A program made the position numbers and the translations under genes. Under the pieces are notes generated by a model that searched no databases, had not been told where the DNA came from, and saw nothing but the letters and a program-made list of their open reading frames with translations. Of a stretch of 64,000 nucleotides of DNA, positions 1-64,000 are shown in pieces. Positions within the stretch are counted from its first letter, which is position 1. The number at the start of each line of letters is the position of its first letter. Origin of the DNA: Halichondria panicea (lineage: Eukaryota > Porifera > Demospongiae > Suberitida > Halichondriidae); NCBI RefSeq assembly GCF_963675165.1, contig NC_087383.1, forward strand, positions 3,130,979 to 3,194,978. Reading direction: 5' to 3'.

Positions 1-379
1 AATATGCTTCTATCAAAATGGTCCCTCATAAACATCTAAACTGCATCACATAATTAAACTCCATAAAATAGATTTATGAAAATGTTGCTATAATAATGTA
101 AAATGATTATGCCCACAGGACTAGGAAGGATGAGTGAGTGGTGGGGAAATGGGCAACAATTATCATTACATGCGTCAATAATATGGATGGATTGCCTGAA
201 TAAAATCTACCACATGTCTTATAAATCACTACATATACCGCGGTAAATAAATTATCATGATCATAAAGAAAATATGCGACTACCGACTCGCAAAAAGAAG
301 TGAGGTGCTCCTCCACCACACAACAAAGAAAGAGCAATTATAATTATGACCCCTAATTTTGAAATCTTGGTGTTGTAAT

Positions 380-780
380 GGTGAACGAGGAGGCGAGAAT
401 TGGGCTTGAAAAGATTCCCGTCTTTACTTTTTTTCTATAAAACCTCTATGGTGTTGAAACTATTGGAGGAGGTTGGAACAGCACTCCCTCAGAGTTGCAC
501 CCAGACGAAGCTGGAACTGATTCAACAGGTTAATTGCTGTGAAGGAAGAAGAGATACTGAAAGAGTTGCCAATGAGAAGCAAGCTCAAATTGACACGAAC
601 AAAGTACTGCACTTGGAGGAAATTGAACGAAGGGATGTTGGAATCAATCATTTAAAGATAATTATCTGGTCAAGTAAATGAAACATTGATCGTCTTCAAG
701 CTGAGAAACGAGAGCAAGTTTGTGGACTGGAAAGAACTGACCACTCTCCAAAGGGGCGCCGTTGCCCCTATCAACACCTT
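380..780 (+). pseudogene. Coiled-coil gene fragment, copy 1
   Basis: This is a short degenerate coding remnant. Its best-preserved part reads as a charged heptad-like helix rich in E, K, Q and R (for example ANEKQAQIDTNKVLHLEEI). The same sequence recurs, better preserved, at 15,835-16,260, where Kelch-like fragments follow it. Frame changes are needed to keep the helix open, no start or splice signals are convincing, and only about 90 residues are uninterrupted. I read it as one end of a coiled-coil/Kelch family gene carried in a tandem repeat unit. The coiled-coil assignment is seen directly; the link to Kelch is inferred from the second copy. Confidence 0.5.
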
Positions 781-1740
781 CGCTTATGAATCGTATGTAA
801 GCTTCTATCATATACTATATCCGTAAGGTACTTAACGCATAAGCGTGCATCACCCATTTGGGTGTTTAGTTTCGTAAATGAATTCGAAATTAATCTGGAA
901 AATAAGCCTAATGTTGGATATGGTAATTAGGACACATGCTTCAGATGGCCACAATATTTACTGTATTATTTTAGGCTACACTGTATGCATGTACGTATAG
1001 TCATTGTGTATTATAGCTCAGGGCTACATCTACTGTATGTATAGTTCTGAGCAATTGTACGGCAATGTGAGCTTTTGTCCTATACTATATCTGTAAAGCT
1101 ACTTAACGCATAAGCGTGCACTCATCCATTTAGGTGTTTAGTTTCGTGACACATGCTTCAGTTTTGCTTCAGTTTGCTGTATTATTTTAGGCTATGAATT
1201 CAAACTAATCTGTATTAGTGAAATTGAGCCTATAGTGTTGGATATGGTTTGGACACATGCTTCAGTTTTGCTTCAGTTTGCTGTATTATTTTAGGCTACA
1301 CTGTATGCATGTACGTATACATGTAGTCATTGTGTATTATAGCTCAGGGCTACACCTACTGTACAACTCTGAGCAATTGTACGTCAATTCATAGCTCAAT
1401 TCATTGTCATGGCTTTAGTTTTCCCAACCTCCCTCGTCTCAGGGTTGTGAGTTTTTAGAGCCCCCGCCCCTAACGAGTACAAACTGGTGGTGGAAGGTCT
1501 GGTACCAATATCACTACGAACTGCTCAAGTCAGTCAGTATATATAAGTACTAACTAATAAATGGTAATACGTTTTACTTATTAAACATAGCTTGGTCTTG
1601 GAAATGATTATATGTAAAGTGTGTGTTTGTGTTCATAGGTTACTGAGATTGCTATATAAGCTGATGACAGCGTATTGGTTACTGAGATTGCTATAAGCTG
1701 ATGACAGCGTATATTCGCCTGGTGCATGGTGATTCAGAAT
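720..1740. repeat. Repeat-unit module A, copy 1
   Basis: This non-coding block is repeated with small indels at about 9,118-9,790. Shared landmarks are GTGGACTGGAA followed by GAACTGACCACTCTCC, the text around TTAGGACACATGCTTCAG, and AGCTCAGGGCTACA. Part of it is also repeated internally (about 940-1,070 and 1,250-1,390). It precedes the first transporter gene just as the other copy precedes the second, so it belongs to the tandemly duplicated unit. No coding potential was seen. Confidence 0.75.
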
Positions 1741-1890
1741 GAAGTGATAATTCAATTTAAATTCAACATGCAAAACATTTTTATGCGGATCATGAAGTTA
1801 CCCAAGACATAAGCTAGTTTTCTTTAGATCTAGATATACTTGAATTTGTATATAGAAGTACAAGTGTATGTGAAATAATAGTAGAGAGTT

Positions 1891-2030
1891 TTTTTGTTTT
1901 TTTTTTTTTTTTGACAATTTGGCAAAGCCAGGATACAATAAAAATAGCAGAAGCTAATAAGTTAGTACCCTAAAAAAATATATATATATATATATACACA
2001 TGTATATATATATAATTATATATATATAGT
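1891..2030. repeat. Poly-T and (TA)n low-complexity tract
   Basis: A long T run near 1,891-1,912 is followed by an alternating TA tract around 1,977-2,030. There is no gene; this is simple sequence. Confidence 0.8.
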
Positions 2031-2528
2031 GTAACTACCTATTCAAAGAATGCTAAGTACTACAGGGTCATTAAGCATAGATTTATAATTTTAAGGGAGT
2101 ACAAGTGCTGATTATAAGTTCACAATTTGCCATAATCCTGTTCCACAGTTCAATGGTCCTTGGGAAAAAGGAGTTACTATGGACCGATGTTCTGCATGAT
2201 ACTGGAGTCAGAGACAGATTGTTGAGAGTGGGCATGGCAGGAGAGAGCTCCAATAACGTCTGTATGTATTATTATGATACAGCATTATGCTGTGTCAAAA
2301 TACTATTTCCCTGTTGAAAGCATGATCTTGTTGTTGAGTGTTGTTGTCAATTCATTTTCGTTGTTTACAGAGTACGTACAACTACATCTATTGTTTATAT
2401 TTCGATGTTATTGACACTGTACGCTTAACTATACACCTGTCCCCTCAATTCATTTTCGTTGTTTACAGAGTACGTAGAACTACATCTATTGTTTATAATT
2501 ATTTCAATGTTATTCTAACTTGTTGACA

Positions 2529-4474
2529 CTCAGTGGCGGATCCAGAGGTAGTTCGTTGGGTTCGTACGAACTACCCTTCCACTAAGTTGATACTTTATAT
2601 TTAATACACCTGGCTTGCTAGCTAGCTAGTAGCTTACTGTCATGACAATAGGGTACAAAGTTCTCTCTGCATAATGTGAGGGTGGGGCTGGTACTCTCTG
2701 CATAATATGAGGGTGGGGCTGGCTATATTGACTCATCCAGCCACGTGGTCGCAGTGATAAGCCTGGCCATGAATCCTAACAAAAGGTCTAGATTGCAACC
2801 CTCCATTGACTCCTGGTTTAAGAAGAGTAAAGTTTCAGGTAAGGGAGAGTTCATGGCACTGCATACTGAATGATAGACACTGTATAGATTAATTATAATT
2901 GCTATAATAATAAACTAGTGTTCAAGCTGGCGCTGTGCTAATGCCTCTCGCCATGTTTTTGCTTTCGCTCAAAAGTATTAGAGTGTTATCTATAATGAAT
3001 TTTATATTAAAGTTAGCTTATCTATATAAAGTCACTGAGAAGAAAAGACTTATTTACATGCATCTATTGTAAGTTATTATTTTTTGTATTATGTGGCTTA
3101 CCAGGACATCAAGAAAGAAGAAAATTGATTCTTCCAGGATCTGTAGTTCAGTGTATATAATATCTAAGAAGAAAAGACCTGTGTACATGCATATTGTTAT
3201 CTATATTGTTATATGGTAGTGTTTTGTGGCTTACCAGGCCCTCAAGACAAAGATGATTCTGCCAGGAGGATCTGGATCTGGATCTTGGATACCGTATAGC
3301 GCGAAATTTTCGAGGGGCTTAATTTTCGTGGATTTCGTGGGTAGCAATCCTACACGAAAATTAAGTCCACGAAAATCGTTCTTTACCTGCTATAACGTGC
3401 AAGATTTAAAGGCGTGGCTTCCGGTAAGCAGTCATTCCGCGAACATTGTGCAACGAAAATACTTTTAGAGGCCAATCCACGAAATATAAGTGCCTCGAAA
3501 ATTTCGCGCTATACGGTATTATTTTCTCACACATGGGGAATGAGCGCGCATGCGCATTACATCCACAGGAATAATTAAAGGGTGTGTCCAAAGAGATCAA
3601 TTTTACAAATGGCTACTGTACTGCTAGCTAGCTGTTTTAACAGATATTTTCTGAGTATTGTAGCTAACAAAAAGCTAGCGCTTTAGTGCAAGGCTAACTC
3701 ATATGTTGAATAGAAAGTTTGTGCGGACAGATGATGCTATGAAAGATTCTGAAGAGACTGCAACAGCCTTCAATGTGAGTCAAACTAGCCATAACTCGAG
3801 AAAGAAGCTTTAGTTTGCTAATCCACGAATCAAAATCCAAGAGAACGTGGCTAGAAGCCTATAGAAGCTGTTAGTTTTCGTCGCATTGTAACCGTTGAGC
3901 AGTTATAGCTGGAATACACACACACACACACAGACAGACACACACACAGTCAGCTTTACCGTATCCCTCGTGCGGCTACGCCTCGAGGCATAATTATATT
4001 GACTAATATAATAATCTAGATGATGCGTCAAGTCTACAGCCAGTCTCCTCTTCAAGAGAACCACCAGCCACCATCGTCTCTCCTCCAGTCATCAACGTCT
4101 CTCCTCCAGTCACAACCATCTCTCCTCCAGTCACAACTATCTCTCTACTGAAACCACCAGCCACCTCCATCACCCCTCCGTGTTCATCGAAGCAAGCAAC
4201 GAGATCTTCCGCTGAGGATCAGCCAATGGACATTGGTTGCTCTCCTGAAAGAGAAGAAAGTGCAATCACTATCCCAGAGCATGAGAATGGCTTTGCCTTG
4301 TGTTCTTTCAGATATTATAATAATTGTTTTTGTTGAAGGGGAATGTGGTTAATTAATGGGCGTGGCATGTAAAAGGGGGCGTGGTCAGCCAAAAATTTCG
4401 GCGCTACGCGCCGAGTGACACTTCTGGTCCGTGGGAAAAGAACCCCCCTTCCCTAAATCCTGGATCCGCCCCTG
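2529..4474 (+). mobile_element. hAT-like DNA transposon, decayed
   Basis: The ends are an inverted repeat: CAGTGGCGGATCCAG at 2,529 and, in reverse complement, CAGGGGCGGATCCAG at the right end. CAG-starting ends with a GGCGGATCC core are typical of hAT elements. The insertion is flanked by TGACACT, and the paralogous unit shows the unfilled site TTGTTGACACTGTA near 10,053-10,065. Inside, a peptide beginning MNPNKRSRLQPSIDSWFKK (about 2,771) and a Pro/Ser/Thr-rich stretch (4,030-4,300) resemble the N-terminal part of hAT/ZMYM-type transposases. No catalytic domain is present, so it is a non-autonomous or deleted copy. Confidence 0.75.
3290..3518. mobile_element. TA-flanked MITE nested in the hAT element
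   Basis: A 229-bp element with perfect terminal inverted repeats of about 26 bp, starting TACCGTATAGCGCGAAATTT and ending with its exact complement (3,493-3,518). It is flanked by TA, as expected for Tc1/mariner-type insertion. It lies inside the hAT remnant, so it inserted later. It encodes no protein. Confidence 0.85.
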
Positions 4475-4519
4475 ACACTGTACGCTTAACTATACACTTG
4501 TCCCCTTTGAATACGTATT

Positions 4520-5382
4520 AGTAAAACCAGTAGGTTTTACATAGGATTGGCAGTGGGTTTGCCCGTGTTTAGCAATATTTCAATTATTTTGACTCATGTT
4601 CAAACTGTTCTATCTCTGCAGGGAAAGGCCACATCAAGAAACTGGCTGAACAGATAGTTTATTTAGCCTTTTCTCTCTTTGTATCTCTCATTTCATAATC
4701 CATAAACATTTTAATGAATGAATATTTTCATTTTAAAAATTGCACTATTTCAACGTTTCACCGCTCTTTGTCTGACTGACTAAGTAAGTAAGTAAGTAAG
4801 TAAGTGAGTAAGTAAGTAAGTTTCTTGCCCAGCATTTACTCCAAGTACAGCCATCTCCAGGACATTCTGCACAGGGTTTCCAAACGACTACAACCTGGAT
4901 TACAAAGCGCTTCTTCAGATTTGCGATTGCTTCCACGAGGCAGATGACCTCTCAGTCTCTATTTCTCTTACCTAGACAATTCCGCCATCTTTAATGACTC
5001 AGCAATTGCGTTGTGGCCAATAATAATAGATAGGCGTGGCTAATAAACCGTGCGCCTAAAATCAGTGCAGCAGTGCTTTTCCAGAGCCTGAGGTGTTCCT
5101 TTTCTTCACACTGTTCAGCTCTAGCTCCCTTTCTCTGACAGGCATGCTATATGCACTGGCTAGATATCATGCTCTTAAAATGGCTGTCATTTAATACTGA
5201 TTCGCAAATTCAACATAGGGTCTAATTATCAAGCAATAAATTATTACTCATTATACTATAATTATTAGTCCAGAGATATTCGAGAAGATATCTGATTAGT
5301 CCTGTCTTCTCTTCTTGTACTGCCTCTTGACGTTCCACTTATGCATGTCATGATACGTAAACTGTACTGAAAAAGAAAGGGA
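4520..5382. other. Unit-specific insert, no gene seen
   Basis: This stretch, together with the inverted repeat that follows, is absent from the second transporter unit, where GAATACGTA runs straight into the TATATA before the gene. It contains a (TAAG)n run at about 4,782-4,820. A possible splice acceptor near 4,620 precedes a short open stretch (KGHIKKLAEQ) that I cannot assign. No complete ORF or element ends were recognised. Confidence 0.4.
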
Positions 5383-5815
5383 ATCCGACTAGAAAAACAT
5401 TTGCAATGTGAAAAATTGCTAGGATTGGCCAGGGGAACCACAAAAAAGCGTGGGAACAAGAAATCAGACAAGAGCATAACTCCAATCCGTTACAACGTCA
5501 TGAACATGTACAATACATAGTATATTAAATAATAGACTGTGTTCCAGATCCACCTATCAGCTTCCATCCACCACATCATTCCATGCAGTCACCAGTACGG
5601 TCTGTGCATGTATAGGGATTGGTCATCACTCCACCAGTAAAAATTGCGTGGCATATTGGCTGGGAAAACATGGGAAAACTACCAGTATACATGTGATTGA
5701 CGTTGTAACGGATTGGAGTTATGCTCTTGTCTGATTTCTTGTTCCCACGCTTTTTTGTGGTTCCCCTGGCCAATCCTAGCAATTTTTCACATTGCAAATG
5801 TTTTTCTAGTCGGAT
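5383..5815. repeat. Perfect 118-bp inverted repeat with 197-bp spacer
   Basis: Bases 5,383-5,500 and 5,698-5,815 read as exact reverse complements over 118 bp, and similarity continues weakly into the spacer (CATGTA on both sides). The right arm ends 78 bp before the ATG of the first transporter gene. The second transporter lacks it. A transcript through it would form a long perfect hairpin. It could be the ends of a foldback element or a recent inverted duplication. Confidence 0.9.
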
Positions 5816-5893
5816 ATATATATATATAGCGTTACAGCAGCGCTATTGTATAGAGGTTAAGCAGATCTAGCTTGCTAAGTGTACAGAAAAAAA

Positions 5894-7441
5894 ATGAGCT
5901 GTAAATACAGAGTGAGAAAGTTCTACTCAAAGGGAGCCTACCTTGTGCTAGCTTGGACACTGCTTGTGAGTGCTGCAGCTAGTGTTGGCTATAGCTTAAT
6001 CCTATCGGTTTCTACCGACTATTCAGATTGGCTAAGTGCAATACCACTGTCGTTATTTCTATTCCTAACGTTTTTTCTCGGATTACTAGCCAATTACAAG
6101 CTTCAAGATTACACAATAATAAGGATCGGAACTATCACCCTATTTTTTGTAACAATGATTATCAGCGTATACGTCCTAATCCTAGGTTCTGGGCTAGAAC
6201 ACCGCTTTGAAAAGTACACACTTCTCAATGAAATCGTATTCTGTATAGTGGTGTGTGTGTTGTTGGTGGCGCTGACATGTTTTGTCTGCACACTACAACT
6301 AGGCCTGGATCAGATGCCTGATGCTTCGTCTTCTAGCATCACTAGTTTTATCGCTTGGTATGTGTTCAGTATAAGTGCTGGCTTTTGGATTGGGGAGTCT
6401 TTGTATGTTGTCTTGAAGGATAATTGTTTCGGATTAGTTGAAGATTTAGTAAGTGTTGCCCAGCTTTATAGTCTGTGTGCTGCTTTATTTGCAAGTCTTA
6501 TTCTTGTTCTCGACCTCCTTTTCGCTAAAAGCTGGTTGATTATCGAGCCTAACCAACCAAAATCGTTTACATTGATCTACTGTGTTCTTAAGTTTGCTGT
6601 AAAGCACAAGGCTCCTCTCAATCGCAGTGCTCTCACATACTGGGAGGAAGACATACCTTCAAGAATGGACCTGGGAAAGGCGAGATATGGTGGACCATTC
6701 ACTACAGAACAAGTTGAAGACGTGAAATCAATTCTACGATTGTTTGCTATGAGCCTACCCTTGTGGTTAATGCTGTTTGCACTTGCTTTTAATCCTACAT
6801 TTCATGGCATTGCACTACAGCATCACATTGTCAAGTTTCCTAATCTCACCACCTGCGAATCTGACATGCTTTTCTCTTTCACATACAGTGGTTATTGGTG
6901 GTCTATGATCAATATCCTGGTTAATGAATTCTTTTTCTACCCGCTTTTCAGAGATAAATTTCCAAGTATTCTCAAAAGAATCGGTGTTGGTTCCTTCCTT
7001 TCTCTAGTTTTGAGTGTAGGTTATATTATTCTAGAATCCTTTCAGATTTCTTACAGTTATGAGGCAATCGAATTGGTAAAAAGTCTTACATCTTTCGCAT
7101 TGAGTGGTTTGCTGTCAAATTTTTTTCTGTGTGCAATACTCGAGTTAGTTTGTGCTCAGGCCCCATACAACATGCGAAGATTATTTGCTGTGTATATGCT
7201 TATTAATTATGTGACCGCTTCAATTGCTGGCATTTATGGAAGTGGTGAAATACACCTAACAAATAATACAATGGTGCTAATCATGTTTGGAATCAAGGCC
7301 GCTATGAGTCTGCTTGGATTTGTCTTGTACTGCCTCCTGGCTCGCTGGTACAAGAGGAGAGTTAGAGACGAGGACTACAATGCACACAGAGTGGTGGAGG
7401 AGGTCTATGATCGATATCTAAATCCAAGCATTACTAATTAA
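5894..7441 (+). CDS. SLC15/POT-like proton-coupled transporter, copy 1
   Basis: An intronless ORF of 515 residues from ATG at 5,894; upstream in-frame sequence from 5,879 has only a GTG and is not used. The protein is very hydrophobic, with about 12 membrane segments, as in the major facilitator superfamily. Two places match the POT/PTR (SLC15) peptide-transporter family: a GLDQMPDA stretch at about residues 137-144, equivalent to the family's (A)DQ motif in TM5, and GGPFTTEQVEDVK at about 266-278, the loop before the second half. The usual ExxER proton motif of TM1 is not visible, so substrate and proton coupling are uncertain. It would act in the plasma or endolysosomal membrane. The paralogue at 10,185 differs at about 32 positions. 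Confidence 0.8.
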   Translation: MSCKYRVRKFYSKGAYLVLAWTLLVSAAASVGYSLILSVSTDYSDWLSAIPLSLFLFLTFFLGLLANYKLQDYTIIRIGTITLFFVTMIISVYVLILGSGLEHRFEKYTLLNEIVFCIVVCVLLVALTCFVCTLQLGLDQMPDASSSSITSFIAWYVFSISAGFWIGESLYVVLKDNCFGLVEDLVSVAQLYSLCAALFASLILVLDLLFAKSWLIIEPNQPKSFTLIYCVLKFAVKHKAPLNRSALTYWEEDIPSRMDLGKARYGGPFTTEQVEDVKSILRLFAMSLPLWLMLFALAFNPTFHGIALQHHIVKFPNLTTCESDMLFSFTYSGYWWSMINILVNEFFFYPLFRDKFPSILKRIGVGSFLSLVLSVGYIILESFQISYSYEAIELVKSLTSFALSGLLSNFFLCAILELVCAQAPYNMRRLFAVYMLINYVTASIAGIYGSGEIHLTNNTMVLIMFGIKAAMSLLGFVLYCLLARWYKRRVRDEDYNAHRVVEEVYDRYLNPSITN

Positions 7442-7799
7442 GTAGGCGAACGTTACATATATATATTTATTGTAATTTACTTTTGATACACACGCAGTAA
7501 ACAATATCATCATATCACCTATATTATACTGTTTCAAGTATCAGATTAGTATTCAGTCAATACCGATATTAATTCCTAATACAATACCAAATCCTTGAAC
7601 TTACTACAAGTAGTATTAATGAAAAGCAGTAAATAAATGTAGTGCATGACTGCATGTGGTATGTTATAATAATGCTATGTATGACACACTTAGCACACCT
7701 ATACAGTAGAGAGTAGAATACCAAAAATGTGTGAGTAGTTGTACTTAAATGTAAATATCTTATGATTGGAAGAAAATCTGCTGATACCATTGCTAGGTG
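7442..7799. other. 3' flank of transporter copy 1
   Basis: AT-rich sequence shared in part with the 3' flank of the second copy (GATACACACGCAGTAAACAATATCATCAT). It is probably the 3' UTR and downstream spacer. No separate gene was seen. Confidence 0.4.
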
Positions 7800-8181
7800 A
7801 ATGAATAAGCTACAACATATTCAAAAGTGCTTCCATGACAACATAAGGTGGACCCTCCTCCATTCTATGCGATTGGTAATCCTATATATACTGAGAGACT
7901 TAGAACTCTATTTTGTGGCAAATGGTATCACACAGCGAGCAACGCTCCTCACAATTTCTAGTCCGTCCACTTACCAATTCTTCAAGGTTCTATATTGGCA
8001 CCAATCAGACCCACTGACAAAACCTTTGCCCAACTCGTCACACTGGTACAAAAACACCAACACTTGGCTGACTCCTTCTGCAATAGTGCAGCAATTCAAG
8101 TTCAATACGAGAATTCAGCAACAAGGGAGACAGTCAGCGATTACGAAAGACTGCACAGTACTGCAATTATGGAGATAGATC
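7800..8181 (+). mobile_element. Ty3/gypsy gag remnant, copy 1
   Basis: Two overlapping frames together resemble the capsid part of Ty3/gypsy Gag. One contains ERLELYF-like and GVTQRA-like stretches; the other has PTDKTFAQL and a downstream KFNTR motif. Frameshifts separate the pieces, so it is dead. The same remnant occurs at 12,796-13,180, again downstream of a transporter gene. Confidence 0.65.
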
Positions 8182-8191
8182 TACCGACTAG

Positions 8192-8431
8192 TTGTCCGAC
8201 AATTTATCACTAAAACATAACTTTTGCCGCACAAACTTACTCCGACACTTCTACTACAATCGTTTGCCTAGACTTTGGAATAGCCTACCTTCAATAGATA
8301 CTTCACTCTCAAGTCAAACAATCAAGAAACAAATCAAGGAATTCATGTGGCTGCAATTTAGGCTAAATTTTGACCCTGTGCTTGTTTCATTTAAAATGTC
8401 CCTGCAACAAGTGCCAACTTTAATTATGTGA
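8192..8431 (+). mobile_element. LINE reverse-transcriptase C-terminal tail, copy 1
   Basis: The frame contains FYYNRLPRLWNSLPS followed by a basic helix, the characteristic C-terminal tail of many animal non-LTR retrotransposon ORF2 proteins (pattern R-x-W-N-S-L-P). Only the last 70 or so residues remain. It sits between Ty3/gypsy gag and pol remnants, suggesting that a 5'-truncated LINE landed in a gypsy copy before the unit was duplicated. Confidence 0.6.
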
Positions 8432-8639
8432 TTATGGCAACCTGTCTCTAACAGGCTTGCCATCAGCATTACTAAGTCAGTGCTACATGCATACATCATG
8501 TATTTTGTCCTTAATGCTGAAAAATCATATTGAATTGATGAAAAATTTTACGGGATTGTCTAGTTTGTGAAGTTCGAAAAGTACTGTTGCCAGACACTAT
8601 GCTCACATTCGATAGAGCTATATACCTGCAGCAAAAGTA

Positions 8640-9000
8640 GTATATTGTGAAAGTGGACACAGGAGTGGGCCTCATGGTCAGCCTGAAGATCGAAGAAACC
8701 GCTCAACTAGAAAAGTTGGGGATATATGCGGTACCGCAGATGGATTACAACCGGAAAACTCGAAGATAAAAGCTCTGAGAGATGTTGAATGTTTTTTTAG
8801 GTTTGTTAAACTATTACGGGAAATTTATCCCTAACTTGTCCACTCTGTTAGCACCTCTTTTTTGATGTTTTGTATGATGGTGAGGAATCGATAAAAACCC
8901 TGGAAGAGTTAGTGCCACCATTGTGATATTTGTCACATGCAGATCAAGGAACCTTCCTCCTGGCATGTCACCACAATCCAATCTTGGGAATGGCAGTGCA
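8640..9000 (+). mobile_element. Ty3/gypsy pol remnant, copy 1
   Basis: A broken reading frame holds GLLNYYGKFIPNLSTLLAPL, the conserved thumb/connection region of Ty3/gypsy reverse transcriptase, followed by scraps resembling the start of RNase H. Stops and frame changes occur throughout. A second copy lies at 14,225-14,640. Confidence 0.7.
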
Positions 9001-9004
9001 GCCG

Positions 9005-9800
9005 CTATAGACTAGTATAGTATATGCTCATAATGTATACTCTGACAGACAAATTAAAACAGAAGAAAGAACTGGTGGAGCAAACGGATGCATGCAGTAT
9101 ACCTATAATAATTATGTGGACTGGAAGAACTGACCACTCTCCAAAGGGGTTACCCCTATCAACACCTTTGCTTATGAATCGTATGTAAGGTTCTATCATA
9201 CTATATCCGTAAAGCTACTTAATGCATAAGCGTGCGCTCACCCACTTGGGTGTTTAGTTTCGTGAATGAATTCAAACTAATCTGTATTAGTGAAATTGAG
9301 CCTAATGTTGGATATGGTAATTAGGACACATGCTTCAGTTGGCCAATATTTACTGTATTATTTTAGGCTACACTGTATGCATGTACGTATAGTCATTGTG
9401 TATTATAGCTCAGGGCTACACCTATACTGTATGTATAGTTCTGAGCAATTGTACGTCAATTCAGTCATAGCTCAATTCATTGTAATGGCTTTAGTTTTCC
9501 CAAGTACCCCTCTCGTCTCAGGATTGTGAGTTTTTTGGAGCCCCCACCCCTAACGAGTACAAACTGGTAGTGGAAGGTCTGACACCAATATCACTACGAA
9601 CTACTCAAATCAGTCAGTAAGTATATTAACTATACATAATAAATGGTGATAGCTACGTTAAACATAGCTTGGTCTTGGAAATGATTATATGTAAAGTGTG
9701 TGTGTTTGTGTGCGTATAGGTTACTGAGATTGCTATTATAAGCTGGTGACAGTGTATTTGCCTGATGCATGCCATGGTGATTCAGCATGCATACAGAACA
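9005..9800. repeat. Repeat-unit module A, copy 2
   Basis: A copy of the block at about 720-1,740, here lacking the coiled-coil remnant upstream. It starts with a segment (GACTAGTATAGTATATGCTC) that matches the sequence flanking the MITE at 14,791-15,203 and so marks the unit boundary. No gene was seen. Confidence 0.7.
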
Positions 9801-10184
9801 TTTTTATGCAGATCATGAAGTTACCCAAAATTCATAAGCTAGTTTTCTTTATAGTGATCTAGAATGAATTTGAATTTGTGTATTATAGGAGTACAATTAG
9901 TGTATTGAAAATAGTATCATGACACAGTCATAATACTATTTCACTGTCGAAAGCATGATCTTGTTGTTGTGCAGTCAGTTCATTTTCATTGTTTACAGAG
10001 TACGTAGAACTACATCTATCGTTTTTTTATTTCAAAGTCAGTTATTCTAACTTGTTGACACTGTATGCTTAACTATACACCTGTCCCCTTTTATCATTAC
10101 TGAATACGTATATATATAATAGCGTTACAGCAGCGCTATTGTAGAAGTTAAGCAGATCTAGCTTGCTCAGTGTACAGAAAAAAA

Positions 10185-11732
10185 ATGAGCTGTAAGTACA
10201 GAGTGAGAAAGTTCTACTCAAAGGGAGCCTACCTTGTGCTAGCTTGGACACTGCTTGTGAGTGCTGCAGCTAATGCTAGCTATAGCTTAATCCATTCGGT
10301 TTCTACAGACTATCCAGATTGGCTAGGTACAATACCACTGTCGTTGTTTCTGCTCCTAACATTTTGTCTCGGATTGCTAGCCAATTACAAGCTTCAAGAT
10401 TACACAATAATAAGGATCGGAGTTGTCACCCTATTTTTTGTAACAATGGTTTCCAGCATATACGTCCTAATCCTAGGTTCTGGGCTAGAACACCGCTTTG
10501 AAAAATACAGACTTCTTAATGAAGTCTTACTTTGTATAGTAGGGTGTGTGTTGTTGGTGGCGCTGATATGTTTTGTCTGCACACTACAACTAGGCCTGGA
10601 TCAGATGCCTGATGCTTCGTCTTCTAGCATCACTAGTTTTATTGCCTGGTATGTGTTCAGTATAAGTGCTGGCTTTTGGATTGGGGAGTCTTTGTATTTT
10701 GTCTTGAAGGATAATTGTTTCGGATTAGTTGAAGATTTAGTAAGTGTTACCCAGCTTTATAGTCTGTGTGCTGCTTTATTTGCAAGTCTTATTCTTGTTC
10801 TCGACCTCCTTTTCGCTAAAAGCTGGTTGATTATCGAGCCTAACCAACCAAAATCGTTTACATTGATCTACTGTGTTCTTAAGTTTGCTGTAAAGCACAA
10901 GGCTCCTCTCAATCGCAGTGCTCTCACATACTGGGAGGAAAACATACCTTCAAGAATGGACCTGGGAAAGTCGAGATACGGTGGACCATTCACTACAGAA
11001 CAAGTTGAAGACGTGAAATCAATTCTACGATTGTTTGCTATGAGCCTACCCTTGTGGTTAATGCTGTTTGCACTTGCTTTTAATCCTACATTTCTTGGCA
11101 TTGCACTACAGCGTCACATTGTCAAGTTTCCTAATCTCACCACCTGCGAATCTGACATGCTTTTCTCTTTCACATACAGTGGTTATTGGTGGTCTATGAT
11201 AAATATCTTGATTAATGAATTCTTTTTCTACCCGTTTTTCAGAGATAAATTTCCAAGTATTCTCAAAAGAATCGGTGTTGGTTCCTTCCTTTCTCTAGTT
11301 TTGAGTGTAGGTTATATTATTCTAGAATCCTTTCAGGTTTCTCACAGTTATGAGGCAATTGAATTGGTAAAAAGTCTTACATCTTTCGCATTGAGTGGTT
11401 TGCTGTCAAATTTTTTTCTGTGTGCAATACTCGAGTTAGTTTGTGCTCAGGCTCCATACAACATGCGAAGATTATTTGCTGTGTATATGCTTATTAATTA
11501 TGTGACCGCTTCAATTGCTGGCATTTATGGAAGTGGTGAAATGCACCTAACAAATAATACAATGGTGCTAATCATGTTTGGAATCAAGGCCGCGATGAGT
11601 CTGCTTGGATTTGTCTTGTACTGCCTCCTGGCTCGCTGGTACAAGAGGAGAGTTAGAGACGAAGACTACGATGCACACAGAGTGGTGGAGGAGGTCTATG
11701 ATCGATATCTAAATCCAAGCATTACTAATTAA
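10185..11732 (+). CDS. SLC15/POT-like proton-coupled transporter, copy 2
   Basis: An intact intronless ORF of 515 residues, starting at the same AAAAAAAATGAGC context as copy 1. It has the same family marks: LDQMPDA in the first half and GGPFTTEQVEDVK before the second half, with about 12 membrane helices. Counting by eye, about 20 of some 32 amino-acid differences from copy 1 fall in the first 135 residues, while the remaining 380 differ at about a dozen positions. The promoter-proximal TATATATA...AGCGTTACAGCAGCGCTATTG block is shared by both genes, but the inverted repeat of copy 1 is missing here. Substrate is unknown; SLC15 members move di/tripeptides, histidine or peptidoglycan fragments. 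Confidence 0.8.
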   Translation: MSCKYRVRKFYSKGAYLVLAWTLLVSAAANASYSLIHSVSTDYPDWLGTIPLSLFLLLTFCLGLLANYKLQDYTIIRIGVVTLFFVTMVSSIYVLILGSGLEHRFEKYRLLNEVLLCIVGCVLLVALICFVCTLQLGLDQMPDASSSSITSFIAWYVFSISAGFWIGESLYFVLKDNCFGLVEDLVSVTQLYSLCAALFASLILVLDLLFAKSWLIIEPNQPKSFTLIYCVLKFAVKHKAPLNRSALTYWEENIPSRMDLGKSRYGGPFTTEQVEDVKSILRLFAMSLPLWLMLFALAFNPTFLGIALQRHIVKFPNLTTCESDMLFSFTYSGYWWSMINILINEFFFYPFFRDKFPSILKRIGVGSFLSLVLSVGYIILESFQVSHSYEAIELVKSLTSFALSGLLSNFFLCAILELVCAQAPYNMRRLFAVYMLINYVTASIAGIYGSGEMHLTNNTMVLIMFGIKAAMSLLGFVLYCLLARWYKRRVRDEDYDAHRVVEEVYDRYLNPSITN

Positions 11733-12795
11733 GTAGGCAAACTATTGCATGGGTGAACGTTACATATAATTTACTTTTGATATATACACACGTAGTAAAC
11801 AATATCATCATGTCACCTATATTATACTGTTTCTTTGTATTAAAGTATCAGATTAGTATTCAGTCAATACCGATATTAATTCCTTTACAATACCAAATAG
11901 TGCATGGGTAATCAGTTAGGGAGAGAAAAAAGGCCAACGGTTTCCGGCTAAGGTTTGGAAATTTGTCACAACATCTATATAGGTAGTTTGGCTATCTTAT
12001 GAAAGATTCGATGTTGCTTAATATCTACACATCCTCTGCAGAGCTCAAAATTGCTAGTTTTTAGTGCCGTTTCGGTTAGGAAGAGATTTGAAGAAGATCT
12101 CACGGCTAAGGTCCAAAAATTACTGGATGCACTGTACTGTATATAACAGGAGCGTATGAAGAGGAGTATGCGACGTACTCCCACGCACATTCCATTCTAC
12201 ATCTTGGACTGAATTCGTCACTAACACTTGCAGTTGTATAAACTGTTAGCCATGAATTAAATTAGATGTGGACTGGAGGTACAAACTACACGTGTGTATG
12301 CTGATATCATTTTTAACTAATTAACCACTACACCTACTCACCACTTAAGATGCGGTCTGATAGTGACGTGGTATGACATACTTGTACCGAAACCTGGTTT
12401 ACACTACAACTGCTACAGTTGGATACTCCTCTTCATACACTCCTGTAGTATCATCAAGGTTTGATAGCTGGTCCATTTCAAACTTGGATACCAAATCTCC
12501 AAAATATTCCATCAGAGTCTTTTGTGTTGCATCCTACAGAAGTGTACATTAACACATGTAATAACTGACGGATGTAATTATAGATTGTAGTTCTAGGTAG
12601 AGCTAGTTCCAGGAATTGGACACATGTAACTATTATTTAATGGTATAGTGATCTCAGAAATTGGTTTGCTTTCTTATGTATATAATTATGTTGTAGTTGT
12701 TAGCTGGTTGGGCATGCTGTGTATCAATTATTTATTAGGATATAACAATTGGTGACGAGGATTAAAGGCAACCAAACCAAGAATAATTTAATTCT
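11733..12795. other. Spacer after transporter copy 2
   Basis: The first 170 bases match the 3' flank of copy 1; the rest (about 11,910-12,780) is unique in the window. Several short ORFs are present, none with a recognisable motif. Nothing else can be supported. Confidence 0.4.
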
Positions 12796-13180
12796 ATGGC
12801 TACCGCAACGATTGTGACCATTGGACCCTTCATTCCATGCGATTGGCAATCCTATATATATACTGAGAGATTGACTTAGAACTCTGTTTTGTGGCAAATG
12901 GTGTCACACAGCGAGCAAGGCTCCTCACAATTTGTAGTCCGTCCACTTACCAACTCTTCAAGGATCTATATTGGCACCAATCAGGCCCACCGACAAAACC
13001 TTTGCCCAACTCATCACACTGGTACAAAAACACCAACACTTGGCTGACTCCTTCTGCAATAGTGCAGAGATTCAAGTTCAATACGAGAATTCAGCAACAA
13101 TTAAGGGAGACAGTCAGCGATTACGAAAGACTGCACAGTACTGCAATTATGGAGATATCAGGTTGTTTGAGAATTTATCA
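12796..13180 (+). mobile_element. Ty3/gypsy gag remnant, copy 2
   Basis: The homologue of 7,800-8,181, and slightly longer at its 5' end, where MATATIVTIGPFIPCDW resembles the usual Gag N-terminus of this group. Frameshifts split the capsid-like stretches. It is degenerate. Confidence 0.65.
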
Positions 13181-13400
13181 CTAAAACATAACTTTTGTCG
13201 CACAAACTTACTCCGACACTTCTACTACAATCGTCTGCCTATATAGACTTTGGAATAGCCAACCTTCAATAGATACTTCACCCTCAAGTCAAACAATCAA
13301 GAAACAAATCAAGGAATTCATGTGGCTGCAATTTAGGCTAAATTTGACCCTGCATGTTTCATTTCAACTATAAAAATTTTGTGATTATGGCAACCTGTCT
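13165..13400 (+). mobile_element. LINE reverse-transcriptase tail, copy 2
   Basis: The same tail as at 8,192-8,431: HNFCRTNLLRHFYYNRLP, then a small indel breaks the frame before the W-N-S-L-P-like part. Degenerate. Confidence 0.55.
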
Positions 13401-13464
13401 CTACAGGCTTGCCACATGCAGCATTACAAAGTCAGTGCGATGAAAAATGTTATGGGATCGTCTA

Positions 13465-14221
13465 CTCAGGTAGGTTAAGGCATAATTATTAACTAAAGAT
13501 AAGTGACATAAATAGTATAATTAATGAAGTGCCTTGTCATTGTGAAATGGCATCATCAATGCATGTTTTTGCTCTTGAATTATATCTTATACGTAGAAAG
13601 GATCAGTATGATAACATCGTTGCCATGGTTACTGGCATGTTGTGTGCGTTACCTGTGACCATTTATTTTAAACAACTCTTTTCAGAATGCAGCCTCCAAT
13701 ACACAATTTCATGACTCCATCTTAGTATCAAAAGAAAGGTCTTACTATAGTACAGTAGGAACTATGCTAGTATTTAGGGCTGCTTTCATGTATTTTGTAC
13801 AGTATGCATATGAATGATTAATTTTCTCCATTTTTCAGCATTTTTATCAATTAAGTTACTGTAATCTGAGCTAGAATGACCTCATACCAAATACTAACCT
13901 TTTTTCTATTAGATATCACCAATAGCTTTCTTTTGGTAGTAATATCGCTTTGTATAAAGTAGTATTGGAGGCTGCATTTCTAAAATGTTATCAGTTTAAG
14001 GTCAGTCATTTTTGGTCACAGCTAACGCACACAGCAAGATAGTAAGTTCACTAACCATGGTAATAGTGTTATCAAATTAATGGTATTTATGCCCACAATA
14101 CATTTTGGGTGAAAAAAGGTACTATTGTCAAGATATTATACAATAAATCTGAGTTGTATACAGTACACTTCATCTTCAATTTAATGCTGTTTTGCAAAAA
14201 AGCTGCCTTAACCTACCTGAG
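13465..14221. mobile_element. 757-bp TIR element (MITE), empty site known
   Basis: Perfect 18-bp ends, CTCAGGTAGGTTAAGGCA and its complement, are flanked by TA. The homologous position in the first unit (8,561-8,562) has a single TA and no insert, so the boundaries are exact. Internally a further inverted pair (GCAGCCTCCAATAC near 13,689 and GTATTGGAGGCTGC near 13,961) makes the element a partial foldback. No transposase is encoded. Confidence 0.85.
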
Positions 14222-14224
14222 TAG

Positions 14225-14640
14225 TTTGGAAGTTCGAAAAGTACTGTTCCAGACACTATACTCACATTCGATGTGGGCCTCATGCATGCATGGTCATCCA
14301 GAAGATGGAAGAAACTCAACTATAAAAGTTGGGGATAATTATATGCGGTGCCGCAGATGGATTACAACCAGAAAACTCGAAGATAAAAGCTCTGAGAGAT
14401 GTTGAATGTTTTTTAGGTTTGTTAAACTATTATGGGAAATTTATAACTTGTCCACTCTGTTAGCACCTCTTTCGATGTTTTGTATGATGGCAAGGAATCG
14501 ATGAAAACCCTGGAAGAGTTAGTGCCACCATTGTGATTTTTGCCACATGCATGCAGATCAAGGAACCTTCCTCCTGGCATGTCGCCCCAATCCAACCTTG
14601 GGAATGGCATGAGCGTCCATGGGCTCGGGTATTTACATAT
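14225..14640 (+). mobile_element. Ty3/gypsy pol remnant, copy 2
   Basis: The homologue of 8,570-9,000, with the same reverse-transcriptase thumb region (LLNYYGKF) broken by deletions shortly after. Degenerate. Confidence 0.6.
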
Positions 14641-14790
14641 TGATTATTCTGTAGTAGTTTAACAAGCCTAAAAAAGCATTCAACTTGGTGTGGCACTTTT
14701 TAAACGCATTTTTATGTTTGAGAGGTGGGTGTGCATGCATGGGTACCTGTATTAGCCGTGGTGATGGAGAGTGCACCCGCTAGACTAGTA

Positions 14791-15203
14791 TACCGTAATT
14801 GATGTAATTACAGCGCCAGAAAAAATTAATTCCACTTTTCTGAGTGGCGCATCTTTAGAGCACAAAAAATTGCGTTCAACCCAAGTTGGCACCTAAATTA
14901 TGGTGGCGCTTATGTTCAACAGCTGGTATAGAATTTGTAGAGAAAATGGGCGTGGTCTAGCTCACTTTCTGACTTGTAAACAACATTTATTGACTGTAGC
15001 TATGGGTTAGACAACTGTTTAGAAGTGAAGGAAGTCAAAGATGCAGGATGATTGTCTTGATGTCTCAAACAAGCCTTTTTATAAGCGCCAGAAAAAAATA
15101 ATTCCAACAACGGTTGGCGCTTTTTTAGGACCTAAAAAACTATGCTGATGCTGACGTGGCTCTTAAATTATGGTGGCGCTGTAATTACATCAATTTTACG
15201 GTA
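14791..15203. mobile_element. 413-bp TIR element (MITE), empty site known
   Basis: The ends TACCGTAATTGATGTAATTA and, inverted, TACCGTAAAATTGATGTAAT match apart from a 2-bp indel and continue through GCGCCA. TA duplication: the homologous unit reads GACTAGTATAGTATATGCTC near 9,011-9,030 with a single TA and no element. GCGCCA/TGGCGC motifs recur internally. A relative is at 42,020-42,365. Confidence 0.85.
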
Positions 15204-15331
15204 GTATATGCTCTTAATGTATATATATACTCTGACAAATTAAAACAGGAAATGGTGGAGCAAACGGATGTAGTATGCATACCTATATACACACTGAAAA
15301 CTGAAAAATATGTTTCTGTCATATGGACCCT

Positions 15332-15555
15332 CATAAACGTCTAAACTGCATCACATAAAGAATGCCAACTAGCCAGTGTTGTGAGTAAGTTGTCTGAAAG
15401 GTTAGTGAGGCTTCAGCCCAAACTGGTGGGTGTTTGTGGTCAGCATAAACGTCTAAACTGCATCACATAAAGAATGCCAACTAGCCAGTGTTGTGAGTAA
15501 GTTGTCTGAAAGGTTAGTGAGGCTTCAGCCCAAACTGGTGGGTGTTTGTGGTCAG
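15332..15555. repeat. Two head-to-tail 112-bp copies
   Basis: 15,332-15,443 and 15,444-15,555 appear identical, each starting CATAAACGTCTAAACTGCAT. A related single piece is at the very start of the window (about 27-55), marking the beginning of another repeat unit. Confidence 0.85.
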
Positions 15556-15834
15556 CAGTGAGTGGGTGTTGTCCCACGCTCCTTAAAAAGAGTTTCAGAT
15601 TCTCAAAATAGATATGGATGGATTGCCTGAATAAAATCTATACCACATGTCTAGTCGGGGATGACTATACACTGTGATAAATCACTACATACCAGGGTAA
15701 TTATAAATTATCATGATCATAAAGCAAATATGCGACTACCGATTCACAAAAAGAAGTGAGGTGCTTCACCACCACACAACAAAGAAAGAGTAATTATAAT
15801 TATGACCCCTAATTTTGAAATCTTGGTGTTGTAA

Positions 15835-16260
15835 CGGTGAACGAGGAGGCGAGAATTGGGCTTGAAAAGATTCCCTAAACGATTGGAGGAGGTTGAAGCA
15901 GCACTCCCTCAGAGCTGCACCCAGACGAAGCTGGAACTGGTTCAACAGGTTAATTGCTGTGAAGGAAGAAGAGATACAGCAAGTTGCTGAAAGAGTTGCC
16001 AATGAGAAGCAAGCTGAAATTGATGCAAATAAAGTACTGCACTTGGAGGAAATTGAACGAAGGGATGTTGGAATCAATCATCTTCAGAGAGAATTATCTG
16101 CATGGTCAAGTACTAAATGAAACATCGATCGTCTTCAAGCTGAGAAACGAGAGTAAGTTTGTGGACTGGAAGAACTGACCACTCTCTAGCAAGAGCACTT
16201 AATTGGAAGTTCAACGCAAAGAAATTAATCATCTCTCCATGCAGTTCAGTGAGGTCTCGT
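15835..16260 (+). pseudogene. Coiled-coil gene fragment, copy 2
   Basis: The better-preserved homologue of 380-780. One frame reads VKEEEIQQVAERVANEKQAE and on through HLEEIERRDV to INHLQRELSA, clearly a coiled coil. Further charged heptads (LQAEKRE, EVQRKEINHLSMQFSE) follow in shifted frames up to about 16,250. Kelch-like remnants start 300 bp downstream on the same strand, so both probably derive from one coiled-coil/Kelch gene. Confidence 0.55.
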
Positions 16261-16559
16261 GAGGAGGGAGTCTCTTATGCATACGTGCATGTATAGTGGT
16301 GTCTGCCTCTATATGTATACGTACGTATATGTACGTATTGTCTTGTACAAATGTCATGGTTGAGTGTGCTTTTGCACGGTTGCCGTTGTTTAGGAATGAT
16401 AGTTATGAAAATGTATAAATGATTACGCCCACAGAAAAGATGAGTGAGTGGGGAAATGGGCAACAATTATCATTACATGCATCAATAATAATACCTTGTT
16501 TGTAAACCTTGATCATATCTTAATGTATACTCCTGCTATACTATACAATGTATTTTTAT

Positions 16560-17760
16560 TATTATACAGACAACCTCAAAAGGACATAAATATGTTGATT
16601 CGAGCACTGGAAACGCATTGCTACCACACAAGTCGACCGCAACACAACCACTAGTGCATGCCTTCAACTGGAAAAACGCAAGGGACCCTGGCATACCGGA
16701 GAAGATAACCATGTACGATTATCCTCTGGCTATCAACGGGAAGCTGTATATGAGAAGTGGAATCGAGTAACCGGACTCAGACTGTGCTAGTGTACACACC
16801 ACTGAGATCAGGATAGCTGGGATGTACTGCCACCTCCTCCAGTGAACCGCTTCACCATAGCAACACTGAGAGGTTGACTGCTATTATAATGGTCAGAGAG
16901 GTCTGTACAAGTCTACTAATGAGATATCGATTACCATCCTAACATTCTAAAAAAGCTCTCGACAATGGGTCCAGTCACTTCCCCCCCTTCATGTCTAAAG
17001 CATTAACTTTTCCAATATTTTTGCCGGAATATCAGGACCATTTGATCGATATCAGTGGAGGTGACTCAATCTACGTACACTAAGATAGGATTAGCTGATG
17101 GGTGAGCATGAACACAAGTAACAAATGAATCACAGTGGGCTGAACCATTTCCCAGCACTGATATAGCACTGCTACCACACAAGTTGACCACAACACAACC
17201 ACTATTGCATGCCTTCAACTGGAAAAAACGCAAGGACCGTGGCATATCAAAGAAGAAACGATTATCATGTGGCTATCAACGGGAAGCTGTATATGAGAAG
17301 TGGGATCAAGTAATCGGACTCAGACTGTGCTAGTGTACACACCAGGATAGCTGGGATTGTACTGCCACTTCCTCCAGTGAACCGCTTCACCATAGCAACA
17401 CTGAGAGGTCGACTGCTATTATAGTAGTCAGAGAGGTCTGGACAAGACTACTAATGAGATATCGATTACCATCCTAACATTCTAAAAGAGCTCTCGACAA
17501 TGGGTCCAGTCACTTCCCCCCCCCTGTCTAAAGCATTAACTTTTCCAATAGTTTTGCCGGAACATCAGGACCATTTGATCAATATCAGTAGAGGTGACTC
17601 AATCTACGTACACTAAGACAGGATTAGCTGATGGGTGAGCATTCTGAACACAAGTAACAAATGAATCACAGCGGGCCGAACCATTTCCCAACACTGATAG
17701 CACTTGCCTAATTGAAGACACACTGCATCTTGTAGGTCAATGCAATATATAAAGAGTGTT
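16560..17760 (+). pseudogene. Two tandem Kelch-repeat fragments
   Basis: Two copies about 550 bp apart carry recognisable Kelch-blade text: WDVLPPPPVNRFTIATLRG followed by a decayed LLLVGG-like strand, then YQDHLI and a blade end resembling W..AEPFPST. The first copy starts near 16,700 (YDYPLAINGKLYMRSG), the second near 17,250. In-frame stops (for example immediately after ATLRG) and a 1-base shift in copy 2 show both are dead. This extends the coiled-coil fragment just upstream. Confidence 0.5.
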
Positions 17761-18071
17761 TCGAGCACTATTTATCCAGTCGATTTTATGCCTTGCTGCT
17801 GCCTCGATGGAAGTAAAGGCGGCCCCACATGTTTGCTAAAAAAGTTCAGTCTTCACTCAAACTCAATGATTGCATGTGTAATCAAGTATTTAGTTTCAGT
17901 GCACCTTTTGTTAATTAGATAATGTGTTGCTGAGATCATGTGATCCACAATGACAAAAGGGTGTATTTTGTTACCAGGCCATTTTGTAATTGTCTTAAGT
18001 AGAAAAAAGACCAGAGCACCAGTAGTCAAGCCAGAGCAAACCTGTTTGACTGGTTAAGCTGGGAGGTGTAC
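17761..18071. other. Spacer before the MATH gene
   Basis: No gene recognised. It lies downstream of the Kelch remnants and would contain the promoter of the MATH-domain gene. Confidence 0.3.
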
Positions 18072-21000
18072 ATGGACCCTGTAGAGGGCCGTGACCTGAT
18101 TCATTGCGTGTGTAAGTTCTGTGCTAGGTTTGTACTGTAGAGGCAAATGCTGGGTTATTCAACCGGCTGTTTTGGCATGCAACCGCTATACAGCAGCTCA
18201 CATTATAAATATGTGGCGCAGTTTAATAGTGCAAGCCTCTACAAAAAAAGCGTACTAGTAAATCGCGGGGTCTAATTTAATTATTTTAAAAATTTAATTA
18301 ATTAATTATTTAAGACCTCCGTGGGGGGTTAGGAATAAATCTCATCTGACTATGAACTAAGAGTGTGTTGGAAGCTAGACAGTCAGTCAAATACTATAGA
18401 AAGAATGTAAGCAGTATATGTATTAAAGCAGTAGATTCTATAGAAGGATAGATAGATCTACTGTATTTGAATTTTTGTTTGTGACAATTTTGCAGGGCTG
18501 ACAGGGTAACGGTTTCTTCGGATTATTGCTATGATTCAGAAGTGAGTTCCCTCTTTTTATTCTACTAGTTTATGCAAGCATAAGTTTGCATCTGCAGATC
18601 TATGTAAAAATATCATAACTAAATTTGTATTTCTGTATCTATAGGAGGAGGAGGAATCATTTTCAGTCTTTTCAGTGCAGGTACGTAGGTATAATTATAT
18701 GCGGATATATTTTTCTGTCCGCTGATTTGCACTTGTAGTTGTAGACATAGGTTGAATGTTAAAAGTCCTTGCATGCATGGAATCCCCGGTGTATTGTATC
18801 AATATATGTTTGATTAATGCAATCCACTGCAACTCCATGTACCGTATTACTAGAATGTTGTGCGAGTACATTTGCAAACTTTGCGATGGTCAATCAATTC
18901 GCAACAATAAAATCCGCAAAACCTAAATAGTAAATACACACGATCCTTGCCAGAACGCGGATCGCAAAGGGTCAAATTTTCTGCTGATTTGGCTCATTCG
19001 CAAAGGTTTTTCACCCGCAAAATATTCTAGTAATACGGTATATATATAATTATAGGCACATGGACCGCATGACGGGGAGCTTGCTGTGAATGAGGTTAAC
19101 ATCCCTCTTGCAACAGCTGCTGCAAATAACGGCAACCATGATTCCTTGGATCAACCTTCGTTAATCGCACCAGTGCTGCATCACTTTCAAATGAATGTGG
19201 GACTTAATGTGAGACAATATTAAATATTCCTTGCGTTTATCTGTTTGCTTGCATAGGTCCCTGCTATTCAGCTGGACCATGTGGCTGGTATACTGGGAGA
19301 CATTGCCGTGGTAAGGTCTCTATATATGTACTATGCACATGTCCAGTGATAAAGGTTTCACTCTTTCCCATATATACAGCCACAGCAAGAAACAATAATG
19401 GTCAGTAAAGTTATGAGTGTGTGCATGAATGGTTTTCCAAGAAATAATGATTAGTATATGCTTTCAGTATCCTTGATCTTGTTTTATTAGGGCCATAACG
19501 GACCATCTGCCCTGGTCGTGGGCCACCCATTGCAACACCTACCGCTCATTCCAGGACCAGTGGTCAGTCTCTTTGTGTTATTAATTTGTTATTAATTTGT
19601 TTTTTGCTATTGTTTACTTTGCATAATTATTTGTTTCTGTCGTTTCCGTACAGCAAATTGTTGCACCTAATGTCCCTCAGCAAGAGAGCCAAGAAGTAAG
19701 TTTCTGTTTCACTTAAGTTGCTTGATTGTTTTATTGTTCTGCTTTCAGGGGCAACAAGGACGTTCTGAGATGTTGGTGGGCAGGCTATCTCAGGAGCTGC
19801 TTCAAAGATGGTTACATCATTACAGGGTAAATAACTGGTTGTTGTATAGTTATATTTTTTATTGCCAGTTGTAAGCGTAGACTACAGACAGTACCTGGTA
19901 GTCATGAGTCTTCATTGTATAGCTTAATCCAATTAGGATGCTGATAGTATGCATGAATGACTGCCTCCCCTCATGCATGACCTGATTCATAGTAGTGCAT
20001 CGGTACATTATTGTTTGTTGGCAGGTTAATAGAATGACTAACTCAATTAAGGCACTAAATTTCAAAAAAGGGGAATTTACGAAATGATTACCAACCCAAC
20101 AGTGTTTTCAGTATTTCTGATGCTTCCGTGCATACAATAATTATGACCAATTTGTAGAAAGTATATACTGGTGCCATTGAGTTTTGAACTTCCTATAGGA
20201 TCGACAACAACCCAGACCAAGAGACCGCTATCCCAACAATGCAATAGTTAGACAACTGCAGTGTTGGCCCCAACAGGCTGATTCGTGTGTTCTAAAATTG
20301 GCCAATGTTAGGATGTTAAGAGAAAAAGCTCGTCAAGGAATTGGAGTGTGTCTGACAAGTAACCCATTCTATCTCAAAGGGTGAGTTACCACTTGATTAC
20401 CACCATATATGCAAGTGTGTTAAGTTAGAACATCGAAATACATTCAACATCCGCAACAAACTCTGTCTGTTTATTTTTATTACCCTAGCCACAACAATAA
20501 AGTAGCTACACTTGATTATTAAGAAAATACCCTAAGTTAGAAGATCGGAATGCATTCAGTATAGCTATACATTATTCATACCCAAATGAAATGGCACCCA
20601 CACCAGCAAACTCTGTCTGTTTGCTTTCATATTTCCCTAAGCCAACTACAAACAGTTAGGAATCTTTTAGCATCATGTTATGAGAGATATAAACAGAGAA
20701 AAGCCTATCTGTCCAGCCACTTTTTAACTTATTCTGTACACTGCATGTATTATAACTGCTTTCTCTCGTGCACACAGTTGCAGAATGTGTATTCAAGTGT
20801 ACCTGAATGGTGATGGTATTGGACGAGGTACACATCTCTCTGTCTTCTGTGTACCGATGCATGGGGAATATGGCAACGGACTACAGTGGCCATTCGGACA
20901 ACAAGTCACTGTAACACTACAAGGTGAGCTATATGAGTACTGCATAATGCCACATTGTTAAAAAGTATAAGAGATGGTAATTATGTAGAAATGTTCACTT

Positions 21001-21580
21001 ATGTGGGTTCACCTGGTCAGCTAACCCACATCTTACAATTGATTATGATACTAGCATGATAAAACCAGGGTGTAATTGTATTCATGCACTCCTGATTGTA
21101 CGTATAGTTTGTCCATTTATAGAGCGTCAGCTATATGTTGTGCTTTCATTTATGGTCATCTTGTCAAATAATTATTGATGTATGTCGTGGGTGGACTAAT
21201 CACGGTCATATTCACCTGTTGTTTTTCTGATACTATGCTACCTATGTATTACTCTCCAACTCCAGTAAACAGTTTGTGGGAGTTCGTGAGTGTGTGGATA
21301 TTGTCAATCCTGAAGTAACTAATAATATTAATGCATTATTGATCAAGTATGATAATTACCTAAAATTATCCCCCCCCCCCCCACACACACCGTACACACC
21401 CACACAGACCAGTCTGGCAATGGGCATCACATTGCCCGCCCACTGCCCACCCCTCCACAACCCCCCATAGTGATGAACGTAGCGTCTGGTGCCCCCCAGT
21501 TTGCTCCACTGAATGTGTTGACTGACAACGACTACGTCTCGGATGATACCCTCTTCTTATTGGTCAGACTACATCCATGA
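18072..21580 (+). CDS. TRAF-type MATH-domain protein, multi-exon
   Basis: Exons read from splice consensus and frame: 18,496-18,541, 18,645-18,680, 19,056-19,208, 19,257-19,310, 19,380-19,400, 19,491-19,562, 19,654-19,695, 19,749-19,826, 20,199-20,380, 20,784-20,923 and 21,408-21,580 (stop TGA). A possible first exon, 18,072-18,109, starts at an ATG but needs a weak donor; the 5' end is unsettled. The last three exons encode a MATH domain like that of TRAF proteins: NPFYLKGMCIQVYLNGDG, then GRGTHLSVF, WPFGQQVTVTLQDQSGNGHH, MNVASGAPQF and the closing DDTLFLLVRL. Exons 19,056-19,826 are all phase 0 and encode a low-complexity, Pro/Gln/His-rich linker. No RING or TRAF zinc fingers were seen. MATH domains bind receptor-tail peptides or ubiquitin-pathway partners. 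Confidence 0.65.
18840..19040. mobile_element. Intronic TA-flanked MITE
   Basis: The ends TACCGTATTACTAGAATGTT and, inverted, TACCGTATTACTAGAATATT bound 201 bp, with TA at both ends. It lies in the intron between the second and third listed exons of the MATH gene; the acceptor follows 15 bp after the right end. Confidence 0.8.
21371..21382. repeat. Poly-C tract before last MATH exon
   Basis: A C run followed by a CA-rich stretch forms most of the pyrimidine tract of the acceptor at 21,407. Confidence 0.7.
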
Positions 21581-23634
21581 ACTGGCACAGTTTGCACCAA
21601 ATTGAATTAACGTGACTGTGTATATCTGTAGCAAACTTAGGGAACCACGGCAATGCATTCAAGCTAGTGTGCTATAATTTATTTTGTGTAATAGATCACT
21701 TATCACGGCATCCCCAATCATGTACACAGGTGTATATACCCCACCCCCTCTCTATCACTCAATCTTCCTTTAATTTTTGTCTCTCTCGATCATTACTTAT
21801 TATTGAGCTGTCCATGGAACAAGTTATTTTGCTGGGAGCAAATACATTATATAATGTGCCTATAAACATGCAGCTAATAATGTAATGTACTTCCCATGCA
21901 TGTCACTCCTAATATAGCTATACGTAGGCCATGCCACGACCAAATAGATAGTTCCGGCCCGATCCCAAACAGACAGTTTATGAGAATGCCACTTAAATGA
22001 ACACAATTGTAAATCAGCACAAAACACTAACTACAATGTACCTGTAAAACTGTAAGTAAATCAGAGTCTATATAACATTATCCTTGAATGAACAGATGGT
22101 CTTTTCGTAGTAGTAGCTATAGGTTTCTAAGATGTGAGTTAAGCAGTTTCTTGCAATTCTTTGTACATCAAGTACGTACCTGCATTGGGAACAAAATTAA
22201 GATAAGTACAGTCAACTCAACTATTTTTGGCTATCATGTTTAATTCGTGTATATAAATTATAGTTAATATACTAAGCAAGTGTGTTTGCAGTTAGTCATG
22301 GGTGATATATGCTGACAATCATTATACATACCACTGTGTGAGCACGGTGGGGTATATTGCGATGTATATAGTAGCCATCTTTTACAGATTGAATACATAC
22401 TCACATGAAACTATTATACTATGTACCTGTGTAGACTAAATAGGCATCTTAAATTACTACCAGACAAATGTCAGTGTCAAATTGTAACCTAAAAATAGCA
22501 AATGCCCCTGATTTTGCAGCTGCCAGTAAGGGTGACAGGCTTGAATAAACACTGTTTACTGTCATGTGTTGATTTGGAACTACTATAATATAATTAGCTA
22601 ACAAGGGAACATAATCATGTTGTAGATCATCCTGCACCATAATGGGTGAGGAATATATGTAAGAGAGTTATTATGTACACACAGAAAGCTAGAAATGAAT
22701 GAGTAAATCTAGCAAACAAGCTGGCACAGTGAATACTGGGTGCAGTGCAGCTGTTGTGACTCACTTGAAGTTTCCTTTGACAACGACGGATTGTGTTTAC
22801 AGAGTCGGCATGGATTCAGTGATGATCACAATTAAGGCCTGCAGCTGTAATGAGGATCGACAGTCAAAATAACAATGTGTAGGTACAAGACATAATTATG
22901 TGTAATGACTTTAAAAATTGTACTGAAGCAAACATATATACCGTAACTCGAACACTGCCACGAGAAAGTCTTTAAAAAGCACTAACAAGCAGCTACCTAG
23001 CTAACTAGTATCAATAATTATGGCTGCCACGTGCAGAGAGACTATAGCCTCAAAGTTCACTGAGGGTACTATTTGAGAGCGGCTACAGCAGCTTCTATTG
23101 CACTGAAGGCTACTATTTGAGTGTAGGATTTTTGAAAAGACAGGGCTTAGCGGGACAAATAGGACTCTGACAAACAAAAGGTCACCACTTTTTCGAAACA
23201 GTTAACATGCTCATTAGATACCTCCTTTTTTGGCCACACCCATGTAATTGAGCGGGACAATATAGGACTCTGAATGTTACCAAGGTCTTCGAAACAATCA
23301 GCATGCGCTGGAGAAAATGTTTGATACCGTGATATGCATCAGTTAATTTGAGAAGAGCACCTGGAATTCTTCCCAAAAACCTGCAACCATACAAGACTCT
23401 TTGATCTTGCACTTCCTCTAAACATTACATGCATTGATGCACAGCACACCACTTAAAATGAGGGACAATGCATTGCTCACCACTATTGACATTGCATTGA
23501 CCTAAGCAACAGCTGACCTATACATGTAAGAGCATGTAACCTGTACATGTAACCTGTACATGTAAGAGAGTGCATGTAGGAACTCTTTTTGCAAACAATT
23601 CACCACACTTCCTATAATAGCACTGACCTCTGAA
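21581..23634. other. Gene-poor spacer
   Basis: AT-rich sequence with no convincing ORF. At about 22,800-22,870 an acceptor-like site is followed by a short open stretch ending at a stop (plus strand, VGMDSVMITIKACSCNEDRQ), too short to assign. At 23,152-23,320 a segment containing AGCGGGACAA and AGGACTCTGA is present twice, about 110 bp apart, with roughly three-quarters identity. Confidence 0.3.
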
Positions 23635-26600
23635 TTAAAGGGCTCCTTCTCCATCGAACTTAAGCACGTTCCTGGCACTGATTAATATGTTGTCTTCACT
23701 GCTGTAACAGAGAGAGTTTAGCATAATTATAATAATACGTAACAGCTCACATACATGTATGCATGCATGCAGATTCAAAGAGAGGTGCTCATCAGATCAG
23801 TGTATACAGGAAGCATAATACTTTTGAATCCTCTGTAATAACAAGTCCAATAGTACTGTCTCAACAAATTAATGTTCCTTCGTTAGCTATATATATATAC
23901 GCTACATTTATACCACTTCAAAGCGTGCATGGCAGTAAACAATGCAAATGTGAAAGACTTGAAAGTGCATGTACACATGATTGGGCAATAGAGCAATTCA
24001 TGGTTATATAGTATATAGACAGTTGATTCATGGCAGACAAGACACACGCTGCTCATTAACCAATGAACCAGGCCATGCATTAATCGATAACAATATAAAG
24101 CTGAATCTGTTTACAGGTTTAAAACAGGTGCCATGCATGCATGCAGACACCCTACATTGTATATATAAATGCTGCTCAGTTGCTGGTGTAGAGGGGGGGA
24201 GGGGGAGTGTATGAAGTGGTACACTCCTGATAAGAGTAAGAGTGTTGAACTGTAGTCTGGGGAGACAGCTATATACCTTACTTCTTATGAAAATCCTGTA
24301 AGTTGCCCCTCCTTGAAATTCCAAGAAAAAGATACAGGAAACTGCTGACAAAACTGACCTTGGGTTTGATAACCTCTGCATGCATGCATAATGCACCTAT
24401 ATAAATGCACCAGAAGCAGTCTAAGATCTAAAGCAGCATGTTCACAGACTCCCCTCCCCCATGAGTGTTTACAATTAATGGAGCCATTAAGGGCATTTAT
24501 GATCGTACAGCTGATTCATTCCTAAACACAGACAGGTCGACACACTCAATCAATGAATCGATTAGCCCATTATTTTAAAGGCTGCATGAATCTATTCAGG
24601 TTTAAAACACGTGCCAACCAGACAGCGACATGCTACACTAATTACAAGGGGCATTACTACAACCTGTATAAATATGCATCCATGGCATGCTGCTCAATGA
24701 CTATAAATTATAGGCTGGGTTAGTTGTATATAGTGTTGAGGGTAGGAGAAGCATTTTAAAACCCGGCTCCTTAAAACTTCAACATGCATGCATGGTACGT
24801 GTAATACTTGCCTGAACCAGCAGCAATCTAAATCAAAAGTAGCATGTCCTCTGATTCTACACCCCCTACCCTCTCCCACCCCGTGTGCACATGCAGGCAA
24901 AGTCCAAATTTTAAATGTCGGTGTATGTACATGCATGCAGGCCCAGAACATACATGTTCATACATGCCACACCAACAATGCATGTACATAGATTAATTCC
25001 CTCACAGTCAGGGAGTAACAATTAAACAAAAGCCATACTAGCACCATGCACGCTGCGACAAACCTCGATGGTTATAAGCTGCCCAATACACCTGTCCTGG
25101 TTAGTGATAGTCCCCTTGGAAACAATAGGAGAGGGATCACTTCAGAAGTCATATAAAGTACTTAGTCTATACATGCATGAATTCACAGCTGATATAGCTA
25201 GTGCATGCATGGGCAACAATTGCTATACTCGGCCCTCTGTTGTTCAACATCTTTATTAATTGTACACACGTATAAAATATACACCTGTTAGGGGCAGATA
25301 ACTTATTTAAAGGGGTTGGCTAGTAAGTTATTACAATGGCTACACGCAAATAGTTTTACATGTTGCAAAGTACTAGTGCAATTCTAGTAGCCAACACCAT
25401 AACATAATTACACTTGCAACTTACTTGGCATCCCGTTATTGTCAAGCAAAGTAAACTTGTTGTATTGTAGTCAAGCCTCGAGGGCAAGGTTTGCACATGC
25501 GCACTAGTATTAAGACACTATTTTTTTCGGTGTCCTTGTGATTTAGAAGCCCTCAGCCACTTGTAGTACCCTTGCTATGCTTGGGATACTAAATTAGTAC
25601 CTTTGGGAGCTTCTAAATCCCATATAGACACCTACAAAACAGTGTCTATAACTATTATTTATCTATAGTGTTGTCATTTTCATAACAGCTTAGAAAGTGA
25701 TGTGAACTTCCTTGAAAGCACAACAGAATTACAGTAGATCAACCGCAGGCACCATAGCTACATTTACATTGAAGGATCGGAAAGGTTCAAGTGCCTAGTC
25801 AAGTGCCTAACGTAAACATTGTATGCCACAACATACCAACATACGTATATAGGGGGGCTTAACCATAATACAAGTCAGCTGATCTCTACGGTCAATTACC
25901 AACCCACAGCTATTTTATCTGAAAGGTTCCCACACCACCCATGTCTCCATGGTAACATGTTGTTAAGAAGCTTCCATAAAGATATTCATGGAGGAAACAA
26001 AATGGTCAACAAGAATTAAGTTCCTACTTCTCACAATACTTAAATACGCCAGTACATGCATTCAGGCTCAATTAAATTTTTTGGCAATTACAGCTAGCTA
26101 CTTATAATTAGTACGCGTACATTTACATACATGCATGAGAATACCATATGGCATGTCATCAACACCTCTCATTGTAAAGCTATAGTATGCAAGTATAGCT
26201 ACAGCAACAGTGAATATGGACTGGCACATACACTGCATGTATGTACCACATTGTATACAGTGTGTACGTACTATAGTGATTTGTAAACTGCATTTCCAGA
26301 AAAGGTGCCTTACCATGACTTGGTGTGTCTATACATGGAGACGATCGAGTGACTTTCCATTGAAGATATTGTTGCCGAGATGCATGGGTATGGTTTTTAA
26401 AGGGGATTCATCGTGTGAGGGTGGTACACAGAGGATTTGGGGGAGTCTCGACTGTTGGCTGTGTGTGTGTGTGGGTGTGTGGGGGAGGGACATTCATACA
26501 GACAATACTAAAAGTTTTCACAATGTCATAAGGTCAAACTTGATGCTTCAATCGATCATGACTTAATTGTGATCATGACTTAATTGTGAGTTGTGCGTGT

Positions 26601-27078
26601 ACACTTTGTTGGAATTGTTGCTAGATTACAAATTAAAGAATGCAAATTATGTGGTGGCAGAGACAGAGCTGTTAAACTTAATGCACATCTAATGTGCAGG
26701 TGTATTTATTACAACCCCCTCCCCCCACAGCTATAGCCTGAAGGATGTTCTAAAACGTTACCTTACAAGGAAGCTTTTAGAGGCTTGCTGACAGTTGCTG
26801 TCTGCAGTAAGTCAGTGTCATATCACATATCTAATGCATGCATACCTCTACATAATCAACCTGAAGTCTCTTGTAAGAAACCACACATTTTGGAAGTACA
26901 GCTGTTGTACGTAAACGCTGTAATAATAATGTACGGTGTAGGACTTACTTTTCCCTTTTTCCTGCCAGTATAGTACTAGTGGCCACTGTCAAATATCTTA
27001 CAATCTGCAGACAAAACAAACATTTAGACAACATGCACTCACTTGTGTTTGACCACACACTCATTCTAATGGGCTCAG
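23635..27078 (-). CDS. Candidate 3' part of an unidentified minus-strand gene
   Basis: Five small exons on the minus strand join in phase: 27,043-27,078, 26,767-26,801, 25,064-25,114, 24,282-24,373 and 23,635-23,701 (stop TAA). Peptide pieces include EPIRMSVWSNTNSNC, TNQDRCIGQLITIE, KPKVSFVSSFLYLFLGISRR and NILISARNVLKFDGEGAL at the C-terminus. Splice sites are good for most (GTGAGT, GTAAGG twice) but weak for the exon ending at 25,064 (GTTTGT). I do not recognise the family and found no start. The support is phase continuity and codon-like composition only; the chain could be partly fortuitous. Confidence 0.35.
24010..24860. repeat. Imperfect ~480-bp tandem duplication
   Basis: The segment around 24,018-24,135 (GATTCAT..., then AATCTGTTTACAGGTTTAAA) resembles 24,505-24,615 (GATTCAT..., then AATCTATTCAGGTTTAAAAC), an offset of about 480 bp. 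Both are followed by TATAAAT and a CATGCTGCTCA-like string. Diverged, non-coding. Confidence 0.45.
25511..25650. mobile_element. Small TIR element
   Basis: About 140 bp with imperfect inverted ends: GACACTATTTTTTTCGGTGT at the left, and in reverse complement GACACTGTTTTGTAGGTGTC at the right. Both are followed inward by a shared ATTTAGAAGC. It is probably a MITE with TA target sites. Non-coding. Confidence 0.6.
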
Positions 27079-30000
27079 CTGGGAAGTTACGGCTATGGTA
27101 AGTACTTTGCTACGTATTGGCACACCATATTATAGCTGCTGTATACATGTGGGCACATGTATAAGCACATTAGATTGGAATAGGCTACATTATAGTCTTC
27201 CTTCAATGCAGGGGGTAATAGTAGTGCAATTCAGTAGTTTTTAGCAAATCAATAATTGACAAAGTTTGCAAACTGTCATTATAGGCAATATAATATCAGA
27301 CACTAAACTGTGAGAGAAAATACCTATACATGCAACTAATAATGTATGTGTCAGCATTGTGTACATGCATTGACGTACAACAAAACTAATTAAGAAAGAC
27401 ATGCGTCAACTTTATATAATGGCTCAAATCTTACCCATGCAAATCCATTTAGGAAACATTACAATAATAAAGTGCACATGCAGCCGGCCTATACACGGGA
27501 AATAGGAAATAATGGTTCGGCTGTCAATTGGGAACTATAACTAACTACATATACGTAGTGTCGTGTATAATTAGTAGTGCCGTGTTTATACATTATACTC
27601 ATTTTCATCGCAAAATGTATTATTTTCATCCTCTGAACTATAGTAGACTATAAGCAATGTACAAGGCATACATACTACTTTACATGCAGTACATACATTA
27701 GTTGCATGTGACTGTACTAATTTCACAAAGCTTTGTAACTTAATCACCTCAGTCGATTATGTATATATACCCATGGCACCCTAATATGTTACTAAATATA
27801 TACACGTACGGCTTAGAGACAAACAAACAAGGTTAGCTATTAATAGACAAGACCAGTTCTAAATAAAGGTTCACCCAAAATGATTGAAGTGTTCAGTGCC
27901 TTAGGCCAGGCAGTTAGTAGGGCTATACCCCATTATAATTGGCACATGTTATGATGTGCAGGCACGCACACATGTTGAGGACAACACTATAGTATTATAG
28001 TACAGTAATTTGTCCCGGACTCGTGGTATTATTGATTTCATTCAGTGATAAGAATTAATACTTGTCTGTCCCTGAGACTATATATAACACCAGTCCAATT
28101 AATATCATACACATATACATCACACTACTATTCACCCTACAATAAGCACAGTTGACTGATCATTATTATGATACAGTTAGCGGTGTCAGGTACTCCATCA
28201 CAAGCTTGAAACAAGTGATAGTGACATATCACGGAGGCGTAGGAATATTTTTGACAAGGGGGGCTCATAGAGCTGTAGCTAAGCTAGCTCCACAGTTCAA
28301 GCTATACAGTGTTCTCCAACAAGGTGGGGCTCCAGCCCCTGGAGCCACCCCACTTCCTACGCCAGTGTAACAGCACTGGTTGCTATAGCAAGCCCTCTCC
28401 GAGAGCATCTCTGCAGATGGTCGGTTGTGCCCGGTCTCAAGGTAGGCGGAGACTGAGAGGTGGCGTGCTGGCGTGTTCTGTTCCTTAACGGCCAATTAAT
28501 ATAGTCTTTTGATATGTAAATATCGCCTCAAAACTAGGGTCGGTATGTATCCAAGCGCAGTGTACATGTATATACACTTTGAGAAACAGGAAACTGAACA
28601 AAAGAATGGTTCATTGCAACACTGGCATGTGTTTACTCTCTAAGAGAAAGACAGAAACTGTAGGAAATACCATTCACACACATTCAGACATGAGGTGCCA
28701 CACTGTATCAGCAGAAGGTAAACGAAAAGGTCGTATATAGTAACAGTATATTCACCACAAGAACATTCCTATAATGCAATGATTGTAAACAGTTGGATAA
28801 TTCCAAAAAGAAGCTCATCAGCTGTTTGTACATTATAAAGGTCAGCCTAAGGAGGGGCATTGTGGAAAGCATTGTGTGTGGTCTGACCTTATCCCTAGGA
28901 CTAAAATTCATTTATTAGTACTCCACAGTGAATCTTTAGTTCTAGTGATGTCATATACGGCCTATAGTCACAGCATGCGATGTTATTCTAAATCAATTTA
29001 TCCACAGCAATTATTCTAGATTTTAAGGCCGCAATTGAGCCACAAGAGTATGTTATGTGATGTCACTGTGAATGAAGCATGCAACACTTTATGACACAAG
29101 ATGACAAGACAGCACACTGTTAAAGAATACTATTATAGACATCCCATTATTTTCATAATTACCCCGTACAATATACAGTGTTCTCAGCCAACACACAACA
29201 GTGAACTTATAGCCCTAGTGATGTCATACTACCTACACGGTAGTCACGTATCCATGGGAGATTAACTCATCGCAAAAATAACACATTCATTGGAAATGGG
29301 ATATCAAATTAAGGGATACGTACGTGTATTCTAGTACATTCCGAGTTGGTAGGGGGAAAACCATATATAATGATTATGACATGCGATGTAACTAAGAGTG
29401 CATGTGCATGTCCATACACGTTGAAAGCAGCAATGACTAAATAATATCAAGATCGATGTCCTGTTAAAATTCATGACAATCGTTATGCACAAGGAATGTA
29501 TAGTAAGTAACGTTTACAGCATGCGTTCGCATGCATAGCAATTATGCATATTATATAGGACAAACAATACTACAATAATAATTATTCACTAGAGTTCACA
29601 TGAACACTGGGTGCCCATCCTGTAAACTCTTCATATTCAGCTAGCATGATATGCTTGCAGGTCAGTATAAACAACAACAACTCCTTGTATGTTTACATTG
29701 TACACATAAAGACTGTCTGGGGCCTGACCTCCCAAAACACTCTACAAAGGTTTTCATTATCCCTTTTCTTTGTTGATTGTGAATGGCCAATTTGTACAGG
29801 ACACAAATAGGAGACGTTAGTGCATATGCTTACATTGCGCTATGACCTCGATCAGCAGGCCTTTTATAGAACAAACCTAGCTGTTTACAAAAATGCATGG
29901 CAGGCATTGTGTCAGCATACTACGTAAATACAATATTTTGTTTCCCAAATAAATCCAGAGGTCAACAATTAATTCTCAACTTGAGAATTGCTATTTTATG

Positions 30001-30377
30001 TTGTCACACTGCCCATATGACTTCATGGGACAATTCACATTTTCATGTGTTTATCATAAGGCTTTAATTTCATATATATTATGCTTGTAGTGGTCATAAC
30101 AAAGTCAGCTGACACGATTAACAGAGCTAGCCATTCAGCTGTATATATTACGGGCCTACACCCAACGTGTTAAGTACGGTAGTATATATTGCTACAAAGT
30201 TCTCGAAAAGTCACTTTGGGGACAGCCACTTTGACTCATCACAACGCAAATGGGCTGTTTTAGCCCTCCATGAAGGTCAACAATGAGCTAAATGCTCTTT
30301 GATGAGAGGTTAAATAACTCTTAAGTTATGGCAATGCCATGAAGAGTGTCCTTGACCTTATTCAAGTACTGTATATA
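27079..30377. other. Gene-poor spacer before the satellite
   Basis: No ORF above noise and no family recognised on either strand. A short inverted pair, GGCGTAGGAA near 28,237 and TTCCTACGCC near 28,353-28,363, may bound a small hAT-like MITE of about 140 bp. Further exons of the unidentified minus-strand gene could lie here but I could not phase any with confidence. Confidence 0.3.
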
Positions 30378-33300
30378 CATGCCTTTACAACAGTGCCTAT
30401 GATACGGTGGTGCACAACAGTGCCTATGATACGGTGGTGTACAACAGTGCCTATGATTACAGATATGGTGGTGTACAACAGTGCCTATGATTACAGATAT
30501 GGTGGTGTACAACAGTGCCTATGATTACAGATATGGTGGTGTACAACAGTGCCTATGATTACAGATACGGTGGTGCACAACAGTGCCTATGATACGGTGG
30601 TGTACAACAGTGCCTATGATTACAGATACGGTGGTGTACAACAGTGCCTATGATTACAGATATAGTGGTGCACAACAGTGCCTATGATTACAGATATGGT
30701 GGTGTACAACAGTGCCTATGATACGGTGGTGCACAACAGTGCCTATGATTACAGATATGCATGTTGGTGTACAACAGTGCCTATGATACGGTGGTGCACA
30801 ACAGTGCCTATGATTACAGATACGGTGGTGCACAACAGTGCCTATGATTACAGATATGGTGGTGCACAACAGTGCCTATGATTACAAATACGGTGGTGCA
30901 CAACAGTGCCTATGATTACAGATATGGTGGTGTACAAATTACAGTGCCTATGATACGATGGTGCACAACAGTGCCTATGATACGGTGGTGCACAACAGTG
31001 CCTATGATTACAGATACGGTGGTGCACAACAGTGCCTATGACTACAGATACGGTGGTGCACAACAGTGCCTATGATTACAGATATGGTGGTGTACAACAG
31101 TGCCTATGATTACAGATACGGTGGTGCACAACAGTGCCTATGATTACAGATACGGTGGTGCACAACAGTGCCTATGATTACAGATACGGTGGTGCACAAC
31201 AGTGCCTATGATTACAGATACGGTGGTGCACAACAGTGCCTATGATTACAGATATGGTGGTGTACAACAGTGCCTATGATTACAGATACGGTGGTGCACA
31301 ATAGTGCCTATGATTACAGATATGGTGGTGTACAAATTACAGTGCCTATGATACGGTGGTGCACAACAGTGCCTATGATACGGTGGTGCACAACAGTGCC
31401 TATGATTACAGATATGGTGGTGCACAACAGTGCCTATGATTACAGATACGGTGGTGCACAACAGTGCCTATGATTACAGATATGGTGGTGTACAAATTAC
31501 AGTGCCTATGATACGGTAGTGCACAACAGTGCCTATGATACGATGGTGCACAACAGTGCCTATGATACGGTGGTGCACAACAGTGCCTATGATTACAGAT
31601 ATGGTGGTGCACAACAGTGCCTATGATTACAGATACGGTGGTGCACAACAGTGCCTATGATTACAGATATGGTGGTGTACAAATTACAGTGCCTATGATA
31701 CGGTGGTGCACAACAGTGCCTATGATTACAGATACGGTGGTGCACAACAGTGCCTATATGATTACAGATACGGTGGTGCACAACAGTGCCTATGATTACA
31801 GATACGGTGGTGTACAACAGTGCCTATGATTACAGATACGGTAGTGCACAACAGTGCCTATGATTACAGATACGGTGGTGCACAACAGTGCCTATGATTA
31901 CAGATACGGTGGTGCACAACAGTGCCTATGATTACAGATACGGTGGTGCACAACAGTGCCTATGATTACAGATACGGTGGTGCACAACAGTGCCTATGAT
32001 TACAGATACGGTGGTGCACAACAGTGCCTATGATTACAGATACGGTGGTGCACAACAGTGCCTATGATTACAGATATGGTGGTGTACAACAGTGCCTATG
32101 ATACGGTGGTGCACAACAGTGCCTATGATTACAGATATGGTGGTGCACAACAGTGCCTATGATTACAGATATGGTGGTGTACAACAGTGCCTATAATACG
32201 GTGGTGCACAACAGTGCCTATGATTACAGATATGGTGGTGCACAACAGTGCCTAATGATTACATATACGGTGGTGTACAACAGTGCCTATGATTACAGAT
32301 ATGGTGGTGCACAACAGTGCCTATGATACGGAGGTGCACAACAGTGCCTTATGATACGGTAGTGCACAACAGTGCCTATGATTACAGATATGGTGGTGCA
32401 CAACAGTGCCTAATGATTACATATACGGTGGTGCACAACAGTGCCTATGATTACAGATATGGTGGTGCACAACAGTGCCTATGATACGGAGGTGCACAAC
32501 AGTGCCTTATGATACGGTAGTGCACAACAGTGCCTATGATTACAGATATGGTGGTGCACAACAGTGCCTATGATTACAGATACGGTGGTGCACAACAGTG
32601 CCTATGATTACAGATATGGTGGTGTACAACAGTGCCTATGATTACAGATATGGTGGTGCACAATGTACAACAGTGCCTATGATTACAGATGTGGTGGTGT
32701 ACAACAGTGCCTATGATTACAGATATGGTGGTGTACAACAGTGCCTATGATTACAGATACGGTGGTGTACAACAGTGCCTATGATTACAGATACGGCGGT
32801 GTACAACAGTGCCTATGATTACAGATACGGTGGTGCACAACAGTGCCTATGATTACAGATACGGTGGTGCACAACAGTGCCTATGATTACAGATACGGTG
32901 GTGTACAACAGTGCCTATGATTACAGATATGGTGGTGTACAACAGTGCCTATGATTACAGATATGGTGGTGCACAACAGTGCCTATGATTACAGATACGG
33001 TGGTGCACAACAGTGCCTATGATTACAGATATGGTGGTGTACAAATTACAGTGCCTATGATACGGTGGTGCACAACAGTGCCTATGATTACAGATACGGT
33101 GGTGCACAACAGTGCCTATGATTACAGATACGGTGGTGCACAACAGTGCCTATATGATTACAGATACGGTGGTGCACAACAGTGCCTATGATTACAGATA
33201 CGGTGGTGCACAACAGTGCCTATGATTACAGATACGGTGGTGCACAACAGTGCCTATGATTACAGATATGGTGGTGCACAACAGTGCCTATGATTACAGA

Positions 33301-35045
33301 TACGGTGGTGCACAACAGTGCCTATATGATTACAGATATGGTGGTGCACAACAGTGCCTATGATTACAGATACGGTGGTGCACAACAGTGCCTATGATTA
33401 CAGATACGGTGGTGCACAACAGTGCCTATGATTACAGATACGGTGGTGCACAACAGTGCCTATGATTACAGATACGGTGGTGCACAACAGTGCCTATGAT
33501 TACAGATACGGTGGTGCACAACAGTGCCTATGATTACAGATACGGTGGTGCACAACAGTGCCTATGATTACAGATACGGTGGTGCACAACAGTGCCTATG
33601 ATTACAGATATGGTGGTGTACAACAGTGCCTATGATACGGTGGTGCACAACAGTGCCTATGATTACAGATATGGTGGTGCACAACAGTGCCTATGATTAC
33701 AGATATGGTGGTGTACAACAGTGCCTATAATACGGTGGTGCACAACAGTGCCTATGATTACAGATATGGTGGTGCACAACAGTGCCTAATGATTACATAT
33801 ACGGTGGTGCACAACAGTGCCTATGATTACAGATATGGTGGTGCACAACAGTGCCTATGATACGGAGGTGCACAACAGTGCCTTATGATACGGTAGTGCA
33901 CAACAGTGCCTATGATTACAGATATGGTGGTGCACAACAGTGCCTAATGATTACATATACGGTGGTGCACAACAGTGCCTATGATTACAGATATGGTGGT
34001 GCACAACAGTGCCTATGATACGGAGGTGCACAACAGTGCCTTATGATACGGTAGTGCACAACAGTGCCTATGATTACAGATATGGTGGTGCACAACAGTG
34101 CCTATGATTACAGATACGGTGGTGCACAACAGTGCCTATGATTACAGATATGGTGGTGTACAACAGTGCCTATGATTACAGATATGGTGGTGCACAATGT
34201 ACAACAGTGCCTATGATTACAGATGTGGTGGTGTACAACAGTGCCTATGATTACAGATATGGTGGTGTACAACAGTGCCTATGATTACAGATATGGTGGT
34301 GTACAACAGTGCCTATGATTACAGATACGGCGGTGTACAACAGTGCCTATGATTACAGATACGGTGGTGCACAACAGTGCCTATGATTACAGATACGGTG
34401 GTGCACAACAGTGCCTATGATTACAGATACGGTGGTGTACAACAGTGCCTATGATTACAGATATGGTGGTGTACAACAGTGCCTATGATACGGAGGTGCA
34501 CAACAGTGCCTATGATTACAGATATGGTGGTGCACAACAGTGCCTATGAGTACAGATACGGTGGTGTACAACAGTGCCTATGATTACAGATATGGTGGTG
34601 TACAACAGTGCCTATGATACGGAGGTGCACAACAGTGCCTATGATTACAGATATAGTGGTGCACAACAGTGCCTATGATTACAGATACGGTGGTGCACAA
34701 CAGTGCCTATGATTACAGATACGGTGGTGCACAACAGTGCCTATGATTACAGATACGGTGGTGCACAACAGTGCCGATGATTACAGATATGGTGGTGCAC
34801 AACAGTGCCTATGAGTACAGATATGGTGGTGCACAACAGTGCCTATGATTACAGATATGGTGGTGTACAACAGTGCCTATGATTACAGATATGGTGGTGC
34901 ACAACAGTGCCTATGATTACAGATACGGTGGTGTACAACAGTGCCTATGATTACAGATACGGTGGTGCACAACAGTGCCTATGATACGGTGGTGCACAAC
35001 AGTGCCTATGATTACAGATACGGTGGTGCACAACAGTGCCTATAA
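30378..35045. repeat. 34-bp satellite array, about 4.67 kb
   Basis: A head-to-tail array of roughly 140 units. The main unit is 34 bp: ACAACAGTGCCTATGATTAC followed by AGAT, then AYGGTGGTGY (Y = C or T). A 27-bp variant lacks the 7 bases TACAGAT. Rarer variants include GTACAAATTACAGTG, CCTATATGATT, CCTTATGAT and CACAATGTACAACAG. Because 34 is not a multiple of 3, short ORFs appear in several frames on both strands; they are shadows. The array has no spacers of unique sequence and is not CRISPR-like. Confidence 0.97.
31900..34480. repeat. Higher-order duplication inside the satellite (1,534-bp shift)
   Basis: Rare variant units recur at a constant spacing: CTATAATACGG at 32,191 and 33,725, the GATGTGGTGG unit at 32,691 and 34,225 (first base of GTGGTG), and ACGGCGG at 32,794 and 34,328 - each exactly 1,534 bp apart. 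Blocks of about 1 kb (roughly 31,900-32,950 and 33,430-34,480) are thus near-identical copies. Confidence 0.85.
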
Positions 35046-36293
35046 TTATAATGTATGGTGCGCACGGCTTCAGTGAGTGTTTTCAATCAGATTAGTACCT
35101 TTTGCGCAATTACCCAATATCGACTTAACGACTCCCACTTGTCCTGAGTGCTGCTCTAAGCGCTGTCTAATCAGATTTGATCACATGAAAGGCATATATT
35201 AATTCTTGTTGACAGACAGCTACGAAAACAGACCCACCAAACAGATTTAATTATGAAATTCATGAATATGAGAGTGGGTTCAGAAATTAGAAATCGGTAC
35301 TATAGGACTTCAAAGAGTAGACAGTTCAGAATTGAAAAGATTACGCAAAACAGGGAAATATTAATTGAAACACTAATGTCACAATGTATGTGCACGCATG
35401 ACTATATATAAAGGAGCTACCAGTAACAATATTCAGTGATGGCAATTGGTACACAAGAAGCTCAAGCCGTTTATGTAATCCAGACTCAAGGATAGGAAGC
35501 ACACAAGTGGGGGAGATTACAACTGGTCTCTTTACAAATCAGATAAAACACTTTAGTGAATAAATCCGGTTAACCATAAATCCCGCCACTGTGGGATATC
35601 TATTATTATAGCTCTGTGTATTAGCAAAACAACCATTAGACAATAGGGAACTGATCTAACTCACACCTGTATCATTGCTACATAATACAAGAGCATGTTA
35701 AACATCAAAAGGCCCCGACAGCGAGTGTAACACAAACACTAATGGGCACTAATGTATGTGTAGGCATGACTATAAAGTAGCCACCATGCAGTAACAATAT
35801 GCAGTGATGGCAGTTGGTACACAAGAAGCATGTATTTGTATGTGTAGAGTCATGCACTCACCTTTTCACAGTATATTTACTTTGCTTGTTGCATTGTGCA
35901 CTTTCCAGCAACTGTTCTTTCTGGAAGCAGTTGGCTCAGTACGTACTCAGCATGTACTGTATGAGTATGAAAGTGGAAGTAAAGGAAGTTTTTGTAAATA
36001 CACAAGAGATAAGGGTAATAAAGACCAGATCAACAAAGCCAAAGTGTGTACTAGAACGTAACGGGCCAATACTTGTGTTTCCATGGACATTGAAAACCCA
36101 ACAATTCAATAGGTACAGTCTAGAATCGAATTCAGGTCTGGATTGGATAGTCTGTATGTATTAGTTGGGCTAGAACATTAAACCAAACACACTCTTGCCA
36201 GGGGTATACCTAAGATAATAGTATATTGTTATATTGCACACTGAGTTACAAGACAGTGAGGTACTCGTGCATGCACTGACTGTTTGAATGTGG
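35046..36293. other. Spacer after the satellite
   Basis: Non-coding. A diverged direct duplication is visible: about 35,383-35,465 and 35,745-35,830 share GCATGACTATA, AGTAACAATAT and GCAGTTGGTACACAAGAAGC-like text. No gene recognised. Confidence 0.4.
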
Positions 36294-36725
36294 TCACGAT
36301 GCACTGATCCAAAAGGCCTCTGTGAGGGTGAAGGCAGTCATCTGATACAGCTCTCCATACGTCAACACTGCAAGGGGGATATCCGTAATAACAACACAAC
36401 ACACATAGCTACAATATAATATTATATCCACCTTAGCCTAGCTGTGTCTTGTTAGGTTCACAAAGAACACAAAGGTTGCCATTTTAATTTTCAGTATTAC
36501 AGATGCACATGTTTATCTAATTACCCACTTTTAGGGTCACATGCGCTAACTACATTATACGTAGGTGTATATATTAACCACAACTTAATTGTGGTTGCAC
36601 GGCTCATGAATCACTCAATAGCTCCTACGGTTTCATTCAGATATTCACAGACACCTACCACTAGTAGTGCACTTGAAGTCCTGTCTGAACTGTGACTCTG
36701 AGAGCAGCCGCCGGAGGTGTGACCT
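36294..36725 (-). CDS. Candidate last two exons of an unidentified gene
   Basis: Minus-strand exons 36,659-36,725 and 36,294-36,367 (stop TGA) join in phase 1. The donor is GTAGGT and the second acceptor follows CCCCTTGCAG. The combined C-terminal peptide contains RSHLRRLLSESQFRQDF, then VLTYGELYQMTAFTLTEAFW. It looks like a helical protein end but I cannot name it. Upstream exons were not found; the region above is occupied by a tandem duplication. Confidence 0.35.
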
Positions 36726-36892
36726 CTCAAAGGGGAGTAGGGAATCTCACGAGCATGTGCAACGTAGTGGCCACCCAGGCATGCAGTCACTTGTGTCACC
36801 AATGGAGAACTCCACACTGTATTGATGCATGGGACAATAGCTTGTTGGTGTGGGTGTGTTTGAAGGGAAGAATTGTATTGTACTGCGTACCT

Positions 36893-38205
36893 AAAAATCA
36901 TAGTATTGTACTATTGCAAACGTAGCTATAATTATATTAACTGTTTAAATTTCAAATATGCATTTATAATGAAACCATATCAGCCACTAATAAGCTTGGT
37001 CTTGGAACGGAGAGGTAACTTACACCGATAATCAGAACTAATGGTTCAACTGAAAAATCTCATTTATTAATTTTAGCACCTAAAGAATCTAGGGAAAGCG
37101 TTTTGTAGTATCCTAATAGCAACTCAAACGTCCAATATAACAATGGTCTACATTTCTGAGCGAATAGAAACCATCTGATACTATCATTATAATGAAAGGA
37201 AAGGTTGATTACATCGATAATCGGAAGAGCTAATCGTTTAACTGAAAAATTATAATTATGGAATTAGTGAAAACTTAGCAGCCCAACAGGTGGGCCAGAT
37301 CCCAGACAATAATCTTTATTAAGTTGGCCAGATGCACACAAATACCTAACTAAGCTAAAGAATGCAGGGACCTTCCCATTGTGTATTATGCGAATTTAAA
37401 TGTATCCATCAACAAAACTATAATTATTTGACGCACGAGTACAAGCCTGAGTCATGTAGGCAGCCATCCACATATATCAGGGTGGAATTTGAGAAGCTGA
37501 GAAGCTACTGAATCACCTCATTGAAACATGCATCCACTTCATTACTTCTTTAGAAAAATCATAGTATTGTACTATTGCAAACGTAGCTATAATTATATTA
37601 ACTGTTTAAATTGCAACTTGAGCGTCCAAATATGCATTTATAATGAAACCATATCAGCCACTAATAAGCTTGGTCTTGGAACGGAGAGGTAACTTACACC
37701 GATAATCAGAACTAATGGTTCAACTGAAAAATCTCATTTATTAATTTTAGCACCTGAAGAACCTAGGGAAATCTTTCACTGCGCTCTGAGTGTATCCATG
37801 CACTTAATAGCAACTCATGATCAAACGTCCAATATAACAATGGTACATTTCTGAGCGAATTGAATAAAAGGAAAGATCAATTACATCGATAATCGGAAGA
37901 GCTATAATTAATGGTTCAACTGAAAATCTATATGGAATTAGTGAAAACTTAGCAGGCTATTATTAAGTTGGCCAGATGCACACAAATACGTACCTAACTA
38001 TGCTAAAGAATGCAGGGACCTTCCCATTGTGTATTGTGCGGATTTAAGTATCCCATCAACAGAGTTATATTTGACGCACGAGTACAAGTGAAGTCTGAGT
38101 CATGTAGGCAGCCACCCACATATATTAGGGTGGAATTTGAGAAGTTGAGAAGCTACTGAATCACTTCATTGAAACATGTACCTATACTTCATTACTTCTT
38201 TAGGC
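36893..38205. repeat. Two ~660-bp tandem copies
   Basis: 36,893-37,553 and 37,554-38,205 share long identical stretches, for example ATAGTATTGTACTATTGCAA and CACTAATAAGCTTGGTCTTG, and end with TTCATTACTTCTTTAG. They differ by indels and substitutions. No ORF; local duplication of non-coding DNA. Confidence 0.85.
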
Positions 38206-38721
38206 AGTAGCTATATTTGAACCATTCTCTGAGGGCTTCTAAACCACATATATCTTGACTTACATAGCAATACTAGAATGCCCACTTAATCAGTTCTTTC
38301 GCATACAAGGGAATTAGAGATCAACCATGCATACGACAAAGCTATAAATCACCAGGTGGATGTACCCAAGACAACAGCAAATCACAGTTTGTTCTACATG
38401 AATTGTTAGAGTGGAGGTGATTAAACAATGGATTTTGTTCTGATGACCCTTTACCAGTTTGAGTTAAATGTAAGATATTCAATTGTATTTTGAATGACCT
38501 TTTACCAGCTCACTAATCCATCCATAACCATTTTTCATGTAACACGACCCTTTACCAGCTACTCGGGAACAGGGTCATCAATTACAAATTAAAATAATTA
38601 TGGACTTGAACCTACACGGTAAGCATGATAAAATAATTTACCTCTAACAAGCAAACACCAAATCTTCAGTCAGCTAGTATAATGGTATCTCCAAGAAAAT
38701 AGCATGGGCCAGGGTGTATAG

Positions 38722-39566
38722 TCAGCATGGCTCGAGTAGGGCTGAGAGTAGGTCCTCAGAAAGCTCTTCTATGGAGATGTAGGGCTCAGGGCTGGGGGGT
38801 GCCGCTACAGGGGGAGGGAGGGTTGACATTTTTAACTGATTTGGGCATTCATTCTCTAAGAATAATGTTTCCTCTACTAGGCCACTCAGGATATAATTAC
38901 TATACACACGCAATAGCATGTTTTGACGCATGACACATGCACTGGTGGGTAGCTCACGTGATACTGGAGTTGGTTCCTAATCAGACTCTTGTCTCTCCTC
39001 CTCCTAGCTGGAGCCACGGTCTTCTGCCAGCCTGGGGGTTGATTTGAAGGCCAACGTGTGGATAGGCTAGCTATAGCTTATGTACTGCACGAACAACACA
39101 TATGGTGCAATCCATACACAGTAATGAGATCATAAGCTGTGTTGGGAAACATGTTGAACACGCCCAATAAAACCATACGAATGGAACAAATAAAAAGTGA
39201 GCATGCATAACTTGAACACAATTGATAATGCACTCTCACCCTGGAGTAGAAGTATAATTGCTCTGAGATCTTGTTGTGCAGTCACTATATATTCTCTGTC
39301 AGCTGACCTCTGTCCTTGGTGGGTGTGGCTAGCCTGAGCCTCTCACGACCCATCTGAAACGCCACAGTTTATTGGTAATAACGCTGCATGCTAACAGTAA
39401 TAAATTGTACAGTGTATGCTATAGCTGCTAACACAAATTTACTATATAATGATACACATTTACGTACATGATCTAACAACGGAGAGTTTCCCCTGGGAAC
39501 CATTGACGACACAACCAAGTGGAGGTGTTCCCGTAGCGACAGGTCAGAGAAGTGCACGCTTGTCCA
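38722..39566 (-). CDS. Candidate last three exons of an unidentified gene
   Basis: Minus-strand exons 39,468-39,566, 39,240-39,333 and 38,722-38,804 (stop TGA) join with matching phases (0, then 1). Donors are GTACGT and GTGAGA; the last acceptor follows a strong pyrimidine tract (CCCTCCCCCTGTAG). Peptide pieces: HFSDLSLREHLHLVVSSM, REYIVTAQQDLRAIILLLQ, and a C-terminus EPYISIEELSEDLLSALLEP with an acidic amphipathic look. I do not recognise the family. An ATG-containing stretch at 40,658-40,696 (MAASSLPLSAIYA, donor GTAAGA) could be a first exon but was not linked. Confidence 0.4.
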
Positions 39567-41200
39567 CTATCAACAAAACCTGCAGTGAAGAGAGAGGCAA
39601 AAATCAATCATGCCAGTTAATTTAACCCACAATTGAAGAAATATAAAGTGACATAATGATGCTGCTGGATTGCACATTGTACATGTACGTCATGTATGTT
39701 ATTACAAACAAGACAAACCTGCAGTAAAGAGGTACCAAGGGCTATAATTATTATCCCCTAGATGTTTACTGCCATTTGTAACAAACTAGAAAAGTAATTG
39801 ATCTACTTTATCAAAGGTTCTCCATGCACCAATGCATCTCCATCCACTCTCTATATAACTTTGTGAGGCCGGAAAATAATTATGCATCAAAAGTATATGG
39901 GGCCTCACTATAGAATTGACATAGAAAATCTGAACAGAGATTTTCCATGAGAGTGTGTCCGAGACAGTAGGATTTAACGCATGATGAACTATACTGTCAG
40001 CATCTGGTCTTACAACTCTAGAGACAAGGACGATTAGTCGCAAGAATGTGCCACATGTACGTGATAGGATAGACTTTCCGAACTGACCGGTTGAAAGAAG
40101 GGACAATAGCCGTTCAGTTAATGGTCTCTCCCTGGTACCTTCGACATCAGAACTCATTCCTTTCATGTTAGTACACACAATAATAATTATAGAAGATATT
40201 ATATAATTATATACCCTTAGTTTGTTTATGCACACATTCAGTTTTTTTTCTTTAGGATGCACTTTACCTCTAGCTACTAGTACCGTATACAGTAGACTCT
40301 CGCTATTCCGGCTCTCTGAAGTACGGCCACCTTGATATATCTGCCATTTGGTTTGGACGAATTGCTAGCTAAATGTTTACTGCACAAAACTCACCCTGAA
40401 ATGCGGCCATGCACTCGCTATTCCGTATACTGACCAGTACTGGCTGCCCCAAACTAGGTTTTCAATGTACGTTTATTACGGCAGGATATGACGTTTTGGA
40501 TGTGGTTTGGCATAGATTACACTTACATTATCTAAAGACATTTCCTCGAAAGTTTATACCCTTCGAAATATACCTGCTATTATCCATATACATTGTTATA
40601 CAAACAAGACACTGGCCGGCTATAACCTCTACATGGCGTGCGTGCATACCTTCTTACTGCATATATAGCTGAGAGAGGTAGAGAAGAGGCAGCCATTGTC
40701 ACTCCCTGGCACACACAGTGATGAACTCCAGTGAGGGAGGTAGCTGACACTGACAGAAGCTTTGCACAATTCTCCAACCATCCTATGTCCTATAGGCCAT
40801 GCCTGAGGGTATAATAGCAGGAGATGCTGATACTATTAGCAGACACACACACACACTAAACAGCCAGCTATCTTGGTAAGTAGGAGTCGATGCTTATAGT
40901 CACATGTTTGCATTGTTCGAGTTCTTATACAGGTGTGCAATTACTAACTAATAAGGAACAATTAATAATAATTTAAGGGCAGCATTCCATATTAATTTGG
41001 CTAACAATAACTGTCGGAAATGCATTTTTATTAGGTAGTGCTCTTGGTTCTGTACATGCATGCATGTGTATGTATATTATAGTTAATGCACCGTTGACTT
41101 GCGAGTGTGCACGAGTGTGAAATGATGCATTAACTGGTATTTAGTTTGCAGCTTCTTGCAGCTACCAAGCTATCGTTCTAGTATAGTTTGGTATTCTTTG
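39567..41200. other. Spacer, no gene supported
   Basis: It contains a 126-158-codon ORF on the minus strand (39,786-40,262) without recognisable motifs, and a stretch near 40,290-40,440 with CTCGCTATTCCG repeated in direct orientation, reminiscent of pogo/Tigger element ends. Neither is strong enough to call. Confidence 0.3.
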
Positions 41201-41204
41201 CTAA

Positions 41205-41375
41205 TGGTACGTGACCATAATGAGGTATCGGTAGAGTCGATAAAGAACAGGGGTGATCACAGAGGCGAGGCCCAAATCAGGGGAATATCTTCCAAATCTT
41301 CCGGGTCTTCTAATCTTTCTGTTGATGACCTCAATCTCTTCAGAATATTTATATCAGCTCCACACAGATATTGAG
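41205..41375 (-). pseudogene. Broken copy of the Death-GTPase first exon
   Basis: On the minus strand this segment matches the first coding exon of the gene at 42,472-46,654. EDPEDLEDIPLIW corresponds to DQDLEDDIPLVF, and the following bases match CTCTGTGTTGATCACCCCTG with a 2-base loss that shifts the frame. A larger deletion removes the residues in between. It continues into VLYRLY- and MVT-like text. The rest of the gene is not nearby, so this is a partial, dead duplicate. Confidence 0.75.
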
Positions 41376-41876
41376 TAAGTATACACTAGCTAAACTCGCT
41401 ATAGCCTGTCGATCCCATGCATTGCGTAATTATCAGTTGCATGCACGTGTCAACGGCGTGGGAGCGAAATATGTCTCATGACATTGGTTCTGTACTCTGA
41501 TTGGTCATTAGACTCATTTATATATATATTCTTCTATCCCTGCCCTTGCAGATGTGGGACTGCAGGCTAGCAAGTCTACACACGCCAATAATAATACGAG
41601 CAACAGGGGTTATAGGGAAAGATCACGAAACAAGAAACACAAAATACAAATGATACAAACAAACACTTCAATTCTAATTATGCTTCAGACATAAAGGGTA
41701 CATGTATTTGGCTAATACTGCTATGCAGTATCTTCTATAACGTACGTACATACTACAATCTAATTCAGTACTGATAAATTATATGCACTTTGCATTACAT
41801 ACACTATACTCAAACCCTTCATCTTTTAGCACGGCTTCTTCGCTCTGCTAGTACTGTCTTCATCGTCTTCATGGTT

Positions 41877-41929
41877 TTAATGGTCTTCTTTGTCCTCTCT
41901 CTTCAAAGGTATAGTTGATGGATTGGACT
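41877..41929 (-). CDS. Possible alternative last exon of the Death-GTPase gene
   Basis: The stop of the main gene (AAAGGTTAG) overlaps a donor-like GTTAGT at 42,477. Splicing from there to an acceptor at 41,930 (CTATTTTAAG) would be in phase and add ESNPSTIPLKREDKEDH before a TAA. This gives a short charged tail in place of a single Gly. The donor is weak and no RNA evidence exists, so the simpler reading is that the gene ends at 42,472. Confidence 0.3.
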
Positions 41930-42019
41930 CTTAAAATAGAAAATATTTGTATGTAAACGTTGAAAGTATATAAATGCTAACTATAATTACTTGAGCAGAA
42001 GTGCTAAACCCTCCACAGT

Positions 42020-42365
42020 GTCACCTCAGACTGAACGCAATTTTTTAGGTCCTTAAAAAGCGCCAACGGTTGCAATTCATTTTTATGACGCTTATAAAAA
42101 GGCATGCCCAGGTGACCTCTTTTTGGCCTATGCATAAATATACAAAGCTGTGCTATATAACTGTCTAGAAGCTACTGTAACGTACAGAGACCAAAAATCG
42201 AACTGTATAGATCACCTGCATACTAAGTCTTTAGAGATTGCACACTACAATAGCTGTAGCGCACAAGCGCCACCATAATTTAAGCACCAGTTCAGATTAA
42301 ACGTAATTTTTGGGATTCAAAAAGTGCGCCACTCCAAAGTGTACTTTTCTGGCAAGTCATTACAT
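42020..42365. mobile_element. Relative of the 413-bp MITE
   Basis: It shares with 14,791-15,203 the internal AAAAAGCGCCAACGGTTG block and the TAATTTAAGCACC...GCGCCACTC text in inverted arrangement. The outermost TACCGTA ends are not recognisable, so it is older or truncated. It lies 3' of the Death-GTPase gene. Confidence 0.5.
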
Positions 42366-42471
42366 AAAGTAATGTGTTAAGCTGTAAACCAGTGCAGACT
42401 CAAAATACAAATACACACACCAGACGACTATACTATAACCCGTGGCCACCCACGTGCCTCGGATTAATAAA

Positions 42472-45400
42472 CTAACCTTTTACTATCTCACAAATTTTTC
42501 TTGCTGTTTCGCCATCCTTAAATTTGAAGCAAATATCAACAAGTATGCGGTAGCTTGTGTTAAATTCTTTGTGCCAAATCTCCAACACCTTTTGACACTT
42601 CATTTCATAATCTAAGTTATTGTCAACGTTAATACCTTGAATTTGTGCTTTAGATAGCAGAGCCTGAGCATACTTCAGCCAGTTTGGAAGAAATCGACCA
42701 ATTTCCTGCAAATCTTCAGACGAGCAACGATGATCAAGTACTTCTTTCTTGATACCCACTTCCCTCGCTATCTCGTCGACAGTTAAATATTTATCTTCTT
42801 GACTTTTGGGATGTTCACCTTTCTTTACGAACCAAATCAAATGTTTATTTTTTAACTCTCCATTACATTCATCAGGTTTTTCGGAACAAACCCAAGTATA
42901 ATAATCAACATTAATCTCAGCGTGATGACTTTTAAAAGCAGCTTCAGCTACATGAATATATGGACAGAAGAAACAGAATTCTGGGTCATCAATTGAATAA
43001 TGAAGGGCTTTCTGAGAAGCTCTAATTCCTTCCGAAATGTCTTCCTTGATTTTTGGACAAAGGTGTTCACAAATTCTTTCGGGGGCTTTCACATACACTT
43101 CTATGTGTGTGATGGAATCAACAAGAGTTACAAAACACTGATCCTTTTGATATCTAAGCTTAATGCAGTTTCTTGCTTGAGGCACTTGTTCTCTCAACTT
43201 ACTGTACCTTTCCCACCCACATGTTTTCATTAAGAACACCACCAGACAGCAGAACACCCCAGCTCGGATGCAGCCATTGGTGAAGCGGACAAGAAGTGGA
43301 TCGACTGAGGGCTCGTGGTTACAGCAGTTTTTCAGCTCAGCTTGTGGTATAGATTTAAGGAGGGCAGGCATAAAGAATTGAGTAGGTTCGCCTAACGGAG
43401 GAGTTGTGAGAGGAGTTATCAATAAAAGTTTTTTCATGAGCTCTATCATATGAATAGGAACAAAGATATCATGACCATCATTATCACGATACCGAAAGTG
43501 CTTCTTAAACTGCACAGACTGTAGCATATCAAGTGTTAGGATGCCACCATCTCTGAACAATTTCCACTTAGGATCCATTAATTGAGTTGCAATTGAAGCA
43601 TCTTCACCACCTTCTCTCAAAGACATCGCATATCGAACAAGATCATTGATTATCTCTAGGGGTATCTGGGGGTCTACAAAGACAATTCCAGGCAGTTTCT
43701 GCGGATAGTAATGGGCAATGCAGATTTTGTCGAAATAATCAAGAGCAAACTTTAGGTCATCGGCATCCGACTGTAGTTCTTTAGCCACAGATATACACTC
43801 GCTTATAGTGAGAATTCGTCTCTCAACTTTAGTGCAGAACTCCTGCAAGGAAAGCTCCAGAGCAAACCACCGGAATGGAACTTTGTCTTCAAAAAACGGA
43901 GACTCTTCCACGGCATTTCGAATAGCTTGTGCAATAGTTTGCGTGTCTTCATCTCGAGATATTGCATTCAAAGCAAGAATTTGTTGGGTCATTTGTCTGT
44001 CCCTGTATACTCTAAAACATTCAGGAATCAACGCACGGAGTTCTTCATTTTTTTCCTTGAGGATTGCAGACAGAACTGAAGGATCCTCGATTAAGTCTTT
44101 GAATGTGCCAACAAAGATGCATCGTGGCTTTTTTATATGTGTGTTCACCGACAGAAGAGATTGAATGAGGCTAAGAATAGTTTCTCTATGTGACATGTGT
44201 GAGAGAGAAGGAGTACCGACTTGCTGTCCTCCTACATAGAATTCATCAGAGGGATAATCGTTAAACTTGTCGGTGAGTTTCATTACGTACACACCAGCTG
44301 ATGTTCCTCGTGTAAAAAGAGGTGCAATATCGTGAAACTGTGGTTGGCCTCCACTATCGGTAACACGTATCGTCATGGTTCCAAACAATTCTTCGCTACT
44401 TTCATGTACGCTTGTTAAATCTGCTATTGCACTTATTTCCTCAAGGTCATCAACAACAGCCTTAACCGCTGCTTTAGTTACAATTGTTTGAAGCAGTGCA
44501 GCGCTTGTACTCTTTTTATCAACATTGTGTAATGAAGGCTTGGATTGAGAAATAACTAGAGAAAGACATTTTTTCAGGTCTTGTGGGGTAATTTCCTTCC
44601 ATTCTTGGCCTTTGCACGTAGCATGCATATGGTGATTTTCTACTGATCGGACCTCGATGGTTTTATCCAAAGGAGGTGTGCTATTTCGTTCTGTCTTTGT
44701 CTTTGCTTCCTTATTCAATACAAGATCTTTAACACTCGTCTTTCCACTGCCAGCAGGTCCCATAAGAATAACATTAACAGTTTTTACACTGACGAATCCA
44801 GCCTTCATTGCCTCTTCAAAGTGCTGTTTAAACCCTAAATTTTATCAATGACTTCATTAAAAGATAGTCTCAATTTAGTTACATGTAGTAATTGTTTATA
44901 GTGGAGAGTCATATTACTTTCATTTATGACATGTATAATTATACTGCGTATGTGTTTCGTGTATGTAAACATTATTGTAACACAAAGATAATTATACACT
45001 TGACTGTAAGCAGCTCATATACTGCATGCATAAATAAGGTATTAATTTTGAAGGGTACCCAAAGCACATAATAGCCTCTTATCAGTAGTTGTGTATACTG
45101 CATGTATCTCTATCACTATATATTAATTATATCCACACAAACTACTGATTATATAGCTCACTCACTGGTTGGTTCAGGATTCGTTGCGGACAATTTTTGC
45201 CTCTTAGGTGGCCCAGGCGAAATATCGTCAACTGAAAGTAAGTAATTGGCAATTGACTAAAGTATACCTATAGTATTCCATCAAAGTTACATCGCCTTTT
45301 GTAACGCCATCATTCTTGGATATTACTATATAGGTTGTAGTATGTGAACTATCCATTCACTTACTGAAGTACTGTTGACTAATCATTATAGAAATGCTTA

Positions 45401-46654
45401 TAGTGTGGTCAACTATATACTCATACCTAAATATTCCTCCTCTATAGCTTCAGCGACATCATTCTGTCCAACTGTTCTGAGGCTCTGATATATTTCAGAA
45501 TAGGTGAGAGTGGCAGTTTTTAAGCGAGCAGTTAGCATTTCAAGTAGACAGGTTTGATTATCTCGATGTGTATCCCTGATATTTCTGAGGATGTCATAGC
45601 TCACTCCCAGAGCAAGTGCCAGGTCAAACCAGTTTCCAGCGGCTTTTATCACTGTCCCGTAAACAGACTGCAAATCCTCAAGAGTCAGAATTGAAGCTAC
45701 AAAAAATATTAATTGCTATTGAGTAGGTACAATAATCTCATATACATGCATGCATGCACACTGGTGGTTTACATGTGCATGCTAGCTGATGAGTACATAA
45801 TTATAGGAGACATCGCTTACTAAAAGTTGGTCCAGGGTTTGCTTCAATGTCTCCAGACTGTAAAAGTAAGTGGAATATCAGCAACAGTAGACACAGACTG
45901 AGAGTAGGGGCCAACATCAGTCGATTAGTGCTCTGAACTCTCACTTGGATCTTGGTCGGTGTGTCTTGAGTAGCAAGAATAACGTTAATACTTATTGTGG
46001 CTTATTATAATATATTTGATCACCTGATGTAGTGCAACTGAACTGAAAGTTGGATTGTTTCCGAGGGTTCCATCTCACCAAGCAGGTAGTGATGAGTGAG
46101 TAACAGGCGATCAGCACAGCTGACAGAATGAGAACGGCCAGGGCACTCTCCCTCCATCCCACCTCACAAGGAAACACTCCGGTCCAACTCAAGTCAACCA
46201 CAGGACAGTAATCAAGATGTGAGGGAGCTGTGTAGAGTTACATAAATCATGTGCATTGACAACACAGTTGCATGTGGTCATGACTCAAGCAATACACTAG
46301 CAACGTACTTATATTATATCATGTGGCGCCTATGCGTACTCTAGCTGTTAATTAAACTACTAGTCTACATTGTGTATAAATGAATGCTAATATTGGCAGT
46401 ATGCTCAACTCACATGAAACAATTTGGCATGGTTTCTTTGAGAAGATAATATAACCGATGGTGACCATAATGAGATAGAGCCGGTAAAGGACAGGGGTGA
46501 TCAACACAGAGGTGAGGCAGGCTTTGAGCTGCCAACTGGGCTTACGGAAAACCAGGGGAATATCATCTTCCAGATCTTGGTCGTTGTAGGGTAGTTTGAT
46601 TTTTGGAGACCATTTTATTTCAAAGGATGTTGTCAGTGTTGATGACCACTGCAT
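42472..46654 (-). CDS. Membrane-2A-Death-Roc-like GTPase-Death protein
   Basis: Six exons, all joined in phase 1: 46,414-46,654 (ATG), 46,024-46,227, 45,821-45,964, 45,427-45,696, 45,166-45,231 and 42,472-44,834 (TAG); 1,095 codons. Residues about 45-70 (LITPVLYRLYLIMVTIGYII) and 103-125 are membrane segments. Residues 165-183 form a third hydrophobic stretch leading into SGDIEANPGP (185-194), a full 2A motif (DxExNPG/P). After it come a Death domain (about 198-286), a basic PPKRQKL linker (294-300), a GTPase with P-loop GPAGSGKTS (334-342), DSGGQPQF (468-475) and a GTFKD G4-like motif (551-555), then a long helical region and a second Death domain (about 990-1,095). Ribosome skipping would release a 193-residue membrane protein and a 902-residue cytosolic or nuclear protein. 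Roc/Death proteins act in innate-immune or cell-death signalling; that role here is inferred. No LRRs were seen. Confidence 0.8.
45828..45917 (-). other. 2A ribosome-skipping sequence with hydrophobic lead
   Basis: Coding bases for residues 165-194 of the Death-GTPase ORF. The conserved D-I-E-x-N-P-G-P is complete, and the 19 residues before it are Leu-rich and helical, like the N-terminal 2A/signal sequences described in sea-urchin NLR genes. Met165 at 45,917 could also serve as an alternative start, giving a short 2A signal peptide instead of an internal 2A. Confidence 0.85.
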
Positions 46655-47382
46655 CTCTATAATTTATATCTATAACAGTATAATTATTGTGTAAGTACAA
46701 GCTAGCTTGTGCCTACCTACCCAAGCGTGCAAGACTATACAGCACAATAGCTAGCTACAGGCTCCAAACGCAATAACAACGATCGAGCCACTCCCACTTT
46801 TCTAAGCCTGGCTTCTTAGTCGTAGTTAGAAAATAATCGGGGATTATGCGTCACATTCGTTCAATAACATAAAATACGGTATTAATTGGAGGAATAAAAA
46901 AAGAAATAAATGTCTATCATTTTCTTCTTTACTGCCTCCCATCTAATTTGAGAGCTATGGACAAGAACAAGGAAAAGTACATGTAAAGCCTTGGGCCCGG
47001 GACGAGGCTATACTCAACCATAGATATAGTAGCATCAGTACCCGCGTGCATGGCCGCGGTGCTTTCATTTTTGTTGCATGACTTGCGTGCTATCATAGAA
47101 ATTATAGTATCTATGGTGTTTTACATAATTTATAATTATGCATTAAATTTGTCAACAATTATAATTATATGATGCAGCATGCAAGTTAACAGGATTAGAC
47201 AACATCACATGAGTACGTACGTATATACAGCAACACATACACGAAAGAGACGACACTCTTACAGTAGTTTTTTTGTCTACTTGGGCATTGAAAAAACTCT
47301 GAAAAGCTACTACACAACAAAACTCACATACAAACAGTTGCTACATAACAGTGTAGTCCAGACAACAATAATTCAAAAGTTA
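46655..47382. other. Upstream region of the Death-GTPase gene
   Basis: An intergenic spacer between the 5' end of the Death-GTPase gene and the 3' end of the SNX27 gene, both on the minus strand. No ORF with recognisable content; it must hold the Death-GTPase promoter and the SNX27 3' UTR. No TATA box or terminator could be assigned. Confidence 0.4.
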
Positions 47383-51979
<4,597 letters not shown>

Positions 51980-52239
51980 GTCCAAGTCTGTAGAAGAGGA
52001 CAGATGTAAGCTTGATCTCATTTATTTTACAAGCTTACCTTTTTGTTTAGTTTTGCAAGACCCAGCGATACGCGATACTGTACTGGTATATAAAACTTTA
52101 ATGGTACCACGCCCCTTCCATTTTGTAACATGTGACAGGAGGTCAAAGATCACAAACAGAGGGGCGTGGTGAACCACACGTGTAGCACAAACAGTGTTTT
52201 TAGCTGCAGTTAATAATATCATACCTCTAGAAAGCCACC
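51980..52239. promoter_or_regulatory. Divergent promoter region, SNX27/CABIN1
   Basis: Only 260 bp separate the two opposed start codons. A likely SNX27 5' UTR acceptor (TCTTCTACAG) is at 51,987-51,996 on the minus strand, and a good minus-strand donor (TTCTAGAG/GTATGA) lies around 52,222-52,229, so the SNX27 leader may overlap the CABIN1 start. No TATA box was assigned; the element is inferred from gene arrangement. Confidence 0.5.
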
Positions 52240-55200
52240 ATGAAGTTTGCAGCCCTCAACAAGGAGGCCTCTACTAGCTCTGTGCTTTCCACTCCTTCAG
52301 GGAAGGGAGGAAGACCAACTCTGGAGGCTCAAGTGAGATATACAGTTTTTAAAAATATACATATTCTAGATCTTGTACATGTATACATTGAATAAATGCT
52401 TGATCAATAATGTTCTATGGCAGGCATTGATCACTAAATTGGGTGTGTAATCCACACAAGTGACTTGGAGCGGCAGGGCTTGTACAGTATTACATAATTA
52501 TGTTATCAGAGGAGGTAGGACATGCGTGCCTCACTTTAGCAATTAGCCTCTGTAATAACGATGAGCGTGGGTGGATAATCGAGGTACGTGTGTCATACCT
52601 CCTCTGATATGTTATTTTATATGAGGAATGAGTATAATTATACTTGCATTGATGCCTACTCAATTCTGCAATTGAAGTTTTTGTCTATTGTTTTAGTTGT
52701 TGTGTAGTTTGTGAAAGTGTTAGCCTCGAAACTGAATAATCCCTCTATCTATAATTATATCCTCTGCTCACAGGAGTCTGCCTGTCTAGAGCTCTACCAC
52801 TCAGCCATACGTCTGCAGCAAGATGGTGACCTCGCTCAAGCTAAGGGGATCTATCGGGAGATCCTAGAGTCTGAATTGATGGAGGATGTGGGCGGAGCTT
52901 CACAGCACACCACCCTCTCCAAGCTCAAGTATCTGGTGTACAAGAACATGGCCGCTATAGCACGAGAGCAAGGAGACCTCTCAGCAGCTGTAGATTCTTA
53001 CATTGAGGTGGGGGAGGGGTTAATTAAAATTTCTTTATGCAGGAGTGCTATAATTACTAACAGTGAATTTTATATTAAATCACCCGTTCATAGTATTCAG
53101 TAGAACTTTACATTTTGCTCATGGAATGATTAACTCCACATGTCATGCAGGCCTCCACAATCGACACTAGTGATGTCACAATGTGGTGTCAGCTAGCGTC
53201 AGCGTCGTCATTGCTAGGCAACCTCCTATTGGCTCGAAAGGCACTAGAGTGTGCGATGGAGTGCAACGCTCGCCACTGGCCTGCTCTGGAGGCTCTGACC
53301 ACAGTGCTGTTTGCACTGGGAGACTACTTATGTGAGAACTGTTTGTAGTGATCATAATAATAAATTATCTTAATATGAATTTCCCTGGGTGCCACACTAT
53401 ACACTAGGCAAGCCCACCATCCCCCAATGACAAATGGCGAAATGTTGAAATATATTATCTTTACAGTAGCTTTAATGATCAATATCCAATTTTGAGAAGC
53501 AGTGTACACGGTGTGACTATTAATTTTGTCTCAATCTTTATGCAGCGTGTATGCTTGTAATCAAGAAGGGATTGGATTTGGACCCTAATTTTCCAAGAGG
53601 TAAAGTTTTCCTTTCGTTTCTAGTGTGGTTGATGCTGGAATGTTATCTGTAGGTGTGGTCTACCTGCGTCATATTTCAGAACATTGTTCGGACCTCATTA
53701 GTCAATCTGTACTGGTCCCTCTCCAGATGTGAGTTAGCAATTATTATTATTATGCAATACAAATAATACTGTACATTGAACTCTGTAATAACTTTTTTAA
53801 TTGTGGAGGCCTATACATAGAATCAGGAGTACTTAATTCATGTACTCCTGATAGAATATTGGGACCGTCCATCGTAAAATATTCTAGAGAGATATACACG
53901 TCGCCGTAGTTCAATGTACATGTGTATATACTTAGGCGGTATGTGCATGTACATCATGTCATTCAACTGTATTGTAACAGCTTCAGTGTGTAAATATTAC
54001 CTCCCCCTAGTCACCTTATGAAGCCGAGCCCACCTGGTGGCGAACGGTTCTTGAAGGAAGCCTCGACTCTACAAGAGAGGAGGAAGAGCTTACAGAGTGT
54101 GGAGGTGCTCCCTGAGGATATCATCCCAGCAAAGAAGATGGCTACTCTCACGTAAGTACCAACTAATTAGCTTGTGATGCGTTTATATTTTTATCTCTAT
54201 ACTAATTATGCAGAATGTACAACCTGGCCAACAGTCTACTGTCACTGTACAAGCAATGCAAGGAGCTGTCGAAATCTAAAGTACGTATAATTATTACGTG
54301 AATGCTATAGCATCATGTTTATAGCAGTCACCTTTGGGCAGACGAAACATTGTTTGATAATAATTATAGGCAGCCTGCTAACACAGCTCCAAACACATAC
54401 AGTGGATGCTTTGAGACTATCAATATAGCTCTCTTAGTTCACCAGTATTTTAGACAGTGAATGTATTATAGGGTGGCGCAGTAGAGACATGCTTTTACTG
54501 TACTAACACCACCCGACAGTGGGTTCCTTAAAACCATACATATAATTATACAGACTGTATTACAGTAATGTGCATAATAATTACGATTTGTATACTTTCT
54601 ATTTTCTATTTTAACACTATAGGCAAGCTACATTGTCCGGATTGACACTACCTCTCTGGTTGGTGAAGCACGACCTATTGAAGACTCTGCATCGTCAGCA
54701 CAATCCTCCCCTGTAAAGAAACTACAACCTATTTCAGAAAGTCCAGAAGTGGGTGTGTCAGGAGATGGTGTCGAGGAGGGTGGGGTGAGGAAGGAGACTA
54801 AGAGACGTCTGTTGGAAGAGTTGGAACCATTCGCTCCTAAGAGACGCTCTTCTAGAGTAAGTTTTTATGTACGTGCACATCGTGTAATTCCATGGAACAT
54901 TAAGTACTCTTGACTACCATTAACGATTATGCATCTTTGCAAAAACACTTAAAACGTATTTTGACCGCTGCAGGTAAAAGCCAAGAGTACACCCACCCCA
55001 ATGCTACTAAAAGGTCAGAGCCACTTCCCAACACTCAGCAAGTTCATTCCTGTTTGGCTGGAATTATCCAACTTACCCGAGCTTAGTTCCCTCTCTCCCC
55101 TCAAGAAACTACAAGATGACACCCAAAGGTACTCAACCGGAGAAAAGCTGCTTGCATTATCTGACTCCACCCTCCGATTAAGTGAGCCTCAAGTCGTCAA

Positions 55201-58200
55201 AGATTTCGTTAAAGAAAGCGAAGAAAATTTCGGTATTCTCGATTTGTTGCAGCGATTTTTACTGTTTTTATCGCGACGTTATGACCATAAATGGTGTGAT
55301 GCCCCATTCCCTGTAGTGAAACTGTATACAGATCTTTACGAGTGTCTTCATCCACACATCACACTACCTTCTAGTTACTGTACTATGGAAGATGCTCAAC
55401 AACCAAGCTTTAAAAACATGGCCACAGTTGCCATGTGCTATCTCGAGACGTATGTAGACTGTGCTTCGCATAAAAGAGGGAGTAAAAAAAGTTCCCTAGT
55501 CGATTCTTTGGGGTCTGGTGTTTCTCTCTCAACTCCGAAATGCTTCACAGAGTGTTCCAACTTCATGAGTCACTGTGCAGGACTAGTTGGGGAGTCGGGC
55601 AAAGAGACAGTGCAGTTTGCTCTGCGCTACGTTTGGTGGAAGGTGAAATGGAGTATGCTCAATTCGGACAATTCCACGGCAACTAGTTCGCTGCGCCAGT
55701 GTGAGAGGATGCTTGAGGCTCACTCTACTGTGTTAGGCGGAGCTGTGGCTGTGTGTCTACCCAATATCAGCGATGGACCTCTCATTTCTCTTGGTGAGTG
55801 CATAGACTATTGTTTTTGGTGCATGCTTTCCTTAATTGATCATACTTAATGTATATACATGAACTCTTGTATATAAATCTATAGCTGCCTATCCAGTTTC
55901 AAAAACATTTGAAGGCGGGTTTAGTGCTTAAAACCCGCACTTGTTATACCTTAGTTGTAAATCACATGATGTACTGCATGTATAAAGAAATTAATTTTAG
56001 TACGTGTATGCAAACAATTTTCTCTTCAGATGAGGTGCGTGATAAGATCAAGCAGTTGGAGCAGTGCGTCTCAATGAATGAGATTCACGACCTGTACAAG
56101 AGCTGTGAGTACTCGGCCGTGGTGGATAAGCTCCTCCCACTATTTGACGAAGACCCAGACCCTCCTATTGAGGTATGAGCCATCGCATAAATCCCCCCTC
56201 ACACACACATACACATTTCTTCCCTTTCACACACACAACAGTTTATTATTGGTCGAGAAAAGGCCCCCTCCGAAGAAAAGAGCAGTCTTTCTCTCCTCCT
56301 TTCCTGCCTCGTCCAGCTTGGTCGTTTCCGCGCCTGCCTTGAAATGGCACTACAAGCCACGTTCACTCTATTGTCACAGAATACTCCCGGCAACGAACAG
56401 TGGGCAGCTGCTCTCAAGGAGATGTTTGTTACCATTGACGATTGTCTACCACCAGTAGAGGAACAATCTGACAGCTCAAAGGAATATTTACCGCAAAATA
56501 GTGAAACGAGCAAACTTAGTGGAGTCAATGTTGAAACAGAAAGTACTGAGCAAATGGAGACAAACAAAGAAGATGCTCAATTAGAAATGGGCAATGAAAT
56601 AGTTTCAAGAAAGGACCTGTTGCGTGTGTGTGACCAACGTCTGCTGAAGAGGCTGTTTATGTGTGTGATAAAGACGCTGGACCTTGTGGCGGACATGGCT
56701 GACTCCCCACTACTGATCACTCTACCAGTGGCCATCACTTGGAAGGTCTTCTACACTCTAATGGCATGGTGAGCAAGTGCTATTATAACGATTGTACATG
56801 TATATTATCGGATTACAATTAATGCAGTTACTTAATTTGTAAACTATCTGATCATAATTTTTAAATGTCGTCATTAAATTGAGATTCTTGTCCCATAGCG
56901 AATGGGAGGCAGGCGTTGGATTAGTCCCGCTGCCACCCGCTGATGAAACTGAGGACCCCCTGGCTACATCCACTCCACTCGAGCCCATGGAAGTAGTATT
57001 TAATGCGTCATCACAGGAGGCAGCAAAGAAGACAGAATCTGCCGGGAATGATCAGTCGATGGACACTAGCTCAAGTGGCTCTCTTTCTATAGTTACAGCT
57101 ACTGTTACAAGTATAGCAAGTTCTGAGTCTCCGCAAACACCCACAGTCTCTATGGCGAACATTGTCACAGGTGATCTACCACTTCCCAGTAATCCTGTCA
57201 CTTGTCAGCAGTCATATTCTCCTCCAATCGACATGCTTACAACTGCACCCGTTACAACTACCTCACAAACAGTGAATATTTCAAACTCATCATCTTCGCC
57301 CACTATGCAATTGATTCCAAATAGTGCCCACCCCACACCCTCCTCAACAACTGCATCAGTGCTGTCGTCAGTTCCTAATAGTACCAGCTCCACCTCCGCC
57401 ACGACCACCCCCTGTCCATCGTCAGTCCAGTCGACCCCCAGCAAATCACCCCCGGACACAACGAGAGATGAGCTGCCCCCCACATTGAGATTCCTTATTG
57501 AAGCTCATCAACACCTGGGAAGGTTAATTAATGGCGTTTATGAGAATTTATACATGTTCTTATTAATCCCCAAGTAGAACCCTTGCTGCCCAATAATTAG
57601 TACATGTACAGTATACATATGCGTATATACGAAGACGATGTATTTAGTGGTACATGTAGTTGTGTATATTATAGTGGCTATTGGTCAGAATGAGATAGTT
57701 AGAGTTCAGTTATAAGTTATATACAGTACAGTACATTAATTGTGTGTGACTACTGGTAAAGGTGGCTTAATTGATAGTGTCCCTTGGTGTACAGGATGGG
57801 ATGGTGCTGTAAGGAGAGAGGGTTGTTCCTGCACCTGAGTGTTAGCACACTACGCAATGAGCTCAAGCACCTGCTCAAACTACCCACCAAACACAGAGAG
57901 GTGGGTCTAAAGTAGGAGATAAGCGTAACATGTAGTTATAAGTATAGACTAAGATTGTATTGCCCAATTTATAATTATGTTAAGATGGTTCTAAAAAATG
58001 TTTTGTACAGTAATTAACGTATTGTACTGAGTAATGAATAATAATTGTCATTTCTGGTACATGTAACTTGTTACGTACATGTACATGTATATGCACATAA
58101 TTATATTGTTTGTATCTGTGAACTTTACATTATACTATTTTGTTCTCGTGCTCTGTAGATGCTTCTGATTGAGCTGGAGCAATGTTACTACTGTCTCTAT

Positions 58201-61200
58201 GGCCACCCTCACAAGAAGGCCAAGGCCCGGGGTATAGCTGAACACAACTCTCCTCAGGTTAACAGACCATTATCGTACAGTAATTAAGACACGCCAACTG
58301 AACAATTATTATGAATGTCTATGAACGTGGCTTAAGTAATTTTGTGGGGTATGTGCTACAGTACATAGAATATCTTCGTAACGGACATTTTTGGCGAAGG
58401 TGGCCTTTGTTTAGCAGGGTTTCATCTAGTGGGGGGGGAGGCTGGGGTGAACCTTCCCCCCCAAAATTTTTGTATAATAATGACATCATCACATTAGTAC
58501 TGTCTATGATGTGCAATATGTAACTAGATCTACTGTGATGTACTAGCATGTAATAGGGGGTGTGGTCAACAAATGTGGGAGTGGCCAAACAATTGGCGGC
58601 GTGCGTAAACCTTCCCCCCCCCCAAACTTTTAATCCTAGATGAAACCCTGGTTTAGGAGTTGTTTTCTACATCAACTATTCATTTAGGACCTGGGTGCCT
58701 ATTACAATTAGGCTTTCTTCAGGTTTGTCCGTTAGAAGGTTCCACAGTACTTAATTAATCTCCGCCTCCCTCCCCAGATACCCCTGACTTGGGACACTGC
58801 TCTGACGCTCATCGAATACTTCCATCCCTCACCTCTTCCCACCATTGATGACACCAAGGCATCTCAAGTCACCCCAGAGGTGTGAAGATGTACAGGGATT
58901 TCCCCCATCATGTGTAATTAGTCTAGTTTAAAATGGAGAATTTCTACCAGCTATGCTTTCTACTATGCAATTTGTCGGCTATAATAGTGCTTGAGAATGC
59001 ACCAGATGCCATCTCAGACAGTCAAAATTGGCACGACACAGATGTCCGGCTTGGCCCCAAATTTTTCCCTAAAACCAGTTTCATTAATGTCACGTACTGA
59101 CTCTCTCCCTTCCTCCCCATGCACAGCTCGTCTCTCTCTACAAGAGGATTGTCAGCATACTGCCACAGCACGGGAAAGGTGAGTGAATCTATAGCCCTGC
59201 ATGTGATGCTTGTAAGTGATGCTTGTAACAAAATTAATGAAGACACATGTATACACTGTACAACAATTTTTGGAACCACCATGGTTATATGATAGCAGAA
59301 GCACAGTTGTCCTTTAATTAGTATGTGTTCTTTGCTCTGAATGTAGTAATACTGCGCCTGTTGCTATAGTGATCTCTAAAGAGGACTTGAGTGGTCTAAT
59401 TGATGGCACCTGCACTGACTCCATGATTGTGCGACTGTCCCCTCACCAACACACGACCACCATGGCCGAGGTCTGTTACCTCCTGGCTGATGACGCCCTC
59501 AAGAGTGGCTACAACAAGTATGTGTATGTCTGTTGTAAAATACACGTTTTTTTGGAATTCTGGATTTTACTATTCATTGCGACTTAAACTAAAACCACTA
59601 TCAGGGTGTCATGCAGGATTCTAGACCAGTGTCCACTTAATGTAAATGTTTGGAAGGCGCTATACGCCCTAATTAACCGGGTGCCTGAAGCAAAAAACAA
59701 ATCAATGTTGACATGCTTTGTTTCAACACCACCTCCTTCTCAGCAATGCTGTCCAGCAGTACCAGCAGAGCCTGTGTTACTGCCCTGACCAGTTTACCTC
59801 ATGGGCGGGGCTTGCTCTTGCCCGCACCAGGAAGATTGTTGAGAGGCTCAACATGGTGAGGGAACTGTAACTGCCTCTGAAATTTTATCTCTCCAGTGCC
59901 CGATTAAATGGTACTGTGTACAGTATCCGGTAGCCTAAGTAAATTGACAACTCTTGTACGAAATGTGTAAAGTTTAATTGCTTACTCACTGTGTACAAGC
60001 AACCTTGGTACTACATGTAAGTGCTTTATAACAAAGCGTCTTATTAGAAACTTTCTGTATGTGATCAATAGTAGTTGTGATTTAATTGATATTCTTTCAG
60101 AGGGATGTCAAGTCGGGGATGGAGAGATATGTGCTGAAACAGACTGCAGCCACAGTGAGGTGCTACGAGAAAGCCGTCTCCCTCAACGAGAAGCACTGCT
60201 TTGTTATAGAAAAGGTATGCCTTAATTAGGTTTTGATTTTGTACACGTGTACGTGTGTCTGTAACATACACATTTCCTGTGCTCGTCTAATTTGTATGTG
60301 AATGATGTGTGCGTCCTTAAAATTAATTAGTCATTTTTCAAAACAAATTTTACTTTGAAACCATTCAGTGATGACACTTCACCCACCCACTCACTCACCC
60401 ACCCATGCACACACACAGTTTGGATTCTTCTGCTACATGATCCAGGCCTTCTCCTCTCAGATCCTCAACCAGTCGGAGCTGTACCTACTCAAAGACACCC
60501 ACTCCTGGGCGTCAGACTCTCTCGGGGAGATGCTGTTGCTCGCTAAGAAGTGCTTCACTCAAGCTCTAGCTCTCAAGGGATCCAAGCACTCTGAGCCGTG
60601 GTTGTATCAGCTCATGCTTGGCAAGATAGGTTGGAAACTCTCTCAGCCTTTTGAAGAGACGATCAAGCTTTTAATCGAGGTGAGTTAATTGTTGTATAGC
60701 TATTTAGCTGTAGTCGCTATTCGTCGATGGCTATAGCTCGAACTTTTGTAGCTTTTCCACGTTGTAGCCGTGTTAATGATGAATCCTAACGCATCAGATT
60801 TTTCCATTCTAAGTTATTAACGATGCTCTAGTTTGTTCTCGCTTGTTTGTACAGTCCTGTGAGGGTCTCCATAGAGATGAAGCTGGTTACCCTGACTATG
60901 TAGAGCTGTCTGCCAAGTACCATGCTCTGGAAGCCATTGAGGTGAGATAGTACATATACACTAACTCCACCCGTCTGTACTTCAGTTTAATACATGTATG
61001 TATGCGTGAATCAGCCCCATTTTTTCATATATAATTGGTGAAAATTTCGAATTATTCCCCCTTAAAAATTCCTTGCTATACTACATATCCTTCATTTCTT
61101 GCATTGTACACGTAGGCTCACTACCAGCTGCACACATACATCCTGAAGACTCTCCTCAAACGAGCCAAGGAGGGTGTGGCAACGAATTCCTCCGCTGAAC

Positions 61201-63786
61201 AATGCCTCAGGAACTATAACTCACGTCTTGATTCTCTCCCCCTCACCCCTGTCAGCTACCCCGGCGTGTGGACCTGGGTGACCTCTCTCGTTGACAAGGC
61301 TATCGAGGTTAGAACTAGTAACGAGAAACCAAGGCAAAATGAAGACCAGAATAAACGTTTCGTCGAAGAAGAAAAAAAGATAAGTGAGTTGCAGTCGATT
61401 GACAAACCTGTTGTCACCACAGCAAGTACAACAGTTACTGTACAGGACACAGAGGAGAAAAAGGTCTTCCCAGCTGTTTCCCTCTACAGTCTCTTCTCTA
61501 AATCTCCTCTAGATAACACAGCAGAAGAATCGTGTACCACCAAACCTTGCCTAGCAGCTGGCCCTCGTTCTGAACCTGTCACAAAGAAGCACTTTGGATG
61601 TGTGGACGCTGATCTGCTCAAGAAGAGTCTCTACGGAATTGCGGTGTGTAGTATGAGGTGCCCGGCATATTTCAAGTCGTTGTATCGAATGGCAGCCACG
61701 TGTTTTGAGATGGGACTAGCCAGAGAGAGCCGGGAGATTCTATTAGGGCCACTCCCGAGTGCTTTGGTGGAGCAGCAAGAGAAGCTACTACCTCTGTTTG
61801 CCCTCAAGCCTAACTTCTTCTCTGTGAGTGAACATTGTAACATGGATGCATTGTTAGTGATACAATTAATACACACAGTGGTGTATAGCAATGCACTCTC
61901 TAAGGACAATTTCATGTATATTTTGGTGCAATAATTAAGAGTTACCGTATATGCTCGATCAGAGGCCGCTCTTGTATAAAGGCAGCACTTATATAGTAGC
62001 CTCCCTTGCAAAATGAAACATTTAGTAGCCGCCCTCAACTAGTAGCCTCAGTGAACTTTGACTCTAGCATTTCTGCACGTGGCAGCCAAAAAAATTATTA
62101 ATACTTGTATTAGAATTATCGCCATGTTTCCCTCTACAATATTTTCTCTAAAGCTTCTCTAGATAAAAACTATAGACGAATAGTGTACGAGTGAGAACCT
62201 TGTCTCACACCCACACATACATGCAGAACATGTGGCAGATACCGACGGAGGAGATCAATCGTCCTGGCAACTTCTCCACCCATGCCCGGCGCAACCTCGA
62301 CCTCTTACTGGATGTTCTAACTCGTCTCTCCGATGTTCATTCCCTTTCTTACCTTGCTCAGCACTTGAAGAGCAAGCCGGACACCACTAGACAGTACATG
62401 AGGGACAACGAAAGAGCCTTCATCTTTAAGAAGGTATGTACATGTACAGTACATGAGTTGGTGAACTACATGTAGTACGCTTAGAAAAGATTCATAATAA
62501 ATTATAGCCTATAATGATATCCCTATAGCGGGGTAATTTTCAAATTTTCGTATGAACTGCCCAATTAAATATTTTGTATTCGTACGTATTACATTAATAA
62601 AAAAAATTATAACGCATTTTAAAAATGTCTTGCTTGCTACCATTAATCGTAGTGGCATAATTAATTAAGACACATTCTGTTCCAGTAACTGTACGTACAA
62701 TGTATAGGCCAACTAGCTAATTTAAGGTGCCCAATGGACCATCATTATTTCAAATTTACTCCCACAGGCAGTTCGCTGTGCTGTTCAGGCATTGGCGTCA
62801 ACAACATCAAGTGTGACCTCCCTGTCCCAAGAAGAGGTGAGCTGTACAGTTTAGTTAACTTTATTTTAATAATCTCAAAAACTACATTACTGTATGTGCA
62901 TTCTCTGATGCTATCTCAACCCGATAATAATATTGTGCTTTTATTGGTTTTAAATGTTGTGTGTATATATACAATGTACTTTTTTATGGTTCTGTTCACT
63001 ATACGCCTGCCTAATGGTCTTGCACACACGCTCTGTTCACTATACGCCTGCCTAATGGTCTTGCACACACGCTCAGTTGGTTCTGTTCACTATACGCCTG
63101 CCTAATGGTCTTGCACACACGCTCTGTTCACTATATGCCTGCCTAATATGGTCTTGCACACACGCTCACAGTTGAGGAAGCTCCAAAGTGTTGCATCATC
63201 CCTCAAGCCACTCTCAAAGCTGTGCTCACCCAAACTTACCAAGGTAAGAAGAGATTACATGTACCTTTATAACCTAGGGCTACTCGTAGCAATATTATGC
63301 AATAGTTGCAGAAAATGTAGATGTAAAATATTAGCACTTCAATTAAGATGGTCTGGAATCTGTAATGATTATCCACTTTGTTGCTATAGGTCGTACGATT
63401 AACGAAATGTCATTGGGGCGTCGCCCGGTTTCTGTGAAACTTAACACCCACATGTATCTTTCATTCACGCCCTACATTATTCTACTACGAGTGTCCATTA
63501 CTAATGTGTTTAACCCACACAGGATGTTGATGCAATCATTGAGCGTATAAAGACAGCCATTGTCCCCACCTCCCCACCACGCACTTCCCAAGACAAAGTC
63601 GACAAGACTCCCCCAAGCAATGAGAGAACGCCCCCAAGCACTCTGGCAGCAACTGAGGAGTCAGTTAGCAACAAGACCGGTACTAAGGGGACAGTTTCAA
63701 GCATGTCTATAAATAAACTGTTAAAGCCAACTATTAACATGGAGAAACTGCTTTGTAGTACAGACAGAGAACATGAAAACACATGA
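52240..63786 (+). CDS. CABIN1: Calcineurin-binding protein cabin-1 homologue
   Basis: The ATG at 52,240 lies in GCCACCATGA. Twenty-six exons join in phase to the TGA at 63,784. Starts/ends: 52,240-52,332; 52,774-53,007; 53,151-53,331; 53,546-53,599; 53,653-53,728; 54,011-54,151; 54,214-54,280; 54,623-54,856; 54,974-55,793; 56,030-56,172; 56,242-56,768; 56,899-57,522; 57,795-57,900; 58,159-58,257; 58,778-58,879; 59,127-59,178; 59,370-59,517; 59,744-59,855; 60,101-60,214; 60,419-60,679; 60,855-60,941; 61,116-61,823; 62,227-62,433; 62,768-62,836; 63,172-63,243; 63,523-63,786. The product is 1,864 aa (human about 2,220). TPR-like helices open the protein ([20 protein letters not shown]). Diagnostic matches to CABIN1 include [35 protein letters not shown] and [19 protein letters not shown]1 scaffolds the HIRA-UBN1-ASF1 complex that deposits histone H3.3 and, in vertebrates, inhibits calcineurin and MEF2. 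The C-terminal part is shortened. Confidence 0.93.
52502..52612. mobile_element. Small palindromic element in CABIN1 intron 1
   Basis: About 110 bp bounded by ATCAGAGGAGGTAGGACA and its near-complement TGTCATACCTCCTCTGAT. Probably a MITE; no target duplication could be fixed. Confidence 0.55.
53822..53852. repeat. Perfect short hairpin in a CABIN1 intron
   Basis: Two 11-bp arms, ATCAGGAGTAC and GTACTCCTGAT, with a 9-base loop. Confidence 0.75.
58415..58650. mobile_element. hAT-like MITE in a CABIN1 intron
   Basis: Ends CAGGGTTTCATCTAG and exact complement bound 236 bp, followed inward by G-rich and C-rich tracts. The flanks carry a direct GTTTAG on both sides. No coding content. Confidence 0.75.
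61943..62060. mobile_element. Possible one-ended TACCGTA element fragment
   Basis: Starts TACCGTATATGCTCGATCAG and holds internal GTAGCC repeats typical of MITE interiors, but no matching right end was found. In the intron before the CABIN1 exon at 62,227. Confidence 0.35.
62988..63171 (+). repeat. Tandem repeat abutting a CABIN1 acceptor
   Basis: Four imperfect copies of a 41-49-bp unit beginning CTGTTCACTATACGCCTGCC and ending in CACACACGCTC. The last copy runs into CACAG, the acceptor of the exon starting at 63,172. Confidence 0.85.
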
Positions 63787-64000
63787 CCTGCACACATATA
63801 AATTGCACATGTCATGTGTGTGTTGTTGGTTCTCCTTATACATCATCCCATAACAATAATCATCATTAATTTTATTCACGATATTTTTGAACATGCCTGC
63901 ATGAGATTGAGAGGTCACAATAGATATATTGCTTGGTTGTATAACGCAAGTGTCGTGACATGTGTGATAATAAATAGTATACAATAGTAGTTAGAGTGAA
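63787..64000 (+). terminator. CABIN1 3' UTR with polyadenylation signal
   Basis: AATAAA occurs at 63,969-63,974, about 185 bp after the stop codon; the 3' end would fall near the window edge. No other gene is visible. Confidence 0.6.

Follow-up and report, generated by a model that had tools for sequence, protein, structure and literature searches.

A gene on the minus strand of Halichondria panicea contig C7 is probably a two-product, polyprotein-like gene of immune type, in which a 2A motif would release a membrane module and then a cytosolic Death–Roc–COR–Death protein. The gene lies in a stretch of 64,000 nucleotides, hereafter the window. It appears to be one of a family of about fifty, in which the hydrophobic module and the 2A motif are conserved and the downstream effector is exchanged.

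Gene model in the window

Six exons join into a single frame that encodes 1,095 residues and ends in a stop; in its translation NPGP occupies residues 191–194. GT donors lie 3′ of exons 1–5 and AG acceptors 5′ of exons 2–6, and every junction is phase 1, as the original prediction of six exons in one frame across five phase-1 introns had it; its placement of the 2A motif within a single ORF is likewise borne out, by DIEANPGP at residues 187–194 of 1,095. In the list of ORFs, the ATG at 46654 is preceded by an in-frame stop three codons upstream. The features, in window coordinates, are as follows.

46414..46654, minus strand: exon 1, with the start codon, an acidic N-terminus and hydrophobic segment 1 (residues 46–64)
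46024..46227, minus strand: exon 2, with a Cys-containing loop (CPVVDLSWTGVFPCE), hydrophobic segment 2 (residues 109–127), then RWNPRK
45821..45964, minus strand: exon 3, with hydrophobic segment 3 and the 2A LLLQSG-DIEANPGP, followed by a phase-1 GTAAG donor
45829..45851, minus strand: 2A/StopGo core DIEANPGP, short of the final base of the P194 codon, with skipping predicted between G193 and P194
45427..45696, minus strand: exon 4, N-terminal Death domain (Pfam PF00531)
45166..45231, minus strand: exon 5, short linker SPGPPKRQKLS, present in paralogues too
42477..44834, minus strand: exon 6, Roc GTPase, COR and C-terminal Death-like domain (end given earlier as 42472)
41877..41929, minus strand: probable exon 7, ESNPSTIPLKREDKEDH plus stop, its first Glu codon split with exon 6
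41210..41320, minus strand: degraded exon 1 copy (EDPEDLEDIPLIW...VITPVLYRLYRYLIMVT), tblastn E 0.41 for 41210–41260, the remainder identified by eye

The extent of the ORF requires a correction. The six-exon frame stands, but the stop at 42472 is probably intronic, and the gene probably ends at 41877 via a seventh exon, reached by splicing from a phase-1 donor that follows 42477 to an acceptor that precedes 41929, for a protein of about 1,111 residues. The tail encoded by exon 7 resembles the tails of the paralogues P0001 (...IVKESKPSTIIG...) and P0002 (...IVKEYNLKRKRED...), and the exon of the window copy ends earlier than its P0002 counterpart. In protein searches the window copy is represented by no full-length NCBI model, only by its exon-6 ORF P0011.

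Sequence and constraint of the 2A motif

The window protein carries the StopGo core (D/G/C/N)(V/I)ExNPGP in frame within a longer ORF, beginning at residue 187 and thus not near the extreme N-terminus. Judged by eye, the LLLQSG before the D matches the L-rich upstream class described in parts of PMC12846837, which ends in (A/S/C)G before D and whose motif 6 is active in vitro. At the DNA level the 2A pattern has a single match in the window, no match in 100 shuffled versions of it, and 116 matches genome-wide against 0.22 expected from the window base composition, with no match in a reversed control. A chance motif is ruled out by this genome count, together with the reversed control and the shuffles.

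NPGP is present in all 32 aligned exon-3 copies, 26 of which were gathered by module similarity and 6 of which, at C2 loci, were fetched by the 2A pattern and are biased accordingly (L015, L018, L019, L021, L023 and L027). Across this alignment L-L-L, G, E, N, P, G and P are invariant, position 0 is D in 30 copies and N in 2, position 1 is V in 29 and I in 3, and the free x position is A in 24, S in 6 and V in 2, with synonymous codons varying. The N in place of D falls within the expanded StopGo core given in parts of PMC12846837. Locus L015 was joined on 2A similarity alone and may lie outside the family; its first GT is placed differently. A phase-1 donor follows the 2A motif in 26 of 26 copies on contigs C14, C16 and C7 (one of them GTACG) and in all 5 C2 family copies. 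In the window copy, exon 3 has phase-1 introns on either side and a Met just before hydrophobic segment 3.

A family of module–2A genes

A search of the 131 Mb genome with the module gave 133 matches. Among them are 47 distinct exon-2 copies (48 exon-2-like matches less one duplicate, C14:1060251-1060775), distributed as 37 on C14, 7 on C2 and one each on C7 (the window gene), C16 and C6. An exon-3 match that extends to residue 194 or beyond lies within 700 bp of all 40 exon-2 copies outside C2, and the 7 copies on C2, compared by eye, each have a 2A site inside about 0.65 kb; the 2A letters are confirmed for 47 of 47. Exon 1 was found in 31 copies among the 47 loci compared, and exon 3 occurs without exon 2 at seven further places, P0010 and P0158 being NCBI proteins of this shorter kind.

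Nine NCBI models from seven loci (P0001–P0009) contain the full module–2A–effector ORF, with exons 1–3 joined to the Death exon. Downstream of the module are Death–Roc–COR in P0001, P0002, P0004 and P0005, Death–NACHT in P0003, P0006, P0007 and P0009 (73.4 bits for P0003 and 70.1 bits for P0009, precomputed for P0006 and P0007), and a ZU5-like protein in P0008 (17.7 bits, below the cut-off of 21); a short form of the module precedes dynamin-like GTPases in P0010 and P0158. Read by eye, the NACHT proteins also contain LRRs. The module of the NACHT-type P0003 is 91% identical to that of the GTPase-type P0001 and 84–85% identical to those of the NACHT-type P0006, P0007 and P0009, which indicates that module similarity is independent of effector type. 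The original prediction regarded the layout as unusual. In respect of an internal 2A after a hydrophobic module this appears to hold; a one-off gene, or a module specific to GTPases, is contradicted by the family and its NACHT and other effectors.

The five closest Roc–COR relatives (78–81%; 50 of 875 candidates scored) lie, by eye, 0.8–6.6 kb downstream of a module–2A copy. The 2A motif is present in 10 of the 69 proteins P0001–P0069, namely P0001–P0010, many of P0011–P0069 being unnamed ORFs that resemble single exons and are unable to show it. P0015 and P0070 are NCBI models of relatives that lack the module. A module search of NCBI proteins, with candidates taken from relatives of about 602–1,916 residues sharing exact words, gave 10 matches, all from H. 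panicea. NCBI labels the relatives found as single uncharacterized proteins.

The effector part

The N-terminal Death domain of the window protein matches Pfam PF00531 at residues 217–283 by a thin margin, 24.1 bits against a cut-off of 22.6. Roc scores below the Pfam cut-off of 27, with 24.5 bits for the cut-out G domain and 20.2 bits for the whole protein; by fold, the GTPase part of the paralogue P0002 is Roc followed by COR, the order that defines Roco proteins. The C-terminal domain has no Pfam match and is Death-like by fold comparison. Of the predicted Death–GTPase–Death order, the arrangement is retained and the GTPase becomes Roc–COR through the P0002 fold; the putative second Death domain is seen in fold comparison and not by Pfam. 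Among the 8 Pfam families listed for the window protein there is no NACHT and no match to kinase, LRR or ankyrin.

A relative with the same domain order, for which the original prediction had proposed to search, exists in the NCBI model P0002 (LOC135347310, 1,100 residues), which carries it in one ORF; Pfam finds no Death domain in P0002, and those given here are assigned from their resemblance to the window protein. Pfam also finds no first Death domain in P0003, P0008 or P0009, and the domain in these paralogues therefore rests on similarity to window exon 4, to which the first Death region is 56–68% identical over 95 residues in the 7 proteins compared. In P0001, part of this region is assigned by Pfam to a UBR1-like wing, at 27.8 bits against a cut-off of 27. 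Profile A1 gave no match among PDB sequences at 0.01.

Selection on the module and its possible topology

Exons 1–3 of the module are under purifying selection. Pooled dN/dS between the window gene and the C14 copies is 0.44, 0.41 and 0.33 for exons 1, 2 and 3, and between C2 and C14 it is 0.22 for exon 2 and 0.14 for exon 3, with synonymous sites near or at saturation in this comparison and fully saturated in exon 1. Within C14 the ratios are higher (0.70, 0.45 and 0.44 for exons 1, 2 and 3), at a pooled dS between copies of 0.047 for exon 2 and 0.074 for exon 3. The ratios for exon 4 may set unlike Death copies against one another. That exons 1–3 are unrelated ORFs is ruled out by this selection and by the joined paralogue models.

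We count three hydrophobic segments in the module, as opposed to the two membrane segments originally predicted. The third lies directly against the 2A and shares residues with the L-rich motif used by this StopGo class, and for that reason does not have to cross the membrane. Pfam finds no match in the module, whose structure model is of low confidence. If all three segments did span and the N-terminus were cytosolic, a fusion would place the GTPase on the lumenal side, which makes it doubtful that read-through would give the membrane-tethered version that had been envisaged.

2A motifs elsewhere in the genome

Thirty of the 116 genomic 2A sites (the first of them, on contigs C1–C5) were fetched with 1.5 kb on each side. 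A homologue of the first Death domain of the family lies downstream on the same strand at 19 of the 30 (E <= 1e-3), only a second domain without a known family at 6, and neither at 5; four of these last five head ORFs of 186–499 codons that look LINE-like by eye and show a PHD-like Cys/His pattern. Sixteen of the 30 sites have a GTRAG donor no more than 60 bp from the 2A, each time in phase 1. The hydrophobic segments upstream form several groups that are dissimilar by BLASTP, a grouping of single exon pieces that separates the window gene from its C2 relatives and so overstates the number of unrelated modules. For ten ORFs 3′ of other 2A sites, Pfam gave Death below cut-off in 2 and nothing in 8, and tblastn ties most of these ten loci to the family Death domain. 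For the second domain that lies downstream in the C1 and C2 families, the best E in a PDB profile search is 0.14 and Pfam gives nothing relevant; by eye alone it is CARD-like.

Proposed mechanism and alternatives

In the mechanism that we favour, translation of a single mRNA would start in exon 1, and the hydrophobic module would reach the ER and be inserted. At the L-rich 2A the ribosome would free a 193-residue membrane protein and restart at Pro194, yielding a soluble cytosolic Death–Roc–COR–Death protein of about 900–920 residues. Segment 3 and the 2A together measure about 30 residues and the ribosome exit tunnel holds 30–40 (PMC2978324, in part), which suggests that at skipping segment 3 would still be inside the ribosome and segments 1–2 would have emerged. 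A minority read-through product would enter the secretory route rather than the cytosol; in the sea urchin, according to parts of PMC4981915, recoding leaves the downstream protein in the cytosol and the fused form enters the exocytic pathway. Over evolution, the cassette of hydrophobic module and 2A exon, bounded by phase-1 introns, would have been duplicated before varied Death-headed effectors (Roc–COR, NACHT and ZU5-like, with a shorter cassette before dynamin-like GTPases), each effector being made alongside a constant membrane partner. From the Death and NACHT relatives and the size of the family we infer an immune role.

Translocon inhibition could, in principle, leave the 2A mostly inactive in vivo, with one fused, multi-pass, membrane-anchored receptor as the main product. 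Parts of PMC2978324 describe inhibition of 2A by membrane targeting or translocon engagement of the upstream protein, from which it follows that the fusion could predominate, and strong inhibition in artificial ER-targeted proteins that depends on the residues just upstream; transmembrane NLRs have also been proposed for sponges (PMC12909245, in part). We nonetheless regard this as unlikely. A plain linker would not need the skip-essential residues, which are kept in all 32 aligned copies (6 of them motif-fetched) while the free position varies, and three segments with a cytosolic N-terminus would, judging from the sequence, set Death and GTPase alike in the lumen.

It is also distinctly improbable that module and effector come from different promoters, with transcripts that start in exon 3 or later and a joint ORF that is seldom translated. 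Under such an arrangement an exon-3 start would give a short signal–2A leader like that of the sea urchin, and the Met before segment 3 in the window copy and the module-less models P0015 and P0070 fit it; however, that Met is missing (NRPPTLS) in 14 of 24 aligned C14 copies, models P0001–P0009 link exons 1–3 with the Death exon, and the donor after the 2A is conserved. Very little weight falls on a spreading 5′ cassette without a protein function of its own, such as one left over from retrotransposons that carried a 2A. The genome does contain ORFs, LINE-like by eye, that have a similar 2A (L012, L014, L016 and L028), and exons 2 and 3 are very similar among the C14 copies, but dN/dS is below 1 on exons 1–3 and lowest in the deepest comparison, and frame and splice phases are retained in distant copies.

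It is possible, if rather doubtful, that 2A skipping is the general format of this sponge for paired immune genes. Several different membrane modules, each closed by an L-rich 2A and, in many cases, a phase-1 donor, would then be joined to Death-fold signalling proteins, each with a membrane partner in equal number; the ratio of fused to free product would serve as a switch controlled by the membrane-docked ribosome.

Comparison with known systems

The nearest known case is that of the sea-urchin NLR genes with N-terminal 2As. As described in parts of Roulston et al. 2016 (PMC4981915), SpNLR2A resembles the window gene in having a hydrophobic stretch directly before D(V/I)ExNPGP, Death-type proteins downstream, a large gene family and the occurrence of 2A in non-LTR retrotransposons of its genome as well. 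As opposed to the sponge gene, where the 2A follows a module of about 190 residues, the sea-urchin 2A is at or near the N-terminus (26 residues in 14 named NCBI entries). The sponge module is, moreover, under its own selection, and the proteins downstream of it include Roc–COR, NACHT and dynamin-like types.

With viral StopGo/2A polyproteins the sponge motif has in common the core octapeptide and the L-rich class ending in (A/S/C)G before D; those covered in parts of PMC12846837 are from RNA viruses, whereas the sponge 2A sits in spliced nuclear animal genes. Roco proteins (LRRK1/2, bacterial and archaeal Roco) differ from the window protein, which has a Death or Death-like domain at each end, a 2A-linked membrane module upstream and none of the kinase, LRR or ankyrin matches. 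The Roco proteins also include DAPK1, and DAPK combines a kinase domain with ankyrin repeats.

In another demosponge, Dysidea avara, NACHT proteins and membrane segments likewise share a gene model, a case read in parts of PMC12909245 as ‘putative membrane-bound NLRs’. The main text of that paper contains none of 2A-like, NPGP, 2A peptide, StopGo or skipping, and the main text of PMC8242945, on H. panicea immune receptors, contains neither ‘2a-like’ nor ‘npgp’. The passages with 2A terms in PMC5009743, PMC5972666 and PMC11512398 concern viruses, retrotransposons, sea urchin and NLRs, with sponges absent from them. Among the matches listed, the titles and abstract beginnings of the open-licence literature gave no report of 2A in sponge genes or NLRs.

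Implications

An internal 2A after a conserved module, followed by exchangeable effectors, would be a new layout for animal immune-type genes. According to PMC12846837 (in part), StopGo occurs ‘only rarely in cellular genes’; this one animal genome has 116 motif matches. If the motif is active, a single animal mRNA would yield a stoichiometric pair of membrane and cytosolic proteins, the gene family would make it possible to test directly if animals regulate 2A skipping, and some sponge ‘membrane-bound NLR’ gene models may be two proteins.

Copies and relatives of the module

The 2A sites and module copies discussed here are as follows.

C14:996300-1004800 (locus L069), module copy with four Death-like matches from 2A to GTPase
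C2:7.74-7.84 Mb (L072, L017-L027), diverged module relatives, 2A of the form DVESNPGP
L033-L038 (contig C5), L009/L029/L032, L013/L030/L031 and L010/L011, differing hydrophobic segment and a 2A of the L-rich class; the exon downstream is Death or, judged by eye, CARD-like
L012, L014, L016 and L028, 2A site heading an ORF that carries a PHD-like Cys/His pattern and was judged LINE-like by eye
Window 41210-41320, minus strand, degraded exon 1 copy, recognized mostly by eye (tblastn E 0.41)

Besides the four matches in L069, Death-like regions between the 2A and the GTPase number, by eye, three, two and one in the LOC135347306 isoforms P0001, P0005 and P0004, respectively. Intron 2 is open in frame in some C14 copies, such as L070 and L071, and the protein models P0004, P0005 and P0009 carry additional residues at its position (CHNNYKRHSYFLVFDTQ), possibly reflecting a retained intron or alternative splicing.

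On C2, the DVESNPGP module is followed by an unassigned domain that appears CARD-like by eye at every listed locus except L023, with a Death exon also present downstream in some. The L-rich 2A of the LINE-like ORFs resembles that of the cellular genes.

The exon 1 remnant lies directly 3′ of the window gene and in the same orientation, an arrangement that suggests a former tandem copy.
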